Source: Marixanthomonas sp. SCSIO 43207
Lineage (GTDB): Bacteria > Bacteroidota > Bacteroidia > Flavobacteriales > Flavobacteriaceae
Length of the DNA: 64,000 nucleotides
NCBI RefSeq assembly: GCF_019904255.1
Contig: NZ_CP063203.1
Coordinates: forward strand, 1,116,001 to 1,180,000
Reading direction: 5' to 3'
Shown here: positions 1-64,000 of the stretch, piece after piece
Numbering within the stretch: the first letter of the stretch is position 1
How the letters are laid out: every line of letters begins with the position of its first letter
The notes under the pieces: model-generated
What the model saw: the letters and a program-made list of their open reading frames with translations, nothing else
Databases searched by the model: none
What the model was told of the DNA's origin: nothing
Translations under genes and position numbers: made by a program

Positions 1-45
1 TTCAGAATTATTATTTTTGTAACCCACAACAATTTAAAATAAGTG

Positions 46-1647
46 ATGGTCGATAAACACCAAACTAAAAGAAAAATCTCATTGGATAATTATGGGATTA
101 AGAACGCAACAGTTAATTATCAACTCTCTTCAGAAGAACTTCATAACGCAACATTAAAAAACAATCAAGGTAAAGAAGCATCAAGTGGTGCACTTGCAGT
201 TAATACCGGCGAGTTTACCGGTAGGTCACCTAAGGATCGTTTTATTGTAAAAGATGAAGTAACCGAGGATAAAATATGGTGGGGAGCTATTAACATCCCT
301 TTTGAAGCTTCAAAATTTGATGCGCTTTATGATAAGGTAACAGATTACCTTTCTGAAAAAGAAGTGTATGTAAGAGATAGCTACGCCTGTGCAGATGATA
401 ATTATAGACTTAATATACGAGTGATAAACGAGTATCCTTGGTCAAATATGTTTGCACATAACATGTTTTTACGCCCTACAGAAGATGAGCTTGAGTCTTT
501 TGATCCAGAATGGCTTATAGTAAATGCTCCTGGTTTTATGGCAAATCCTGAAGAAGATGGAACTCGCCAACATAACTTTGCTATTTTGAATTTCAGTAAA
601 AAAATTGCTTTAATTGGCGGTACCGGTTATACAGGAGAAATAAAGAAAGGAATCTTTTCTGCCTTAAACTTTATCCTACCTGTTTATAAAAACACGTTGC
701 CTATGCACTGTTCGGCCAATGTAGGTGAAAACGGCGAAACAGCAATTTTCTTTGGTCTTTCAGGGACTGGAAAAACAACGCTTTCTGCAGATCCAGACAG
801 AAAATTAATTGGAGATGATGAACATGGTTGGACTGCTGAAAATACAGTATTCAATTTTGAAGGCGGATGTTATGCAAAAGTGATTGATCTTTCACCAAAA
901 AAAGAGCCAGACATTTTTAAAGCAATTAAACCGGGTGCTATCCTAGAGAATGTAGTTATGGATAGTGAAGGTAATGTTGACTTTGCAGATACATCTGTAA
1001 CTCAAAACACGCGTGTAAGTTACCCTATTTATCATATTGATAATATACAACAACCATCAATTGGTAAAAACCCAAAAAATATATTTTTCCTTACGGCAGA
1101 TGCCTTTGGTGTTTTGCCTCCTATATCAAAATTAACCCCTGGTCAAGCCGCATATCATTTTATTAGCGGTTACACTGCAAAAGTAGCCGGTACAGAAGCT
1201 GGTATTGACGAGCCGCTTCCAAGTTTTTCTGCTTGTTTTGGGGCTCCATTTATGCCGTTGCACCCAACAAAATATGCTGAAATGCTAAGTGCAAAGATGA
1301 AAGATGCCGGTGTAAATGTTTGGTTAGTAAATACAGGATGGACAGGTGGTCCTTACGGTACAGGAAGACGCATGAAGTTGAAATATACCAGAGCTATGAT
1401 TACTGCTGCACTTAATAATGATTTAAAAGACGTAGCATATGAGCAACATCCAATATTTGGATTAAGCATGCCAACTGAATGTCCTAATGTCCCAGACGAT
1501 GTATTAAACCCTAGAGAAACCTGGGAAGATAAGGCAGCATATGACACAAAAGCTGAATCTTTAGCAAAATCTTTTAAAACTAACTTTGAAAAATTTGAGT
1601 CTTACGCAAATGAAGAAATTCTTTCAGGAGCACCTATTAAAGGCTAG
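46..1647 (+). CDS. pckA: Phosphoenolpyruvate carboxykinase (ATP)
   Basis: Converts oxaloacetate plus ATP to phosphoenolpyruvate and CO2 in the cytosol, the first committed step of gluconeogenesis. The 533 residues match the usual length of the ATP-dependent family. The phosphate-binding P-loop GLSGTGKTTLS lies near residues 237-247, followed by the metal-binding LIGDDEHGW segment. A GTG three bases upstream (position 43) is also in frame, but the ATG at 46 is the more likely start. The gene is convergent with hemD and shares a strong hairpin terminator with it. Its promoter lies mostly outside the window. Identification is by whole-length family recognition and is secure. Confidence 0.97.
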   Translation: MVDKHQTKRKISLDNYGIKNATVNYQLSSEELHNATLKNNQGKEASSGALAVNTGEFTGRSPKDRFIVKDEVTEDKIWWGAINIPFEASKFDALYDKVTDYLSEKEVYVRDSYACADDNYRLNIRVINEYPWSNMFAHNMFLRPTEDELESFDPEWLIVNAPGFMANPEEDGTRQHNFAILNFSKKIALIGGTGYTGEIKKGIFSALNFILPVYKNTLPMHCSANVGENGETAIFFGLSGTGKTTLSADPDRKLIGDDEHGWTAENTVFNFEGGCYAKVIDLSPKKEPDIFKAIKPGAILENVVMDSEGNVDFADTSVTQNTRVSYPIYHIDNIQQPSIGKNPKNIFFLTADAFGVLPPISKLTPGQAAYHFISGYTAKVAGTEAGIDEPLPSFSACFGAPFMPLHPTKYAEMLSAKMKDAGVNVWLVNTGWTGGPYGTGRRMKLKYTRAMITAALNNDLKDVAYEQHPIFGLSMPTECPNVPDDVLNPRETWEDKAAYDTKAESLAKSFKTNFEKFESYANEEILSGAPIKG

Positions 1648-1667
1648 TTAGTAGATACCATATAAAT

Positions 1668-1699
1668 AAAAAGCGCTGTAAATTTTTACAGCGCTTTTT
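1668..1699. terminator. Bidirectional intrinsic terminator between pckA and hemD
   Basis: A near-perfect inverted repeat with a 15-base arm (AAAAAGCGCTGTAAA and its complement) is flanked by T runs on the + strand and A runs on the left, so it can end transcription from both convergent genes. Confidence 0.85.
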
Positions 1700-1723
1700 T
1701 TGTTTTTGTAAATAAAAAAATAG

Positions 1724-2470
1724 TTACTTTTTGTTTACTTCTTTAATGTACTTTTCAAGTGCCATTGTCATAGAAGGTGTTTCTGGAGTTGGCGCTTGAA
1801 TGTCTACTCTAAGACCGTTGTCGGTTACAGCTTTAACAGTTGTGTTTCCAAAGACAGCAATTCGAGTGTTTTTTTGCTCAAAATCTGGAAAGTTTTCTAG
1901 TAAAGAAACAATCCCGCTTGGGCTAAAGAATACAAGAATGTCATAATACACATCTCTAAGGTCAGAAAGGTCGCTTACCACTGTTCTGTAGAAAGTGGCT
2001 TGTTTCCATTTTACACCCAAATCATCTAAAATTTCAGGAACGATAGGCTTTAACTTGTCTGAAGACGGAAGTAAAAAGGTTTCGTTCTTGTATTTTTTAA
2101 TGAGTGGGGTTAACTCTTGAAATGTACGTTTACCTACATAAATTTTTCGTTTACGATACACGACATATTTTTGTAAGTAATAAGCAACTGCTTCACTTTG
2201 GCAAAAATACTTCATAGAATCTGGCACCTTAAAGCGCATTTCTTCGGCAATTCTGAAAAAATGATCTACTGCATTTCTGCTGGTTAAAATGATTGCTGTG
2301 TACTTTGATAAATCAACTTTTTGAGCTCTTACTTCTTTACTGGGAACTCCTTCAACGTGAATAAAAGGCCTGAAATCTATTTTTACTTTTTGTCTATCAA
2401 TAAGATCAAAATAGGGGGAGTTTTCAACCTTAGGTTCAGGTTGCGAAACTAAAATAGTTTTCACTTTCAT
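1724..2470 (-). CDS. hemD: Uroporphyrinogen-III synthase family protein
   Basis: Expected to close hydroxymethylbilane to uroporphyrinogen III in tetrapyrrole (heme) synthesis. The 248-residue protein has the two-lobed HemD pattern: an N-terminal strand ending in a TSRNAVDHFF segment near residues 89-98 and a C-terminal lobe with VFFSPSGIVSL followed by IAVFGNTTVKAV. HemD sequences are very divergent, so the call rests on these segments and on the gene partner. It lies 29 bases downstream of a DUF4271 membrane protein gene, a pairing I recognise from other Flavobacteria, and is probably in the same transcript. Start ATG fits the family. Confidence 0.85.
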   Translation of the reverse strand: MKVKTILVSQPEPKVENSPYFDLIDRQKVKIDFRPFIHVEGVPSKEVRAQKVDLSKYTAIILTSRNAVDHFFRIAEEMRFKVPDSMKYFCQSEAVAYYLQKYVVYRKRKIYVGKRTFQELTPLIKKYKNETFLLPSSDKLKPIVPEILDDLGVKWKQATFYRTVVSDLSDLRDVYYDILVFFSPSGIVSLLENFPDFEQKNTRIAVFGNTTVKAVTDNGLRVDIQAPTPETPSMTMALEKYIKEVNKK

Positions 2471-2499
2471 AAAATCAGCTTTTTTTAAATTCTTTCTAT

Positions 2500-3153
2500 C
2501 TATGCCAGCGTTTTATACAAGATAAAATAGGGCGAGATTTCAAGTGCGCAAAGATACAAAATAAAATAGAAGAAATTATTATTAATTAAATTTCTGTTTG
2601 TTTTATAACTGTAAAACAGGGAAATACCATTTAACAGTACGATGACAGCTATTAAAATAAATAAAAGTATTGCATTTGGCTCTATAACATAGAATAGTGT
2701 TAAGTTGATACAGTAGATTAAAAGTGCAATTAAGTTACGGTAACTTAGTTTTTGAAACAAATAAGTGTTAATTAATGTGTCTAAAGAAAATGCGGTGCCA
2801 ATAATTTTTTCAATAAAATATTTTATAAAAACAAATACCGAGTATCCTGTGCAAATTTGTATAAATAAGTACTTGTTCTCAACAATCCATTCGGGTTTTA
2901 AAACTTTAAAAAAAAGGTAGATAAAAAGAGATACAGATAGTACTTGAACAACAAAAAGTAAGATGTTAAAGAGATGTATAATTTTTTCAGATTTACCTTG
3001 TACCAAAAAATACTTATCGCTTATTGGTAATGTAATAAATTGCTGAAACTCTTTTGGGTATAGATATTTTACAGTCGTTATTAAAAGCAAGCAAGCTACT
3101 AGAATAATAGTAACCCAATCCATAGAATCTATGTGCCTTTCAATATACTGCAT
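2500..3153 (-). CDS. DUF4271 integral membrane protein
   Basis: A 217-residue protein with about six hydrophobic segments and few charged residues outside short loops, so it sits in the inner membrane. It belongs to the DUF4271 family, which is restricted to Bacteroidota and has no assigned reaction. It is the first gene of a two-gene minus-strand unit with hemD; the context suggests, but does not show, a link with heme or envelope metabolism. A TACCTTTA box lies about 18 bases before the start. Confidence 0.8.
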   Translation of the reverse strand: MQYIERHIDSMDWVTIILVACLLLITTVKYLYPKEFQQFITLPISDKYFLVQGKSEKIIHLFNILLFVVQVLSVSLFIYLFFKVLKPEWIVENKYLFIQICTGYSVFVFIKYFIEKIIGTAFSLDTLINTYLFQKLSYRNLIALLIYCINLTLFYVIEPNAILLFILIAVIVLLNGISLFYSYKTNRNLINNNFFYFILYLCALEISPYFILYKTLA

Positions 3154-3170
3154 GTATTGAATTTTGTTGA

Positions 3171-3178
3171 TAAAGGTA
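3171..3178 (-). promoter_or_regulatory. Putative -7 box for DUF4271-hemD
   Basis: TACCTTTA on the minus strand, one base off the Bacteroidota TAnnTTTG consensus, about 18 bases upstream of the DUF4271 start. Confidence 0.4.
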
Positions 3179-3247
3179 CATTAAAACAACATTGTCAAAA
3201 AGCAATTCAATTAGAATTTCCTTCACATTTATTTGCTTAAAAAAAGG

Positions 3248-3255
3248 TACATTTG
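3248..3255 (+). promoter_or_regulatory. -7 promoter box for the mannosyltransferase-pyrC operon
   Basis: TACATTTG matches TAnnTTTG exactly and lies just seven bases before an in-frame ATG (3263) and sixteen before the chosen ATG (3272). It overlaps the extended in-frame reading to a TTG at 3233, which argues against that longer start. Confidence 0.55.
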
Positions 3256-3271
3256 CGCTAAAATGCAGGCT

Positions 3272-4012
3272 ATGTCCAAAGCCCTCGTGGTTATTCCTAC
3301 ATACAATGAAATTGAAAACATTGAGCGGTTGGTGCGTAATGTTTTTGCTTTACGGATGAATTTCCACATTTTGGTAGTTGATGATAACTCACCAGACGGA
3401 ACGGCACAAGCTGTTGAAAAACTCGTGACAGAATATGAAGATCAACTTTATATTTTAAACCGAAAAGAAAAATCTGGTCTGGGTACTGCATACATAGCAG
3501 GATTTAAGTGGGCACTACAAAGAGATTATGAATATATTTTTGAAATGGATGCCGATTTCTCTCATAATCCAAATGATTTAATTAGATTATACAATGCTTG
3601 CAGAAAAAACGGTGCAGACATGTCTATAGGCTCTAGGTATGTGCAAGGAGTAAATGTGGTAAACTGGCCTATGACACGAGTTTTATTGTCTTGGGGCGCT
3701 TCGAAATATGTTCGGTTTATTACCGGTATGAACCTTTATGATACAACAGCCGGTTTTGTTTGTTATAAAAGAAAAGTTTTGGAGAAAATCAATTTGGATA
3801 AAATACAATTTGTAGGTTATGCGTTTCAAATTGAAATGAAATTTAAAGCCTATTTGGCAAAATTTAAAATAGAAGAAGTCCCGGTTATTTTTACAGACAG
3901 AACTCGAGGCGAATCAAAAATGGACACTAGAATTATTTCTGAAGCCATTTTTGGAGTGATAAAAATGAAGTTTAAAAGCCTTTTTGGCAACACAGATTTT
4001 AATGAAATATAG
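3272..4012 (+). CDS. Polyprenyl-phosphate beta-mannosyltransferase-like GT2
   Basis: A 246-residue family 2 glycosyltransferase of the dolichol-phosphate mannose synthase type, expected to move a sugar from a nucleotide donor to polyprenyl phosphate on the cytosolic face of the membrane. The N-terminal VIPTYNEIENI motif, VVDDNSPDGT (nucleotide-sugar DD) and EMDADFSHNP (metal-binding DAD) are all present. There is no C-terminal membrane domain, so it is the short single-domain form. Upstream in-frame ATG (3263) and TTG (3233) exist; the promoter box at 3248 rules out the TTG. The stop is immediately followed by the pyrC ATG, so the two are co-transcribed. Confidence 0.88.
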   Translation: MSKALVVIPTYNEIENIERLVRNVFALRMNFHILVVDDNSPDGTAQAVEKLVTEYEDQLYILNRKEKSGLGTAYIAGFKWALQRDYEYIFEMDADFSHNPNDLIRLYNACRKNGADMSIGSRYVQGVNVVNWPMTRVLLSWGASKYVRFITGMNLYDTTAGFVCYKRKVLEKINLDKIQFVGYAFQIEMKFKAYLAKFKIEEVPVIFTDRTRGESKMDTRIISEAIFGVIKMKFKSLFGNTDFNEI

Positions 4013-5353
4013 ATGAGTAGTATTTTAATAAAAAACGCAAATATAGTTAACGAAGGGAGCATTTTTCAAGGTGATGTACTTATTGAAAATGACATCATTG
4101 CAGAGGTGTCAAATAGTATTAGTGCAAAATCTTCAGACACCAAGATAATTGATGCAGACGGTCAATACTTATTGCCGGGAATGATTGATGATCAAGTACA
4201 TTTTAGACAACCGGGCTTAACGCACAAAGCAGATATTGAAACCGAATCAAAAGCTGCTGTTGCAGGTGGTATCACTACATTTATTGAAATGCCCAATACC
4301 ATACCTCAAGCCACTACTATTGAGCTTTTGGAAGATAAATTCAGCATTGCAAAAGAAACTTCTTGGGCTAATTACAGTTTCATGTTTGGCGGAACCAATG
4401 ATAACCTAGATGAAATTTTAAAAGTAGACCCTAAAAAAGTAGCAGGGTTAAAATTGTTTCTAGGCTCATCAACCGGGAATATGCTAGTTGATAACCCTGA
4501 AACTATTGAAAATATTTTCAGCAAAACCAAGTTGTTGATTTCTACACATTGTGAAGATGAGGCTACCATAAAAAAGAATCTTGAAGAACATATTAAAGAA
4601 TACGGTGATGACATTCCTATTGAAAAACATCCGGTAATACGTAGTGAAGAAGCGTGTTACCTTTCTTCTTCAAAAGCAATTGAATTGGCCAAAAAAACAG
4701 GTGCAAGATTGCACGTTTTTCATCTTTCTACTGAAAAAGAAACGCATTTATTTAATAATAAGTTGCCACTTTCAGAAAAGAAAATAACAGCCGAGGTGTG
4801 TATTCATCATCTATGGTTTAGCGATGAAGACTATAAAAAAAAGGGCACCAAAATTAAATGGAATCCAGCTGTAAAAACTAAAAAAGATAGAGAGGGCCTT
4901 TTAAAAGCGCTCAAAGATGATCGTATTGATGTAATTGCAACCGATCATGCTCCTCATACTAAAGAAGAAAAAAATAATGTGTACACCAAAGCGCCTTCTG
5001 GGGGACCATTAGTTCAGCATGCGCTTGTTGCTTTAATGGAAATGTACCATAGAGGATTAATTTCACTTGAAAAAATTGTAGAGAAAACAGCTCATAATCC
5101 TGCAATATTATTTCAAATAAAAGATCGCGGATACATTCGTAGAGGATACAAAGCAGATTTGGTATTGCTAGATTTACAAGCACCTTGGACTGTAAATAAA
5201 GAAAATATTTTATACAAATGCGGTTGGTCTCCTTTTGAAGGACAGGTTTTTAAATCTAGAGTAACCCATACCTTTGTCAATGGAGTATTGGCTTACGAAA
5301 ATTTAAAATTCCCGAACAGAAGTAGAGGAGAACGCATAAGTTTTAATCGTTAA
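4013..5353 (+). CDS. pyrC: Dihydroorotase
   Basis: Cyclises carbamoyl-aspartate to dihydroorotate in pyrimidine synthesis. The 446-residue amidohydrolase has the class I layout: the N-terminal metal motif DDQVHFRQPG at residues 59-68, the Lys in GLKLFLGSSTG, His in STHCEDE and HVFHLST, and the catalytic TDHAPH with Asp near residue 311. Oddly, the first His of the usual HxH pair is Gln (residue 61); I believe this is common in Bacteroidota. Starts directly after the preceding stop and overlaps the next gene by one base (TAATG). Confidence 0.92.
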   Translation: MSSILIKNANIVNEGSIFQGDVLIENDIIAEVSNSISAKSSDTKIIDADGQYLLPGMIDDQVHFRQPGLTHKADIETESKAAVAGGITTFIEMPNTIPQATTIELLEDKFSIAKETSWANYSFMFGGTNDNLDEILKVDPKKVAGLKLFLGSSTGNMLVDNPETIENIFSKTKLLISTHCEDEATIKKNLEEHIKEYGDDIPIEKHPVIRSEEACYLSSSKAIELAKKTGARLHVFHLSTEKETHLFNNKLPLSEKKITAEVCIHHLWFSDEDYKKKGTKIKWNPAVKTKKDREGLLKALKDDRIDVIATDHAPHTKEEKNNVYTKAPSGGPLVQHALVALMEMYHRGLISLEKIVEKTAHNPAILFQIKDRGYIRRGYKADLVLLDLQAPWTVNKENILYKCGWSPFEGQVFKSRVTHTFVNGVLAYENLKFPNRSRGERISFNR

Positions 5354-5814
5354 TGAAATATATAAGCATCATAGTATTAATTGTGCTTTTTGGTTGCCAG
5401 AGTGTTTCAAAACCTGAAAAGCCAGATAATCTTATCCCAAAGGAAAAGATGATGGATATTATGATGGATTCATACTTGAGCAACGCCGCACGAAGCGTAA
5501 ACAATAGAAAAGTGAGGTCATACGGGTTAAAACTAGACTCGTTAATTTATGCAAAATATAATGTAGACAGTTTGCAGTTTGCAAATAGCAATACCTATTA
5601 TGCGGCAGATTTAGACACGTATGAAGAAATGTTTAAAACCATTGAAGAGCGATTGGGTGTTTTAAAATCAAAAGCAGATAGTATTCAAAAAGCAAATGCT
5701 AACGATAAAGATGCAACTCCAGAAAAAGATGAAGAAGTCACTGATACTATTGAAGAAACAGAGGCTGGAAGTTTGGTTCCTTCTATAAATACCATTCAAG
5801 ACTCTATCGAGTAG
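5353..5814 (+). CDS. DUF4296 lipoprotein
   Basis: A 153-residue protein with a lipoprotein signal ending at Cys15 (VLFGC). The segment IPKEKMMDIMMDSYL followed by a helical region with LDSLIYAKYNVDS is the DUF4296 signature of Bacteroidota; function is unknown. The tail after about residue 110 is low complexity and acidic. It is translationally coupled to pyrC through the TAATG overlap, and its last 19 bases overlap the 3' end of the convergent epimerase gene. Confidence 0.85.
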   Translation: MKYISIIVLIVLFGCQSVSKPEKPDNLIPKEKMMDIMMDSYLSNAARSVNNRKVRSYGLKLDSLIYAKYNVDSLQFANSNTYYAADLDTYEEMFKTIEERLGVLKSKADSIQKANANDKDATPEKDEEVTDTIEETEAGSLVPSINTIQDSIE

Positions 5815-6809
5815 TGTTTACAAACTCTTTTTAGTGTTTTTTCAATAGGTGTAAATGTAAAATTTAATTCCTTTTCAATTTTTAAACTACTATAATTTGA
5901 ATCTGTATACAGCGAATTTACAGTTGCTTTTAATAAGATACGTTTGGTTCTAAATATCTTTGAAATAAACCAATCTATTTTACTGAAAGCTAATAAAACC
6001 CATTTTGGTGCTCTTTTTTTAGGGAGTTTTACGTTTAAATTTTTGGCTATTTCAGAAAGAAGTAAGCGGTATTTTACATTTTCAGCAACCAAAATATACG
6101 AAGTATTTTTTTCTGAAGATTGCATTGCGGTAACCATTGCGTTAACAACATCTTTAACATCTACAAGACCCATACTTCCGTCTGTGTAAAAAGGGATCCC
6201 TTTTGATGCGGTTTTAATAATTACACCACTTCCCGAATTCCAAAATCCTTCTCCCAAAATAACGCCCGGTTTTACAATAACAGCGTTGAGGCCTTCTTGA
6301 GTGCCTCGCCAAACTTCCATTTCGGCGCCATATTTTGTAATAGAATAGATGTTATTTTTTTCTTCAGAATTCCAATGAGTTTCTTCAGTTATTTTAGCGC
6401 CGTTTATACTAGACCCAAGTGTAGCTACTGAGCTTACATAACACAATTTTTCAATAGAATGAGCCAAACAGAGGTTTACAATATTGGCAGTCCCTTCAAT
6501 ATTTGCTTTTTTTAATTTGTTGTAATGTTTTGGGTTAAAGCTTATGTATGCTGCTGCGTGATAAACCTGTGTTATGTCTTTAAAGGCATCGGTAAGCGCT
6601 GGTATTTCGGTAATGTCTGCTTCTTGCCATTCTATTTTATTGAATAAAAGTTCAGCTTCTTCAATAGAAACATAATATTCAAATACATTTTTTACAGCTT
6701 GAAGGTTACTAGATTTTCTATGGATTGCACGCACGTTGTTATTTTCCTTCAGAAGAAAATATAATAAATGTGATCCTACTAAACCTGTACCGCCGGTGAC
6801 TAAAATCAT
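5796..6809 (-). CDS. NAD(P)-dependent extended SDR, epimerase/dehydratase family
   Basis: A 337-residue extended short-chain dehydrogenase. The N-terminal GGTGLVGSHL (residues 6-15) is the dinucleotide-binding glycine motif, followed by the acidic DI site, the active-site Ser in VSSVATLG and the YSITK catalytic Tyr-Lys pair. It resembles the dihydroflavonol-4-reductase/3-beta-hydroxysteroid dehydrogenase branch rather than sugar-nucleotide epimerases, but the substrate cannot be read from the sequence. Monocistronic, with its 3' end inside the DUF4296 tail and its 5' end divergent from tyrS. Confidence 0.85.
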   Translation of the reverse strand: MILVTGGTGLVGSHLLYFLLKENNNVRAIHRKSSNLQAVKNVFEYYVSIEEAELLFNKIEWQEADITEIPALTDAFKDITQVYHAAAYISFNPKHYNKLKKANIEGTANIVNLCLAHSIEKLCYVSSVATLGSSINGAKITEETHWNSEEKNNIYSITKYGAEMEVWRGTQEGLNAVIVKPGVILGEGFWNSGSGVIIKTASKGIPFYTDGSMGLVDVKDVVNAMVTAMQSSEKNTSYILVAENVKYRLLLSEIAKNLNVKLPKKRAPKWVLLAFSKIDWFISKIFRTKRILLKATVNSLYTDSNYSSLKIEKELNFTFTPIEKTLKRVCKHYSIES

Positions 6810-6862
6810 AGTGTAAAAATAGTCTTTTTTATAGTATTCTTTTCAGTTTGATGCAATGGGTA

Positions 6863-6870
6863 TATCTTTG
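6863..6870 (+). promoter_or_regulatory. -7 promoter box for tyrS
   Basis: TATCTTTG matches TAnnTTTG and lies about 25 bases upstream of the tyrS TTG start, with a TTTG a short way upstream. Confidence 0.55.
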
Positions 6871-6895
6871 TGTACATTTTTAAATTTAAGACATT

Positions 6896-8194
6896 TTGAA
6901 ACTAAAAAATTTCGTTGAAGAATTAAGATGGCGTGGAATGCTACACGACGTTATGCCAGACACAGAAGAACATTTAATGGAGCAAATGCGTTCTGCTTAT
7001 GTGGGCTTTGATCCTACTGCAGACTCCTTGCATATTGGTAATTTGGTTCCTATTATGTTGTTGTCATTTTATCAACGATGCGGTCATAAACCCTATGCTC
7101 TGGTAGGTGGAGCAACAGGAATGATTGGTGATCCTTCGGGAAAATCAAATGAACGTAATTTATTGGATGAAGAAACACTTCGTCACAATCAAAACTGTGT
7201 GCGCAATCAACTCTCTCAATTTTTAGATTTTAAATCTGGTGCTGAAAATGACGCTGTATTGGTTAACAACTATGATTGGATGAAAGAATTTAGCTTTTTA
7301 GGCTTTATTCGTGATGTTGGTAAACATATAACAGTTAATTATATGATGGCAAAAGATTCTGTAAAAAAACGATTAACCGGAGAAGCAGCAGATGGTATGT
7401 CGTTTACAGAATTTACATATCAATTGGTACAAGGGTATGACTTTTACCATTTATATAAGAATCACGATTGTACCTTGCAGATGGGGGGTAGTGACCAATG
7501 GGGAAATATCACTACAGGCACCGAAATGATACGACGCATAGGCGGCGGAAAAGGATATGCCTTAACGTGCCCATTAATCACAAAAAGTGATGGAAGTAAA
7601 TTTGGTAAAAGTGAAGGTGGTAACGTTTGGCTAGATGCCAAAAGAACATCCCCTTACAAATTTTACCAATATTGGTTAAACTCTAGTGATGAAGATGCTG
7701 AAAAGTATATAAAAATCTTTACATTTTTAGATAAAGAAACTATTGAAGCATTAATTGCTGAGCATAAGGAAGCTCCTCACGCTCGTTTACTACAAAAACG
7801 TTTGGCCAAAGAAGTTACCGTGACTGTTCATAATGAAGAAGAGTATGAAAAAGCAGTAAAAGCTTCAGAAATACTATTTGGTAAATCAACTTCTGAAGAT
7901 TTGAAAACGTTAGATGAGCAAACCTTTTTAGATGTTTTTGAAGGTGTTCCACAAGCCGAAATTTCAAAAACTGAAATTGAAAACGGAATGGATATTATAG
8001 CTGCTTTGGCTTCAGAAACTAATTTTTTAAAGTCAAATGGTGAAGCTAGAAGAGCGCTTAAGGAAAATTCTATTTCAGTAAATAAAGAAAAGGTAACAGA
8101 TGATTATACAGTTACTAATACTGATTTAATAAACAATCAATTTGTGTTATTGCAACGCGGTAAGAAAAATTACTTTATCATTAAAGTTATATAA
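6896..8194 (+). CDS. tyrS: Tyrosyl-tRNA synthetase
   Basis: Charges tRNA-Tyr. The 432-residue class I synthetase carries the HIGN form of the HIGH signature at residues 46-49, the tyrosine pocket QGYDFYHL and GGSDQWGN, and the KMSKS-type loop KFGKS near residues 235-239. The C-terminal S4-like RNA-binding domain (from about residue 365, with [11 protein letters not shown]) is complete. The start is a TTG; the next ATG is at residue 15, inside the conserved N-terminal helix, so the TTG is kept. It is followed by a GC-rich hairpin. Confidence 0.96.
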
Positions 8195-8197
8195 ATA

Positions 8198-8232
8198 TGA
8201 AAGCCCCAATCTATTATAGAAAGGGGCTTTCA
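8198..8232 (+). terminator. Hairpin terminator after tyrS
   Basis: TGAAAGCCCC and GGGGCTTTCA form a perfect 10-base stem with a 15-base loop four bases after the tyrS stop. It lacks a long T run downstream, so termination may be weak. Confidence 0.6.
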
Positions 8233-8259
8233 AAATTAACTAACCAACCAATTATGAAC

Positions 8260-8304
8260 TGAACCATTAAGGTTCAACCATCTTGTGCATAAGTAGTCGA
8301 AATC
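8260..8304 (+). other. Hairpin element A, related to the element at 39193
   Basis: In the 171-base gap after tyrS, TGAACC-ATTAA-GGTTCA forms a perfect hairpin and is followed by ACCATCTTGTGCATAAGTAG. A very similar arrangement (hairpin, then AACC-N2-CTT-N-TG) occurs after the ABC permease gene. No open reading frame fits. Function unknown; it could be a small structured RNA or a second terminator-like processing site. Confidence 0.35.
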
Positions 8305-8365
8305 TTATTTATTACTTACACATATAGGCTTAACTTTAGCATTTAATTAACTTTATATCAGATAT

Positions 8366-9340
8366 TTAAAGTATCATAAGATTACAGCCTCTTATATCGC
8401 TATTATCAAACCTGCCTACTACTTCAAAATGCTCAGTTGTGTGAACTTTTCCCAAATCTTGGGTAGCAATAAAACTACAAGAATAAAGGTTTGCTAGATC
8501 GATTACATTTATCCCTCCGGTTTTGCTTTGTATGTAAGTAAAAGGGTCTTCGGTATCTCGAGTAAGAACTTTCATCCAAGGAGGACATTTAAAAACCCCG
8601 TCACCAATTGAATAGGCTTGTGAGAGTAACTCTGTCATACCATATTCGCTATGAATTTTTGAAACCCCAAACCCTTCTTTTAAAACCGAATGAAGCTCTT
8701 GCTTAACCATTTCTTTTCTGCGTCCTTTCATGCCGCCAGTTTCCATAACAACGGTGTTTTTAAGCTGAAATTTTTTCTTTTCAATCAAATCTAACAGTGC
8801 GTACGATACGCCCAACAGAATGGTTTTTTGACCTTTGTTTTCTAAGTAAGTAAGCTTTTCTATCAACGCATCCATATCGTGTAAATAGAAACCACTATGT
8901 TCATTATCACTTTGTTGTATCAATGAATCAACCATATATATTAAGGATGACCCTTCTCGTTCTAGGTATGATGGCAGTAGCGCCAAGATAGTAAGGTTTT
9001 TAGGAGTGCCATATTGATTTTTGAAAGCTTTGTTGAAGCTTGTTTCATATAAGTCAGTTTTAGCTACATAATGTTTGCTGGTTGTGCTTCCCGTGGTGCC
9101 GCTGCTAGTAAAAACAACTTCTGAATTATACCCTTCTGCAATGATTTTATGGCTCTTAAAAAACTGTATTGGTAAAAAGGGAATTTCAGAAATTTGGGTT
9201 ATTTTATTAGGATTAATTTTTAACATATCACAAAACTTTTGATACACAGCCACATGTTTGTGTTGAAAATTAAAAACTTCCAAAGCTGCTTCAGTAAAGT
9301 TTTGAGGTGATTTAATGTTAAAAATTTTTTCTGAAATCAT
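8366..9340 (-). CDS. LuxE/PaaK-like acyl-activating protein
   Basis: A 324-residue member of the acyl-protein synthetase (LuxE) family of the ANL adenylating superfamily. The adenylate-binding loop TSSGTTG is at residues 78-84 and the segment HSEYGMTELLSQAYS matches the family's conserved YGxTE motif. LuxE activates fatty acids in bioluminescence, but no luxA, B, C or D is nearby. In Flavobacteria such proteins stand alone with unknown acyl substrate. It stands alone with its own -7 box (9359) and no clear terminator. Confidence 0.82.
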   Translation of the reverse strand: MISEKIFNIKSPQNFTEAALEVFNFQHKHVAVYQKFCDMLKINPNKITQISEIPFLPIQFFKSHKIIAEGYNSEVVFTSSGTTGSTTSKHYVAKTDLYETSFNKAFKNQYGTPKNLTILALLPSYLEREGSSLIYMVDSLIQQSDNEHSGFYLHDMDALIEKLTYLENKGQKTILLGVSYALLDLIEKKKFQLKNTVVMETGGMKGRRKEMVKQELHSVLKEGFGVSKIHSEYGMTELLSQAYSIGDGVFKCPPWMKVLTRDTEDPFTYIQSKTGGINVIDLANLYSCSFIATQDLGKVHTTEHFEVVGRFDNSDIRGCNLMIL

Positions 9341-9358
9341 GATGTATCAATAACTTTT

Positions 9359-9366
9359 CAAAAATA
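9359..9366 (-). promoter_or_regulatory. -7 promoter box for the LuxE-like gene
   Basis: TATTTTTG on the minus strand, exact match to TAnnTTTG, about 18 bases before the start codon. Confidence 0.5.
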
Positions 9367-9373
9367 GCGAAAT

Positions 9374-9403
9374 AAAAAAAGCTCCTGCATAAGCAAGAGC
9401 TTT
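9374..9403 (-). terminator. Terminator of the T9SS-protein gene
   Basis: Read on the minus strand, AAAGCTC-TTGC-TTAT-GCAG-GAGCTTT is followed by a T tract, about 22 bases after the stop of the gene at 9426. Confidence 0.8.
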
Positions 9404-9425
9404 AATGTGTATAGTTTAAAAATAA

Positions 9426-10364
9426 TTACTTCACAACTAACTTCTTAGTAACAGAAGCGTTTCCTTGGTTGATTTTTACGATATAAACACCGCTGTTTAA
9501 TGCAGAAATGTTTAATCTTTCACCTGTAATTGTAGTATTGATAACTTGTTTTCCTAACACGTCAAAAACAGCAACTTCTTTATCACCACTAACTTTTGAA
9601 ACGATGTTTACAAAACCGTTAGAAGCTGGGTTTGGGTATACAGAAAATTGGCTTTCATTTGCATCGTTAATACCTAAAGAACCTCCTATTTGTAGGTTGT
9701 CAAAGAAAAATGCTTCAGCTCCAGCATTAATACGAGCTTCAATCACTAATTGAATAGTAGTATTAGGTAAAATAGCTGCCGTACCTGTAATCCAAGAACC
9801 TTCAATTGCAAGGTCATTAATGTCTGATCCTGTAGTGTCAAGAATGTCAATTTCAGTACTGTTTGTTAGGTCTCTTACATAGATACGTAATCTGTCAGAG
9901 CTTGATTCATTTACAGTTCCGTCACCTTCATAACCTGTTTCAGAAATAAAATAGTCTAAAGATAAAGTAGGGTCTGTAACTCCAGTTAAATCTACTTGGT
10001 CAAACTCAAGAATGTAATTTCCGTCAGAGTCACTAATTTGGTAACCTTGATCCCCGTCTGTATAAGGATCATCACCTGTAGGAGCAAAATCTGTAACACC
10101 TACAAAATCACCGTCGCTAAGGCCTTCACCAGGAGTGTCATACGGCTCATAACGAGCATCAAACCCTATCTCGCCACCTGTAGAAGTATAATCTACGTTA
10201 GGCTCATCAGGATTATTAACTAAATCGTGAGCAACTGTTGCATCACCAGTATCAACATACTGTACAGTAACAATTGATGGCTCCTCAAAGCTAGTTCCTG
10301 CAATTTGTGCAAAAGAGGCAACACTCATAAAAAGTGCTGCAATAAAAGTAATTTTTTTCATCAT
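9426..10364 (-). CDS. T9SS-secreted protein, type A sorting domain
   Basis: A 312-residue secreted protein. It begins with a Sec signal peptide ending at about residue 20 (SVASFAQ) and ends with a type IX secretion sorting domain of about 75 residues: FSVYPNPASNGFVNI, then LNISALNSGVYIVKI and the basic end KKLVVK. The cargo part is rich in Asp, Gly and Thr and ends in IEARINAGAEAFFFDNLQIGG, a pattern of beta-sandwich (lectin/MAM-like) domains with calcium-type acidic loops. Activity is unknown. Monocistronic, with a clear promoter box and terminator. Confidence 0.85.
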   Translation of the reverse strand: MMKKITFIAALFMSVASFAQIAGTSFEEPSIVTVQYVDTGDATVAHDLVNNPDEPNVDYTSTGGEIGFDARYEPYDTPGEGLSDGDFVGVTDFAPTGDDPYTDGDQGYQISDSDGNYILEFDQVDLTGVTDPTLSLDYFISETGYEGDGTVNESSSDRLRIYVRDLTNSTEIDILDTTGSDINDLAIEGSWITGTAAILPNTTIQLVIEARINAGAEAFFFDNLQIGGSLGINDANESQFSVYPNPASNGFVNIVSKVSGDKEVAVFDVLGKQVINTTITGERLNISALNSGVYIVKINQGNASVTKKLVVK

Positions 10365-10393
10365 ATTTGTTTGTAAATTATTTAAATGTGGTG

Positions 10394-10401
10394 CAAATAT
10401 A
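10394..10401 (-). promoter_or_regulatory. -7 promoter box for the T9SS-protein gene
   Basis: TATATTTG on the minus strand about 30 bases upstream of the start; exact TAnnTTTG match. Confidence 0.55.
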
Positions 10402-10594
10402 CATATTTGAATAATAGGTGTGAATTTTTAAAATATAGTTTATAAATTGCTTAACGTAAAGGTAATATTGACTAAAAAAAGGCTTGTTTAAGCCGATAGT
10501 ATGTTACAATATCGTTAACAATTAAATAAGCAAACAATACGAAAAAGTAATATATGGTATCTTTAAACCTTAATTTTATTAGGTAAAAATAATT

Positions 10595-11278
10595 ATGAAG
10601 AAAAAAGACATCAAAATTTTACTAGTAGACGATGAGCCGGATATTTTAGAAATTGTAGGCTACAATCTCTCTTCAGAAGGGTATCAAGTTACAACTGCTG
10701 AAAACGGTAAAGAAGCTATTAAAAAAGCTAAAAAGGAAATACCACACCTCATCATTCTTGATGTAATGATGCCCGAAATGGACGGGATGGAAGCCTGTGA
10801 AAAGCTACGTAACATACCTGAACTTGCCGAAACAATAATCACGTTTTTAACAGCTAGAGGTGAAGACTATTCACAAGTAGCCGGTTTTGATGCTGGAGCC
10901 GATGACTATATTACCAAACCTATTAAACCAAAAGTATTGGTAAGTAAAGTAAAAGCATTACTAAGACGTTACAAAGAAACCAAAGAAGAAACAGGTAAAG
11001 TTAAACTAGGTGATTTGGTAATTAACCGTGAAGAGTATAAAATCACCTTAGCAAATGAAGAAATGATTTTACCAAGAAAAGAGTTTGAATTATTAGCGCT
11101 TCTAGCTTCAAAACCCGGAAAAGTCTTTAAAAGAGAAGTAATACTTGACCGTGTATGGGGTAATGAGGTAGTAGTAGGTGGAAGAACTATAGATGTTCAC
11201 ATAAGAAAACTACGTGAAAAAATAGGTGACGAAAAATTTAAAACAGTTAAAGGAGTAGGGTATAAATTTGTAGTTTAA
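10595..11278 (+). CDS. OmpR/PhoB-family response regulator
   Basis: A 227-residue two-domain regulator. The receiver domain has the acidic pair in VDDEPD (residues 13-15), the phospho-acceptor Asp56 in LDVMMPEMDG, Thr in FLTARGE and Lys in YITKPI. The C-terminal winged helix ends with the recognition helix GGRTIDVHIRKLREKIG. It closely resembles PhoB, and phosphate sensing is a reasonable guess, but no phosphate genes are adjacent. The stop overlaps the start of the sensor kinase (TAATG), so the pair is translationally coupled. Confidence 0.93.
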   Translation: MKKKDIKILLVDDEPDILEIVGYNLSSEGYQVTTAENGKEAIKKAKKEIPHLIILDVMMPEMDGMEACEKLRNIPELAETIITFLTARGEDYSQVAGFDAGADDYITKPIKPKVLVSKVKALLRRYKETKEETGKVKLGDLVINREEYKITLANEEMILPRKEFELLALLASKPGKVFKREVILDRVWGNEVVVGGRTIDVHIRKLREKIGDEKFKTVKGVGYKFVV

Positions 11279-12321
11279 TGGCAAAAGAATTTAAGAGAAC
11301 ATACAAATTTGCAGCATATACATCATCATTCCTCACATTTTTTTTAACACTCGTGTTGGGTGTTTTTTTTTACTTCACAGCAATTAAACTTTATTGGTTT
11401 CTAATAGTATTTGCCATAGTTTGTTTTGGGTTTTCTTTCTTTTTCATTCAGTATCGAGTAGAAAAATTTATTTACCGAAGAGTAAAAAAAATATACGACG
11501 ATGTTAGACTGCTAGATGCTTCAACTTTTGATAAAAAACAAATTACTACAGATATGGCAACGCTTACAAGAGAAGTAGAGCGATTTGCTGAAACCAAAAA
11601 AATTGAAATTGAAACTCTCAAAGGTCGTGAAAACTACCGAAAAGAATTTATGGGTAACATCTCCCATGAATTAAAAACGCCTCTTTTTACCGTCCAAGGG
11701 TATATACTCACATTGCTTGATGGCGCAATGGATGATAAAAATATTCGTAAAAAATACCTACAGCGGGCCAATAAAGGAGTAGAGAGACTGATTTATATTG
11801 TAAAAGATCTTGATATGATTACCAAGCTAGAAGTTGGTGATTTAAACCTTAATAAAGAACGATTCAATATCATCGAGCTGGTACAAGGTGTTTTTGATCT
11901 TTTTGAAATGAAAGCTGCCAAAAAAAATATCACCCTTACATTTGATATCGATTATAAAGAAAGCATTTTTGTTGATGCAGATCGCGAGCGTATACAACAA
12001 GTATTGACCAATTTGATTGTAAACTCAATTAAATATGGTAAAAAGGATGGTACAACAGAGGTAAGTATAGAAGATCTTATAAAAAATAAAGTTATTGTGC
12101 GTGTAACCGATAACGGCGAAGGTATTGAAAAAGATAAAATACCTAGATTGTTTGAACGGTTTTTTAGAGTTGATAAAAGCGGTTCAAGAAAAGAAGGAGG
12201 CAGCGGGTTAGGACTTTCAATTGTTAAGCATATAATTGAAGCGCACGATGAAAAAATTTATGTAGAAAGTCAATATGGTATTGGCTCAGAGTTTTCCTTC
12301 ACTCTCGAAAAAGCCAAATAA
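11278..12321 (+). CDS. PhoR-like sensor histidine kinase
   Basis: A 347-residue membrane kinase. Two hydrophobic segments at about residues 12-37 and 41-60 are separated by only a few residues, so almost nothing is exposed to the periplasm. A helical linker leads to the HisKA motif NISHELKTP with His130, and the ATPase domain has the N box LTNLIVNSIKYG, the G1 box VTDNGEGI, F box LFERFFRV and G2 box GSGLGLSI. There is no PAS or clear HAMP domain. The lack of a sensor domain suggests intramembrane or partner-mediated sensing. Its last 36 bases overlap the convergent glycosyltransferase gene. Confidence 0.93.
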   Translation: MAKEFKRTYKFAAYTSSFLTFFLTLVLGVFFYFTAIKLYWFLIVFAIVCFGFSFFFIQYRVEKFIYRRVKKIYDDVRLLDASTFDKKQITTDMATLTREVERFAETKKIEIETLKGRENYRKEFMGNISHELKTPLFTVQGYILTLLDGAMDDKNIRKKYLQRANKGVERLIYIVKDLDMITKLEVGDLNLNKERFNIIELVQGVFDLFEMKAAKKNITLTFDIDYKESIFVDADRERIQQVLTNLIVNSIKYGKKDGTTEVSIEDLIKNKVIVRVTDNGEGIEKDKIPRLFERFFRVDKSGSRKEGGSGLGLSIVKHIIEAHDEKIYVESQYGIGSEFSFTLEKAK

Positions 12322-13365
12322 CCTTTCAAAATTGGGTGTGCTATTAAAATCTTGTAATCCTTTGTAAAAAGGAATTTTGTCCAGTTTTCTTTCTTCAAAT
12401 TTATGTTGTTTACAACTAGGTACAAAACCAGTTTGTTTTAACCGTTTTGCCAAATATACCTGTTCAAACTGCCCTGGAGTAGGAATAAAAAAGGCTTTCT
12501 TTTCCATCGCTGCCAAGTCCATAATAGTTGTATATCCAGACCTTGAAACAACACACTCGCTTTTATTGATGGCGTTTTCTAGTTCAAGACTAGTAAGAAA
12601 ATTAACTACTTTAATAGCACCTTTTTGAGTTTCCTTTTTTTCTTCTTCTATAACCCCTTGAACCAACATCACTTTTTTATTGGAATGTTCAAAAACCGAA
12701 GTAAGCTTTTCTTCTAGTGCAGTTCGTTGTGGTTCGGGACCTGATAATAAACACAAAACATCATATTCTTTTGTCACAGATTGTTTTTGCATACGTGACA
12801 GCAAACCAATATAGGTAACTTTTAAAGGAACAGATAGTAAGTTTTTAAAATGGCCTAGTTTACCACTTAAATTGATTGAACCTTCAAGGTCTGGCACCCA
12901 ACAAGCATCAAATTTTCTAAGTAAAGTTTGATGCATTTTACTGCTAAGAAAAGACGTGCTGCCAGAAAGGACATTCAATTGATGTGTGATTATTACCGAA
13001 GGTATTTTACTGTTTCGTACACCCCAACGATTATCACTAATAATACCTTGAATCTTATTTTCAGAAACAAGCTTTTCTACTACCTTTTTTTCTGAAGCAA
13101 TTACCCTTTTTACAAAAGGAGCTTTCAAAAGAAGTTTCAGCTTAAAAAAAGCACCTTTTTTTGGATAAGTTATGTTATAAGAAGGTAGCTCTACGTATGG
13201 TAAATCTGGAAATTCTTTCCGAAGCAATAATAAAGCACCCCCATCTGAGGCTAATAAAACGTTATACTTGTTTTTTAGCAATGCTTTTATGATAGGAATG
13301 CAACGTGTAGCGTGCCCCAAACCCCAGTGTAAAGGCGCTACCAAAATGGTTTTTCTTTCATTCAC
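12286..13365 (-). CDS. GT28/MurG-like glycosyltransferase
   Basis: A 359-residue GT-B-fold protein. The N-terminus VAPLHWGLGHATRCIPI is the glycine/histidine motif of the MurG/GT28 group, and the C-terminal half holds VVSRSGYTTIMDLAAM and a PTPGQFEQVYLA segment typical of UDP-sugar binding. It is not MurG itself, which has different flanking motifs. Acceptor unknown. The start is GTG with a promoter box only five bases upstream, suggesting leaderless translation. The 3' end overlaps the kinase gene. Confidence 0.8.
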   Translation of the reverse strand: MNERKTILVAPLHWGLGHATRCIPIIKALLKNKYNVLLASDGGALLLLRKEFPDLPYVELPSYNITYPKKGAFFKLKLLLKAPFVKRVIASEKKVVEKLVSENKIQGIISDNRWGVRNSKIPSVIITHQLNVLSGSTSFLSSKMHQTLLRKFDACWVPDLEGSINLSGKLGHFKNLLSVPLKVTYIGLLSRMQKQSVTKEYDVLCLLSGPEPQRTALEEKLTSVFEHSNKKVMLVQGVIEEEKKETQKGAIKVVNFLTSLELENAINKSECVVSRSGYTTIMDLAAMEKKAFFIPTPGQFEQVYLAKRLKQTGFVPSCKQHKFEERKLDKIPFYKGLQDFNSTPNFERLFGFFESEGKL

Positions 13366-13370
13366 AAAAA

Positions 13371-13378
13371 CAAAGGTA
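13371..13378 (-). promoter_or_regulatory. -7 box immediately before the GT28-like start
   Basis: TACCTTTG on the minus strand, five bases before the GTG start, which would place the transcript start at or next to the codon. Confidence 0.55.
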
Positions 13379-13449
13379 CATAAAGTAGTGCCTTGTTAAT
13401 ATTTCCTTAATTTTACCAAATAAACTCTAGCGATAAGAAATAGTTAATT

Positions 13450-14124
13450 GTGGGAAGTAAAAATAAACTCAAACGTTTTAAAGAAAACGAAACTTTTAAA
13501 AATGTAATTCAACCTACTCGTGAGGAGGTTTTTTCAAATAGTCTTGACTTAAAAGGGAACTGGAAGCGTGATTTTTTTAAAAATGAAAAACCGCTCATCT
13601 TAGAGCTGGGTTGTGGTAAAGGAGAGTATTCAGTCAATCTAGCTAGAAAATATCCAGCTATTAATTTTTTAGGAATTGATATTAAAGGAGCTCGTTTCTG
13701 GAGAGGAGCCAAAACCGCTTTAGAAGAAGGCTTAGATAATGTAGCTTTTTTACGTACACAAATTGAGTTGATAGATTTACTTTTTGCAGAAAATGAAGTA
13801 GATGAAATTTGGATTACTTTTCCAGATCCTCAAATAAAATACAAGCGCACCAAACATCGCCTTACCAACCAAGAGTTTTTAAATAAATATAAAAAGATTT
13901 TAAAACCAGATGGTTTTGTTCATTTAAAAACAGATAGTGAATTTATGCATGGTTATACATTAGGATTACTTCACGGGCTTGATGAAGAGATTGATTATGC
14001 GCATCACGATGTCTACGGAAACAGTCACGCACCCGAAGAAGTGACTAGTATACAAACCTTTTATGAACAACAATACTTAGAAGAAAATAAAAAGATAACC
14101 TACATACGGTTTAAATTTAGGTAG
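13450..14124 (+). CDS. trmB: tRNA (guanine-N7-)-methyltransferase
   Basis: Methylates G46 of tRNAs using S-adenosylmethionine. The 224-residue protein has the SAM-binding LELGCGKGEYSVNLA, the NFLGIDIKGARFWRGA segment and the hallmark WITFPDPQIKYKRTKHRL. Length matches the family. The start is GTG, preceded by a stop in frame, and there is no better ATG. It is followed 38 bases later by a LysE-family gene on the same strand. Confidence 0.95.
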   Translation: MGSKNKLKRFKENETFKNVIQPTREEVFSNSLDLKGNWKRDFFKNEKPLILELGCGKGEYSVNLARKYPAINFLGIDIKGARFWRGAKTALEEGLDNVAFLRTQIELIDLLFAENEVDEIWITFPDPQIKYKRTKHRLTNQEFLNKYKKILKPDGFVHLKTDSEFMHGYTLGLLHGLDEEIDYAHHDVYGNSHAPEEVTSIQTFYEQQYLEENKKITYIRFKFR

Positions 14125-14162
14125 ATAATTTTGCTTATATTCACGACAGAAACGTGTCTTTT

Positions 14163-14789
14163 ATGACGGTACTTGTAAACTTTGCAATTGGCTTTATAGC
14201 AGCTTTTATTGGGGTAATTCCTCCCGGACTGCTAAATATGTACGCTGCAAAAATAAGTATGAAAGAAGGCAGAAAAAAAGGAATAATGTTTTCTACGGGT
14301 GTTTGTGTAACCGTAATGATACAAACGCTTGTAGCTCTGTTTTTTGCTAGATTTTTAGACCAACATCCTGAATATGTTTCAATGCTTCAAAAAGTAGCTT
14401 TGGGAATTTTTATATGCATAACAATTTACTTCTTTTTTATAGCCAAAGACACACGCAGACCACTTCCAGAAGATGTAAATCACTCAAAAACCAACCGTGT
14501 TTTTTCTGGTATGTTATTAGCGCTTGTTAATTTACTACCACTTCCATATTGGGTGTATATAAGTATCACTTTTGCAGGTTTTGGGTGGTTTAGCTTTTCT
14601 CAACCAGGATTATGGAGTGCTGTCATTGCCTCAGGATTGGGTACATTTTCGGTTCTGGCAATGTATGTTTGGTTTTTTAGGCAAAAAGATGACCAGAAAA
14701 AACTGAATGTTAATATGAACTTTATTATTGGCGTGATAACGGCTATCATTTCAGTAATAACTCTCTTAAAAATAATGGAAGAGATATAA
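14163..14789 (+). CDS. LysE-family amino-acid exporter-like protein
   Basis: A 208-residue protein with six hydrophobic segments and the family motif GVIPPGLLNMYAAKIS in the first loop. LysE/RhtB proteins export amino acids or related solutes across the inner membrane; the substrate here is unknown. An in-frame GTG at 14154 would add three residues. The stop TAA is directly followed by the ATG of the alkyltransferase-like gene, so both are in one transcript. Confidence 0.82.
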   Translation: MTVLVNFAIGFIAAFIGVIPPGLLNMYAAKISMKEGRKKGIMFSTGVCVTVMIQTLVALFFARFLDQHPEYVSMLQKVALGIFICITIYFFFIAKDTRRPLPEDVNHSKTNRVFSGMLLALVNLLPLPYWVYISITFAGFGWFSFSQPGLWSAVIASGLGTFSVLAMYVWFFRQKDDQKKLNVNMNFIIGVITAIISVITLLKIMEEI

Positions 14790-15119
14790 ATGGCCTCAGA
14801 CAATTTTTTTGATAGAGTATATGAAGTAGCCAAGCAAATACCTTACGGAAAGGTTACAAGTTACGGCGCTATTGCAAAATACCTGGGAGCAGCTGGTAGC
14901 GCAAGAATGGTAGGTTGGGCTATGAATAAAAGTGGAAAAGATCCTGATGTTCCTGCTCATAGGGTTGTAAATAGAAAAGGATTGCTTACAGGTAAACATC
15001 ATTTTAAAGGTACAAACTTGATGCAGCAATTATTAGAAAGTGAAGGTGTTGAGGTAGTTGAAAATCAAATACAAAACTTTGATCAACTTTTTTGGGATCC
15101 TGTAAAAGAATTACAATAG
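14790..15119 (+). CDS. Alkyltransferase-like (ATL) DNA lesion-binding protein
   Basis: A 109-residue protein with the DNA-binding half of O6-alkylguanine-DNA methyltransferase: IPYGKVTSYGAIAKYLG, Arg39 (arginine finger) and the active-site loop VPAHRVV at residues 54-60. The acceptor cysteine of PCHRV is Ala56, so it cannot accept an alkyl group. In the ATL family the position is typically Trp and the protein flags O6-alkylguanine for nucleotide excision repair. Directly abuts the LysE-like gene. Confidence 0.88.
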   Translation: MASDNFFDRVYEVAKQIPYGKVTSYGAIAKYLGAAGSARMVGWAMNKSGKDPDVPAHRVVNRKGLLTGKHHFKGTNLMQQLLESEGVEVVENQIQNFDQLFWDPVKELQ

Positions 15120-15214
15120 ATTGCTTATTTCAAAAGAAGAATCTAGTTCATGTTTCTTCTATTAACCCATAAATCATTTCAATCCAACTACTTTACAATC
15201 CAAACAATTACCGT

Positions 15215-15222
15215 TATATTTG
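15215..15222 (+). promoter_or_regulatory. -7 promoter box for mrp
   Basis: TATATTTG about 38 bases upstream of the mrp ATG, exact TAnnTTTG match, with TTTAC at 15192 at a suitable -33 distance. It starts the Mrp-NfuA unit after a 95-base non-coding gap. Confidence 0.55.
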
Positions 15223-15260
15223 CACTTTAGAATCAGTCTAAATATTCCGAAAAAGATTAT

Positions 15261-16400
15261 ATGAAATTGAATAAAAAAGATATACTTAAAGCTTTAGAAA
15301 CCATTACGCTAGCCGGAGAAGGAAAAAATATGGTTGAAAGCGGTGCGGTTAAAAATGTAGTAACTTTTGCAGACGAAGTAATTGTAGATCTTACAGTTTC
15401 TACACCGGCCCTACATATTAAAAAAAGAGCCGAAGCAGATATCATAAAGACCATTCAAGAAAAGGTATCTGCAGATGCACAAGTAAAAGTAAATATTAAG
15501 GTTGAAGCACCTACCAAAAAGGAAAATCCAAATTTAATTAAAGGAAAACCCATAGCTGGTATTAAAAATATTGTTGCGGTAGCTTCAGGTAAAGGAGGCG
15601 TTGGTAAATCTACAGTTACTGCAAACCTAGCAGTAACGCTTTCAAAAATGGGCTTTAATGTAGGGGTGCTAGATGCAGATATTTATGGGCCATCAATACC
15701 GATAATGTTTGATGTTGCTATGGAAAAACCACTTTCGGTAAAGGTTGAAGGTAAAAGCAAGATGAAACCCATAGAAAACTATGGTGTAAAAGTTCTATCA
15801 ATAGGATTTTTTACAAAACCCGATCAAGCAGTTATTTGGAGAGGTCCTATGGCTGCAAAGGCATTAAATCAATTAATTTTTGATGCAAATTGGGGTGAAT
15901 TAGACTTTTTACTCGTAGATCTTCCACCGGGAACAGGAGATATACACTTAAGTATTATGCAGTCATTACCGCTTACAGGTTCTGTAGTGGTAAGTACACC
16001 TCAAAATGTAGCCTTAGCAGATGCTCGAAAGGGTGTTGCCATGTTTCAACAAGAAAATATACAAGTTCCTGTTTTAGGAATTATTGAAAATATGGCTTAT
16101 TTTACTCCTGAAGAATTACCCGAAAACAAATATTATATTTTTGGAAAAGAAGGAGCTAAAAACCTAGCTGAAGACCTAGATATTCCATTTTTGGGTGGTA
16201 TTCCGTTGGTGCAAAGTATACGAGAGTCTGGTGATGTAGGTCGCCCGGCAGCCTTGCAAACAGCAACCCCAACAGAACAAGCTTTTGAAACTGTAACAAA
16301 AAATGTGGTGGAGCAAACGGTACGCCGTAATGAAAATCTCCCCCCAACCGAGGCCATAAAGATTACAACGATGGCAGGTTGTAGTGCCGTTAAAAAATAA
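15261..16400 (+). CDS. mrp: Mrp/ApbC Fe-S cluster carrier ATPase
   Basis: A 379-residue scaffold/carrier protein thought to deliver Fe-S clusters to apoproteins. Residues 1-90 form the MIP18/DUF59 domain; the deviant Walker A ASGKGGVGKST lies around residues 108-118, followed by LDADIYGPS and LLVDLPPGTGD. A CxxC cluster motif is not visible in the usual place near the end; the sequence shows only isolated Cys including one in TMAGCSAVKK. One base separates its stop from the NfuA-like gene, supporting a shared Fe-S role. Confidence 0.94.
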   Translation: MKLNKKDILKALETITLAGEGKNMVESGAVKNVVTFADEVIVDLTVSTPALHIKKRAEADIIKTIQEKVSADAQVKVNIKVEAPTKKENPNLIKGKPIAGIKNIVAVASGKGGVGKSTVTANLAVTLSKMGFNVGVLDADIYGPSIPIMFDVAMEKPLSVKVEGKSKMKPIENYGVKVLSIGFFTKPDQAVIWRGPMAAKALNQLIFDANWGELDFLLVDLPPGTGDIHLSIMQSLPLTGSVVVSTPQNVALADARKGVAMFQQENIQVPVLGIIENMAYFTPEELPENKYYIFGKEGAKNLAEDLDIPFLGGIPLVQSIRESGDVGRPAALQTATPTEQAFETVTKNVVEQTVRRNENLPPTEAIKITTMAGCSAVKK

Positions 16401-16401
16401 T

Positions 16402-16641
16402 ATGAAAGATCAAGAATTAAAATTAAAGGTTGAGGATGCTTTAGAAGAAATACGTCCTTTTTTACAAAGTGATGGAGGTGATATTTCTCTTATTTCTATA
16501 GATGATGGAAAAACAGTGGTCGTTCGTTTAGAAGGAGCTTGTGTAGGTTGTAGTGTAAATCAAATGACCTTAAAAAGCGGTGTTGAAATGACCATAAAAA
16601 AACATGCACCTCAAATTGAAACCGTAATCAATGTAGAGTAA
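16402..16641 (+). CDS. NifU C-terminal-domain (Nfu-type) Fe-S protein
   Basis: A 79-residue single-domain NifU/Nfu protein with the cluster-binding CVGCSVNQMTLKSGVE. It would bind a cluster between two subunits through CxxC and pass it on. An in-frame GTG at 16384 would overlap the end of mrp, but the ATG at 16402 fits the domain start and sits one base after the mrp stop. Co-transcribed with mrp. Confidence 0.92.
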   Translation: MKDQELKLKVEDALEEIRPFLQSDGGDISLISIDDGKTVVVRLEGACVGCSVNQMTLKSGVEMTIKKHAPQIETVINVE

Positions 16642-16711
16642 ATTGATATTGGTCATTTTAAAAATTAAAAATCACCACTACATTGCGCGTATTTAAACAC
16701 GAATTATATTC

Positions 16712-17764
16712 ATGATAAAAACAGATATATTGATAATCGGTGCTGGTCCTACGGGACTTTTTACCGTTTTTGAAGCCGGATTATTAAAGTTAAAATGTCA
16801 CTTGATTGATGCCTTGCCACAACCTGGTGGTCAATGTGCTGAAATTTATCCCAAAAAACCTATTTATGATATTCCTGCATTTCCAGAAGTACTAGCCGGT
16901 GATTTGGTTGACAATTTGATGAAACAAATTGAACCATTTCAACCCGGATTCACTTTAGGAGAGCGTGCAGAAACGATCGAAAAACAAGAAGACGGCACTT
17001 TTATAGTAACAACAAGCAAAGGAACAAAACACCACGCTCCGGTAGTTGCCATAGCCGGTGGTTTAGGAAGTTTTGAGCCTAGAAAACCTCCAATTACAAG
17101 TATTTCAGAATATGAAGATAAAGGGGTAGAATACATTATACGTGATCCTGAAATGTACCGCGATAAAAATGTAGTAATCGCTGGAGGAGGAGACTCTGCG
17201 CTAGACTGGAGTATCTTTTTAACCGATGTCGCATCTAGTGTTACATTGGTACATCGCCGCAATGAATTCCGAGGTGCTTTAGATAGTGTAGAAAAAGTTC
17301 AAGAACTTAAAAACCTTGGAAAAATTGAACTAATAACTCCCGCCGAAGTTGTAGATATATTTGGTAATGAAAAAGTAGAAGGCGTTTCTATAAAAAGAGG
17401 AGCCGATGTATTTAACAGAGCATGTGATCACTTTATTCCGCTTTTTGGGTTGGCTCCAAAACTAGGGCCCATAGCAGATTGGGGTCTAGAGATTGAAAAA
17501 AACGCTATCAAAGTGGATAATACTCTTGACTATCAAACCAATATTCCAGGTATTTATGCAATTGGTGATGTAAACACTTATCCCGGTAAATTAAAACTCA
17601 TCCTTTGTGGTTTTCACGAAGCTACGTTAATGTGTCAAAGCGCCTATCAACGCATTCACCCAGATAAACGGTATGTAATGAAATATACCACTGTGGGTGG
17701 TGTAGAAGGTTTTGACGGAAGCAAAAAACAAGCTCCAAAAGCAGTTGTTAAATCTATTCAATAA
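16712..17764 (+). CDS. Thioredoxin-reductase-type ferredoxin-NADP reductase
   Basis: A 350-residue flavoprotein. The FAD site IIGAGPTG (residues 8-15), the QPGGQC segment, the NADPH site IAGGGDSALDW and the C-terminal FAD motif YAIGDVNTYPGK are present. The CxxC redox pair of thioredoxin reductase is absent, which is the mark of the YumC-type ferredoxin reductases. It is 18 bases upstream of a [2Fe-2S] ferredoxin gene, its probable electron partner. Confidence 0.9.
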   Translation: MIKTDILIIGAGPTGLFTVFEAGLLKLKCHLIDALPQPGGQCAEIYPKKPIYDIPAFPEVLAGDLVDNLMKQIEPFQPGFTLGERAETIEKQEDGTFIVTTSKGTKHHAPVVAIAGGLGSFEPRKPPITSISEYEDKGVEYIIRDPEMYRDKNVVIAGGGDSALDWSIFLTDVASSVTLVHRRNEFRGALDSVEKVQELKNLGKIELITPAEVVDIFGNEKVEGVSIKRGADVFNRACDHFIPLFGLAPKLGPIADWGLEIEKNAIKVDNTLDYQTNIPGIYAIGDVNTYPGKLKLILCGFHEATLMCQSAYQRIHPDKRYVMKYTTVGGVEGFDGSKKQAPKAVVKSIQ

Positions 17765-17782
17765 TTTGAAAAACAGCTTCGT

Positions 17783-18115
17783 ATGCAAGAAGATATCAAC
17801 ATCACAATTATTGATAGAGAAGGTAAATCACACACTGTTGAGGCACCAACAGATATGAATATGAACCTTATGGAGGTAGTTCGATCTTATGAGCTTGCTC
17901 CTGAAGGAACAATTGGTATTTGTGGCGGTATGGCTATGTGTGCATCCTGCCAATGCTATGTGCTTAGCGACCACGAACTTCCGGAAAAAAGTTATGATGA
18001 AGATTTAATGCTTGCTGAAGCATTTCACGTGAAAGAAAACAGCCGTTTGGGTTGTCAAATTCATATAAATCCTGAAATGGAAGGTCTAGAAGTGGAGTTA
18101 GCTCCTGAAAGTTAA
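17783..18115 (+). CDS. Adrenodoxin-type [2Fe-2S] ferredoxin
   Basis: A 110-residue electron carrier. Cys47, Cys53, Cys56 and Cys91 are spaced C-x5-C-x2-C-xn-C as in vertebrate-type/ISC ferredoxins, with MCASCQCYV and LGCQI around them. It is expected to take electrons from the reductase encoded just upstream and pass them to Fe-S assembly or an oxygenase. Its last four bases overlap the convergent GDSL gene. Confidence 0.92.
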   Translation: MQEDINITIIDREGKSHTVEAPTDMNMNLMEVVRSYELAPEGTIGICGGMAMCASCQCYVLSDHELPEKSYDEDLMLAEAFHVKENSRLGCQIHINPEMEGLEVELAPES

Positions 18116-18816
18116 TTTAAAATTTCAGAAACTTTCGTCAGTAATTGATCAACAAACTTCTTATAAGCAACTTTGGAAGGGTGTAATCCATCTGAAGCTA
18201 CTAAAGATTTATCTTTTAATCCATTCCTGGTAATGGGTGTGATGTTTTCAAAAGCAACGCCTTTTTGGTTAGCTATTTTCTTTGCAAAAGCGTTGTAGTT
18301 ATCAATTTCTTCTGAAATTTTATCAGGACTCTCTTTTGTCTGTCCAAAAGGTGTAAAGGCATAATCAGGAATAGAAACTACCACAACGCGCTCTTTATTT
18401 CCGTTTGCAAATTCAATAGCCTTATCTAATAAAATAGGAAACTCATTTTCATAAACTGAAAAATCTTTTCCTTGATATTGGTTGTTTACGCCTATTAAAA
18501 GTGTTACCAAATCATAGTTGTTTATAAGATTTTCTTTTGAAATCCCATTCAGTAAATCACGAGTAGTCCATCCGGTAGTAGCTATTATTTTTAAATCTAT
18601 TTTTTTATTAAAATTGCTACTTATTTTATCTTTTAACTGCTCCGGAAATCTACACGTATCACAAACACTTTCACCAATGGTGTAACTATCTCCTAAGGCT
18701 AAATAGCTATAGCTTGAATTGGTTTTCTTTTTCTGAACGCTATTTTTTTGAACTGAACAATTTAAAAATAAAAGACTACCAAGAGTAAATGCTAGCAAGT
18801 ATATTATTTGTTTCAT
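18112..18816 (-). CDS. SGNH/GDSL hydrolase lipoprotein
   Basis: A 234-residue esterase-like lipoprotein. The signal ends at Cys20 (LFLNC). Block I is LGDSYTIGE with the nucleophile Ser44, the oxyanion Asn is in LIGVNNQYQG and the catalytic Asp/His pair is in SDGLHPS. The substrate is unknown. Lies 27 bases after the phosphoesterase gene on the same strand, so they may be co-transcribed. Confidence 0.85.
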   Translation of the reverse strand: MKQIIYLLAFTLGSLLFLNCSVQKNSVQKKKTNSSYSYLALGDSYTIGESVCDTCRFPEQLKDKISSNFNKKIDLKIIATTGWTTRDLLNGISKENLINNYDLVTLLIGVNNQYQGKDFSVYENEFPILLDKAIEFANGNKERVVVVSIPDYAFTPFGQTKESPDKISEEIDNYNAFAKKIANQKGVAFENITPITRNGLKDKSLVASDGLHPSKVAYKKFVDQLLTKVSEILN

Positions 18817-18843
18817 AAGTGTTTTTATTTACGTGATGTTACA

Positions 18844-19740
18844 TCATTCGGTTTTATAATCAATTAACTTTTGTGGTCCTTCCAATAAAATTCTCACCAC
18901 TTTTAATGTGCCGTCTTCGGTGGTAGAAATTTGCCATTTGATAAGTGATATTTCTCCGTTTTCAATCTCTAAGCCGGTTATACTGCGAGGATGTACACAA
19001 CTACCGTCATTAAAATAAGCAATGTCACCCGGTTCGGGAAACCGTGGCCGATGAGTATGTCCTGTAATGGTAAAAATGTTTTTATTGTCAATAATCCATT
19101 TTTTGGTTCGGCGTTCAACCTTTATGAGTTCTTTATAGTTACGTGCAGGACTAGTAGGGTCACCAATGCCAAAAACTTGTAATGGTCTCCATAATGCTCT
19201 AACCAAAAACCTGTTAAACTTCCAGCCGTGATAATTCATCCAATCGGCTTGATGACCGTGAAACATAAATATTTCTTGTTGGGTGTTTTCGTGTTTTAGA
19301 ACAAGTCCTTCTTTAAAGGTGATTTCAGGGAAAAGCGGATCATCTTTTCCAGTGACTTTATTAAAGTAGCTAAACAAGTTTTTTTCTACATACCGCTCAT
19401 TTTTATAAACCATGTCGTGGTTGCCTAATAATCTATATAATCGATTTTCGGCATAATATTTCCGAAGTAATTCAAAAACGTGTTGGTGTGCTTCAAATAT
19501 TGTTTGAAAAGCGCTATTCTCCCATAACTCGTCTCCATCGCCAAGCTCACAGTATGTAAAACCTTGTTTATAGTAATAATCTAAAGCGTGAAAGTAAATA
19601 TTGCGGTTATTGGCAAATTCATCTGCAAAACTGTTGTCTCCGCGATGACAGTCACTAAAAATGATAAATTTTGAATGGTCATTAAAAGAGATACGCTGCG
19701 CTGTGGTATAAGCATTCGTAATTCTTTTTTGGGAGGACAT
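18844..19740 (-). CDS. Calcineurin-like metallophosphoesterase
   Basis: A 298-residue soluble phosphoesterase. The five metal motifs are in order: FSDCHRGD, GDGDELWE, LGNHD, FHGHQADW and TGHTHRP. The DxH of motif I reads DCH. No signal peptide is visible, so it is cytosolic or peripherally membrane-bound. It resembles the LpxH-like group but has long inserts, so the substrate is uncertain. Confidence 0.82.
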   Translation of the reverse strand: MSSQKRITNAYTTAQRISFNDHSKFIIFSDCHRGDNSFADEFANNRNIYFHALDYYYKQGFTYCELGDGDELWENSAFQTIFEAHQHVFELLRKYYAENRLYRLLGNHDMVYKNERYVEKNLFSYFNKVTGKDDPLFPEITFKEGLVLKHENTQQEIFMFHGHQADWMNYHGWKFNRFLVRALWRPLQVFGIGDPTSPARNYKELIKVERRTKKWIIDNKNIFTITGHTHRPRFPEPGDIAYFNDGSCVHPRSITGLEIENGEISLIKWQISTTEDGTLKVVRILLEGPQKLIDYKTE

Positions 19741-19781
19741 TTGCTAATTCTTTTTTTTAAAGATACAATATGCCTTTGTTG

Positions 19782-20555
19782 CTAAGCAAGTTTATCACTT
19801 AAAATTTCTGTAAGTACTCCTTCCCACAATTGTTCTCTAGCTTGTAATGATTTTACAATAGTGCGCTCTACTTCGCGCCATTTTTTACCATCGTTGCCAC
19901 ACAGGTTTTTTACCATTTGCAAAGCCATAGGCCCATGTTCATCTTCATCAAGTTCTATGTGGCGGTCAAAGTAGTATTTAAATTCGGTTAAATCTTCTTT
20001 GGGAAAGTTTTGTTGAATTTTTTCTATAATTTCAGAAAACATTTCAGGTATCAAATCTTCTCTGCCAAATGTAAATGCTGCTGCTGTATTATGGGGTTTG
20101 TTCTCTTCAATTACTGAAAATGTATGCTTCAAAAACTGTTGCACTGCTTTGGGTAATGATGATTTTTCAATAGCATCAAAAACCGAATGGTTTTCTAAAT
20201 TTTTAAGAAATGAACGAATAGGCTTTGTATTAGCATTGGCTTTTTTCATGGCGTCCAGGTACATTTCAAAATGACTTTGACGCTTGCCTTTTAAATTTAT
20301 ATCTGTTTCTTCGGCTAACACAATTTCATTGATTAAATAACGTGTTTCAGGATCACCCTTTGGTACCCAAGGAACAGAAGTGCTTGTTAGGTTATTTTGC
20401 AATGATTTAAGCAATGACATAAAATCCCAAACTGCAAAAACGTGGTACTCCATAAAAGTTTGAAGATGCTGAGGGGTTTTTATTTCACTGTATAAGGGAT
20501 GTTGTAAAAGCGTATCGCGATAAGGTTTTATTCTTTTATTGATTTGGGTAATCAT
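19782..20555 (-). CDS. DUF3050 protein
   Basis: A 257-residue helical protein of the DUF3050 family. Conserved His and Glu residues stand out (EYHVFAVWDFM, EIVLAEETD, FDRHIELDEDEHGPMA), which resembles the metal sites of heme-oxygenase/TenA-like helical folds; that is inference. The open frame extends upstream to 20594 but that stretch is the terminator of the next gene, so the ATG at 20555 is taken. Confidence 0.85.
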   Translation of the reverse strand: MITQINKRIKPYRDTLLQHPLYSEIKTPQHLQTFMEYHVFAVWDFMSLLKSLQNNLTSTSVPWVPKGDPETRYLINEIVLAEETDINLKGKRQSHFEMYLDAMKKANANTKPIRSFLKNLENHSVFDAIEKSSLPKAVQQFLKHTFSVIEENKPHNTAAAFTFGREDLIPEMFSEIIEKIQQNFPKEDLTEFKYYFDRHIELDEDEHGPMALQMVKNLCGNDGKKWREVERTIVKSLQAREQLWEGVLTEILSDKLA

Positions 20556-20579
20556 GTGATGTCTTTTTTCAACAAAATT

Positions 20580-20609
20580 AAAAAGGCGCCACAATTCTGT
20601 AGCGCCTTT
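20580..20609 (-). terminator. Terminator of the acyl-CoA dehydrogenase gene
   Basis: On the minus strand GGCGC-TACA-GAATTG-TGGCGCC forms a strong stem followed by TTTTTAATTTT. It sits between the dehydrogenase stop (20633) and the DUF3050 start. Confidence 0.85.
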
Positions 20610-20632
20610 ATCAAAACTTTAATAGCTAGTTT

Positions 20633-21811
20633 TTACTTAAAAGCATTTTCACCAGTTATGTCCAATCCAGTAATTAATAAATGTATATCGTGTGTTCCTT
20701 CGTAAGTTATAACACTTTCTAAGTTCATCATGTGGCGCATGATACTATATTCTCCGGTAATTCCCATTCCGCCTAATATTTGTCTGGCTTCACGAGCTAT
20801 ATTAATTGCCATTTCTACATTATTACGCTTTGCCATAGATATTTGTGCCGAAGTTGCTTTCCCTTCATTTTTTAATTGGCCTAATCTAAGTGCTAATAAC
20901 TGAGCTTTTGTGATTTCGGTAATCATCTCTGCCAGTTTTTTCTGTTGTAATTGAAAAGCTGCAATTGGTTTGCCAAATTGTACACGTTCTTTTGCATAAC
21001 GCAAAGCAGTGTCATAACAATCCATTGCTGCTCCAATAGCTCCCCAAGAAATTCCGTAGCGAGCCGAATCTAAACAACCTAATGGAGCGCCTAAACCACT
21101 TTTGTTTGGTAATAAGTTTTCCTTCGGAACTTTTACGTTTTGAAAAATCAACTCTCCCGTAGCACTTGCTCTCAAAGACCATTTGTTATGCGTTTCTGGA
21201 GTGCTAAAACCTTCCATACCGCGCTCTACAATTAAACCGTGAATACGACCTTCTTCATTTTTTGCCCAAACAACAGCTACATCACAAAAAGGTGAATTTG
21301 AGATCCACAATTTGGCTCCGTTCAATAAATAATGATCACCTTTATCTTTAAAGTTTGTAACCATTCCGCCAGGATTACTTCCATGATCCGGTTCGGTTAG
21401 TCCAAAAGATCCCATCCACTCGCCGGTAGCAAGTTTTGGTAAATATTTTTTTCGTTGCTCTTCTGTTCCATATTTCCATATAGGATACATTACCAAAGAT
21501 GATTGTACTGAAGCAGTAGAACGTACGCCACTATCACCACGCTCAATCTCTTGCATGATAAGACCGTAGCTTATTTGGTCTAGTCCTGCACCTCCATATT
21601 CTTCGGGAATATAAGGTCCAAAAGCGCCTATTTCGGCAAGACCTGGAATAATTGATTTTGGAAATTCTGCGTTTTGCGCTGCTTCTTCAATAATTGGCGA
21701 AACATCACGCTTTACCCAATCCCTTGCAGAATCGCGAATAAGTTTATGTTCTTCGGTTAATAAATCGTCAATATTGTAATAATCAGGAGCTTCAAAAAGA
21801 TCTGGTTTCAT
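20633..21811 (-). CDS. gcdH: Glutaryl-CoA dehydrogenase-like acyl-CoA dehydrogenase
   Basis: A 392-residue flavoenzyme. It carries the acyl-CoA dehydrogenase signatures GSFGLTEPDHGSNPGG, the FAD-binding KLWISNS segment and the catalytic Glu in TYEGTHDIH near residue 375, the position used by glutaryl-CoA dehydrogenases. The N-terminal LFEAPDYYNIDDLLTEE also fits GcdH. It would oxidise and decarboxylate glutaryl-CoA from lysine or tryptophan breakdown, passing electrons to ETF. Own promoter and terminator. Confidence 0.9.
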   Translation of the reverse strand: MKPDLFEAPDYYNIDDLLTEEHKLIRDSARDWVKRDVSPIIEEAAQNAEFPKSIIPGLAEIGAFGPYIPEEYGGAGLDQISYGLIMQEIERGDSGVRSTASVQSSLVMYPIWKYGTEEQRKKYLPKLATGEWMGSFGLTEPDHGSNPGGMVTNFKDKGDHYLLNGAKLWISNSPFCDVAVVWAKNEEGRIHGLIVERGMEGFSTPETHNKWSLRASATGELIFQNVKVPKENLLPNKSGLGAPLGCLDSARYGISWGAIGAAMDCYDTALRYAKERVQFGKPIAAFQLQQKKLAEMITEITKAQLLALRLGQLKNEGKATSAQISMAKRNNVEMAINIAREARQILGGMGITGEYSIMRHMMNLESVITYEGTHDIHLLITGLDITGENAFK

Positions 21812-21833
21812 GGTTTTATTTTTTATAGGAATA

Positions 21834-21841
21834 CAAATGTA
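21834..21841 (-). promoter_or_regulatory. -7 promoter box for gcdH
   Basis: TACATTTG on the minus strand about 22 bases before the start; exact TAnnTTTG match. Confidence 0.5.
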
Positions 21842-21861
21842 GAAATCACCGCTTTAACCTC

Positions 21862-22581
21862 CTACATTTTAAGGTAAAAATCGCGCACTAAGTTTTGATA
21901 CGCCATTGTATACTGGTGACGACTTGTTTCAATGGTAAGTTTTTCAAGGCTAGGGTTGTTTTTTTGAAATGAAAACTCAATCAAACTACGCTTTTCTTCT
22001 GAATTTTCAGTGCCTCGTACCCTACATATACGATTGGGAAAAAGCTTAGCGTTCTTAGCCATTTCAATAAAGGCTGTTTCTTCTTTCTTCGGAATTATAG
22101 TTGAAAAAAAACCTCTTTCTGAAAGTAATACAGAAACAGAATGTATTAAATGTTCAAAGGGTAACGCTTCGGTAAATCGAGCTGTGTCTCTTGATATATT
22201 TCCTGAGGTGTAGTCTTCAGAATAAAACGGCGGATTTGAAACTATTAAGTCATAAGGAGTTTCATTAGCCATTTCTTCGGTAAATTCATCGAGTGAAGCG
22301 TGATAACAAAATAAGCGATCACCCCAAGGAGAGGCTTCAAAGTTTTCTACACATTGTTCATATGCGTTTTCATCAATTTCTATTGCATCAATAAGCTCTG
22401 CAGTGCTACGTTGAGCCATTTGCAAAGCGATGATTCCTGTTCCCGCTCCTATATCAAGTATTGAAGAAGGATTGCTGTGTAAGCTTGTCCAAGCGCCTAG
22501 TAAAACGCCATCTGTGCCAATTTTCATTTCGCAGCGATCTTGCTGTACAGTAAATTGTTTAAAATGAAAAGGCTTGTTCAT
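21862..22581 (-). CDS. trmN6: tRNA1(Val) (adenine-N6)-methyltransferase
   Basis: A 239-residue SAM-dependent methyltransferase of the YfiC family, which modifies A37 of tRNA-Val. It has the TDGVLLGAW start, the SAM loop LDIGAGTGIIALQMAQ and the N6-adenine catalytic motif SNPPFY. An upstream ATG at 22599 overlaps rimM; the ATG at 22581 lies one base past the rimM stop and matches the family start, so it is used. Third gene of the rpsP-rimM-trmN6 unit. Confidence 0.88.
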   Translation of the reverse strand: MNKPFHFKQFTVQQDRCEMKIGTDGVLLGAWTSLHSNPSSILDIGAGTGIIALQMAQRSTAELIDAIEIDENAYEQCVENFEASPWGDRLFCYHASLDEFTEEMANETPYDLIVSNPPFYSEDYTSGNISRDTARFTEALPFEHLIHSVSVLLSERGFFSTIIPKKEETAFIEMAKNAKLFPNRICRVRGTENSEEKRSLIEFSFQKNNPSLEKLTIETSRHQYTMAYQNLVRDFYLKM

Positions 22582-22582
22582 A

Positions 22583-23107
22583 TTAAAGGTATAATTCAAT
22601 CAACCCTTCTGGTGCCGTAATAAGTATGTCTTTTTTGTCACGATCTACTTTGTTGATTAAATCGTCGTTGATAGGAATAAGAACTTGCTTATTGTTATGT
22701 TCAATTTCGAAGAGGGCTTGAGGTGTGTTGTCATTTACACCAGTGATGGTTCCTACCAAGCCAAAGCTTGAATCGGTTACCGTAAAGCCGATAACTTCAT
22801 GAAAATAAAATTTATTTCCACTTAGTTTGGGTAGCATATTTAATGGCAAATACAATTCTGAGCCTAAAAGATTATCTGCTTCTGTTTCATTAGTTATGCT
22901 CTCAAACTGTATGCGCAGCAAACTAGATTTATGTAAAGAAAGTGATTCAATAAAAAATGGAATCAAATTTTTGTTGTAATCAACAAAAACCGATTCCATT
23001 TCCAGAAAATCTTCGGGATTGTCAGTATCTAATTTTACCAACAACTCTCCCTTAAAGCTGTATTTTTTAACGATCTTGCCTAAGTAGAAACAAGCTGACT
23101 TTTGCAT
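22583..23107 (-). CDS. rimM: 16S rRNA maturation factor RimM
   Basis: A 174-residue protein that binds bS19 and helps assemble the 30S head. It starts MQKSACFYLGKIVKKYSFKG, followed by the N-terminal barrel and a PRC-barrel domain with FYFHEVIGFTV and EHNNKQVLIPIND. The longer open frame to 23224 runs into rpsP and is basic low complexity, so it is rejected. Thirteen bases downstream of rpsP, the order seen across bacteria. Confidence 0.94.
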   Translation of the reverse strand: MQKSACFYLGKIVKKYSFKGELLVKLDTDNPEDFLEMESVFVDYNKNLIPFFIESLSLHKSSLLRIQFESITNETEADNLLGSELYLPLNMLPKLSGNKFYFHEVIGFTVTDSSFGLVGTITGVNDNTPQALFEIEHNNKQVLIPINDDLINKVDRDKKDILITAPEGLIELYL

Positions 23108-23120
23108 CGTTAGGCTACGC

Positions 23121-23642
23121 TTATTCTTCTTCTTTTGCAGCTTCTTCAGCAGCTTTTGCTTCAGCTTCAGCTTCTGCTTTGGCTTCTTCTTCGGCAGCTT
23201 TTGCCTCAGCCATACGTGCATCACTAATTGCTTTTTCAGCGGCTAATGCTTCAGCTTTAGCTTTTTCATCAGCTTCAGAAAGCTTTGAGCGTTTGTTTTC
23301 AACTTTCTCAGCTTTTTCCTCAAGCCAAGCATTGAATTTTTTTTCAGCTTCTTCTTCGGTTAACGCACCTTTACGAACACCACCTGCAAGGTGATTTTTA
23401 AGCAATGCACCTTTGTATGAAAGGATAGCTCTTGCTGTGTCGGTAGGTTGAGCACCGTTTTGAAGCCAGGTTACAGCGCCGTCAAGGTCAAGCTCGATGT
23501 GAGCTGGATTCACATTAGGATTGTAAACACCTATTTTTTCTAAGTATTTACCATCTCTTTTTGCACGGCTGTCTGCAGCCACGATCCAGTAATAAGGTTT
23601 TCCCTTTTTACCGTGTCTTTGTAATCTGATTTTTACAGGCAT
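23121..23642 (-). CDS. rpsP: 30S ribosomal protein bS16
   Basis: The first 80 residues are a standard bS16 (MPVKIRLQRHGKKGKPYYW, then YLEKIGVYNPN). The protein is 173 residues, about twice the E. coli length, because of a C-terminal extension very rich in Ala, Glu and Lys, typical of Bacteroidota. The frame stays open upstream to 23834, but the conserved start and the promoter box at 23691 place the start at 23642. Confidence 0.96.
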   Translation of the reverse strand: MPVKIRLQRHGKKGKPYYWIVAADSRAKRDGKYLEKIGVYNPNVNPAHIELDLDGAVTWLQNGAQPTDTARAILSYKGALLKNHLAGGVRKGALTEEEAEKKFNAWLEEKAEKVENKRSKLSEADEKAKAEALAAEKAISDARMAEAKAAEEEAKAEAEAEAKAAEEAAKEEE

Positions 23643-23656
23643 AGTAATTAATTTTT

Positions 23657-23671
23657 GGGGTTCCCGACCCC
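23657..23671 (-). promoter_or_regulatory. Hairpin in the rpsP leader
   Basis: On the minus strand GGGGT-CGGGA-ACCCC forms a GC-rich hairpin between the promoter box and the rpsP start, ending about 14 bases before the ATG. It stands out in this AT-rich leader and could control translation of the operon. Confidence 0.4.
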
Positions 23672-23690
23672 GGTTATAATTTTGAGTTTG

Positions 23691-23698
23691 CAAAGATA
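23691..23698 (-). promoter_or_regulatory. -7 promoter box for rpsP-rimM-trmN6
   Basis: TATCTTTG on the minus strand about 49 bases upstream of rpsP; exact TAnnTTTG match. Confidence 0.55.
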
Positions 23699-23946
23699 CA
23701 GTATTTTTTCTTTGAAAGTCAACTAAATATGGCTTTTTATTGCCTTTTAAAACATCGTTTGTACGAAGGATTAATTTTATGTCTTTTGTAAAAAAAAAAT
23801 TAGCTTCTGTAGGTTTTAACCTCAATAAAATCAATGGTTAAACTCTGTTAAAATGTTTTAAGCTTTGGTTAAACAGCCCTTCTAAAACTCTTAAACCTGG
23901 TATATTTATGTTGCTATAAAAGAAAAATTAATTAAAAAAATTGACT

Positions 23947-24393
23947 ATGTACACAGAAGAAATGACAAAAAAGATTAATGATTTACTTGAAAAAAATTAT
24001 GACGCAGAAAAAGGTTATAAGAAAGCTGCCGAAATAGTTGATAATAACAAACTCAAACAGTTTTTTGAAGAACAAGCACAAAATAGATATGATTTTGGTC
24101 ATACCTTAAAAGATGAAATTAAAAATATAGGTAGTACTCCTGATAAAGGAGGAAGTACCACAGGAGATTTACACAGAGCTTGGATGGATATAAAAAGCAC
24201 TTTTACTTCACAAGATGAAGAGGCAATTTTAAAAGAAGTTCAAAAAGGTGAAGAAGCAGCTGTAGAAGAATATACAAATGTAATAAATGATACTACGTTG
24301 CCACCAACTACCAAAACAATACTAGAGCAGCAGCGCAATAACGTTCAATCTGCATTACAAAATGCAAAAAATTTTGAAGTAGTTTTATCTTAA
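23947..24393 (+). CDS. DUF2383 (PA2169-type) four-helix-bundle protein
   Basis: A 148-residue soluble helical protein. EEMTKKINDLLEKNYDAEKG near the N-terminus and the ferritin-like spacing of Glu and His along the helices match the PA2169/DUF2383 family, often stress-linked in other bacteria but without a known reaction. A TTG two codons upstream is also in frame. Monocistronic with a strong terminator. Confidence 0.85.
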   Translation: MYTEEMTKKINDLLEKNYDAEKGYKKAAEIVDNNKLKQFFEEQAQNRYDFGHTLKDEIKNIGSTPDKGGSTTGDLHRAWMDIKSTFTSQDEEAILKEVQKGEEAAVEEYTNVINDTTLPPTTKTILEQQRNNVQSALQNAKNFEVVLS

Positions 24394-24414
24394 TACGTTG
24401 CTATGAGAAAGAAG

Positions 24415-24446
24415 AAAGGCCGGTTATTTTTCCGGTCTTTTTTTTT
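24415..24446 (+). terminator. Terminator after the DUF2383 gene
   Basis: AAGGCCGG and CCGGTCTT form an 8-base stem with an 8-base loop followed by a run of T. Confidence 0.85.
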
Positions 24447-24565
24447 GTGCATACGTTAATAACTTATGGCAACTTCTTCACCTAAAAACCGGCTGTTTTT
24501 TTATTTTTACTTTTTCAGAAAGTAAACTGAAAAACTCCCTTTTTTCCGAAATAACACCGACGCGC

Positions 24566-27500
24566 ATGTACCTTATTTTTGACACCGAAACTACCGGCTT
24601 ACCAAAACGCTGGGACGCCCCAGTAACCGATACAGATAACTGGCCAAGATGTATTCAAATAGCTTGGCAGCTGCACGATGAAATGGGTAACGTTATTGAG
24701 CATCAAGATTATTTGGTGCAACCCGATGGGTTTACCATTCCTTTTGATGCTGAAAAAATACACGGTATCTCTACAGAATTAGCACAAAAAGAAGGAGTTT
24801 CTCTAGCTGAAGTAGCCGAAAAATTTGCCAAAGCGTTATCTAAAACAAAATTTGTTGTTGGTCAAAATGTTGGTTTCGACTTAAATATTATGGGAGCCGA
24901 GTTTCACCGTTTAGAAATGCACAATCCACTGCCACAGTTACCGGTGTTGGATACCTGTACCGAAACCACGGCTCAACTATGTCAAATTCCTGGTGGACGA
25001 GGCGGTAAATTTAAATTACCTACGTTAACCGAGTTACACGAATTTTTGTTCAACGAGCCATTTGCTGAAGCACACAACGCAACAGCCGATGTAGAAGCAA
25101 CTACGCGTTGTTTTCTAGAACTTGTAAGAAGAAATATTTATACCGCTAAAGAGCTCGATGTTCAACCGGATTATTTCGAAAAATTTTCAGAAGAGAACCC
25201 AAAAGAGATTGAATTAATTGGCCTTAAACATATCAATCTTAAAAAAGCTTCAGAAAAAATAAGAAAAGAAATTGAGGCTCAAACTCAAACCGAAACTATT
25301 TCTTCTGAAGAGATTAAAGAAAACATTGCGACACTTGAAGAAACGGCATTTTCCCACCTTCATAATCATTCGCAGTTTTCTATTTTACAATCTACCTCGT
25401 CTACACAAGATCTAGTGCAAGCAGCAATTGAAAACGAAATGCCCGCAGTTGCTCTTACCGATACCGGTAATATGATGGGTGCTTTTCATTTTACAAAAGC
25501 CGTAAATGCCTATAATTCAGGTCTTTCAGAAGAAGAAAAACATAAAGAGTTAAAAGCAATTGTAGGTTGTGAGTTTTTTGTTTGTGAAGACCATCTTAAC
25601 AAAAACCATAAAGATAATGGATATCAAGTTGTGTTGCTTGCAAAAAATAAAAAAGGGTATCACAATCTTGCCAAAATGGCTTCCATTGCTTACACAGATG
25701 GTTTTTATTATGTGCCTAGGATTGATAAAAATGTTATAAAAAAATACAAAGAAAATATTATAGCCCTTACCGGAAGTTTATACGGTGAAGTTCCGGGGAA
25801 AATATTAAATGTAGGTGAACATCAAGCTGAGGAAGCGCTAATCTGGTGGAAAGAACAATTTGGTGAAGACCTATATGTTGAAATCATGCGTCATAATCAA
25901 GAAGATGAAAAACGTGTAAATACTGTCCTTGTAGAGCTTGCTAAAAAACACGAAGTAAAACTAGTAGCATGTAATAACACCTATTATATTCATAAAGAAG
26001 ATGCGAATGCTCACGATATTTTGTTATGTGTAAAAGATGGTGAAAAACAAGCAACCCCTATAGGTCGTGGTCGTGGATACCGTTATGGATTACCCAATGA
26101 TCAATATTATTTTAAATCACAAGAGGAGATGAAAAGCCTCTTTAAAGATTTACCTGAAGCGATTAGCAACATTTCAGAAGTGGTAAATAAAATTGAATCA
26201 TATACATTGGCTAGGGATGTATTGCTCCCAAAATTTAGCATTCCCGAAACATTTCAAGATCCTAGAGATGCTGAAGATGGCGGAAATAGAGGTGAAAACG
26301 CTTACCTAAAGCATTTAACTTTCAAAGGTGCAGAAAAACGCTACGAAGAGATTACACCCGAAATTGAAGAACGCCTCAATTTTGAGTTGAGCGTTATTGA
26401 AAACACAGGGTATCCGGGTTACTTTTTAATTACCGAAGATTTTATTCGCGAAGCTAGAAATATGGGAGTCTCTGTTGGTCCCGGTCGTGGTTCGGCAGCA
26501 GGAAGTGCCGTGGCATATTGTTTAGGAATTACCAACATAGATCCAATAAAATATGACTTACTTTTTGAGCGGTTTTTAAATCCTGACCGTGTAAGTATGC
26601 CAGATATTGATATTGATTTTGATGATGAAGGTCGAAGCAAAGTAATGGATTATGTTATTGAAAAATATGGAGCCAATCAAGTAGCTCAAATCATCACCTA
26701 CGGAACCATGGCTGCAAAATCATCTATTCGAGATACTGCTCGCGTGCTTGATTTGCCTCTTAATGATGCAGATAGGATTGCGAAGTTAATTCCGAATATG
26801 ACCAAATTGAATAAAATTTTTGGCTTATCAGAGCAGGAATTGCGTAGTAAATTTAGAAGTGATGAGCTACCTAAGGTTAATGAGTTGTTGAATCTTTCAG
26901 AAGGAGAAGATTTAGAAGCCGAAACCATTAATCAAGCAAAAATATTAGAAGGTTCGGTTAGAAATACCGGTATTCACGCTTGTGGAGTGATTATTACACC
27001 AGATGATATTACCAATTTTGTACCTGTTTCTGTAGCAAAAGATTCAGATTTATATGTGACGCAATTTGACAACTCTGTTGTAGAAAGTGCCGGTTTGTTG
27101 AAGATGGATTTCTTAGGGCTAAAAACGTTGACACTTATCAAAGATACGGTCAAAATTGTAAAACATAAACACAATATTGATCTTGATCCGGATAGTTTTC
27201 CGCTAGATGATGAAGAAACCTATAAACTATTCCAGCGTGGTGAAACTGTTGGAATATTTCAGTATGAATCTGCAGGGATGCAGAAATATATGAAAGAGCT
27301 GAAACCAACTGTCTTTGCAGATTTAATTGCAATGAACGCTTTGTATCGTCCAGGACCTTTGGAGTATATTCCCAGTTTTATTAGAAGAAAAAATGGAGAA
27401 GAAGATATAGAATATGATCTTCCGGCAATGGAAGAATACCTACAAGAAACCTACGGAATTACCGTCTACCAAGAGCAGGTAATGTTGTTGTCACAAAAGC

Positions 27501-28918
27501 TAGCAGATTTCAGTAAAGGTGATGCCGATGTGCTACGAAAAGCTATGGGTAAAAAGCAAAAAGCGGTGCTAGATAAAATGAAACCACGCTTTATTGACAA
27601 CGCTTCAAAAAAAGGTCATGATCCTGAAAAGTTAGAAAAAATTTGGAAAGATTGGGAAGCATTTGCGAGTTACGCTTTTAACAAGTCACACTCTACTTGC
27701 TACGCGTGGATTGCCTATCAAACAGCTTATTTAAAAGCTCATTATCCTGCAGAATATATGGCTGCGGTACTTTCAAATAATATGAATGATATTAAGCAAG
27801 TTACCTTTTTTATGGAAGAATGTAAACGAATGGGCTTAACAGTCTTGGGTCCAGATGTAAATGAATCATTCTATAAATTTACGGTAAATGATCAAGGCGC
27901 TATTCGTTTTGGGATGGGAGCTGTAAAAGGTGTTGGTGGTAATGCCGTTGCGACTATCGTTGAAAACCGAAAAGATGGAAATTATAAATCCATTTTTGAT
28001 TTGGCAAAGCGTATTGACTTAAGAGCTGCAAATAAAAAGGCATTTGAAAGTTTAGCACTAGCAGGTGGTTTTGATAGTTTTGATACACATCGTGCTCAAT
28101 ATTTGCATGATGAAGGTGACGGAGTTATGTTTGTTGAAAAGGTATTAAAATATGCTTCAAAATTTCAAGAAACGCAAAACTCTTCACAAGTAAGCTTGTT
28201 TGGAGAAGCCAGTGATGTGCAAATTCCCGAACCGGAAGTTCCGCCATGTGAAGAGTGGGGAACCATGAAAAAACTAAAACTAGAAAAAGATGTAGTTGGA
28301 GTTTATATTTCTGGTCATCCGCTGGATGATTTTAAATTGGAAATTAAATATTTTACCAATTGTAAAGTTTCAGATTTTAATAACCTTGAAAAATTTGTCA
28401 ATAGAGAGTTAAGTTTTGGAGGTGTAATAAGTGACGTTCAGCATAGAGAATCAAAGTCAGGACGCGGATGGGCTATTTTTACAGTAGAAGACTATGACGA
28501 TAGTTATGAGTTTAAAATTTTTGGTGAAGAGTACTTAAAGTTTAGGCATTTTCTAGTACCAAATTCATTCATTCACGCACGCGTTTATATAAAAGAAGGA
28601 TGGACTAACCGTGATACAGGTAAAAAAGGAGACCCTAGAATTCAATACTCAACCATGTTACAATTGCACGATGTCATGGAGAAACACTCAAAAAAATTAA
28701 CTATTAGAATGCCTGTTCAAGATCTAGAAAATGACCGTATAGATCGTTTAAAAGATTTGTTTACCATTCATAAAGGTGAAAAGCAATTACATTTTTTGAT
28801 TTATGAAATGACAGATAAGGTAAAACTGAATATGCCTAGTAGAACAAAAAAGATAGAAATAAATAAAGAGCTTTTAAACGAGTTACAAGCAGAACAGATA
28901 AACTTTAAACTCAATTAA
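24566..28918 (+). CDS. dnaE: DNA polymerase III alpha subunit with N-terminal exonuclease
   Basis: A 1450-residue replicative polymerase with a fused proofreading domain. Residues 1-200 are a DEDDh exonuclease (FDTETTGLP, GQNVGFDLN, HNATADVEAT). Then comes a PHP domain from about residue 265 (FSHLHNHSQFS), the polymerase palm with catalytic Asp in MPDIDIDFDD near residues 680-684, the thumb/fingers, and a C-terminal OB-fold region. Several PHP metal ligands are changed (LTDTGNMMG instead of LTDHGN, and YQVVLLA where His is usual). The fusion is known in Bacteroidota. Stands alone as a transcript. Confidence 0.96.
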   Translation: MYLIFDTETTGLPKRWDAPVTDTDNWPRCIQIAWQLHDEMGNVIEHQDYLVQPDGFTIPFDAEKIHGISTELAQKEGVSLAEVAEKFAKALSKTKFVVGQNVGFDLNIMGAEFHRLEMHNPLPQLPVLDTCTETTAQLCQIPGGRGGKFKLPTLTELHEFLFNEPFAEAHNATADVEATTRCFLELVRRNIYTAKELDVQPDYFEKFSEENPKEIELIGLKHINLKKASEKIRKEIEAQTQTETISSEEIKENIATLEETAFSHLHNHSQFSILQSTSSTQDLVQAAIENEMPAVALTDTGNMMGAFHFTKAVNAYNSGLSEEEKHKELKAIVGCEFFVCEDHLNKNHKDNGYQVVLLAKNKKGYHNLAKMASIAYTDGFYYVPRIDKNVIKKYKENIIALTGSLYGEVPGKILNVGEHQAEEALIWWKEQFGEDLYVEIMRHNQEDEKRVNTVLVELAKKHEVKLVACNNTYYIHKEDANAHDILLCVKDGEKQATPIGRGRGYRYGLPNDQYYFKSQEEMKSLFKDLPEAISNISEVVNKIESYTLARDVLLPKFSIPETFQDPRDAEDGGNRGENAYLKHLTFKGAEKRYEEITPEIEERLNFELSVIENTGYPGYFLITEDFIREARNMGVSVGPGRGSAAGSAVAYCLGITNIDPIKYDLLFERFLNPDRVSMPDIDIDFDDEGRSKVMDYVIEKYGANQVAQIITYGTMAAKSSIRDTARVLDLPLNDADRIAKLIPNMTKLNKIFGLSEQELRSKFRSDELPKVNELLNLSEGEDLEAETINQAKILEGSVRNTGIHACGVIITPDDITNFVPVSVAKDSDLYVTQFDNSVVESAGLLKMDFLGLKTLTLIKDTVKIVKHKHNIDLDPDSFPLDDEETYKLFQRGETVGIFQYESAGMQKYMKELKPTVFADLIAMNALYRPGPLEYIPSFIRRKNGEEDIEYDLPAMEEYLQETYGITVYQEQVMLLSQKLADFSKGDADVLRKAMGKKQKAVLDKMKPRFIDNASKKGHDPEKLEKIWKDWEAFASYAFNKSHSTCYAWIAYQTAYLKAHYPAEYMAAVLSNNMNDIKQVTFFMEECKRMGLTVLGPDVNESFYKFTVNDQGAIRFGMGAVKGVGGNAVATIVENRKDGNYKSIFDLAKRIDLRAANKKAFESLALAGGFDSFDTHRAQYLHDEGDGVMFVEKVLKYASKFQETQNSSQVSLFGEASDVQIPEPEVPPCEEWGTMKKLKLEKDVVGVYISGHPLDDFKLEIKYFTNCKVSDFNNLEKFVNRELSFGGVISDVQHRESKSGRGWAIFTVEDYDDSYEFKIFGEEYLKFRHFLVPNSFIHARVYIKEGWTNRDTGKKGDPRIQYSTMLQLHDVMEKHSKKLTIRMPVQDLENDRIDRLKDLFTIHKGEKQLHFLIYEMTDKVKLNMPSRTKKIEINKELLNELQAEQINFKLN

Positions 28919-28990
28919 ACTATCAGAAAAAACAATAAACCTATTACTTAAAGTAATGTTAGGGTTGTAAGGTTTAGCCCAAAAAATGAC

Positions 28991-28998
28991 TATTTTTG
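28991..28998 (+). promoter_or_regulatory. Promoter of trxA
   Basis: TATTTTTG at the -7 position with a TTG 23 bases upstream (28965), 22 bases before the trxA start. Confidence 0.6.
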
Positions 28999-29020
28999 TG
29001 TAACTATAAAAAAATAAATT

Positions 29021-29338
29021 ATGGCTTTAGAAATAACAGATGCAACGTTTGACGAAACCGTATTAAAAAGTGATAAACCGGTTTTAGTTGATTTTTGGGC
29101 AGCGTGGTGTGGACCATGTAGAATGGTAGGACCAATCATCGATGAAATAAGTAAGGATTACGACGGGAAAGCTGTTGTAGGAAAAGTAGATGTAGATGCA
29201 AACCAAGAATTTGCTGCAAAATATGGTGTTAGAAATATTCCTACCGTATTGGTATTCCATAAAGGAGAACTAGTAGGCAGACAAGTAGGTGTTGCACCTA
29301 AGAATGTATACGAAGAAGCTATTGATCAGCTTTTGTAA
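29021..29338 (+). CDS. trxA: Thioredoxin
   Basis: A 105-residue dithiol-disulfide reductant. The active site WCGPC has Cys30 and Cys33, and the cis-Pro is in NIPTVLVF. No signal peptide, so cytosolic. It has its own promoter and a very strong terminator. Confidence 0.97.
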   Translation: MALEITDATFDETVLKSDKPVLVDFWAAWCGPCRMVGPIIDEISKDYDGKAVVGKVDVDANQEFAAKYGVRNIPTVLVFHKGELVGRQVGVAPKNVYEEAIDQLL

Positions 29339-29370
29339 AAAATTGAATTGAAAAAGAAAAATTAAGTTGA

Positions 29371-29402
29371 AAAGGCTCAGCAATTTGCTGAGCCTTTTTT
29401 TA
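29371..29402 (+). terminator. Terminator after trxA
   Basis: AAAGGCTCAGCAA and its complement form a 13-base perfect stem followed by a T tract. Confidence 0.9.
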
Positions 29403-29438
29403 TTTTTAGTAAGTTTGAAAGAATAAATAAATTGAATC

Positions 29439-29990
29439 ATGGGAAACGAAAAAGTTTATAAAGTACAAGATAAAATTGACAACCAACTCTTAAATGAGCG
29501 TAAAGTATTTCTTTGGGGCCAGGTAGATGATAAAAGTGCACGTCACGTGGTAGACCGCCTTTTATATTTAGATTCACTAAGCAACGATGAAATTAAATTT
29601 TACATAAACAGTCCAGGTGGGTATGTGACTTCCGGTTTTTCAATGTATGACACCATAAAACAAATTAAAAGTCCTGTATCAACCATTTGTACCGGTCTAG
29701 CTGCTTCAATGGGGAGTATCTTACTTTCTGCCGGAGAAAAAGGCAAACGCTATATACAACCTCATGCTAGAGTTATGATACATCAGCCAAGTGGAGGGAC
29801 ACGCGGTCCTGCCAGTGATATTGAAATTACAGCTCAAGAAATTTTAAAAACCAAAGAGTTAAGTGCACAAATTTTAGCCGATAATTGTGGTCAAAGCTTT
29901 GAAAAGGTAATGAAAGATTTTAACCGTGATCACTGGATGGATGCTGAAGAAAGTGTCTCTTACGGAATTGTAGATGCGATTATAAAATAA
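29439..29990 (+). CDS. clpP: ClpP-type serine protease subunit
   Basis: A 183-residue ClpP-family protease. The catalytic triad is Ser90 in GLAASMGS, His115 in MIHQPSGG and Asp164 in NRDHWMD, with the oxyanion GG in INSPGGYV. There is no N-terminal propeptide, and neither clpX nor tig is adjacent, so this may be a second, non-canonical ClpP; the usual clpP-clpX pair should lie elsewhere. It would degrade proteins in concert with a Clp ATPase. Followed 30 bases later by a DUF58 gene. Confidence 0.88.
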   Translation: MGNEKVYKVQDKIDNQLLNERKVFLWGQVDDKSARHVVDRLLYLDSLSNDEIKFYINSPGGYVTSGFSMYDTIKQIKSPVSTICTGLAASMGSILLSAGEKGKRYIQPHARVMIHQPSGGTRGPASDIEITAQEILKTKELSAQILADNCGQSFEKVMKDFNRDHWMDAEESVSYGIVDAIIK

Positions 29991-30020
29991 CCAGAATAAT
30001 TTTTTCTGAAATAAAAATCA

Positions 30021-30953
30021 ATGAACCTTGAGAAGGAAATAAACGAAATAACAGGTTTTAAAAACCTAGAATTGTTGGCTACCCAAATAGTAGAGGGGTT
30101 TATATCTGGGTTGCACAAGAGTCCTTTTCATGGGTTTTCGGCAGAATTTGCTGAACATAAAATTTATAATAGAGGTGAAAGCACCAAGCATATTGACTGG
30201 AAGCTTTATGCTAAAACCGATAAACTCTACACCAAGCGCTACGAAGAAGAAACCAATCTGCGCTGTCATATAATTATTGATAATAGCAGCTCGATGCATT
30301 ATCCTGCAAAAAAACACTTTGGGATTAATTCATTAAATAAAATAGGATTTTCGGCTTTAGCTTCAGCAGCAATTATGAATTTGCTAAAAAGACAACGAGA
30401 TGCCGTAGGAATGAGCATATATAGTGATACGTATGAGTTTTATGCTAATGAAAAAGGAAGCGAGCGACATCACCAAATGTTATTGGGAACCTTGAATGAA
30501 GTGGTACAGAAGCCTGTTGAAAAGAAGACTACAAAAACTTATGACCACTTACATCTCATAGCTGAAAAATTAAAAAGACGATCATTGGTATTCTTATTTA
30601 CAGATATGTTTCAGAGCGATGCTGAAGAAGAAGCGCTTTTTGAAGCACTTCAGCATTTGAAATATAATAAACATGAAGTGATTTTATTTCATACATATGA
30701 TAAAGAAAAAGAACTAAACTTTAGTTTTTCAAACCGTCCCAAACGTTTTGTAGATGTGGAAACAGGCGAGCATATCAACTTGTATGCAGACAACATTAAA
30801 ACGTCCTACGAAGCAGCTGTAAAAGAATATTTCTCTGCGTTAAAATTAAAATGCGGACAGTATAGAATTAAATATGTAGCAGCAGATATTAACGAGCATT
30901 TTAATAAAATTTTGACTACGTATCTAGTAGAGCGTCAAAAGTTTGGCAGCTAG
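30021..30953 (+). CDS. DUF58 (VWA-like) protein
   Basis: A 310-residue cytosolic protein. GESTKHIDWKLYAKTDKLY is the DUF58 signature, and DNSSSM matches the DxSxS metal site of von Willebrand A folds. Usually DUF58 genes sit with a MoxR ATPase and VWA membrane proteins; here none is adjacent. Role unknown, probably chaperone-like with MoxR. Confidence 0.85.
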   Translation: MNLEKEINEITGFKNLELLATQIVEGFISGLHKSPFHGFSAEFAEHKIYNRGESTKHIDWKLYAKTDKLYTKRYEEETNLRCHIIIDNSSSMHYPAKKHFGINSLNKIGFSALASAAIMNLLKRQRDAVGMSIYSDTYEFYANEKGSERHHQMLLGTLNEVVQKPVEKKTTKTYDHLHLIAEKLKRRSLVFLFTDMFQSDAEEEALFEALQHLKYNKHEVILFHTYDKEKELNFSFSNRPKRFVDVETGEHINLYADNIKTSYEAAVKEYFSALKLKCGQYRIKYVAADINEHFNKILTTYLVERQKFGS

Positions 30954-30999
30954 AGTAAAAATTTTTGATAAAAATGTTTGTGAAAATGAAAATGCGTGG

Positions 31000-31007
31000 T
31001 ATATTTG
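31000..31007 (+). promoter_or_regulatory. Promoter of tRNA-Asp
   Basis: TATATTTG with TTTG at 30977-30980, 19 bases apart, 19 bases before the tRNA 5' end. A textbook Bacteroidota promoter. Confidence 0.75.
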
Positions 31008-31026
31008 CCACCGCTAAGATAGCAAC

Positions 31027-31100
31027 GGTCTGGTAGTTCAGTTGGTTAGAATACCTGCCTGTCACGCAGGGGGTCGCGAGTTCGAGTCTCGTCCAGACCG
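31027..31100 (+). tRNA. tRNA-Asp (GTC)
   Basis: Seventy-four bases fold as a cloverleaf. Acceptor GGTCTGG pairs with CCAGACC, the anticodon stem CCTGC/GCAGG holds the loop CTGTCAC with anticodon GTC at 31061-31063, and the T arm GCGAG-TTCGAGT-CTCGT is intact. CCA is not encoded. Confidence 0.97.
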
Positions 31101-31160
31101 CAATTAAAATGTTGTGTTGTCCGTCATACTAGACGGAAGTGGTTTAGAAATAGACCAATG

Positions 31161-31196
31161 AAGAGCTTTTCCTGTTTGGAAGGGCTTTTTTTGTTT
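31161..31196 (+). terminator. Terminator downstream of tRNA-Asp
   Basis: AGAGCTTTTCC and GGAAGGGCTTT pair with two G-U wobbles and are followed by a T tract, about 60 bases after the tRNA. Confidence 0.65.
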
Positions 31197-31272
31197 TAGG
31201 TAAAATAAATATAGACTTACTATCTTCGAAAGGTACTTAGCTAGCTTTAAGATTTAAAGTAGATTTAACTAC

Positions 31273-32661
31273 TTATAGGCTACAGTTTCCATCAAGTAAA
31301 TCTTGAATAGAAGGGTTATGTGCATTAGTTGATACTGTATAGTAATCAAATGGAAGGTTAATTATTAATTGTTCTTGAAGACTACAAAAATTTTCTAAAC
31401 CAACATTATTATTAATTTTAAAAGCCCTTTCAACACTTGAAAGGTTTTCTAGCCCTGATAAACTTGTTAAAGCTGGATTGTTGATTATGGCAAAATTTTT
31501 TGCTGTAGATAAGTTTTGTAAAGCTTGTAGCGAGGTTAAATTTTCATTGTCATTAATTACTAGTTGTAGACCAATCTCAGTTACATTATTAAGTCCTGTT
31601 AAGTTTGTAATAGAGCTGTTGTTAATTTCTAAGTTTCTATTAACTCTTGAAATACTTTCTAGTCCAGACAAGCTATTTAAAGAAGGATTATATGCAATTG
31701 ATATACCTGATACAGTTGAAGATGTTATTAATGAATTATTTAATGTACTTAAAACAGGGTTATTAGTAATATATATAGACGAACCTTCAATATTTATATT
31801 TTTAAGACCACTTAAATTAAGTAATGAAGCGTTATTTTTTATGATTATACCAGTGTAAATATTTTTTAAGTTTCCTAGTCCAGATAAATTAGACAATGCT
31901 TCATTGTTATCTATAACCAGTTTCCCTCCAATGGTATTAAAGTTTGAAAGGCCTGTGAAACTGGTTAAGCTTCTATTGTCTTCTATAAATATTCCTAAAG
32001 TAATATTTGTTAGACCTCCTAAGCCTGTGAAGTCAACCAGTGAATCATTACCTTTTATGGTAAGATGACCATTGATAGTTGATAAATTGTCAATACCAGA
32101 GAGGTTTTTAAGCGAATTGTTTCTCAAAATAGAAAAACCTCCTCCTTTTTCTATTCTAGTAACGCCTTCTAGACCAATTAAATTTTGTAATGAGGGATTG
32201 TTTAGCAGATAGATATATTCAATGTATGATAAACGCTGCAAACCGTTTAAATTGATTAAACCTTCATTATTAGCAATTGTTATTATTCGCGACTTGGAGA
32301 GGTTATTTAGCCCGTTTAAATTTGATAATTGATGGCAATTATTAATAGTTAAAGACCTAACAGATGATATGTTTTCAAGTCCAGATAAAGATTCTAAATA
32401 CGGGGCATTTATTTCAAGCTCTCTAGTAATTTCTTTTAATGACTCTAAGGGCTGAAGTGTAACAATTTTATTTGCATTTTCAATATCATTAATAGTTAAG
32501 CTTCCTTGAATTTTTGTATAATTGTTGGTGCCAAACTCCATTACCTCTTCAGGAGACTGTAAGACAATATTTCCTTCAAATTCATTTCCTGAGTCCTCTT
32601 TTGAACAAGAAACGGTGATAACCAGAATGATCGTTAAAAGTATTGAGGCAAAAGGTTTCAT
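31273..32661 (-). CDS. Leucine-rich-repeat surface lipoprotein
   Basis: A 462-residue lipoprotein with signal ending at Cys19. The residues after it, SKEDS, resemble the lipoprotein export signal that sends Bacteroidota lipoproteins to the cell surface. About fifteen repeats of 23-24 residues fill residues 70-440 with the pattern L-x-I-x-x-N-x-x-L-x-N-L-x-G-L-x-x-L-x-x-I, close to receptor-L/LRR solenoids. A Cys in each flank (NFCSLQ and DGNCSL) could cap the fold. Function unknown, probably adhesion or binding. Its promoter is not obvious. Confidence 0.8.
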   Translation of the reverse strand: MKPFASILLTIILVITVSCSKEDSGNEFEGNIVLQSPEEVMEFGTNNYTKIQGSLTINDIENANKIVTLQPLESLKEITRELEINAPYLESLSGLENISSVRSLTINNCHQLSNLNGLNNLSKSRIITIANNEGLINLNGLQRLSYIEYIYLLNNPSLQNLIGLEGVTRIEKGGGFSILRNNSLKNLSGIDNLSTINGHLTIKGNDSLVDFTGLGGLTNITLGIFIEDNRSLTSFTGLSNFNTIGGKLVIDNNEALSNLSGLGNLKNIYTGIIIKNNASLLNLSGLKNINIEGSSIYITNNPVLSTLNNSLITSSTVSGISIAYNPSLNSLSGLESISRVNRNLEINNSSITNLTGLNNVTEIGLQLVINDNENLTSLQALQNLSTAKNFAIINNPALTSLSGLENLSSVERAFKINNNVGLENFCSLQEQLIINLPFDYYTVSTNAHNPSIQDLLDGNCSL

Positions 32662-32702
32662 AATGATGTTTTGTTTAAATATAATATAATTTACTAACTA
32701 TT

Positions 32703-32753
32703 ATTAGTGTTTAGATAATAAAGTGATTGTTTATACAATTGTTGAACACTAAT
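32703..32753. repeat. Inverted repeat between the LRR gene and the small lipoproteins
   Basis: ATTAGTGTT (32703-32711) and AACACTAAT (32745-32753) are perfect complements around a region with the smaller hairpin ATTGT-TTAT-ACAAT. It lies just upstream of the LRR gene, where a regulator or transcript structure might act. Confidence 0.35.
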
Positions 32754-32766
32754 TTATTAATAAAAA

Positions 32767-32798
32767 AAAGCCTCTTAACGGTACCGTTGAGAGGCTTT
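32767..32798 (-). terminator. Terminator of the small-lipoprotein operon
   Basis: AAAGCCTCT-CAACGGTACCGTT-AAGAGGCTTT read on the minus strand forms a long, almost perfect stem followed by a T tract. Confidence 0.9.
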
Positions 32799-32820
32799 CT
32801 AATTTATAAAAATTTAAAAA

Positions 32821-33066
32821 CTAATTGTCAGTATCGGTTTTTACCTTCATTTTGGTTTCACCGTCTTCTTCTTTAATTTTTACTTCTTTGTTTTCGGTTT
32901 CCATTTTTATTTTGGTCTCATCGCCGTCAACTTTTTTCTTTACTTCTGCACCTGCATCTTCCATTTCTTCTACCATTTCTTCTGCTTCGGTTTTGTTTTG
33001 TTCTCTACACGAAGTTAATGGTGCTAAAAATAATGCAGCTAAGGCAATCATTGCTATTTTTTTCAT
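32821..33066 (-). CDS. Small charged lipoprotein (third of tandem set)
   Basis: An 81-residue protein with a lipoprotein signal ending at Cys20 (LTSCREQ). The mature part is Glu and Lys rich with alternating charges and repeats of the type KIKxExxx. No family recognised. The two upstream genes encode proteins of similar size with the same SCR-acid start, so this looks like a small paralogous family. Last gene before a strong terminator. Confidence 0.75.
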   Translation of the reverse strand: MKKIAMIALAALFLAPLTSCREQNKTEAEEMVEEMEDAGAEVKKKVDGDETKIKMETENKEVKIKEEDGETKMKVKTDTDN

Positions 33067-33105
33067 AATTATTGATTTTTAGTTGTTTGTAAATTTGGAT
33101 TAAGA

Positions 33106-33345
33106 TTACATATCATCAGTACCACCTGTACCGGTGTTTTCTTGTACTTCATCAACGCCTTCTTCAATAGCGTCTCCAGTTTCTTCAACCGCTTCTTCAA
33201 TATCACCTTCTGTATCATCCATAGTATCTTCAACATCATCTGCGACGTCTTCAACGTCATCAGCTTTTTTATTGGTGTCTCTACACGATACAAAGGTTGT
33301 GCTAAAAGCAACTACAAGTGCTAAGCTTAAAATTAATTTTTTCAT
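33106..33345 (-). CDS. Small acidic lipoprotein (second of tandem set)
   Basis: A 79-residue protein with lipoprotein signal ending at Cys21 (FVSCRDT). The mature part is extremely acidic with heptad-like spacing of Val, Ile and Ala (DDVEDVADDVED, EEAVEETGDAIEEG), suggesting an amphipathic or coiled-coil helix. No family recognised. Antisense open frames here are shadows. Confidence 0.75.
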   Translation of the reverse strand: MKKLILSLALVVAFSTTFVSCRDTNKKADDVEDVADDVEDTMDDTEGDIEEAVEETGDAIEEGVDEVQENTGTGGTDDM

Positions 33346-33376
33346 GGTTATAGGTTTTGTTGTTAGGTTTTACAAT

Positions 33377-33610
33377 TTATTGACCGTCGTCATTACCAAT
33401 TTTGTCAATCTCTTCATTAATTTCTTCATTAACTTCCTTATCAACTTCTTTGGCGGTTCTTTCTAATATGCCTTCGGCTTCTTCTGCTGTTTCTTCAGTT
33501 TCTACTTCTACTTCACGAACAACCTCTTTGGTTTCCGTTTTGGTCTCTCTACAAGAGGTAGTTGAGAAACCTACTAAAGCCATTGCGGCTATTACAAATA
33601 CTTTTTTCAT
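33377..33610 (-). CDS. Small acidic lipoprotein (first of tandem set)
   Basis: A 77-residue protein with signal ending at Cys20 (TTSCRET). The mature helix is Glu rich (VVREVEVETEET, EVNEEINEEIDKIG). It is the first gene of a three-gene run and has a TAGATTTG promoter box 26 bases upstream. No known family; function unknown. Confidence 0.75.
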   Translation of the reverse strand: MKKVFVIAAMALVGFSTTSCRETKTETKEVVREVEVETEETAEEAEGILERTAKEVDKEVNEEINEEIDKIGNDDGQ

Positions 33611-33635
33611 AATTGGTTTGTGTTAAATTATTAAA

Positions 33636-33643
33636 CAAATCTA
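33636..33643 (-). promoter_or_regulatory. -7 promoter box for the small-lipoprotein operon
   Basis: TAGATTTG on the minus strand, exact TAnnTTTG match, upstream of the first of the three genes. No equally good box precedes the other two. Confidence 0.5.
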
Positions 33644-33726
33644 TGTATTTTAACAGTTGGGGTATTGTAAAGTTTTATTAAAATTTTAAAAGTACTAGAC
33701 TGAAATAAGTAGTTTTAAAAGAAAAA

Positions 33727-34380
33727 ATGGATTTTAAAACGATGTATCAATTTCTTCGGAAACTTCAAAAAAACAATTCAAAAGAATGGATGGACGAACA
33801 TAGAAGCGAGTATCATTCAATAAGAGATAATTACATTGAATGGTTGAATGAAATGGATATTCAGCTAGCTGCAATTGATCCAGATTATACTCCTACACCA
33901 GGAAAAAAAGCTATAAACCGAATAAATAATAATTTAATGTTTCATCCCAATAAGCCCATCTACAAAGATCATTTTGGTGCCGGTCTTGATCAAGAAAGCA
34001 AACAAGGCGATTTTTATATCCATTTAGGAGTTAATGAATCGTTTATTGGCGGTGGCTATTGGCATCCTTCTTCCAAGTTATTAAAAAGTATACGTGCTGC
34101 TATTGATTATAATGGAGAAGATCTTAAACAGATTGTAAATAAAAAGAGTTTTAAAAATAGGTTTGGTGACATGATTGTCGATAATCCCCTTAAAACAGCA
34201 CCGAAGGGCTATTCACAAAATCATGAACATATAGATCTTTTAAGGAGAAGATCTTTTGCAGTTTCCTGTCCTTTGACTGAAAAAGAGGTGATTGCCTCAA
34301 ACTTTAAAGAATATGTTGTCACTATATATAAAGAGATGTTGCCCTTTAGACGGTACTTAAATCAAGCCGTCACGGTTTAA
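33727..34380 (+). CDS. DUF2461 protein
   Basis: A 217-residue soluble protein of the DUF2461 family (WMDEHRSEYHSIRDNY near the start, INRINNNLMFHPNKPIYKDH in the middle, FYIHLG and GGGYWHP). Function unknown in any organism I can name. Its last 24 bases overlap the 3' end of waaA on the other strand. Confidence 0.88.
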   Translation: MDFKTMYQFLRKLQKNNSKEWMDEHRSEYHSIRDNYIEWLNEMDIQLAAIDPDYTPTPGKKAINRINNNLMFHPNKPIYKDHFGAGLDQESKQGDFYIHLGVNESFIGGGYWHPSSKLLKSIRAAIDYNGEDLKQIVNKKSFKNRFGDMIVDNPLKTAPKGYSQNHEHIDLLRRRSFAVSCPLTEKEVIASNFKEYVVTIYKEMLPFRRYLNQAVTV

Positions 34381-35610
34381 TCGCTCTATGTATGACATCG
34401 TTGTAGCCGTTGCGCCGGTGTTGCTATTCACAAAATGTCCGGCTATCATACCGGTTTTTTCTCTGAAAGCTTTGTTTGAAACCAATTTATCAAGTATTTG
34501 AACACACTCTATTTCATCACTTACAGAAAATAAGCCCGCCAACTGCTGCAACCGTTTTGCCTCGGGGAAGCCGTCAAAATTTTTCCCAATTACTATAGGA
34601 ACTCCAAAAGTTGCCGGTTCTAGAATGTTGTGCAGCCCGGTTTTGCCCATAGCACCGCCCACATAAGCAATATCTGCATAATTATAAATTTTGGTAAGTA
34701 AACCTATCGTATCAATTATAAATACTTGATACAAGGTCAAATCCTTACCTTCCTTTTCTGAATATACTACCGAGTCTTGATTTATTTTTTTTCTGAAATT
34801 AGCAATCTTTGTACTATCAATATTATGCGGAGCGATAACAAATTTTACGTGTTTAGGTGCTTCATTTATATATTTCAGTAGGGTGCTCTCGTCTTCTGGC
34901 CAGGTACTTCCGCAAACAATACAGATAGAGTTTTCTTTAAATTCTGAAATAAAACTCAATGTATTATCCAGCTCAATTTGGTGCGAAACCCTATCAAATC
35001 GTGTGTCGCCACTTACGCTTACATTATGAATGCCAATAGAGTTAAGTAGCTGTTCTGAAGTACTATCTTGAACAAAGATGTGATTGAAGTTTTGCAATGC
35101 CTTTCGCATAAAACCACCGTGACTCTTAAAAAATACTTGTTCTTTCCTAAATAAACCTGAAATTAATAGCGTAGGAATATTTTTGTTTTTTAGCTCAAAT
35201 AAATAATTGGGCCAAAATTCATACTTTACAAATAGTACGAGTGAAGGGTGTATGGCTTCAACAAATTTTTGAGCATTGGGTTTTGTGTCTAATGGCAAAT
35301 ATACTACAAGGTGCGCTAGCTCTGTGTTTTTCTTTATTTCATAACCCGAAGGTGAAAAAAAGGAAATTACTATTTTATGCTTCGGAAAAAGCTTTTTTGT
35401 AGCTTCAATAATAGGAACACCTTGTTCAAATTCGCCTAAAGAAGCGCAATGAAACCAGATGGTTTTATCTTCAGAAGTGATTGTATTTTTCAATTTTTTA
35501 ATCACGCCTTTTCTACCTGAAATGAATAACTTCATCTTGGAGCTAAAAAATTGAGCAACCCATAAAAAAAGGTAACTAATTCGGGTTAAAAAACTATAAA
35601 TGATTCGCAT
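34357..35610 (-). CDS. waaA: Kdo transferase
   Basis: Transfers 3-deoxy-D-manno-octulosonic acid to lipid A precursor at the inner membrane. The 417-residue GT-B protein has an N-terminal membrane anchor, the acceptor-side WFHCASLGEFEQGVP, a KYEFWPNYL segment and the donor-side CGSTWPEDE, APHNID and GGAMGKTGLHNILEPATFGVP. All are diagnostic. Confidence 0.95.
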   Translation of the reverse strand: MRIIYSFLTRISYLFLWVAQFFSSKMKLFISGRKGVIKKLKNTITSEDKTIWFHCASLGEFEQGVPIIEATKKLFPKHKIVISFFSPSGYEIKKNTELAHLVVYLPLDTKPNAQKFVEAIHPSLVLFVKYEFWPNYLFELKNKNIPTLLISGLFRKEQVFFKSHGGFMRKALQNFNHIFVQDSTSEQLLNSIGIHNVSVSGDTRFDRVSHQIELDNTLSFISEFKENSICIVCGSTWPEDESTLLKYINEAPKHVKFVIAPHNIDSTKIANFRKKINQDSVVYSEKEGKDLTLYQVFIIDTIGLLTKIYNYADIAYVGGAMGKTGLHNILEPATFGVPIVIGKNFDGFPEAKRLQQLAGLFSVSDEIECVQILDKLVSNKAFREKTGMIAGHFVNSNTGATATTMSYIERLNRDGLI

Positions 35611-35784
35611 AAAAGTAAACTACAGTGCTAAAATACAGTATTATACTATTTTTGAAAATTATAAGTTATAAGATTAAGATTTTTACCTTAAATAAAGACT
35701 AAAATCTCTTGAATGACAATCAATTACTTTTTTGAATGTGATTTTGTTTTTGGTTTAACAAAAAATTAGTACCAATATAAGTGG

Positions 35785-35802
35785 TTGGCACGGTTTTTTA
35801 TA
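35785..35802 (+). promoter_or_regulatory. Partial sigma-54-like site upstream of prc
   Basis: TTGGCAC followed by GGTTT and TTTATA resembles the -24/-12 element TGGCAC-N5-TTGC but the -12 GC is missing. The rest of the 225-base gap (35611-35835) holds only AT-rich sequence. Confidence 0.25.
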
Positions 35803-35835
35803 TAATTTAGAAGATTAAAATAGAAGAAGATAGAT

Positions 35836-37974
35836 ATGCGAATTATGAAAAAGAATTTAAAGGTACTATTCCTTGCTGTATTTGTTTCGGTTGCTTCTTG
35901 CAGCTTTACTACCAAAGAGTTTGATGACCCCGATAAAGATAAGGTACTTATAGATCTTATAACCTATGTGTTACAAAAAGGTCATTACAATCCTGCAGAT
36001 ATGAACGATGAGTTTTCTGCAGAAGTTTATAAAGACTTTATCAATGGTCTAGATCCCTTAAAACGATATTTTTTGGCTTCAGATATAGAAGAGTTTAGTA
36101 AATATAAAACTCAGATTGATGATCAAATAAAGAGCAAAGACCTTACTTTTTTCAATTTGGTTTATGATCGCTTTATGAAGCGAATGGAAGAAGTAAAGAA
36201 AATTTACCCTGAAGTTTTAAACACACCTTTTGATTATACAAAAGATGAATCTATCAACGTTGATTATGACAATATTGATTATGCCACCACAAAAACTGAA
36301 ATCAAAGAACGTTGGCGTAAACAACTTAAATTCTCTACCATATCTAGCTATTATGATAACGTAGAAGAGAATAAAACCAAGCTCGAAGAAGATAAAGAAT
36401 ATACGTCAAAAACAGAAGAAGAACTAGAAATAGAAGCGCGAGAGACTTCAAAAAAATCACTTGATGAATATTTTGATTTTACAAACGATCTTGAACGCAA
36501 AGATTATTTTGCCATCTATTTAACTACCATTGTTGAAGAGTTTGACCCACATACCAATTATTTTGCTCCGCCAGACAAAGATCGTTTTGATTTAAGAATG
36601 AGTGGTCGTTTAGAAGGAATTGGTGCTCGTCTTCAAAAGAAAAATGATTACATAAAAGTAATTGAAATTATAAGCGGTGGTCCTGTATGGAGAGGCGATT
36701 ATCTTGAAGTTGGTGATTTAATTACCAAAGTAAAACAAGAAGATGAAGATAAAGCTGTAAGCGTTGTAGGAATGCGGGTTGACGATGCCGTAAAATTAAT
36801 TAAGGGTCCAAAAGGAACAAAAGTAACGTTAACAGTAAAACGTGTAGATGGTACAATTGAAGATGTAACCATTACTCGTGATGTAGTAGAACTTGAAGAA
36901 ACCTATGCAAAATCTTCTATTATTGAAAATGATGAGAATACATATGGTTTAATTAACCTTCCACAGTTTTATTTTAATATGGAAGACTATAAAGAACGTA
37001 ACGCTGCCAGTGACGTTAAAAAAGAAATTGAACGTCTTAAAGAAGAAGGAATGGAAGGATTGGTTTTAGACCTTCGTGGTAACGGTGGAGGTTCTTTACG
37101 TACTGCAGTTGATATTGCCGGCCTTTTCATTAAAGAAGGACCAGTTGTTCAAGTAGCATCAAATGGTAAAAAGGAAGTGCTAGAAGATGAAGACGAATCC
37201 ATAACTTGGGATGGACCATTAGTTATTCTAGTTAATGAGCTATCGGCTTCAGCTTCAGAAATTTTAGCAGCTGCAATGCAAGATTATGAGCGTGCTATTA
37301 TTCTAGGAAGCAAACAAACCTACGGTAAAGGTACAGTTCAAAATGTATTAGATTTAAATCAATGGATAAGAAAAAGTGACCTTGGTGATATGGGAGCTTT
37401 AAAAATTACTACACAAAAGTTTTATAGAGTTAACGGAGGTTCTACTCAGTTAGAAGGTGTAAAAAGTGACGTAGTTATGCCAGATCAATATAGCTATTTT
37501 AATGTAGGTGAACGTGACTATGAAAACCCGCTGCCTTATGATAAGATCGATGCTGCCAGTTATAAAACCTGGGATGGATATTTAGGGTATGAAGAAACTA
37601 TAAACAAAAGTAAAGCCCGAATGGAAAAAAGTAAGCAACTTCAATTAATTGATGAAAATGCAAAATGGATAAAAGAACGTCGTGATGAAGTTGAAGTGCC
37701 GTTAAACTTTGAAAAATATGTAGCAGATATTGATAGAAGAAAAGAAGAAACCAAAAAATTTGACTCTATTGATACATATGATAATAAATTAAGCTATAGA
37801 TCATTGCCATACGAAGTTGAATTAATGAAACAAGACACTACCTTACGTGAAAAACGTAAAAGATGGCATATCAACTTAGCCAAAGATATTTACGTAGAAG
37901 AAGCAGTAAATGTATTGAGAGATTTAAAAATCAATAACATCAAAGCAGGTAAAATGGCAGATATCAAAAATTAA
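35836..37974 (+). CDS. prc: Tail-specific (carboxy-terminal processing) S41 protease
   Basis: A 712-residue envelope protease of the Prc/Tsp type. A lipoprotein signal ends at Cys22 (VASCSF), so it is probably lipid-anchored in the periplasm. Then a helical N-terminal domain, a PDZ domain (from about residue 250, GARLQKKNDYIKV), the S41 core with nucleophile in NELSASASE and Lys in QTYGKGTVQN, and a C-terminal helical domain. A second ATG at 35845 (MKKNLK) gives an equally good signal. A distinct shorter S41 protease lies at 58637. Confidence 0.92.
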   Translation: MRIMKKNLKVLFLAVFVSVASCSFTTKEFDDPDKDKVLIDLITYVLQKGHYNPADMNDEFSAEVYKDFINGLDPLKRYFLASDIEEFSKYKTQIDDQIKSKDLTFFNLVYDRFMKRMEEVKKIYPEVLNTPFDYTKDESINVDYDNIDYATTKTEIKERWRKQLKFSTISSYYDNVEENKTKLEEDKEYTSKTEEELEIEARETSKKSLDEYFDFTNDLERKDYFAIYLTTIVEEFDPHTNYFAPPDKDRFDLRMSGRLEGIGARLQKKNDYIKVIEIISGGPVWRGDYLEVGDLITKVKQEDEDKAVSVVGMRVDDAVKLIKGPKGTKVTLTVKRVDGTIEDVTITRDVVELEETYAKSSIIENDENTYGLINLPQFYFNMEDYKERNAASDVKKEIERLKEEGMEGLVLDLRGNGGGSLRTAVDIAGLFIKEGPVVQVASNGKKEVLEDEDESITWDGPLVILVNELSASASEILAAAMQDYERAIILGSKQTYGKGTVQNVLDLNQWIRKSDLGDMGALKITTQKFYRVNGGSTQLEGVKSDVVMPDQYSYFNVGERDYENPLPYDKIDAASYKTWDGYLGYEETINKSKARMEKSKQLQLIDENAKWIKERRDEVEVPLNFEKYVADIDRRKEETKKFDSIDTYDNKLSYRSLPYEVELMKQDTTLREKRKRWHINLAKDIYVEEAVNVLRDLKINNIKAGKMADIKN

Positions 37975-38027
37975 TTTTTGATCATTTAGTCGTGGGTTTT
38001 AACACATAAAAGCTAAACACTTTTTGT

Positions 38028-38035
38028 TACATTTA
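38028..38035 (+). promoter_or_regulatory. -7-like box just before the permease start
   Basis: TACATTTA, one base from TAnnTTTG, four bases before the GTG start. Confidence 0.35.
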
Positions 38036-38039
38036 CAGT

Positions 38040-39143
38040 GTGAAAACCTCTACCTCATTAACCCAATTAGCGCTCCAAAAGTTCAAAAAGAACTTTTGGG
38101 GCGTTTTTAGTTTTGTTTTTATACTAGTGTGTGTGGTCGTTGCTATTTTTGCCTACGCCTTGGCGCCAGACAACTCTCAAGATGCAAATCAAATGCACTT
38201 ATCTATTCATTCAAAAGCACCTGGATTTTCAGTACAGATGCTTACAATTCCTTCTGAAATAACTTCTCAAAATTCAATTTCAGAGTTTTTCTTCGGAAAA
38301 AAGAATGCTGATACTGAAATTCCTATTTCAGCATATAAAATTAAAGATTCAACCTTACAAGCTACCTTATATACAAGTGACTCATCTGAAGGATTGCAAA
38401 AAGAATATGCATTACATTTATTTTCTCAAGCTCAACAAGTAAAACACATACCTGAGCACTACATTTCAGAAAAAAAGTTTTTGCTCGGAACTGATAAGTA
38501 CGGCCGTGATTTGTTGAGTAGAATGCTTATAGGCATACGCATTTCATTAGGTATTGGGTTTATTGCTGTGTTAATTTCATTAATCATTGGTGTGAGTCTA
38601 GGTGCAATAGCTGGATATTTTGGCGGAAAAGTAGACGCAGCCATAATGTGGATTATCAATGTAACGTGGTCTATACCTACTTTACTGTTGGTAATAGCCA
38701 TCACATTGGCTCTAGGAAAGGGTTTTTGGCAAGTTTTTATAGCTGTAGGACTCACTATGTGGGTTGAAGTAGCTCGGGTAGTGCGAGGTCAAGTTATGAG
38801 CGTTAAGCAAATGCAGTATGTAACTGCTGCCAGAGCATTAGGATTTAATGACTTTCGTATTATCACAAAGCATATTTTACCAAATGCTATGGCTCCTGTT
38901 ATCATAATTTCGGCAGCAAACTTTGCTTCTGCTATTTTAATTGAAAGTGGGTTAAGCTTTTTAGGTATTGGAGCACAGCCTCCCATGCCTAGTTGGGGAG
39001 GAATTATAAAAGACCACTACGCGTATATTGTTTTAGGAAAACCTTGGCTTGCAATAGTGCCGGGATTGGCTATTATGAGTCTTGTAACAGCTTTTATGCT
39101 TATAGGAAACGCCCTCCGCGATGCTCTAGACGTAAAGAGTTAA
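38040..39143 (+). CDS. Orphan dipeptide-type ABC transporter permease
   Basis: A 367-residue DppC/OppC-like inner-membrane permease. After the first transmembrane helix there is an insert of about 90 residues facing the periplasm, then DKYGRDLLSRML, five to six helices and the ATPase-coupling EAA-type loop AARALGFNDFRIITKHILPN. No permease partner, binding protein or ATPase gene is adjacent. The start is GTG, four bases after a TACATTTA promoter-like box at 38028. Confidence 0.9.
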   Translation: MKTSTSLTQLALQKFKKNFWGVFSFVFILVCVVVAIFAYALAPDNSQDANQMHLSIHSKAPGFSVQMLTIPSEITSQNSISEFFFGKKNADTEIPISAYKIKDSTLQATLYTSDSSEGLQKEYALHLFSQAQQVKHIPEHYISEKKFLLGTDKYGRDLLSRMLIGIRISLGIGFIAVLISLIIGVSLGAIAGYFGGKVDAAIMWIINVTWSIPTLLLVIAITLALGKGFWQVFIAVGLTMWVEVARVVRGQVMSVKQMQYVTAARALGFNDFRIITKHILPNAMAPVIIISAANFASAILIESGLSFLGIGAQPPMPSWGGIIKDHYAYIVLGKPWLAIVPGLAIMSLVTAFMLIGNALRDALDVKS

Positions 39144-39148
39144 AATAG

Positions 39149-39176
39149 AAAAGTCACCACAGTTGTGATGACTTTT
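39149..39176 (+). terminator. Hairpin terminator after the permease
   Basis: AAAAGTCA-CCACA-GT-TGTG-A-TGACTTTT forms a stem with one mismatch six bases after the stop. Confidence 0.65.
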
Positions 39177-39192
39177 CGCCCCAAATTTGATC

Positions 39193-39235
39193 GACCACCC
39201 TTAGGTTGGTCAACCTACTTATGTACTACAAAGCT
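39193..39235 (+). other. Hairpin element B, related to the element at 8260
   Basis: GACCACCC-TTA-GGTTGGTC pairs with one mismatch and is followed by AACCTACTTATGTACTAC. Compared with element A the layout is the same: a gene terminator, then this second hairpin and an AACC-N2-CTT-N-TG tail. Confidence 0.35.
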
Positions 39236-39480
39236 ACTAAAAATTACAAGGCAATTTCAATAAATCATCTTTTTTCTGAAAAAATAAGAGTTACTACGTA
39301 GCGTATAACTTTTTAATAGTTAGTGTGTTATGTAATAATCATTTTCTTCTGTTTTTTTTTGAAAAGTTACGTAACTAAGCCTTTTGAAAAACTATTAAAA
39401 GCTACAAAACAGTTAAAAAAAAGTGAATTCAGATTTCAGCATTTTTAAACATAGTATCTTTAAAAATTCTTAGATTATTT
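39236..39480. other. Non-coding AT-rich gap before the YkuE-like gene
   Basis: The 337 bases between the permease and the phosphoesterase hold no open frame. Besides the terminator and element B, there is a perfect 12-base palindrome AGTTACGTAACT at 39365-39376, a TACTACGTAG segment near 39291, and a TATCTTTA promoter-like box at 39455-39462, about 18 bases before the phosphoesterase start. Confidence 0.4.
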
Positions 39481-40710
39481 ATGGCGCTACGTTGGATCAT
39501 TTTCATTGTTGTTTACATTCTAGTTGATATTTATGCTTTTCAAGCATTAAAAACTATATCGCGTAATAACTGGCTCTATTCTGCCTGGATTGTTATTTCG
39601 TTAGTATTATTAGGAGCATTAATTTATGAACTAGGTATTGTAGATTCAGACAGAAATATGAGTGTAAGCCGAATGTATGTTTTTGGGTTTTTTCTAGCGG
39701 TTTTTGTGCCCAAACTCATATTAATAATCATTATGTTTGGTGAAGATATTTTTCGCCTATTTTCAGGTTTATATACCAAAATAAATAGTAATGATTCTTT
39801 CTATTTACCATCAAGAAGAAAATTTGTAAGCACCATAGCTCTTGGTCTAGCGGCTATTCCCTTTGCTTCTTTACTTTACGGAATGTATAAAGGAAGGTAT
39901 AATTATAAAGTATTGAAATATGCTCTAGAGTTTGATGATTTACCTGAGGCATTTCACGGGTATACACTTACACAAATAAGTGATATTCACAGTGGCAGTT
40001 TCAGTGACGAAGAAAAAGTAAAATATGCTGTAGATTTAGTAAATCAACAAAAAAGTGATATTATTCTTTTTACAGGTGATTTGGTAAATAATTTAGCTGA
40101 AGAAATGCAACGTTGGAAAACTACCTTTTCTTCTTTAAAAGCAGCAGATGGAGTGTATTCAGTTTTAGGAAATCACGATTATGGAGACTATGTAAACTGG
40201 AATTCACAATCCGAAAAAGCAGAAAACCTTTCTCAATTAAAACAATTACAAAAAGAAATGGGATGGGATTTACTGCTTAATGAAAACCGCACCCTTTCAA
40301 AAAATGGAGAGCAGATAAAGCTCATAGGTGTTGAGAATTGGGGCGAAGGAGGGTTTAAAAAAGCTGGCGATCTTAAAAAGGCTTCTGAAGGTGTTTCAAA
40401 AGAAGACTTTAAAATTGTGATGAGTCACGATCCATCACACTGGCAATCTCAAATAAAAACAGATGAAAGAAATTACCAACTTACATTAAGCGGTCATACG
40501 CACGGAATGCAGTTTGGTATAGAAATTCCCGGTGTAATAAGATGGAGCCCTGTAAAATATCGATATGAAAATTGGGCAGGAATTTATGAAGAGCTAGGAA
40601 GATATATAAATGTGAATCGAGGATTTGGATTTTTAGGGTATCCAGGACGAGTAGGAATTTGGCCCGAAATAACTGTAATTCAACTTAAAAAGAAAGGGAA
40701 GGACGCATAA
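39481..40710 (+). CDS. YkuE-like membrane metallophosphoesterase
   Basis: A 409-residue protein with three membrane segments, then SRRKFVSTIALGLAAIPF (residues 111-128) that looks like a twin-arginine signal plus fourth helix, and a C-terminal calcineurin-like domain: QISDIHSGS, FTGDLVNN, LGNHDYGD, MSHDPSHW and LSGHTHGMQFG. The catalytic domain probably faces the periplasm. B. subtilis YkuE is a Tat-exported relative. Substrate unknown. Confidence 0.87.
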   Translation: MALRWIIFIVVYILVDIYAFQALKTISRNNWLYSAWIVISLVLLGALIYELGIVDSDRNMSVSRMYVFGFFLAVFVPKLILIIIMFGEDIFRLFSGLYTKINSNDSFYLPSRRKFVSTIALGLAAIPFASLLYGMYKGRYNYKVLKYALEFDDLPEAFHGYTLTQISDIHSGSFSDEEKVKYAVDLVNQQKSDIILFTGDLVNNLAEEMQRWKTTFSSLKAADGVYSVLGNHDYGDYVNWNSQSEKAENLSQLKQLQKEMGWDLLLNENRTLSKNGEQIKLIGVENWGEGGFKKAGDLKKASEGVSKEDFKIVMSHDPSHWQSQIKTDERNYQLTLSGHTHGMQFGIEIPGVIRWSPVKYRYENWAGIYEELGRYINVNRGFGFLGYPGRVGIWPEITVIQLKKKGKDA

Positions 40711-40724
40711 TGCAAGGGAAATAC

Positions 40725-40732
40725 TATATTTG
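40725..40732 (+). promoter_or_regulatory. -7 promoter box for the thioredoxin-like gene
   Basis: TATATTTG about 31 bases before the start; exact TAnnTTTG match. Confidence 0.5.
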
Positions 40733-40763
40733 TAATAGATTTATTCAAGAAACAAGGTAAGAA

Positions 40764-41060
40764 ATGTCAAAATTTGGAGAATTAATCGAAACTAAGCTGC
40801 CAGTACTATTAGCTTTTTTTGCTGATAGACACGAAGCTTCAAAAGAGATGCACCCTATACTTCGGGATGCAGCTGCTACGCTTGGCAATAAAGCAAAAGT
40901 CATTAAAATAGACGTAGATAAAAATCAAGAATTAGCTGAAGCACTTCGCGTAAAGGCTTTGCCCACGCTTATGATCTACAAAAATGGTGAAATGAAATGG
41001 CGCCAAAGCGGTGAACAAGATGCCAACACTCTTGTTGAACTTGTTAAAGAATACCTGTAA
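40764..41060 (+). CDS. Thioredoxin-fold protein lacking the CxxC motif
   Basis: A 98-residue protein with the full thioredoxin fold order, including the cis-Pro loop ALPTLMIY, but no Cys at all. The active-site CGPC is replaced by HEAS (residues 23-26 in FFADRHEASKEM). It cannot do dithiol exchange and is more likely a binding or chaperone-like protein. Lies 54 bases after the phosphoesterase gene and 30 before a nitroreductase gene. Confidence 0.85.
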   Translation: MSKFGELIETKLPVLLAFFADRHEASKEMHPILRDAAATLGNKAKVIKIDVDKNQELAEALRVKALPTLMIYKNGEMKWRQSGEQDANTLVELVKEYL

Positions 41061-41090
41061 TTGTTTACAAACAGAATTAATTAAACCTTT

Positions 41091-41648
41091 ATGATTTCAG
41101 AACACATTCGGTCTAGAAGATCGGTTTTTCCAGTTCAATATAACAATACACCTATTTCAAAAGAAGAAATTGAAAAAATTCTCGAAACTGCAAATTGGGC
41201 TCCTACACATAGAAAAACAGAACCTTGGCGTTTTAAGGTTTTCCATTCAGAAAGTTCTAGACAACAATTAGCAGACTTTTTATCAAAAACATATAAGGAA
41301 ATAGCAGAAAGCCCTTCAGAATTTAAACAAAAAAAAATAGCTGAAAAGCCAATGCAATCTGCTTGCGTTATTGCTATTTGTATGCAGCGTGACACCAAAG
41401 AATCTGTACCAGAATGGGAAGAGGTAGCGGCTACAGCAATGGCTGTTCAAAATATGTGGTTAACCGCTCAAGAAATGAATATTGGTGCTTATTGGAGTTC
41501 GCCGGCTTTAAAAGATCATTTACATAAACTTGTTACATTTCAAGAGGGTGAACAATGTTTAGGTTTTTTCTATATGGGAAAATATGATGAGGTTTTGCTA
41601 GAAGGACAAAGAAAAACTTCAATTGAAGAAAAAACAGAATGGATTTAA
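41091..41648 (+). CDS. Small nitroreductase-family flavoprotein
   Basis: A 185-residue FMN enzyme of the YdjA-like nitroreductase group. RSRRSVFPVQY near residues 7-17 binds FMN, and NWAPTHRKTEPWRFKV is the family's conserved substrate/flavin loop. The true substrate is unknown. The last four bases overlap the 3' end of the convergent DUF456 gene. Confidence 0.9.
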   Translation: MISEHIRSRRSVFPVQYNNTPISKEEIEKILETANWAPTHRKTEPWRFKVFHSESSRQQLADFLSKTYKEIAESPSEFKQKKIAEKPMQSACVIAICMQRDTKESVPEWEEVAATAMAVQNMWLTAQEMNIGAYWSSPALKDHLHKLVTFQEGEQCLGFFYMGKYDEVLLEGQRKTSIEEKTEWI

Positions 41649-42151
41649 AAAAGTAAATCTCTAAACACCCATACTTTATAAATAAACAAACCCAAGTACA
41701 CTACGGTTGCCAAAAACTTTATAAAGGTTGAGGCTAAAAATCCAATAAAAGAACCAATTGCAGCTTTAAAAGCTAATGTACCTTCGGTTTTATTAAACAA
41801 CAACTCACCTACCAGAGCACCTATAAAGGGGCCTATTAGTATTCCAAAGGGGATAGGGGCAATGATACCAATTACCAAGCCAATAGTGGTCCCCCAAGCT
41901 CCGGCTTTGCTTCCGCCAAATTTTTTAGTGCCCATCGCAGGAATTACATAATCTAGAATATATAAACCAATTGCTACAATTCCGGTTACGGTTATAAATA
42001 CCCAATCAAACTCAATTGAAGGAGCTAGGTAGAGAACCACTAATCCTAACCAACTTATAGGAACGCCCGGTAAAACGGGTAATATACTTCCCAAAATACC
42101 AACCAGCATTAATACCAAGCCTAAAACAAGTAAAACTATTTCCATATTCAA
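41645..42151 (-). CDS. DUF456 membrane protein
   Basis: A 168-residue protein with four hydrophobic stretches rich in Gly and Pro. GILGSILPVLPGVPISWLG and the repeat-like GPFIGALVGELL and GSFIGFLASTFIKF are the DUF456 signature. Function unknown. Confidence 0.88.
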   Translation of the reverse strand: MNMEIVLLVLGLVLMLVGILGSILPVLPGVPISWLGLVVLYLAPSIEFDWVFITVTGIVAIGLYILDYVIPAMGTKKFGGSKAGAWGTTIGLVIGIIAPIPFGILIGPFIGALVGELLFNKTEGTLAFKAAIGSFIGFLASTFIKFLATVVYLGLFIYKVWVFRDLLF

Positions 42152-42187
42152 TTAGACTCTAAAATTACAGAAGTGTTACAACTTTAT

Positions 42188-42223
42188 AACTAAAAAATTA
42201 GTTTAAACTAAATATTTAGTTTA
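42188..42223. promoter_or_regulatory. Tandem BlaI-type operators
   Basis: Two inverted repeats of half-site AACTAA/TTAGTT with four-base spacers are centred 18 bases apart (42188-42203 and 42206-42221). The second extends to a perfect 20-base palindrome, and the two inner half-sites also form a palindrome. They overlap the promoter of the blaI-like gene, as expected for autorepression by a BlaI/MecI dimer. Confidence 0.7.
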
Positions 42224-42229
42224 TATTTG
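42222..42229 (+). promoter_or_regulatory. -7 promoter box for the blaI-blaR pair
   Basis: TATATTTG directly adjoins the second operator and lies 20 bases before the ATG. Confidence 0.6.
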
Positions 42230-42248
42230 AAAACACAAGAAAACAATT

Positions 42249-42614
42249 ATGAAGCAACTTACAAAGGCAGAAGAAGATATTATGCATATTCTCTGGCAAC
42301 TAGGAGAAGCAAATGTTGCAGCTATTATTGATGAGCTGCCAGAACCCAAACCCGCGTACAATACTGTGTCAACGATTGTTAGGATTTTAGAAAACAAAGA
42401 TTTTGTTGATTACAGAAAAGAAGGCCGTGGTCATACTTACTTTCCGAAAGTAAAAAAGTCTGAGTATAGCAATCAATCGATTAACAAGCTGGTAGATGGA
42501 TATTTTCAAGGTTCATTTAAAAGTATGGTTTCGTTTTTTATGAAAAAAAATGACATCAGTATCCATGAGCTAGAAACGATTATGAAAGAAATTAATAAAG
42601 AAGAAAAGTCATGA
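42249..42614 (+). CDS. BlaI/MecI/CopY-family repressor
   Basis: A 121-residue winged-helix repressor. AEEDIMHILWQLGEANVAAIID begins the DNA-binding domain, with the recognition helix in YNTVSTIVRILENKDFV, and the C-terminal helices would form the dimer. It is coupled by an ATGA overlap to a sensor peptidase. Usually the partner peptidase cleaves the repressor on a signal. No beta-lactamase gene is nearby, so the target is probably envelope stress or the pair itself. Confidence 0.92.
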   Translation: MKQLTKAEEDIMHILWQLGEANVAAIIDELPEPKPAYNTVSTIVRILENKDFVDYRKEGRGHTYFPKVKKSEYSNQSINKLVDGYFQGSFKSMVSFFMKKNDISIHELETIMKEINKEEKS

Positions 42615-44065
42615 TACATTACATTTTACAAACTATCGCTTTTCAACTATTGTTTTTAATAGTATATGATCTATTTCTGAAAAAGGAAACTTTTTTTAGC
42701 TGGAACAGAATTTACTTATTAATCACTCCTATATTAAGCTTTGTATTACCGTTGTTTAAAATTGAAGCATTTCGTAATGCTGTTCCGGAACAGTATTTAA
42801 TACAACTTCCGGCAGTGATGGTGGGTAAAAATACTCCTCAGGAGGCTATTGCTTTAGATCCGGTTACTATTTCACAAATGGATACTTCAATTTTATCTCT
42901 TTCTACAATACTTCAAACTATATGGATATTTGGGGCTTTTATAGCACTCGTCATTTTTACTGCAAAACTGTATCGTTTTTATACCTTAAAACAAAGCGGA
43001 ACACAAGCAAAACTTGATAATTACCATTTAATTTACCTGCCCAATAGTACAGCTGCTTTTTCATTTTTTAATACCGTTTTTATAGGGAACAACCTTTCAA
43101 AAAGTGAACAAGAAAATATTTTAATACACGAGAAGGTACATGCAACACATAAGCATACTATAGACTTGTTGTTTTTTGAATTCTTACGCATTATCTGCTG
43201 GTTTAACCCGTTGGTATATGTGTTTCAGAAAAAAATAACCGAGTTGCAAGAGTTTATAGCAGATAGAGAAGTTGCAAAACAGCAATCCAACAAGCAATAT
43301 TATCAAAGTTTATTGTCGCAAGTGTTTCAAACCTCGTCAATATCTTTTACAAATACATTTTTCAATCAATCATTAATCAAAAAACGAATCGTTATGTTAC
43401 AAAAATCAAAATCAAAGAAAATATTTCAACTAAAGTATTTATTACTTATCCCCGTCGTTTGTGGAATGCTGTTTTACACCTCGTGTACAAATGATGCAGA
43501 TACTGTTAAGGATGAAGCCAATCTTGTTTCTAGTACAGATGAGAGCGAGGTGATGACAAAAATAAATGAGCTTTCTGAAGCTATTATGAAAAAAGGTAAT
43601 TTAACTCCTGAAGAAGAGAAAGCACTTCAATTTTTAGCTACAAAAGCAAATCCGGGAGATAGGGTTTATACCTCTGTCGAAGAATATCTAGATGAAAGTA
43701 AAGATATAATGGACGTTCCATTTGGAACCATTGACAAAGTACCCACCTATCCAGGTTGTGAAGGTTTGAGCAATGAAGAAGCCAAAAAATGTATGTCTAA
43801 TAAAATTATAAAACTGGCGCAGGAAAACTTCAATACTAAAGTAGCTAAGAATGCCGGATTGACTGGAAAACAACGCATCTTTGTCCAGTTTAAAATAGAC
43901 AAACAAGGAAACGTGACAGATGTGCGAGCTCGTGCACCACATCCTAATTTAGAAGCTGAAGCGCTTCGCGTAGTGAATAAAATCCCGCAGATGCAACCTG
44001 GCGAAGAGAATGGGAAAAAAGTAAATGTACTGTATTCCCTTCCAATATTATTTATAGTTGAATAG
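42611..44065 (+). CDS. BlaR1/MecR1-like M56 sensor peptidase with TonB-like C-terminus
   Basis: A 484-residue membrane protein. Four hydrophobic segments in the first half surround the M56 zinc site HEKVH (His173, Glu174, His177), expected to cleave the BlaI-like repressor in the cytosol. A late helix near residue 280 precedes a periplasmic tail whose last 75 residues form a TonB C-terminal domain (IFVQFKIDKQGNVTDV, ending in VLYSLPILFIV) instead of the penicillin-binding sensor. Such M56-TonB fusions are frequent in Bacteroidota. Ends with a terminator. Confidence 0.9.
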   Translation: MIHYILQTIAFQLLFLIVYDLFLKKETFFSWNRIYLLITPILSFVLPLFKIEAFRNAVPEQYLIQLPAVMVGKNTPQEAIALDPVTISQMDTSILSLSTILQTIWIFGAFIALVIFTAKLYRFYTLKQSGTQAKLDNYHLIYLPNSTAAFSFFNTVFIGNNLSKSEQENILIHEKVHATHKHTIDLLFFEFLRIICWFNPLVYVFQKKITELQEFIADREVAKQQSNKQYYQSLLSQVFQTSSISFTNTFFNQSLIKKRIVMLQKSKSKKIFQLKYLLLIPVVCGMLFYTSCTNDADTVKDEANLVSSTDESEVMTKINELSEAIMKKGNLTPEEEKALQFLATKANPGDRVYTSVEEYLDESKDIMDVPFGTIDKVPTYPGCEGLSNEEAKKCMSNKIIKLAQENFNTKVAKNAGLTGKQRIFVQFKIDKQGNVTDVRARAPHPNLEAEALRVVNKIPQMQPGEENGKKVNVLYSLPILFIVE

Positions 44066-44089
44066 TAAAAAAGATAGTCTATCCTTTAT

Positions 44090-44121
44090 AAAACCCGAAG
44101 CTATTTAGTTTTGGGTTTTTT
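44090..44121 (+). terminator. Terminator of the blaI-blaR pair
   Basis: AAACCCGAA and TTTTGGGTTT pair around GCTATTTAG, followed by a T tract. Confidence 0.75.
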
Positions 44122-44159
44122 TATTAAAGAACTTCATTTTTCAACGAATTAAGTTTCAG

Positions 44160-44167
44160 TAAATTTG
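44160..44167 (+). promoter_or_regulatory. -7 promoter box for the TonB-like lipoprotein gene
   Basis: TAAATTTG 27 bases upstream of the chosen ATG at 44195; its presence supports that start over an in-frame ATG at 44165. Confidence 0.5.
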
Positions 44168-44194
44168 TACTTTTCAAGTTGGATTAATTCTGAA

Positions 44195-44680
44195 ATGAAA
44201 TACGTTTTACTTTTAACAATTTTCATACTGGCAACTTCTTGTCAGTTTTTTGAAACCGAAAAGATTTCTTCGGAAACCTTCTATGATGAGGAGATTAAAA
44301 CAATTGATTGGAAAGAAGTAGATCAATATCCTGTTTTTAAAGCATGTGAATCTTTATCAGAAAAGAAAGAACAGAAAATGTGTTTTGAGAAAACGTTATC
44401 TATGTTTTTATTTGAAGCCGTTAGTAATAATAAAGATGTTTCTATTCATTCTTTGCACGATACCATCCATATACAATTTTCAATTTCAGAAGAAGGAAAA
44501 CTTACTGTGAAGAATATAGCTATGGATAGCTTGACCAAAGCAGAATTGCCTAGGCTAGAAGAACGGTTAATAAACAAAATAGATTCTATTTCTCTTACGG
44601 CACCGGCTTATAAGCGTGGTATTCCTGTAAAGACCAAGTTTACGCTTCCTATTGTTTTACAAACCGATGATCCTTTATAA
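44195..44680 (+). CDS. Lipoprotein related to the TonB-like tail of the neighbouring sensor
   Basis: A 161-residue lipoprotein with signal ending at Cys16 (LATSCQFF). The mature part follows the same order as the C-terminal region of the BlaR-like protein upstream: a VxxYPVFKACESLSEKKEQKMC block matching VPTYPGCEGLSNEEAKKC, then IQFSISEEGKLTVKNI and a VKTKFTLPIVLQ end. It looks like a detached paralogue of that domain. Separate promoter. The last six bases overlap the convergent barrel gene. Confidence 0.72.
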   Translation: MKYVLLLTIFILATSCQFFETEKISSETFYDEEIKTIDWKEVDQYPVFKACESLSEKKEQKMCFEKTLSMFLFEAVSNNKDVSIHSLHDTIHIQFSISEEGKLTVKNIAMDSLTKAELPRLEERLINKIDSISLTAPAYKRGIPVKTKFTLPIVLQTDDPL

Positions 44681-45544
44681 GTTAAATTTGTACCCCAGCG
44701 TAAAATCTACCGGAAACTCATCACTACTTTCAAGACCTATTGCGACAATATCATTATAAGAAAAAGTAAGGTAGCCGTTGCCAAGAGCAAAATCTGCCCC
44801 CAAGCCAAATGCTCCCGGAGCTTGTAAATCACCTCCAGAACCGGTAATGCGTTCTTCATTCCCACTTGAGTTAATAAAGGTTACATCTCTAGATGCATAG
44901 GAGTATGCAGCAACTTTTGCGTTTACAAACACATCAATTTTAGTTGATTTTATAAACTTAAAACGATAGTTCAATGAAAATTCTGAATATGAGAAATCAT
45001 AGTCATCACTTTCTAGCAATTGCTTAAAGCGAACAACTAAAGCGTGACGTTTTAGTTTTACATCATCAATAATTTCAAATTCAACACCTAAAGCCGGTAA
45101 TATTGTATTGTCTGGATTGGTATAATACACATTGTTTGATACTCCGGCAAAGGCTCCAAGCCTTGTTTTAAGTTGTATTGTTTCGCTGCTAGATGTGTAA
45201 GTAGGATCAACCTGTTTGTTATAGTTTATGACGTATTTGCTAAGACTTGGTAAGGTTAACTTTACTTTGTCTATAGGTAGTGTAGCCTCCGGTGCTTGGG
45301 CTTTTAAAGTAGTTTTATATTCTTCTTGATAAACCCCGTTTTTCTTAGTGTTTTTAAGCTCTGTAATTGATGCTCCTTTTTTGATAAAATACCTATATTC
45401 ATTATCAATGCTGTTCCATAAGAGGTTTATAGGGCCTTTTACTTCGGTTTTTAGAATGTAAGTTTGACCGTCAATAGTATATTCTTGTTGCGAATACGAG
45501 ATTAGAGTTGTAATAAAGCAAAATAGAAAAAGTATACGTTTCAT
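44675..45544 (-). CDS. Predicted outer-membrane beta-barrel protein
   Basis: A 289-residue secreted protein. A Sec signal ends at about residue 20 (LISYSQQ). The first 110 residues form a soluble part; from about residue 125 there are amphipathic strands with aromatic ends and alternating hydrophobic residues, ending in FTLGYKFNL, a C-terminal pattern of outer membrane barrels. No family name recognised. An upstream ATG at 45586 is disfavoured because the signal starts at 45544. Confidence 0.6.
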   Translation of the reverse strand: MKRILFLFCFITTLISYSQQEYTIDGQTYILKTEVKGPINLLWNSIDNEYRYFIKKGASITELKNTKKNGVYQEEYKTTLKAQAPEATLPIDKVKLTLPSLSKYVINYNKQVDPTYTSSSETIQLKTRLGAFAGVSNNVYYTNPDNTILPALGVEFEIIDDVKLKRHALVVRFKQLLESDDYDFSYSEFSLNYRFKFIKSTKIDVFVNAKVAAYSYASRDVTFINSSGNEERITGSGGDLQAPGAFGLGADFALGNGYLTFSYNDIVAIGLESSDEFPVDFTLGYKFNL

Positions 45545-45593
45545 AGCGATAGGATTAATACTTTTAAGTTTACTAAAGGTAATCAATTTTTGG

Positions 45594-46730
45594 CTATGTC
45601 TTAAAACTCCTGCCTTTCCATTGGTAAGTGCCTAAAAGACTAAGTATGCAAACAACAACCGTGCTTATGGGATATAAAAAACTACTTATTAAAAACTGAA
45701 ATAATGATGAACTTGACACTGTTTTTTTACTAAAAAAAGTACCTACTGAAAAAATTAAAAAGCCATCTACCAAAATTTTAATTAAAAAAACAAACAGGTA
45801 AAAAGTAAGAAATTTTAAATCGGTAAAAACATATATCCAGCCCAATGCCATATACAAATTCATAGCAAAAACTAACAGTCCAATAGCTTTAGGTATCCAA
45901 TTTTGCTGTTTTGTAGTTTTAGAAGCCCAACGTACGCGTTGATTGATTATTTGGTTGAAAGTATGTTCTGGTTGTGTAGTTACCAAAGCGTGTTTAGTGT
46001 TTAAAAAACCAACCGAATTTGGTATATGAAGTTTAAATTTTTCTAATAAAAATATATCATCACCACTAGCAATGTGATTGTTACCGTTATAGCCGTTAAC
46101 TTGATTAAAAGTTTCTTTTTTAAAAGCAATATTAGCTCCATTGCATAATATTTCATGCTTATGTCCAAATCCGCCTATTGTTACAGCTTGTAAACTCAAT
46201 CCATCAAATTGTTGAAAATTTTGTAAAAAACTTCCATTACTTGAGTAAAAAACCGGGCCACAAACCATGTGCAAATTTGTTTTGTGAATATATGCATCAA
46301 AACAATGCAACCAGTTTTTTGGAACTATACAGTCGGCATCTGTAGTGAGTATCCACTGGTTTTTTGCTTTAGCTACTGCGAGGGTAATGGCATCTTTTTT
46401 GGGAGAAGCCGAAACCCGTTTATTTCTAATTATTTTAAAAGGAAAAACACAATTTTTTAATGCATTTGAAAGCTCAAAAACCGAATCATCTTCAGATGCA
46501 TCATCAACAAATAAAACCTCAAAGAGCTCGTGAGGATAATTGAGCTGCTTTAATGAGTGAACTAGTTGCGGAAGGTGTTCAGCTTCATTTCGAAACGGAA
46601 TAACAATAGAAAATGCATTTTTTGGATTCTTTTTTTCTAAAACAAATGGTTTTAATTTCACCACACCTATCCATACATACAGTAATAAAAAAAGATATAG
46701 GCTAAGTAAAATAAATCCCAAATACATCAT
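45594..46730 (-). CDS. Membrane GT2 glycosyltransferase
   Basis: A 378-residue inner-membrane glycosyltransferase. One N-terminal helix, then the GT2 domain (FSIVIPFRNEAEHLPQLV, VDDASEDDS, TTDADCIVP and the QRVRWASK motif, equivalent to QxxRW) and three C-terminal helices. The QxxRW form suggests a processive or lipid-linked sugar transferase. It overlaps by four bases the flippase-like gene downstream of which it is translated. Confidence 0.87.
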   Translation of the reverse strand: MMYLGFILLSLYLFLLLYVWIGVVKLKPFVLEKKNPKNAFSIVIPFRNEAEHLPQLVHSLKQLNYPHELFEVLFVDDASEDDSVFELSNALKNCVFPFKIIRNKRVSASPKKDAITLAVAKAKNQWILTTDADCIVPKNWLHCFDAYIHKTNLHMVCGPVFYSSNGSFLQNFQQFDGLSLQAVTIGGFGHKHEILCNGANIAFKKETFNQVNGYNGNNHIASGDDIFLLEKFKLHIPNSVGFLNTKHALVTTQPEHTFNQIINQRVRWASKTTKQQNWIPKAIGLLVFAMNLYMALGWIYVFTDLKFLTFYLFVFLIKILVDGFLIFSVGTFFSKKTVSSSSLFQFLISSFLYPISTVVVCILSLLGTYQWKGRSFKT

Positions 46731-47674
46731 AAAAGATTACGCTTATAAGTGATTACAAAATAACTTCCCAATAACGCAGGAATGATAAAATTTAAAATCC
46801 ACATTGAAAATACTGCCGAAAGTATTTTTAATTCAGCAACGCCAATAAGTGAAAAAAGCCATACAGCAACCCCGCCTCGTATTACAACATCAAAAAGCAA
46901 AAATGAGGGTACTATAGAGACTAAAAAATACATTACAAAAATGTAAGGCAGCGCTTCAATAAAACTCACATTAGCTCCAAAAAAAACTAAAAGTTGGTAA
47001 AATAAAAATCCAAAAATCACATACCTAAAAACCGAAAATAGAAGCACTTTTGTTTTGATACTTGAAGGTAGCCTTTTTACATAATTAAACATTCTTAAAA
47101 CAGATAACCCTTTAATTATCAGCTGCTTTCTTCTAAAAAAATAACCCAAAAAACAAATCAACAGAAGGAAAACACAAAGTAAAATTACATTTGTACTTGA
47201 AGCAGGTAATGAATGATTTTGTAAAAAGTAATACAATCCCACAATGCCAAAAAAGCAAGTGACAAACATTTGAAAAGTATTGCCTACAAAGTTTAAAAAA
47301 ATAACTTCTTTTCTTTTTTCTGAAGCATAAAAAAATGCTTTTGCGCCATATTCTCCAATTCGGTTAGGTGTAGGTAATGAGACTGTTAGTGAACTTAAAG
47401 TTTGTTTTATAGCTTCGGTAAATGAAATGTTTTTAATCTTTGAAGCTAGTGTTTTCCATTTCAATATTTCAAAGGTCCAATTGATAAGAGCCAATGTTAT
47501 AAAGAGTATTATAAACCCAATTTGGTTACCTTTAATTTCAGAAACAAAAGCGCTCCATGGTATTTTTTCTTGTGAAGAAATTTTATGAAAGATATACGCA
47601 AAAGTACATGCAAGCACCAAAACTTTTAGGGCAACCAGCCAATATTGTTTAGATTTGTGCAATACCATTCGCAT
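46727..47674 (-). CDS. LPG-synthase-TM/UPF0104-type membrane protein
   Basis: A 315-residue protein with about eight helices, belonging to the lysylphosphatidylglycerol synthase transmembrane (UPF0104) family. SLPTPNRIGEYGAKAFFY is the conserved motif of this family. In other systems such proteins flip or pass lipids; it lacks the aminoacyl-transfer domain of MprF. Coupled to the GT2 gene by a 4-base overlap, so both may act on one glycolipid. Start taken at 47674; the frame opens further upstream into ruvC. Confidence 0.83.
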   Translation of the reverse strand: MRMVLHKSKQYWLVALKVLVLACTFAYIFHKISSQEKIPWSAFVSEIKGNQIGFIILFITLALINWTFEILKWKTLASKIKNISFTEAIKQTLSSLTVSLPTPNRIGEYGAKAFFYASEKRKEVIFLNFVGNTFQMFVTCFFGIVGLYYFLQNHSLPASSTNVILLCVFLLLICFLGYFFRRKQLIIKGLSVLRMFNYVKRLPSSIKTKVLLFSVFRYVIFGFLFYQLLVFFGANVSFIEALPYIFVMYFLVSIVPSFLLFDVVIRGGVAVWLFSLIGVAELKILSAVFSMWILNFIIPALLGSYFVITYKRNLL

Positions 47675-47703
47675 AAAAACGAAGTTACAGAAAGTTTTCA
47701 AAT

Positions 47704-48261
47704 ATGAGTTCAGAAAAAATAATCTTAGGGATTGATCCCGGTACAACTATTATGGGTTTTGGACTTATAAAAGTAGTTGGAAAAAAGATGCAGTTTATGC
47801 AATTGAATGAACTTCAGCTTAAAAAACACAGTGATCATTACGTAAAACTTAAACTTATTTTTGAACGTACCATTGAGCTTATTGACACGTATCATCCAGA
47901 TGAGATTGCTATTGAAGCACCTTTCTTTGGAAAAAATGTACAATCTATGCTTAAACTGGGAAGGGCTCAAGGCGTTGCGATGGCTGCCGGATTATCACGA
48001 CAAGTGCCTATTACAGAATATTCTCCAAAAAAAATAAAAATGGCAATTACCGGTAATGGAAATGCCAGCAAAGAACAAGTTGCAAAAATGTTACAAAGCA
48101 CGCTAGACTTAAAAACACTACCAAAAAACCTCGATAGTACAGATGGTCTTGCAGCAGCAGTTTGTCATTTTTATAATGAAGGCCGTATTGAAACAGGAAA
48201 AAGTTATAGCGGTTGGGCAGCTTTTGTAAAGCAGAATGAAGATAGAGTGGGCGACAAATAG
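47704..48261 (+). CDS. ruvC: Holliday-junction resolvase RuvC
   Basis: A 185-residue endonuclease that cuts Holliday junctions with RuvAB. Catalytic acids are in ILGIDPGTT, AIEAPFFGKN and the C-terminal LDSTDGLAAAVCH. Length is typical. Divergent from the LPG-type gene. The final codons form one arm of a strong hairpin. Confidence 0.95.
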   Translation: MSSEKIILGIDPGTTIMGFGLIKVVGKKMQFMQLNELQLKKHSDHYVKLKLIFERTIELIDTYHPDEIAIEAPFFGKNVQSMLKLGRAQGVAMAAGLSRQVPITEYSPKKIKMAITGNGNASKEQVAKMLQSTLDLKTLPKNLDSTDGLAAAVCHFYNEGRIETGKSYSGWAAFVKQNEDRVGDK

Positions 48262-48274
48262 CCGCCCACATTTT
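48247..48274. terminator. Terminator overlapping the 3' end of ruvC
   Basis: GTGGGCG (last ruvC codons) pairs with CGCCCAC, the stop codon lying in the nine-base loop, and ATTTTTATT follows. It can serve ruvC and, less well, convergent serS. Confidence 0.7.
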
Positions 48275-48276
48275 TA

Positions 48277-49548
48277 TTAGTTTATTATGTCAAAACCGCA
48301 ATATGGTACCAAAACTTCTGGTACTTTGATTCCGTCTGGGGTTTGATAATTTTCTAGAATTCCTGCCATTACTCGCGGCAATGCTAATGAACTTCCGTTT
48401 AAGGTGTGAGCTAGTTTATTGGTTCCGTCTTTGTCCTTAAAACGAAGTTTTAGTCTATTGGCTTGAAATGTTTCAAAATTTGATACAGAAGAAATTTCTA
48501 GCCACCGGTCTTGTGCAGTAGAAAATACTTCAAAGTCATAGGTTAGTGCTGCTGTAAAACCTAAATCACCGCCGCAAAGTCGTAAAATACGATACGGTAA
48601 TTTTAATTCACGCAATATAGTTTGTATGTGTTCAACCATCCCTTCAAGTGCTTTATAACTCGTTTCGGGATGTTCAACACGTACAATTTCAACTTTATCA
48701 AATTGATGCAACCTGTTTAAACCACGTACGTGAGCGCCATAACTTCCTGCTTCTCTTCTGAAACAAGGCGTATAACCGGTACAGGTTATAGGCAAATCAT
48801 TATGCATCAACAAATCATTGCGAAACATATTTGTTATAGGAACTTCAGAAGTAGGTATCATATACAAATCATCGTTTGTAACATGGTACATTTGTCCTTC
48901 TTTATCGGGTAATTGTCCGGTTCCGTAGCCTGACGCTTCATTTACCATTAATGGAACTTGATATTCGGTATATCCAGCATTTGTATTTTTATCTAAAAAA
49001 TATGTGATTAATGCACGTTGTAACCTTGCGCCTTTTCCTTTATAAATAGGAAAGCCGGCTCCAGTGACTTTTACACCCAATTCAAAATCAATTAAATCGT
49101 ATTTTTTTGCCAATTCCCAATGTGGCAATGAACCCTCATCAAGTGTTGGGATGTCACCTTCTTTAAACACTTCTTCGTTATCATCTTCATTATTTCCTGC
49201 CGGTACTCTTTCGTGTGGCACATTTGGTAAGCTGTATAACAGTTGTTGTAGCTTATCTTCGGCAGTGTTTAACTCTTCTTGAAGTGTTTTTGAGTCTTGT
49301 TTAAGCTGGGTAGTCTGTTCTTTTAAAGCATTTGCTTTTTCAGTTTCACCGTTTTTGAAAAGCATCCCAATTTCTTTGGAAAATTTATTGGACTGTGCTA
49401 ATGTTTCATCTAGTTTGGTTTGTGTGTTTCTGCGGTGTTCATCTGCATTGATCACAGCTTCTAGATCATCTTTTGCGTCAAGGCCTCTTTTGGCAAGCGC
49501 TTGGATAAATTCATCCTTTTTTTCGCGGATTTCGTGTACTTGTAACAT
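48277..49548 (-). CDS. serS: Seryl-tRNA synthetase
   Basis: A 423-residue class II synthetase. Residues 1-105 form the long antiparallel coiled coil that contacts the tRNA-Ser variable arm. The catalytic domain has motif 2 (CFRREAGSYGAHVRGLNRLHQF) split as FRREAGSYG and RGLNRLHQF, and motif 3 LNGSSLALPRVMAGILEN is compressed here as LALPRVMAGI. Standard length. Confidence 0.96.
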   Translation of the reverse strand: MLQVHEIREKKDEFIQALAKRGLDAKDDLEAVINADEHRRNTQTKLDETLAQSNKFSKEIGMLFKNGETEKANALKEQTTQLKQDSKTLQEELNTAEDKLQQLLYSLPNVPHERVPAGNNEDDNEEVFKEGDIPTLDEGSLPHWELAKKYDLIDFELGVKVTGAGFPIYKGKGARLQRALITYFLDKNTNAGYTEYQVPLMVNEASGYGTGQLPDKEGQMYHVTNDDLYMIPTSEVPITNMFRNDLLMHNDLPITCTGYTPCFRREAGSYGAHVRGLNRLHQFDKVEIVRVEHPETSYKALEGMVEHIQTILRELKLPYRILRLCGGDLGFTAALTYDFEVFSTAQDRWLEISSVSNFETFQANRLKLRFKDKDGTNKLAHTLNGSSLALPRVMAGILENYQTPDGIKVPEVLVPYCGFDIIN

Positions 49549-49569
49549 AGTCCTAAAATTTTAAAACCG

Positions 49570-49577
49570 CAAAGTTA
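49570..49577 (-). promoter_or_regulatory. -7 promoter box for serS
   Basis: TAACTTTG on the minus strand about 21 bases before the start; exact TAnnTTTG match. Confidence 0.5.
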
Positions 49578-49596
49578 GGTAATTGGTTGTTTTATT

Positions 49597-50940
49597 TTAA
49601 GGTTTTTTGTTGGTTTTCTTTTGAGCAAAACCTTCAGTAGAAGGTAAAATCCAATCGTGATGTTTAAAGTGATGCCAGTTTTCTGCAGCAAGATCTACAG
49701 TATTGTCAATAAGTTGGTAATAACTACCATTGTTTACTCTTATTTTTACATCCATGTAAACTTCTACATCTCTACCTTCTTCTTTTTCAGCAGCCTTAAT
49801 ACGCTGTGCTAATTGCCATAGCATATCTGGTTTTGTTTTTACAGAACGTTGTTGTTTTTTGGAAAGTAATTTATTATAAAAATATCGTTTCCTTTCATTT
49901 GAGTTTTTTTCTTTTGTCCACACAGTTAAGCTTCCGCCTTTACTACGTAGCATCATACGCCAACTTAATCTGTGACCTTCTTCGGTCCAGAGAACGTCGT
50001 CTTTAAAAAACCAGTGACGCAACGGTAATGCTATTTGAATAATAAAATAAACTGAAAATAATGAAACTAACACAGGTTTGTAGCTGGGTACAATTACTTC
50101 ACCTTTGGTGTATAATGTTTTCTTAGGAAGAAAGCGTTTTTGTAAGGTTTCTGCAGAAAAGAAAAAGAATGCAAAAGCCATTGACATATACGGGAAAATA
50201 CCAATTTGAAACACAAATGAGTTGAATAAATGAAAAAAGATTGAAGCAATAAAAGCTGCAAGCCTAGTTCGTTTCCAGAGTAGTAAAGGGACTATAAGCA
50301 AATCAAATAAAACACCTACATAAGCTATACACCAGTGTACCCACTTTAACTGTAAAAAATCACCTATTAACCAATAGTCACGTTTACCCCGCATAAATAA
50401 TTCGGCAACGCTGGCATCTAACCAGCCGGGATACCATTTTGCTATAGAGCCGTATGTATATACAATCCATACCTGTAATACAAAAACAAGTAAAACCCAT
50501 CGCGGCATTGATGGCGATTTTAAGTTTTGGTTTTGTTGTGCGTCTATAGAAAACCATCTGTTTGCAGGTAGAAAAACCATAAGCCAACATAGTAACATCA
50601 TTAAATAATAATGATTGTTGTATGATGATTTTTGCATTAAATAAACACAGGTCCACATAAGAGCATAACAAAACATGCTAAATCGATACTTATAGCCAAG
50701 CATGACTAAAATGCCAAAAGTACCCATCAATGCAAAATACCAATACATTAAATCACCTGGAAGAGGTTGTAAAAACTCAAAACCTATAAAGTTGAAAGTG
50801 AAATCTGGTTCAACCAAAGTACGTTTTACCCAACCGGTAGCAATAGCTCCAAATCCTTCAATAGCTATTAATGCGCCAAAAACTACTCGCCATAATACCA
50901 AGCCGGTATTATCAATATGTTTAAACAGAAATTTATTCAC
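49597..50940 (-). CDS. Vitamin-K-dependent gamma-carboxylase-like (HTTM) membrane protein
   Basis: A 447-residue protein with eight or so membrane helices and the HTTM fold. SSYNNHYYLMML contains His110, matching the NNH-x-YL motif of human gamma-glutamyl carboxylase (His160), and YGSIAKWYPGWL contains Lys168, matching its catalytic base Lys218; the spacing of 58 residues is the same. EGHRLSWRMMLRSK resembles the next conserved block, and a soluble C-terminal part follows. It may carboxylate Glu residues using reduced menaquinone. The start overlaps the end of ribF by eight bases. Confidence 0.8.
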   Translation of the reverse strand: MNKFLFKHIDNTGLVLWRVVFGALIAIEGFGAIATGWVKRTLVEPDFTFNFIGFEFLQPLPGDLMYWYFALMGTFGILVMLGYKYRFSMFCYALMWTCVYLMQKSSYNNHYYLMMLLCWLMVFLPANRWFSIDAQQNQNLKSPSMPRWVLLVFVLQVWIVYTYGSIAKWYPGWLDASVAELFMRGKRDYWLIGDFLQLKWVHWCIAYVGVLFDLLIVPLLLWKRTRLAAFIASIFFHLFNSFVFQIGIFPYMSMAFAFFFFSAETLQKRFLPKKTLYTKGEVIVPSYKPVLVSLFSVYFIIQIALPLRHWFFKDDVLWTEEGHRLSWRMMLRSKGGSLTVWTKEKNSNERKRYFYNKLLSKKQQRSVKTKPDMLWQLAQRIKAAEKEEGRDVEVYMDVKIRVNNGSYYQLIDNTVDLAAENWHHFKHHDWILPSTEGFAQKKTNKKP

Positions 50941-51865
50941 CGTTTTTTATAAAATTTCTAGCAAATGCCTCATCCTGTTGTATTGCTTTTTTTAAGGCTG
51001 CCATTCCTTCAAATGTTTCTTCATCACGAATGTGTGTGATAAATTCAATTTGAAGAGATTTGTTGTATAAGTTTTCGTTAAAATCTAAAAAATACGTCTC
51101 TATAGTTTTCTGTTTTCCTCCCACCGTTGGGTTTGTGCCAATACTTGTGATACCAAAAACCTCTTTTTGGTTTATAATGGCTTTCACTATATAAACGCCA
51201 TTTTTAGGTATTAACTTGTAAGACTCAAAGGGTTTTAAGTTTGCTGTAGGATACTCCAGTGTTCTTCCTATAGCCTTTCCTTCTACCACTGTTCCAGAAA
51301 TCATGAAAGGGTATCCTAAGTATTGATTGGCTGTTGTAATATCACCAACTTCTAGAGCCTTTCTTATTTTTGTAGAACTTACAGTGACTTCATCCAATTC
51401 TTGAGCTGTAATTTCCTCAACTTCAAAATCATACGTTTTGCCAAATTCTTTTAAATCAGATATATCTGCTGTGCGATTTCTGCCAAAACGATGATCATAA
51501 CCTATAATAACTTTTTTGGCTTTTAAGTTATTTACTAAAATATCACGCACATATTCAACAGCAGTTAAACGAGAAAATTCTTTAGTGAATGGATGAATAA
51601 TCAAATGATCCAGTCCGGTTTTTTCTAGAAGTTCCTTTTTTTCTGAAAGTGTATTAATTAATTGAATGTTTGAATCTTTCTGCAAAACCATTCTAGGATG
51701 CGGAAAAAAAGTAAGTAAAACAGCGTCTAGATTATCTTTTTTAGCTGTTTGAATTAAGCGATTCAAAATTGCTTTATGCCCTATGTGAACACCATCAAAA
51801 GTACCAATGGTTACCACACAAGCTTTGTTATTATCATATGTTGAAGCTGAAGTATATTCTTGCAC
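50933..51865 (-). CDS. ribF: Bifunctional riboflavin kinase/FAD synthetase
   Basis: A 310-residue enzyme making FMN and FAD from riboflavin. The FAD-synthetase half has GTFDGVHIGH at residues 21-30 and VIIGYDHRFGRNR; the kinase half starts around residue 180 with GKAIGRTLEYPTANL. Standard length. It is one base downstream of pth and overlaps the gamma-carboxylase-like gene, so the three form one unit. Confidence 0.95.
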   Translation of the reverse strand: MQEYTSASTYDNNKACVVTIGTFDGVHIGHKAILNRLIQTAKKDNLDAVLLTFFPHPRMVLQKDSNIQLINTLSEKKELLEKTGLDHLIIHPFTKEFSRLTAVEYVRDILVNNLKAKKVIIGYDHRFGRNRTADISDLKEFGKTYDFEVEEITAQELDEVTVSSTKIRKALEVGDITTANQYLGYPFMISGTVVEGKAIGRTLEYPTANLKPFESYKLIPKNGVYIVKAIINQKEVFGITSIGTNPTVGGKQKTIETYFLDFNENLYNKSLQIEFITHIRDEETFEGMAALKKAIQQDEAFARNFIKNGE

Positions 51866-51866
51866 G

Positions 51867-52496
51867 TTATGTTCCGTTAAAAGTGTTCATGGTATTGTTA
51901 ACTCCTGCTAATCCAAAAGACTCAATTGCGTTACCGGCTTTTTCTAGTCGCTCTGGAAGCTTTTTTTCTTCGGTTTCATCCCATTCTCCCAAAACATAAT
52001 CTACTTGGCGCCCTTTGCTGAACTCATCACTAATGCCAAATCTAAATCTATTATACTTGTTGGTTTGCAAAGTATTTTGAATGTCTTTCAATCCATTGTG
52101 CCCTCCATCACTTCCTTTTGTTTTAATGCGAAGTGTACCAAAAGGTAAATTTAAATCATCGGTAATAACCAGTAAATTTTCTAACGGAATTTTTTCTTTA
52201 TCCAGCCAATAGCGAACGGCTTTTCCGCTTAAATTCATAAAGGTGCTGGGTTTAAGAAGTAAAAATGTTCTTCCTTTCTTTTTATGAACTGTAATATCTC
52301 CTAGTTTTTCGGTTTGCCAGGTAAGACTGTTTTCTTCGGCAAGCTTGTCTAAAACTTTAAAACCAATGTTATGGCGTGTATTATGATATTTTGGCCCAAT
52401 GTTTCCTAAGCCGACTATTAAAAATTTTTTCATGGGATCGCCTTCTGTGTAGGGGTTGCTAGTAGTTTTAAAAAGGTTTTTTAAAAAAGACCACAT
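51867..52496 (-). CDS. pth: Peptidyl-tRNA hydrolase
   Basis: A 209-residue enzyme that frees tRNA from drop-off peptidyl-tRNA. IVGLGNIGPKYHNTRHNIGF contains the catalytic His42, and DDLNLPFGTLR and KGSDGGHNGLK follow. It has an N-terminal extension of 21 residues before MKKFLIVGLGN; the ATG at 52433 would give the usual length. Both starts are possible. Follows rplY with the terminator between them. Confidence 0.94.
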   Translation of the reverse strand: MWSFLKNLFKTTSNPYTEGDPMKKFLIVGLGNIGPKYHNTRHNIGFKVLDKLAEENSLTWQTEKLGDITVHKKKGRTFLLLKPSTFMNLSGKAVRYWLDKEKIPLENLLVITDDLNLPFGTLRIKTKGSDGGHNGLKDIQNTLQTNKYNRFRFGISDEFSKGRQVDYVLGEWDETEEKKLPERLEKAGNAIESFGLAGVNNTMNTFNGT

Positions 52497-52528
52497 TTCT
52501 TTGTATCGGTTTCAGCAGTAAAAATAAA

Positions 52529-52558
52529 AAAAGCATCCCAAATGAGTGGGATGCTTTT
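52529..52558 (-). terminator. Terminator of rplY
   Basis: AAAGCATCCCA and TGGGATGCTTT form an 11-base stem with a six-base loop; the minus-strand side is followed by T residues. Confidence 0.85.
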
Positions 52559-52581
52559 TATATATCTTAAGAAAGATGAAT

Positions 52582-53244
52582 TTATTCTTCAGCAGGTGCT
52601 TCAGTATTTTCTGCTCCTTCTGCAGCTCCTTCAGTATCGCCTTCTGCTCCTTCTTCATCTTCATCATCTTCGTCTTCATCAGCTTCATCAACAATTGCTG
52701 TACGAGATGTTCTTACTTGACAGATAACTTCTTTGTCATCTTGTAAAAATTCAAAATCTTCTGTTTTAACATCTCCTACGGTATACACATCACCAATTTT
52801 CATGTTTGTGATATCTACATCGATAAAATCTGGTAAGTTTTTAGGAAGTGCTCTTACACGTAATCTACGGTTGATAATACGTAATACACCACCATTTTTA
52901 ACACCTCTTGCGTTACCGCTTACACGTACCGGAATGGTCATGCTTATAGGTGTACCGTCAAATAACTGATAGAAATCAATGTGAAGTATTTGGTCTGTTA
53001 CCGGGTGAAATTGAATGTCTTGTAAAGCACAGTCAATTGTTTCGCCACCTTCTAGTTCTAATACAACACGGAATACGTCTGGTGTATAGATAAGGTTTTG
53101 AAATTCTGTTTCATATGCTGAAAAATGAACTGTTTCATCCCCTCCGTACACGACGCAAGGAACCTTTCCAGCATTACGTAAAGCTTTCGTTGCCGATTTG
53201 CCCACGCTTTCTCTTTTAGATCCTTTGATTGTAAGTGATTTCAT
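52582..53244 (-). CDS. rplY: 50S ribosomal protein bL25/general stress protein Ctc
   Basis: A 220-residue 5S-rRNA-binding protein. KGSKRESVGKSATKALRNAG and VPCVVYGG mark the L25 domain, followed by the TL5/Ctc C-terminal domain with FHPVTDQILHIDFYQL. The last 35 residues are almost entirely Glu, Asp, Ala and Gly. This acidic tail is common in the family. Confidence 0.95.
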   Translation of the reverse strand: MKSLTIKGSKRESVGKSATKALRNAGKVPCVVYGGDETVHFSAYETEFQNLIYTPDVFRVVLELEGGETIDCALQDIQFHPVTDQILHIDFYQLFDGTPISMTIPVRVSGNARGVKNGGVLRIINRRLRVRALPKNLPDFIDVDITNMKIGDVYTVGDVKTEDFEFLQDDKEVICQVRTSRTAIVDEADEDEDDEDEEGAEGDTEGAAEGAENTEAPAEE

Positions 53245-53311
53245 TGTTGTTTTTTAGTATTATAAAATTTTGGAGTGCAAAGATGCGGTTTTTTTCTCTT
53301 TACTGAAAATA

Positions 53312-53337
53312 AAAAAGCGGTTATTTTACCGCTTTTT
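53312..53337 (-). terminator. Terminator between prs and rplY
   Basis: AAAAAGCGGT and ACCGCTTTTT flank a six-base loop, with T residues on the minus side, after the prs stop. Confidence 0.85.
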
Positions 53338-53356
53338 CTATCTGTTTTGCTGAAGG

Positions 53357-54298
53357 TTACATTAAAAACTTTGAACTTATACTTTTATTAGCGTTTACAC
53401 TTAGCATTACATCGGCAAAAAGATTTGCGCAAGTCAATACTTTTACCTTGTCACTTTTCTGTCTCAATGGGATTGAGTCTGTAACAATTAATTCTTCTAG
53501 CTTTGAATTTTCAAGGCGCTCATATGCATTTCCAGATAAAATAGGGTGGGTACAAATGGCACGTACACTTAACGCGCCACGCTCCATCATTAAATCTGCA
53601 GCTTTGGTTAAGGTGCCTGCGGTATCAACCATATCATCAACCAAGACTACGTTTTTACCTTTCACATCGCCAATCAATGCCATATGTGAGATTACATTTG
53701 CTTTTTCTCGTTGTTTGTAGCAAATTACTACGTCACTTTCTAGAGCTTTTGAGTAGGCATATGCACGCTTACTTCCGCCCATATCTGGAGAAGCAATAGT
53801 CAAATTGTCTAAATTTAATTGACGTAAATGTGGTAAAAAGATCGTTGATGCAAAAAGGTGATCTACCGGTTTTTCAAAAAATCCTTGAATTTGGTCGGCG
53901 TGTAAATCCATTGTAATAATACGTGTAGCTCCGGCTGTTTCAAGCATTTTTGCAACTAGTTTTGCAGCGATTGGCACACGAGGTTTGTCTTTTCTATCTT
54001 GACGAGCCCACCCAAAATAAGGAAGTACAGCTGTGATGTGTCTAGCTGAAGCTCTTTTTGCAGCGTCTAGCATTAAAAGCATTTCCATTAAATGGTCACT
54101 ATTAGGGTGAGTAGAACCAATTATAAAAACACGACTTCCGCGAACAGATTCTTCAAAAGATGGTTGAAATTCACCATCGCTGTATGTTGAAGTGATTACT
54201 TTTCCTAAAGGAATGCCAAAAGATTCGGCAATTTTAGCGGCTAATGTTTCACTCTGTTTACAAGCAAAAATCTTGGGTTCGGGAATAGGAACGGACAT
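53357..54298 (-). CDS. prs: Ribose-phosphate pyrophosphokinase
   Basis: A 313-residue enzyme making PRPP from ribose-5-phosphate and ATP, the precursor of nucleotides, His and Trp. TYSDGEFQPSFEESVRG, GWARQDRKDKPRVP, the metal-binding MDLHADQIQGFF and the PRPP loop VLVDDMVDTAGTLTKA are all present. Standard length. Confidence 0.96.
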   Translation of the reverse strand: MSVPIPEPKIFACKQSETLAAKIAESFGIPLGKVITSTYSDGEFQPSFEESVRGSRVFIIGSTHPNSDHLMEMLLMLDAAKRASARHITAVLPYFGWARQDRKDKPRVPIAAKLVAKMLETAGATRIITMDLHADQIQGFFEKPVDHLFASTIFLPHLRQLNLDNLTIASPDMGGSKRAYAYSKALESDVVICYKQREKANVISHMALIGDVKGKNVVLVDDMVDTAGTLTKAADLMMERGALSVRAICTHPILSGNAYERLENSKLEELIVTDSIPLRQKSDKVKVLTCANLFADVMLSVNANKSISSKFLM

Positions 54299-54325
54299 AA
54301 TGTAGAGTTTAAAAAAGTTTGGTTA

Positions 54326-54333
54326 CAAATGTA
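54326..54333 (-). promoter_or_regulatory. -7 promoter box for prs
   Basis: TACATTTG on the minus strand about 27 bases before the start; exact TAnnTTTG match. Confidence 0.55.
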
Positions 54334-54397
54334 AAAATTAATTGCAAAGCGAGTTAAAAATGAGGGCTAGAAATATTAAGTTTTATGAAAAAAATTG

Positions 54398-54405
54398 TAT
54401 TTTTG
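54398..54405 (+). promoter_or_regulatory. -7 promoter box for tRNA-Leu
   Basis: TATTTTTG 12 bases upstream of the tRNA 5' end; exact TAnnTTTG match. Confidence 0.6.
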
Positions 54406-54417
54406 CCGTCCCAATAA

Positions 54418-54499
54418 GCCTTGGTGGCGGAACTGGTAGACGCGCTGGATTCAAAATCCAGTTCTTTCGGGAGTGTGGGTTCGATTCCCACCCAAGGTA
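54418..54499 (+). tRNA. tRNA-Leu (CAA)
   Basis: Eighty-two bases fold as a class II tRNA. Acceptor GCCTTGG pairs with CCAAGGT (G1-U72 wobble), the anticodon stem CTGGA/TCCAG holds loop TTCAAAA with anticodon CAA at 54452-54454, a long variable arm follows, and the T arm GTGGG-TTCGATT-CCCAC is intact. CCA is not encoded. Confidence 0.96.
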
Positions 54500-54526
54500 C
54501 AAAGCTTCAACAGAAATGTTGGAGCT

Positions 54527-55237
54527 TTATTTTTTTATAAACTTTTCAATTGCCGTTCTGTTTTCCGAAACAATCTCAATAAAATACAACCCGTTGGAAA
54601 GCGCCGAAACGCTCAATTGATTGATATTTCCCTTTTCTGAAAGTACCAATTGCCCGTTAACTGAAAATATAGAAACTTCTTGAATGGTATTATTTCCTGA
54701 GGTGATAAAAAGCGTTTCAGTGGCTGGGTTGGGATATATGGATACATCAAGCTTGTTGTGTTCAGGAATAGATAAGCGTGTATCGTAGTATGTTGCTATA
54801 TTACCTTCTTGATCGATAACATCCAACTCTATAACTCCTCCGTTGCCATCGTCAACGTGGGCTATTGTATAATTAAATGTGTAGGGCTCTGCTTCTCTAA
54901 AAAAGAAATCATATAAATAAGCTTGTTCTAACTCGCAATAATCATCACAGCCAAATAATGTAATAGTGGGGATTTGGGTGGTAAACGTGTTATTGTCAAA
55001 AGTAGGGCTTGCGGAAAATGTTTCACTAGTAATAAAAGTTGAAATATAATAACCGTCACTTGTTTCGTCAAAGATTATTTGTTGGCTATACAATGGATCA
55101 TCTACAGGAACATTATAGTTTACACTATCAAAAGTAAAGCTCTGTAAATACCAATTGTTTTCAAATAGAACAGGGTTTTGTGCTACTGATAAAAAACTTA
55201 TTAATAAGACTGTTAAAAAAAGTAGTAGTTTTTTCAT
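54527..55237 (-). CDS. T9SS-secreted lipocalin/META-like protein, array member 1
   Basis: A 236-residue secreted protein, last gene of a four-gene array. Signal peptide to about residue 19 (SFLSVAQ), then an N-terminal LFENNWYLQSFTFDSV start shared with its neighbours, a FGCDDYCE cysteine pair, and the type A sorting domain VSIYPNPATETLFI to IEKFIKK. It is the most diverged of the four at the C-terminus. Function unknown. Confidence 0.82.
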   Translation of the reverse strand: MKKLLLFLTVLLISFLSVAQNPVLFENNWYLQSFTFDSVNYNVPVDDPLYSQQIIFDETSDGYYISTFITSETFSASPTFDNNTFTTQIPTITLFGCDDYCELEQAYLYDFFFREAEPYTFNYTIAHVDDGNGGVIELDVIDQEGNIATYYDTRLSIPEHNKLDVSIYPNPATETLFITSGNNTIQEVSIFSVNGQLVLSEKGNINQLSVSALSNGLYFIEIVSENRTAIEKFIKK

Positions 55238-55239
55238 AA

Positions 55240-55974
55240 TTATTGCTTTATAAATTTTTGAATTGCTGTTCCATTTTCTGAAGTAATCTCCACAAAATAC
55301 AACCCGTTAGAAAGTGACGATACATCTAGTTGATTGACGTTTTCTTTTTCTGAAAGTACCAACTTCCTGTTAATGGAATAAACAGCAATTTTTTCAATTA
55401 AATCAGTTTCTGAAGTGATAAAAAGTGTTTCAATGGCTGGGTTTGGGTATAGTTTAAAAGAGTTTTCAGAAAAATTTGTAATATTTAAAACAGACTCAGT
55501 TCCATAAATCGCTTGGTCTCCATTTGCATCTGTAATAACCAATGTTGGATTGTCATTTTCATCAATGCCTAATTCATAATCAAAAGTCTTTGAAATAGGG
55601 GTTGAGTTTACTCCCATATAAAACTCATTAAGCATATTTCCGAATATCCCGCAAGGGGTAGTATTAGAGCTGCAAATACCATCAGTTAGGCTAACCCAAT
55701 TATTATTTGTGATAAATTCTTGTTCCCCCATAGTAAAAGTAATCTCTGTACTGGGCATAGTTAAAGCAGACATAAAAAATAACGTGTAGATGTCATCAGA
55801 TTCTGAATAATAAATATTTAGTTTGAAGTTTGCTCCAGTATTTGATGGAATATGATCTTCTCCATCAATAATTAAATTTTGGGTAATCCATTCTGTTTCT
55901 AACAAAACAGTTTCTTGGGCAAAAATTGTTGCACAAGTACTTAGTGTAAGTAAAAAGAGTAGCGTTTTTTTCAT
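55240..55974 (-). CDS. T9SS-secreted lipocalin/META-like protein, array member 2
   Basis: A 244-residue secreted protein. Signal peptide to about residue 19 (ATIFAQE), LLETEWITQNLIIDG start, a cysteine pair CSSNTTPCGIFGN, and a sorting domain (FKLYPNPAIETLFI, LSNGLYFVEI, AIQKFIKQ) nearly identical to members 3 and 4. Separated from both neighbours by exactly two bases. Confidence 0.82.
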   Translation of the reverse strand: MKKTLLFLLTLSTCATIFAQETVLLETEWITQNLIIDGEDHIPSNTGANFKLNIYYSESDDIYTLFFMSALTMPSTEITFTMGEQEFITNNNWVSLTDGICSSNTTPCGIFGNMLNEFYMGVNSTPISKTFDYELGIDENDNPTLVITDANGDQAIYGTESVLNITNFSENSFKLYPNPAIETLFITSETDLIEKIAVYSINRKLVLSEKENVNQLDVSSLSNGLYFVEITSENGTAIQKFIKQ

Positions 55975-55976
55975 GC

Positions 55977-56702
55977 TTATTGTTTTATAAATTTTTGAAT
56001 CACTGTTCCATTTTCTGAAGTAATTTCAACAAAATACAACCCGTTAGAAAGTGACGATACATCTAGTTGATTGACGTTCTCTTTTTCTAAAAGCACCAAG
56101 TTTCCGTTAATGGAATAGACAGCAATTTTTTCAATTAAATCAGTTTCTGAAGTGATAAAAAGCGTTTCAGTGGCTGGGTTTGGGTATACTCTAAGGTTGG
56201 TAGCAACAAAACTTGTAGTAGATAACAACCGTTCGTTACCGTATTGGGCAACATCGCTATTCTCGTTAGTAACTGTTAGTGTTTGTGTCTCGTCTTCATT
56301 AATGGTAAGAGTATAGTTTAAAGCGGTTAAAATGGTGTCATAATAATAGTCTGCGTGCATACCGTAGATTTGACTACAAGGACCTTCAGGACCATCAAGA
56401 CAGGTTTGAAGTGGTAAACACACAATAGAATTAGGGAGCTGAAATGAAGTTGGATTTGTAAAAAAACTTACATATTCAAATGAGCAAGATACATTTAGAG
56501 GGTCTGCAATATAAAAAATAACACCTTCATTAGTTTGATTTAACTGTATATCTGGATAATATCCATAATCGGTTGGCGAATAGTCTACATTATCTATTGT
56601 TATACTATGTAGATACCAGGTTTTAAATAAATCTGGGTTAGGTTCTTGACTATGGTTTTTAAAGGTTATTAACAAGAAACAAAGAAGTATCAATTTTTTC
56701 AT
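55977..56702 (-). CDS. T9SS-secreted lipocalin/META-like protein, array member 3
   Basis: A 241-residue secreted protein. Signal peptide to about residue 18 (KNHSQEP), DLFKTWYLHSITIDNV start, a cysteine-containing VCLPLQTCLDGPEGPC stretch and the shared sorting domain (LRVYPNPATETLFI to KFIKQ). Two bases from each neighbour. Function unknown. Confidence 0.82.
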   Translation of the reverse strand: MKKLILLCFLLITFKNHSQEPNPDLFKTWYLHSITIDNVDYSPTDYGYYPDIQLNQTNEGVIFYIADPLNVSCSFEYVSFFTNPTSFQLPNSIVCLPLQTCLDGPEGPCSQIYGMHADYYYDTILTALNYTLTINEDETQTLTVTNENSDVAQYGNERLLSTTSFVATNLRVYPNPATETLFITSETDLIEKIAVYSINGNLVLLEKENVNQLDVSSLSNGLYFVEITSENGTVIQKFIKQ

Positions 56703-56704
56703 AC

Positions 56705-57397
56705 TTATTGTTTTATAAATTTTTGAATCGCTGTTCCATTTTCTGAAGTAATTTCAACAAAATACAACCCGTTAGAAAGTGACGAGACATTTAGTAGATT
56801 GACGTTCTCTTTTTCTGAAAGTACCAATTTCCCGTTAATGGAATAGACAGCAATTTTTTCAATCAAATTATTTTCTGAAGTGATAAAAAGCGACTCAGTG
56901 GCTGGATTGGGATAAAGGTTAAACTTTGATTGTTTATTTTCAGCGGTGCTTAGTTTTCTATTACTAAAACTCATACCCGAAAAAATAACGCTTTCTAATT
57001 TGAGAGTTTGTTGACCAGAATTACCATCCTCGATTTCATACCCAAGTTGATAACCTGTATCAAAAAATTCAAAGTAGTTATCTTCAAAATTTATGTGGTC
57101 AGGCTCCTCACAGGTTTCTGTAGTTGGATTGAAATTTTCAATTATTAATATGCTTCCATTTTCAGAGTGAGTAAAAACACCTGAAAAGTCGTTACAGGCA
57201 CCTTCACCTGTAAAACCCAAAGAGTTTGTAATAGTTATAGTAGGTGAAATAGGAGGATTAACATCTGAAACAGGGTGGTCGTCCATTTCATAATGGTATT
57301 CAATTAAATGCCAAGTTTGAAATAAATCTGGGTCTGGGTCCTGGCTAAATGATGTGAAACCTATTAGTAAAGATGTAAAAAGTAAAATTTTTTTCAT
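56705..57397 (-). CDS. T9SS-secreted META-like protein, array member 4 (first gene)
   Basis: A 230-residue secreted protein and the first gene of the transcript. Signal peptide to about residue 19 (GFTSFSQ). The cargo has the META/HslJ pattern: FQTWHLIEYHYE near the start and GFTGEGACNDFSGVF with the conserved gCNxfxG core. The sorting domain (FNLYPNPATESLFI to KFIKQ) is nearly identical to members 2 and 3. It is the member that best keeps the ancestral domain. Confidence 0.85.
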   Translation of the reverse strand: MKKILLFTSLLIGFTSFSQDPDPDLFQTWHLIEYHYEMDDHPVSDVNPPISPTITITNSLGFTGEGACNDFSGVFTHSENGSILIIENFNPTTETCEEPDHINFEDNYFEFFDTGYQLGYEIEDGNSGQQTLKLESVIFSGMSFSNRKLSTAENKQSKFNLYPNPATESLFITSENNLIEKIAVYSINGKLVLSEKENVNLLNVSSLSNGLYFVEITSENGTAIQKFIKQ

Positions 57398-57421
57398 GTG
57401 AGTTGATTTTCAGTTGATTAC

Positions 57422-57429
57422 TAAAGGTA
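57422..57429 (-). promoter_or_regulatory. -7-like box for the T9SS array
   Basis: TACCTTTA on the minus strand about 24 bases before the first gene of the array. Confidence 0.4.
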
Positions 57430-57450
57430 TTAAATATTGCTGACTTTTCC

Positions 57451-57458
57451 TACCTTTG
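57451..57458 (+). promoter_or_regulatory. -7 promoter box for the HupE/UreJ gene
   Basis: TACCTTTG 22 bases before the start; exact TAnnTTTG match. Confidence 0.55.
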
Positions 57459-57480
57459 AGAAATTTTAAACACTTCCTCA

Positions 57481-58059
57481 ATGAATGATTTTTGGCTTTA
57501 TTTTAAACTTGGATTAGAGCACGTACTAGATTGGCAGGCATATGACCACGTACTATTTATTATTGTTTTGTGTGCAGCTTATACATTTAATGCTTGGCGT
57601 AAATTGTTACTTTTGGTAACACTCTTTACGGTAGGTCATACCGTTTCTTTATTGTTGGCCAATTATTCTGTAGTAAGTGTGTCTAGTAGTTGGATTGAGT
57701 TTTTAATACCCATTACAATTTTGGTTACAGCATTGTTTAACTTGTTCACTGCCGGGAAAGAAAGGAAAGCCGAAAAGTTAGGTTTACTCTACGTTTCTAC
57801 CTTATTTTTTGGTTTGATACATGGTTTTGGTTTTGCAGGATATTTTAAAATGATAAGCAGTGATCAAAGCATTATCCATCTTTTAGAATTTGCACTGGGT
57901 ATTGAAGCGGCTCAAATTATCGTAGTAATTTTGGTATTAATTTTGGGATTTCTAGTGCAAACAGTTTTCCGATTTAATAAACGAGACTGGGTATTGGTTA
58001 TTTCTTCAATAGTAATTGGTCTTGTGATTCCTATATTAATGGAAAACTGGATTTTTTAA
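57481..58059 (+). CDS. HupE/UreJ-family membrane protein
   Basis: A 192-residue protein with six helices and conserved His residues: GLEHVLDWQAYDHVLF, FTVGHTVSLL and GLIHGFGFAG, the pattern of HupE/UreJ proteins, which are thought to carry nickel or another metal. No urease or hydrogenase gene is near. Monocistronic. Confidence 0.85.
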   Translation: MNDFWLYFKLGLEHVLDWQAYDHVLFIIVLCAAYTFNAWRKLLLLVTLFTVGHTVSLLLANYSVVSVSSSWIEFLIPITILVTALFNLFTAGKERKAEKLGLLYVSTLFFGLIHGFGFAGYFKMISSDQSIIHLLEFALGIEAAQIIVVILVLILGFLVQTVFRFNKRDWVLVISSIVIGLVIPILMENWIF

Positions 58060-58202
58060 TTATTTTCTGAAATATCTTACAGTTGAGATAGTTAAGTTTC
58101 AGTAAATATTGATATTTTTAATATTTCAAGCTTTTGCAAATGCTTAACAAAGGAAATTTTGCAATCATGTAACTTCCTGCTAATTTCGCTATTTATAACA
58201 CT

Positions 58203-58631
58203 ATGAGTATTAGTAAACAACGACAATACGATATCGCCTATTTACGTATGGCGCAAGAATGGAGTAAACTTTCTTATTGTAAACGAAAACAAGTTGGCGC
58301 ACTTATTGTTAAAGATAAAATGATAATTAGTGATGGTTACAATGGTACACCTAGTGGTTTTGAAAATTTTTGTGAAGATGAAGAAGGCTATACCAAGTGG
58401 TATGTGCTTCACGCAGAAGCAAATGCAATATTAAAAGTAGCTTCTTCAACCCAATCTTGTAAAGGAGCAACACTGTACATAACATTGTCACCTTGCAAAG
58501 AATGTAGCAAATTAATTCACCAAGCAGGTATTACCAGACTAGTATATCACAAAGGCTATAAAGACAACAGCGGAATAAAATTTTTGGAAAAAGCAGGCGT
58601 TACCATAACGCAGATTGAAGACTTAGATTAA
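58203..58631 (+). CDS. dCMP deaminase
   Basis: A 142-residue zinc deaminase converting dCMP to dUMP. The catalytic zinc motif is HAEANAILK and SPCKECSKL, with RKQVGALIV and GYNGTPSGFEN before it, which match dCMP/ComEB-type deaminases. It is five bases upstream of the S41 protease gene. Confidence 0.92.
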   Translation: MSISKQRQYDIAYLRMAQEWSKLSYCKRKQVGALIVKDKMIISDGYNGTPSGFENFCEDEEGYTKWYVLHAEANAILKVASSTQSCKGATLYITLSPCKECSKLIHQAGITRLVYHKGYKDNSGIKFLEKAGVTITQIEDLD

Positions 58632-58636
58632 TACAG

Positions 58637-60235
58637 ATGGGCTACCATAAAAAATACCTACCTCTTATCATAGGAACGGCATTGGCCGCAGGAATTTTTG
58701 TGGGTTCAAAACTCAACTTTAATGATACTACTGAAAAAATTTTTGCAACCAATAGCAAAAAAGATAAACTTAACAGACTTATAGATTACATAGACTATGA
58801 ATATGTAGACCGTGTAAACACAGATAGCATTGTAGATGTTACTGTTAATGGTATTTTGGAAAACCTAGATCCGCATTCAGTTTATATTCCTAGTGACCAA
58901 TATGAAGAAAACGCAGATGATATGCGCGGAAACTTTGTAGGTATAGGCGTAAGCTACTATGTTTATAAAGATACCATTGCGGTGATACGGTCAATTAAAG
59001 GAGGTCCCGCTGCACGAGCCGGAATACGAGGAGGTGACCGTATTCTATATGTAGATGATAAAAAAATATTTGGAGATAGTATCAATCGCGATAGTATTAT
59101 CTCATATTTAAAAGGTGAAAAAAACTCAAGAGTCAAACTTAAAGTTTACAGAAGAGGCGATACTAAAAATGATTTTTTAGATTTCAAATTCAGAAGAAAA
59201 GAAGTGCCTTTAGTAAGTGTAGACGCTTCGTATAAGCTTTCAGATCAATTAGGATATATTAAGTTGAACCGTTTTGCTGAATCAACCTATGAAGAGTTTG
59301 AAGAGGCGCTTGAAGAGCTTAAAGACGCCGGAATTAACAGTCTGGTACTCGACCTTCGTAATAATCCCGGAGGTTATGTATCTACCGCAGAACGTATTGT
59401 TGATGAATTTTTAGAAGATGATAAGCTTGTGCTTATTACCAAAAATAAAAGTGGAGATATTAATAAAACATATGCTAGCAGTCGCGGTGATTTTGAACAC
59501 GGAAAAGTATATGTATTACTCAATGAAAATTCTGCTTCAGCTAGTGAAATTGTTGCCGGAGCACTTCAAGACAATGATAAAGGAACCATCATAGGTAGAC
59601 GTTCGTTTGGCAAAGGATTGGTACAAAGAGAAATGTCTCTAGGTGACGGTAGTGCAGTACGATTAACTATAGCAAGATATTATACCCCAACCGGTCGTTC
59701 TATTCAAAGACCCTACGGTAATGGCAATGACGATTATTATAGCGATTATGAAAAACGCTATAAAAATGGCGAACTAGAACATAAAGAAGATATTGAGGTG
59801 GTAGATTCGCTAAAGTTTGTAACCCCAAAGGGTAAAATTGTCTATGGTGGTGGAGGGATTATTCCAGATGTTTTTGTGCCAAAAGATACTAGTGTAGGTA
59901 GCGAAACAATTCAATATGTATCTAGAAGTGGCTTTATGAGTTATTTTATTTTTGAATATCTAGAAGAAAACAGAGCCCTTTTTAAAGGAATGACCTTTAA
60001 TGATTTCTTAGAAAACTTTCAAGTTGATGATACGCTTTCAAAAGAATTTATAGACTATGCCCGATTTAATGAAGCAAAAATAAACTTAACCGGCTACGAA
60101 GCACGCTTAGAAAAAGCACTAAAGGCCAATATTGCTCAACAGCTTTTTGGTCCTAATGCTTATGAGTTTATTATTAATCAAGGAGATCCTATGCTTAAAA
60201 AAGTAATGGAGCTAGAAGAGAAACTTAAAAAATAA
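58637..60235 (+). CDS. C-terminal processing S41 protease
   Basis: A 532-residue protease. An N-terminal helix (YLPLIIGTALAAGIFVG) anchors it or serves as signal, a PDZ domain follows (GGPAARAGIRGGDRI near residues 115-129), then the S41 core with nucleophile in ENSASASEIVAG and Lys in GRRSFGKGLVQ. Residues after 420 form a helical extra domain. Shorter than and distinct from the Prc-type protease at 35836. Confidence 0.93.
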   Translation: MGYHKKYLPLIIGTALAAGIFVGSKLNFNDTTEKIFATNSKKDKLNRLIDYIDYEYVDRVNTDSIVDVTVNGILENLDPHSVYIPSDQYEENADDMRGNFVGIGVSYYVYKDTIAVIRSIKGGPAARAGIRGGDRILYVDDKKIFGDSINRDSIISYLKGEKNSRVKLKVYRRGDTKNDFLDFKFRRKEVPLVSVDASYKLSDQLGYIKLNRFAESTYEEFEEALEELKDAGINSLVLDLRNNPGGYVSTAERIVDEFLEDDKLVLITKNKSGDINKTYASSRGDFEHGKVYVLLNENSASASEIVAGALQDNDKGTIIGRRSFGKGLVQREMSLGDGSAVRLTIARYYTPTGRSIQRPYGNGNDDYYSDYEKRYKNGELEHKEDIEVVDSLKFVTPKGKIVYGGGGIIPDVFVPKDTSVGSETIQYVSRSGFMSYFIFEYLEENRALFKGMTFNDFLENFQVDDTLSKEFIDYARFNEAKINLTGYEARLEKALKANIAQQLFGPNAYEFIINQGDPMLKKVMELEEKLKK

Positions 60236-60239
60236 AACC

Positions 60240-60440
60240 CTATCTTCTTTTTCTCTTGTTATTGATTGCATGCGATACTTGCAATATAACCAACAATAAT
60301 ATAGCGCAAGCCGCTGCAAGAATACTTATAGCAGCGACAGCGCTGTCACCTTCAAAAAGATGGTTTGTATCTAGTTTTGTGCTGTTAAAAATAATTAATC
60401 CAACTGCTAGTGCGATGAGTATGTATCTAAATAATTTCAT
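60240..60440 (-). CDS. Small two-helix membrane protein
   Basis: A 66-residue protein with two hydrophobic segments (residues 5-19 and 35-57) and a basic NNKRKRR end. No family recognised. It is 9 bases downstream of marC, likely co-transcribed. Coding status rests on the position and on the membrane pattern. Confidence 0.6.
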   Translation of the reverse strand: MKLFRYILIALAVGLIIFNSTKLDTNHLFEGDSAVAAISILAAACAILLLVILQVSHAINNKRKRR

Positions 60441-60449
60441 AGCACAAAA

Positions 60450-61031
60450 TTAATTAAATAATTCCTGAATATTGGATGTAAACAGCTTTACTGCAATTGC
60501 CAATAATATGACTCCAAAAATCTTTTCAATAATCCCTATTCCGTTTTTTCCTAAAAACTTCTGAAGAGAAGATGAGGTTTTTAAAACAATAAAAACGACT
60601 ATAATATTTACAAATATGGCAACAATGATGTTTTCCAATTCAAATTCTGCTCGTAACGACAGTAATGTAGTTAAACTTCCAGGACCTGCAACAATAGGAA
60701 ATGCAATAGGAAAAACAGTAGCCATGTCAAGATTACCTTCGTTTTGTTTAAAAAGCGTGATACCCAAAACCATTTCTAAGGCAATAAAAAACAATACCAA
60801 TGCACCCGCAACGGCAAATTCGTTTACATTAATACCAATAAGGTTTAAAATACGTTCCCCAATAAACAAAAAGACAATCAATACAACTGCCGATATAATC
60901 GATGCCCGACCGCTTTTAATTTTTCCAGATTTTTCACGTAATGAAATAATTACAGGAATACTTCCTATAATATCTATCACCGCAAACAATACCATAGTAG
61001 CGGTTGCAATTTGTTTAAAATTAAACTCCAT
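60450..61031 (-). CDS. MarC-family membrane protein
   Basis: A 193-residue protein with six helices. FAVIDIIGSIPVIISL and the segment FPIAFPIVAGPGSLTTLL are MarC (UPF0056) signatures. Function unknown; the original link to antibiotic resistance is not accepted. Own promoter box. Confidence 0.9.
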   Translation of the reverse strand: MEFNFKQIATATMVLFAVIDIIGSIPVIISLREKSGKIKSGRASIISAVVLIVFLFIGERILNLIGINVNEFAVAGALVLFFIALEMVLGITLFKQNEGNLDMATVFPIAFPIVAGPGSLTTLLSLRAEFELENIIVAIFVNIIVVFIVLKTSSSLQKFLGKNGIGIIEKIFGVILLAIAVKLFTSNIQELFN

Positions 61032-61051
61032 AACCCAAAAATTTTAGCCGG

Positions 61052-61059
61052 CAAAAGTA
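61052..61059 (-). promoter_or_regulatory. -7 promoter box for marC
   Basis: TACTTTTG on the minus strand about 20 bases before the start; exact TAnnTTTG match. Confidence 0.5.
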
Positions 61060-61139
61060 AATAATCTTACTAGTTTTTAAACTATATTTTGATGTTAAAT
61101 TTTTAGTAAAATTCTTTTATTATTACTGAAGAAACCAAC

Positions 61140-61147
61140 TACCTTTG
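61140..61147 (+). promoter_or_regulatory. -7 box immediately before the DUF3109 start
   Basis: TACCTTTG four bases before the ATG, which places the transcript start at or next to the codon. Confidence 0.55.
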
Positions 61148-61151
61148 CCAA

Positions 61152-61715
61152 ATGTTTCAATTAGGAAAAGCAATTATTTCAGAAGATATTATTGAGAAAG
61201 ACTTTGTTTGCAACTTAAGCGCTTGCAAAGGCGCCTGCTGCATTGAAGGAGAGGCGGGTGCTCCTGTTACTCAAGATGAAACTGAAATATTAAAAAATAT
61301 TTACCCCAAAGTAAAGCCATTTTTAAGACCAGAAGGTATTCAAGCCATTGAAGAACAAGGTACTTATATTAAAAGCCCGAATGATGAGCTAGAAACACCT
61401 TTGGTAAATGGTAAAGAATGTGCCTATGTAACCTTTACCGAAAACGGAACCGCCAGTTGCGGTATTGAAGACGCTTTTAATGCCGGCGAAATAGATTTTA
61501 GAAAACCAATTTCTTGTCATTTATACCCTGTTCGCATTCAGGAGTATAGTGAGTTTTCGGCTATTAATTACCACAGGTGGCCTATTTGTGATGATGCTTG
61601 TACCTTAGGTAAAGAACTGCAAGTGCCTATTTATAAATTTGTAAAAGATGCACTTATAAGAAAGTATGGCGAAAACTGGTATGCCGAACTTGAAAAAATT
61701 GCAGATACCTATTAA
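61152..61715 (+). CDS. DUF3109 cysteine-rich protein
   Basis: A 187-residue cytosolic protein of the DUF3109 family. Cys20, Cys25, Cys29 and Cys30 form a CNLSACKGACC cluster near the N-terminus, and further cysteines occur in KECAY, ASCGIE, ISCHLYPVRI and PICDDAC. The number of conserved cysteines suggests a Fe-S or zinc site, as in the distantly similar YkgJ group. No reaction is known. Confidence 0.88.
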   Translation: MFQLGKAIISEDIIEKDFVCNLSACKGACCIEGEAGAPVTQDETEILKNIYPKVKPFLRPEGIQAIEEQGTYIKSPNDELETPLVNGKECAYVTFTENGTASCGIEDAFNAGEIDFRKPISCHLYPVRIQEYSEFSAINYHRWPICDDACTLGKELQVPIYKFVKDALIRKYGENWYAELEKIADTY

Positions 61716-61898
61716 AACTTACTTTTGAAACATTTGTGCTACCTATTGGTACATACGTAACACTTCTTCATAACGACAAAGCCTAAGTTTGTTTCATCTT
61801 AAAAAGAGGATAACTTTTCAATTATAAGATGATAACCTTTGATTTTTAGTATATTAGCATATAGTATAAATCACTAACTAACTTAAAATTTTTAAAAT

Positions 61899-62501
61899 AT
61901 GAAAAATCTATTACTGGGGGTTTGTGTAATAGCATTGTGCTTTGGCTGTAAAGACAACCCTGTTTCAAAAAAAATTAAGGAAACCCGAGAAAACGTTTCA
62001 AATACTACAAATGCAGTTAAAGAAATGAATAAAATGGGGGACGATATTAAAGAACTTCAAAAAATGGAGCCTCTTACCAATGAAGAACTAAAAGAATGGC
62101 TTCCCGATGAAATTAACGGAATGAAGCGTACCGGTTATAAAGCAGGACAGGCTTCATACATGAAAATTGCTTCAATTGAAGCTACTTATACCAATGAAGA
62201 TAAATCTAAAAAATTCAAATTTCAAGTAATTGACGGTGCGGGTCAAATGGGAGCTGCTGCAACTGCCGGAATGCGCATGTTGTTGTCGCAAGATTTTGAA
62301 GAAGAAGATGAGTACAAAACTCGCAGAACAGTGAAGAAAGATGGCAATAAAGCCATTGAAGAGTATAAAAAGAATAATAATAATAGTGAAATTCAATTAA
62401 TGGAAGCCAATCGTTTTTACATAAAAGCCAATGGTACCAATATGGATATCGATGAAACTTGGGATGCCATTGATGAACTAGATATAGATGATCTAGGTTA
62501 A
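61899..62501 (+). CDS. Uncharacterised lipoprotein
   Basis: A 200-residue lipoprotein with signal ending at Cys17 (LCFGCKD). A helical charged stretch (residues 20-60) is followed by LPDEINGMKRTGYKAGQ and a strand-rich region with DGAGQMGAAATAGM. I do not recognise the family beyond flavobacterial hypothetical proteins. It stands alone after a 183-base gap that holds no other obvious feature, and ends at a strong terminator. Confidence 0.72.
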   Translation: MKNLLLGVCVIALCFGCKDNPVSKKIKETRENVSNTTNAVKEMNKMGDDIKELQKMEPLTNEELKEWLPDEINGMKRTGYKAGQASYMKIASIEATYTNEDKSKKFKFQVIDGAGQMGAAATAGMRMLLSQDFEEEDEYKTRRTVKKDGNKAIEEYKKNNNNSEIQLMEANRFYIKANGTNMDIDETWDAIDELDIDDLG

Positions 62502-62520
62502 AAAAACCAGATGTTAATTA

Positions 62521-62553
62521 AAAAAACCGAAGGTCATTACTTTCGGTTTTTTT
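62521..62553. terminator. Bidirectional terminator
   Basis: AAAAAACCGAA and TTCGGTTTTTT form an 11-base stem between the lipoprotein gene and recX, with A and T runs for both strands. Confidence 0.85.
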
Positions 62554-63028
62554 ATGAAGTTAATTCTCTCACCTTTTCATACACTAGGTTGCTTTCCCAG
62601 CCTCTGTACAGCAGGTAATCAGCTAGTTTTTTTCTTTTCTTTTGAATGTTTTTCTCACTTTTTAATTGGTCTATACGTTTTTCTGCAAGGTCGTGAAAGG
62701 TATTATAATATGCCACTTCTGAAATTTCTTGCAAAGCTTTCTTGATATTATATGCCGAAATATCCCTATGTTTTAATTCACGAGTGATGCGTTGTTTACC
62801 CCATTTTTTGTTTTTAAACTTTCCGCGGGCAAAGGCCTTTGCAAAGCGTGTTTCATTTAAAAAATTATGTTGTAGTAAATGATGCATGATGTGATTGATC
62901 GCTTCAGGAATCATGCGCATTGTTTTAAGCTTTTGTTCCACTTCTTTGTGACAACGTTCTTGATAGGCGCAGTAGCTTTCAAGTTTTCGAGTTGCTTCTT
63001 CTACGGTGTATGTTTTTACTGTATTCAC
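62552..63028 (-). CDS. recX: Regulatory protein RecX
   Basis: A 158-residue helical protein that blocks or modulates RecA filaments. It has three three-helix repeats with the motif YCAYQERCHKEVEQKL, FLNETRFAKAFARGKFKNKKWGKQRI split as RFAKAFARGKFKNKKWG and QRITRELK. recA is not adjacent in this window. Its stop codon lies inside the terminator. Confidence 0.88.
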   Translation of the reverse strand: MNTVKTYTVEEATRKLESYCAYQERCHKEVEQKLKTMRMIPEAINHIMHHLLQHNFLNETRFAKAFARGKFKNKKWGKQRITRELKHRDISAYNIKKALQEISEVAYYNTFHDLAEKRIDQLKSEKNIQKKRKKLADYLLYRGWESNLVYEKVRELTS

Positions 63029-63093
63029 TTTGCGAAAAATAAGGATACTTTTCAGAAAAATGAAATAGAAGTGAATTTAAAATGAAGGCAAAA

Positions 63094-63122
63094 AAAAACC
63101 CTCTCAAATAGAAAGGGTTTTT
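63094..63122 (-). terminator. Terminator of rng
   Basis: AAAAACCC and GGGTTTTT with partial pairing of the inner bases, T tract on the minus side, ten bases after the stop of rng. Confidence 0.7.
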
Positions 63123-63131
63123 AATGGATTA

Positions 63132-64000
63132 TTATTTTATCATTTCTCCGTTTTTATCGTAAAAATGATATTCCAGATACGTGTAAGCATCTCTTGGTTG
63201 AATTTTTACCCATTTTTTGTGCTCCATAAACCATTTGGTTCGCACAGATGGAAAGCCTTTAATTAAAAAAGCTGCTATAAAAGGATGTGTGTTTAAAGTT
63301 ATCTTTTTATAGTTTTTGTTGAAGAGTTTTTTAAGGTCTTCGGTAATTTTGTTTACAACTACTATGGGAGCTTCAATTTCTCCATTTTCACCGCCGGGAG
63401 CTTCTTCACGAGTTTTTATATTCATCTCGGGACGAACTCGTTGGCGTGTAATTTGGATTAACCCAAATTTACTTGGAGGTAGTATTTTATGTTTTGCTCT
63501 ATCGGTTTTCATCTCATCTCTAAGATGGTTATAGAGTTTTTTACGGTTTCCGGCATTTCCCATATCTATGAAATCTACCACAATAATACCACCCATATCC
63601 CGTAGGCGTAGTTGTCGTGCTACTTCAGAAGCTGCAATTAAGTTTACTTCTAGAGCAGTGTCTTCTTGGTTTTTTGATTTGTTACTACGGTTACCACTAT
63701 TCACGTCTATCACGTGCATAGCTTCGGTGTGTTCAATTACCAAGTAAGTTCCTTTACTACTAGAAACAGTCTTTCCGAAGGATGTTTTTATTTGACGCTC
63801 AATACCAAACTTTTCATACATTGGTACTTTTGAGTCATATAACTTAACAATATTCTCTTTGTCTGGTGCAATTTTTTGCACATAATCTTTTATTTGCAAG
63901 TAAAGAGTTTCATCATCAATATGTATGGCTGAAAAATCATCATTAAATACATCTCGAATAATTGAAGCTCCTCGGTTTAACTCGCTAAGCACCTTACTTG
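63132..64000 (-). CDS. rng: Ribonuclease E/G (5' end beyond the window)
   Basis: The last 289 residues of an RNase E/G family protein; the frame is open to the window edge, so the start and the N-terminal S1 domain lie beyond it. SELNRGASIIRDVF, the DNase-I-like catalytic Asp in VIDVNSG and IVVDFIDMGNAGNRKKL are present. The zinc-link CPxC motif that joins subunits in E. coli is missing (NIKTREEAPGGENGEIEAP in its place). It processes and degrades RNA. Confidence 0.93.
   Translation of the reverse strand, partial: SKVLSELNRGASIIRDVFNDDFSAIHIDDETLYLQIKDYVQKIAPDKENIVKLYDSKVPMYEKFGIERQIKTSFGKTVSSSKGTYLVIEHTEAMHVIDVNSGNRSNKSKNQEDTALEVNLIAASEVARQLRLRDMGGIIVVDFIDMGNAGNRKKLYNHLRDEMKTDRAKHKILPPSKFGLIQITRQRVRPEMNIKTREEAPGGENGEIEAPIVVVNKITEDLKKLFNKNYKKITLNTHPFIAAFLIKGFPSVRTKWFMEHKKWVKIQPRDAYTYLEYHFYDKNGEMIK

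Follow-up and report, generated by a model that had tools for sequence, protein, structure and literature searches.

Gene organization and domain composition

The window, by which is meant the whole stretch of 64,000 nucleotides from Marixanthomonas sp. SCSIO 43207 that was analysed, encodes a 447-residue VKGC-family membrane protein on its minus strand (50940–49597), starting with GTG and identified from its open reading frame, Pfam matches and a phmmer alignment. The first-pass annotation, which gave no strand, had described a VKGC-like membrane protein, and this description was borne out by both Pfam domains. The HTTM domain (PF05090; residues 6–263, positions 50152–50925, minus strand), the membrane part with the quinone pocket, was matched at E 1.9e-70 and 237.9 bits, and the VKGC lumenal domain (PF22777; residues 288–435, positions 49636–50079, minus strand), expected to be periplasmic, at E 4.4e-44 and 150.5 bits; for both domains the cut-off is 27.7 bits. 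These scores are far beyond chance, and the protein belongs to the known VKGC family. No family was assigned to it in a search of NCBIfam.

The gene lies in a minus-strand unit opened by pth (peptidyl-tRNA hydrolase, 51867–52496), followed by ribF (riboflavin kinase/FAD synthetase, 50933–51865), the VKGC gene and serS (seryl-tRNA synthetase, 48277–49548), the names of the three neighbours being read from their sequences. pth and ribF are separated by 1 bp, ribF and the VKGC gene overlap by 8 bp, and serS starts 48 bp downstream, so that the ORF coordinates agree with the unit with ribF and pth proposed earlier. By pattern match, the unit is flanked at both ends by terminator-like hairpins on the minus strand, one between rplY and pth (52528–52559) and one after serS (48247–48269); the region holds 6 such hairpins against 3.4 (sd 2.1) in shuffled sequence, which is weakly above the shuffles. 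The VKGC gene is under purifying selection, with a dN of 0.086 and a dS of about 2.2 against its homologue in locus L004; dS was saturated against L003, L007 and L044. Elsewhere in the window, at 54527–56702, three tandem minus-strand ORFs of 236–244 residues share near-identical C-terminal ends resembling a sorting domain.

Conservation of active-site residues

Human GGCX (γ-glutamyl carboxylase) is the vitamin K enzyme by which clotting factors are activated. Among solved structures, eight distinct GGCX sequences were the only relatives found by phmmer at E ≤ 1, the best being 9wfn_A (E 1.2e-29). Human numbering was taken from the full-length entry 13ib_A, in which residue 58 corresponds to residue 8 of the query, and 103 of 403 positions were identical in the aligned human segments. 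The NNH motif at residues 108–110 and the YGSIAKW motif with K168 are both present in the ORF, and the earlier proposal that His110 and Lys168 match human His160 and Lys218, each pair 58 residues apart, was confirmed by an alignment with no gap between the two residues. The stretch EGHRLSWRMM (residues 321–330), previously taken for the next conserved block, aligns with human 393–402, including Y395, S398, W399, M401 and M402.

According to the portions available of a 2025 study of human GGCX (PMC12589487), the naphthoquinone head group is bound by F286, F294, F299, H160, V210, M401 and W223, the Glu side chain is held by N159, H160 and Y395, the substrate backbone is held by N158 and R436, and K218 acts as the base; K217A impairs substrate binding, not catalysis. 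When these residues were compared by alignment, all seven of the head pocket as listed there were identical in the window protein, which is consistent with menaquinone as its cofactor. N108-N109-H110 (50611–50619, minus strand) correspond to N158-N159-H160, of the Glu pocket and transition state, and K168 (50437–50439, minus strand) to the base that deprotonates the hydroquinone. With respect to the Glu and backbone contacts named in those portions, N158, N159 and H160 are kept, Y395 is replaced by H323 (49972–49974, minus strand) and R436 by Ser366. K217 corresponds to Ala167, and Cys99 and Cys450, which form a disulphide in the human enzyme, to Phe and Arg. Other residues in common are W223, S398, W399, M402, D442 and Q446; for the isoprenyl-tail tunnel (V254, V255), two alignments of the window protein disagree.

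Predicted structure and membrane topology

An AlphaFold2 model built on a 52-row orthologue alignment had a pLDDT of 78.8 and a pTM of 0.76, with pLDDT below 50 at residues 44–60, 104–107 and 315–331. The last two segments are catalytic loops, so the model does not confirm the geometry of the active site. All 16 Foldseek matches in the PDB at E ≤ 0.001 were human GGCX (TMq 0.60–0.80), with one GGCX match at E 8.9e-19 and TMq 0.78. VIA-align gave Z scores of 15.4–24.8 for these 16 matches and 9.0 for the next unrelated chain; on 9wfc, 417 residues were aligned (Z 24.8, rmsd 3.8). The window protein is thus predicted to have a GGCX-like fold, modelled weakly at the active-site loops. Model residues 1–447 align to chain residues 51–522, so that the protein represents two thirds of GGCX, counted from the N terminus, and lacks what lies beyond about residue 522, namely the arch together with the C-terminal portion of the propeptide-binding region.

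When the helices of the model were used and a cytoplasmic N terminus was assumed from GGCX, 12 Arg/Lys were counted in the 69 residues of loops expected inside and 5 in the 63 residues of loops expected outside, the C-terminal domain being left out. This excess on the inside is consistent with an active site facing the periplasm, just as that of GGCX faces the ER lumen.

A ribF-linked VKGC subfamily

A scan of genome contigs yielded 67 loci, all of which encode a VKGC of the window type (49–88% identity in the best segment), the nearest relatives being found in Marixanthomonas and other Flavobacteriaceae. ribF lies directly upstream of the VKGC gene in all 67, and serS lies downstream in 65; the remaining two loci are cut at a contig end, within the VKGC gene or shortly past it. 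The pairing of ribF with VKGC outlasts the rest of the gene order, since pth was not found upstream in 8 loci with upstream sequence (L052, L053, L056, L058, L059, L061, L063 and L066) and lies kilobases away in L060 and L064. Between pth and ribF, seven loci (L100–L103, L105, L106 and L108) carry a gene on the opposite strand for a large protein that by eye resembles a reprolysin-like protease.

Across 115 ribF-type rows (in this comparison the 30 rows L069–L098 partly repeat the same genes), the equivalents of H160, N159, K218, W223, F286 and F299 are present without exception, as is the NNH motif, and F294 is present in 109. These rows also share N158, N290 and Ala217, with His395 and M401 in 114 and the remaining row truncated before these positions. 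This residue signature, together with the gene linkage, defines a ribF-linked VKGC subfamily, to which the window protein belongs, having ribF directly upstream and the equivalents of N158, N290, H395 and M401.

Two VKGC subfamilies in the Bacteroidota

The VKGC lumenal domain was matched in 69 of 296 genomes drawn from the phylum and, with both subfamilies counted, in 192 of 249 Flavobacteriaceae genomes; PF22777 matched none of 14 control genomes and HTTM matched three, Bacillus subtilis among them. Neighbourhoods were compared at 100 loci, 60 from the phylum draw (L099–L158) and 40 from the family search (L191–L230), the latter picked among listed matches that scored within the ribF-type range and so not a random sample; species may overlap between these draws and the 67-locus set. 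ribF was adjacent at 48 of the 100 loci, an imelysin and/or TonB receptor gene at 44, and neither at 8. At all 48 loci classed as ribF type, ribF is directly upstream, which amounts to 10 of 10 loci in L099–L108 and 38 of the 40 family loci, the exceptions being L194 (imelysin type) and L206 (neither). At least two VKGC subfamilies are thus present in the Bacteroidota, the first linked to ribF and the second residing in an imelysin operon. The 44 imelysin-type rows have L158, T290, V401 and Tyr or Phe at 395, where the window protein has N108, N240, M329 and H323. His at 395 is also found in L231, L232, L233 and 5 of the 8 unclassified rows.

A tree was built by a quick method from 59 rows, comprising 24 of the ribF type including the window protein and 22 of the 44 imelysin-type rows. 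The ribF type forms one side of a branch with an SH-aLRT of 77, adjoined at 99 by a plasmid row from Persicobacter (L231), and the imelysin rows are contained in a group of 25 rows (support 99), of which L137, L206 and L234 are the other members. Human GGCX sits on an end branch of 3.07, and its placement is not resolved.

Some loci stand apart from these patterns. At L206 (3678–5048), a lone VKGC that groups with the imelysin clade has Ser in place of N159, H160 and F286 and retains K218; it may be either a natural active-site variant or a decayed copy. Just upstream of two unclassified VKGCs, L113 (5407–6132) and L116 (4279–6285) encode acidic proteins that look secreted. One has a run of Asp at its C-terminal end and the other has such runs internally; these proteins could be VKGC substrates or a chance occurrence.

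Probable iron regulation of the imelysin operon

The order DUF4856–imelysin–VKGC–TonB receptor was found at 37 of the 60 phylum loci (for example L126, L130 and L123), with an extra ORF inside it in L150, the Pfam names being assigned on one example of each operon gene. In the table seen of PMC5609570, the Riemerella anatipestifer genes RAYM_09779–09794 (TonB receptor, VKGC, imelysin and a hypothetical protein) are listed as Fur-regulated. For the VKGC gene (RAYM_09784), that table gives low-iron ratios of 2.64 for the wild type and 2.77 for the fur mutant, with a ratio of 1.39 for the fur mutant over the wild type in the presence of iron; from these values, the iron response is clear and Fur dependence weak.

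Unit starts were scored with the 19-base Fur-box consensus given in that source, over 300 bp upstream and 30 bp of the unit start, and with 20 simple base shuffles each; the start scored for the ribF type was ribF at 41 loci and pth at 7. A Fur-box-like site (at least 15 of 19 bases) was found at 37 of 44 imelysin-type loci (mean best score 15.7, against 12.0 for shuffled sequence) and at 1 of 48 ribF-type loci (12.4 against 12.5). On these predicted sites, the two VKGC types thus appear to be regulated differently, and the imelysin operon is likely an iron-uptake system that includes a carboxylase. Fur control of the window unit was considered and rejected, as no signal was seen and ribF-type units score like shuffles. 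Imelysin had no match in the window's genome by profile search, and neither an imelysin nor a TonB receptor gene is adjacent to the VKGC gene among the ORFs of the window. The only Fur-box-like matches in the window come from one palindromic 19-mer (15225–15243, both strands, 3 mismatches), situated 17 bp upstream of an ORF (15261–16400) named by eye as an Mrp/ApbC-like ATPase; 0.2 matches were expected by chance, and 4 of 100 shuffles had at least two.

Quinone recycling and candidate substrates

The window's genome (2.96 Mb, one contig) holds one HTTM gene and gave no match to VKOR (PF07884), a profile that matched 3 of the 14 control genomes. VKOR was matched in 36 of the 249 Flavobacteriaceae genomes, mostly in frames of about 500–600 residues, and co-occurred with VKGC in 30. 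No association between the two was seen, as VKGC is matched in 30 of the 36 VKOR-positive genomes and in 192 of all 249. Since 162 of the 192 VKGC-positive genomes had no VKOR match, an epoxide, if the window enzyme makes one, would be handled other than by VKOR.

No candidate substrate gene was found beside the window VKGC gene, its neighbours being cytosolic housekeeping genes. Among the partner proteins of the imelysin operon, no conserved Glu-rich stretch of Gla type was found; Glu columns conserved at 90% or more are scattered. The TonB receptor has 8 of them (42 rows), imelysin 2 (40 rows, after one of 41 was left out because of its length) and DUF4856 2 (38 rows).

Discussion

From the observed fold family, residues, subfamily, genomic setting and lack of a VKOR match, we infer that the window gene probably, though far from certainly, encodes an active, periplasm-facing carboxylase that depends on menaquinol, acts on some exported substrate and works without a VKOR cycle. 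Such a protein would be a vitamin K-dependent carboxylase of minimal size that is still catalytically competent, with an HTTM core of nine helices lying in the inner membrane and a periplasmic lumenal domain closing over the site. Menaquinol supplied by the respiratory pool would enter the pocket of F236, F244, F249, V160, W173, M329 and H110 and be deprotonated by K168, and the oxygenated quinol would become a strong base. This base would take a proton from the γ-carbon of a Glu in an exported protein held by N108, N109, H110 and H323, and addition of CO2 would presumably yield Gla. The menaquinone epoxide, not being recycled by VKOR, may be reduced by a different enzyme, or new synthesis may make up for it.

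Counted in favour of a carboxylase are the Pfam domains, the GGCX fold, the conserved residues, the complete head pocket, the selection on the gene, the Arg/Lys distribution and the distribution of the family. Counted against it are the changes Y395 to His, R436 to Ser and K217 to Ala, the missing propeptide region and arch, the lack of a VKOR match, of an adjacent substrate gene and of a conserved Gla-like stretch in the sister operon, the low pLDDT of the active-site loops, and the altered activity reported for a Leptospira homologue. Much of the first-pass reading of a menaquinone-dependent Glu carboxylase has stood (the family, the catalytic residues, the conserved block and the linkage to ribF and pth), and menaquinone is consistent with the data. 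Gla as the product is not settled, because Y395 is a His, R436 is not kept, the C-terminal third, which in GGCX completes the recognition of the propeptide, is absent and VKOR is not matched.

The same base chemistry could serve a menaquinol oxygenase or epoxidase that carboxylates no protein Glu, with the quinone epoxide or the consumption of O2 being what matters, redox control being one example. Conservation is stricter in the head pocket and at the base than among the residues that hold Glu, where Y395 is His and R436 variable; the propeptide region is absent and no substrate gene is nearby, and the linkage to ribF may point the same way, since flavoenzymes such as quinone reductases draw on the RibF product. 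The lumenal domain is nevertheless kept, and N158, N159 and H160, described as substrate-holding in the portions seen of the human work, are invariant in all 115 ribF-type rows, for which reason we regard an oxygenase as unlikely. It is more doubtful still that the enzyme carboxylates or deprotonates a target other than peptide Glu, such as a lipid, a small molecule or another residue, in a pocket reshaped by H323: His at 395 does mark the whole ribF type, as well as L231–L233 and 5 of 8 unclassified rows, against Tyr or Phe in the imelysin type, but NNH is identical to the human motif and no candidate small-molecule pathway adjoins the gene. A non-catalytic HTTM protein, its residues kept for structure only, is very improbable, for although the family can decay (as in L206, with Ser at 159, 160 and 286, yet K218 kept), H160, K218 and the head pocket are invariant or nearly so in the ribF type down to 49% identity, and the window gene is under purifying selection.

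A wider and distinctly tentative picture, which we hold to be possible rather than probable, is that of a hitherto unrecognised, menaquinol-fed γ-carboxylation system of the Bacteroidota without VKOR and with two branches. One would be controlled by Fur, its VKGC modifying Glu of imelysin, the DUF4856 lipoprotein or the TonB receptor into metal ligands for iron uptake. The other, that of the window, would be constitutive and coupled to ribF, with a His-containing Glu pocket, and would act on an envelope protein in most Flavobacteriaceae. The residue signatures and operons of the two subfamilies give direct tests of bacterial Gla formation, and the imelysin branch suggests which proteins might be substrates, with low iron as the inducing condition. 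With the ribF branch, the chemistry of the base and Glu pocket could be studied in a small, propeptide-free enzyme, apart from the clotting system; if active, this enzyme would show carboxylation without a VKOR cycle.

A Leptospira VKGC homologue reportedly has altered activity, and no paper on it was found in the open-access library searched. Among the matches listed there, with subscription journals mostly outside coverage, no study of the ribF-linked type was found, and the table in PMC5609570 was the only source found for the imelysin type; the portions available of PMC9146348, PMC7567364 and PMC9478572 contained nothing on bacterial VKGC. New here are the ribF-linked subfamily, the way it contrasts with a sister operon linked to iron, and the absence of VKOR.

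Compared with human GGCX (PDB 9bvk, 9wfn, 9l6q and others), the window protein shares the HTTM core and the first part of the lumenal domain, its predicted fold matching over its whole length and stopping at about human residue 522 of 758. It differs from vertebrate-type GGCX in lacking the full propeptide-binding region, the arch, Tyr395 and Lys217, and from the vertebrate vitamin K cycle in that VKOR is not matched in its genome. HTTM-only proteins, such as the HTTM match of Bacillus subtilis, have the membrane domain in common without the lumenal domain. Unclassified Bacteroidota and plasmid VKGCs (L111–L116, L232 from Bernardetia and L233 from Paracoccus) likewise have H160, N159 and K218, and His at 395 wherever the alignment reaches that position, but differ in their neighbours and mostly in having Leu158, their placement on long branches being unsure. 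The VKGC of the imelysin operon differs in Leu158, Thr290, Val401 and Tyr/Phe395, in its linkage to DUF4856, imelysin and a TonB receptor, and often in a Fur-box-like site, while sharing with the window protein the same two domains, H160, N159, K218 and Ala at 217.
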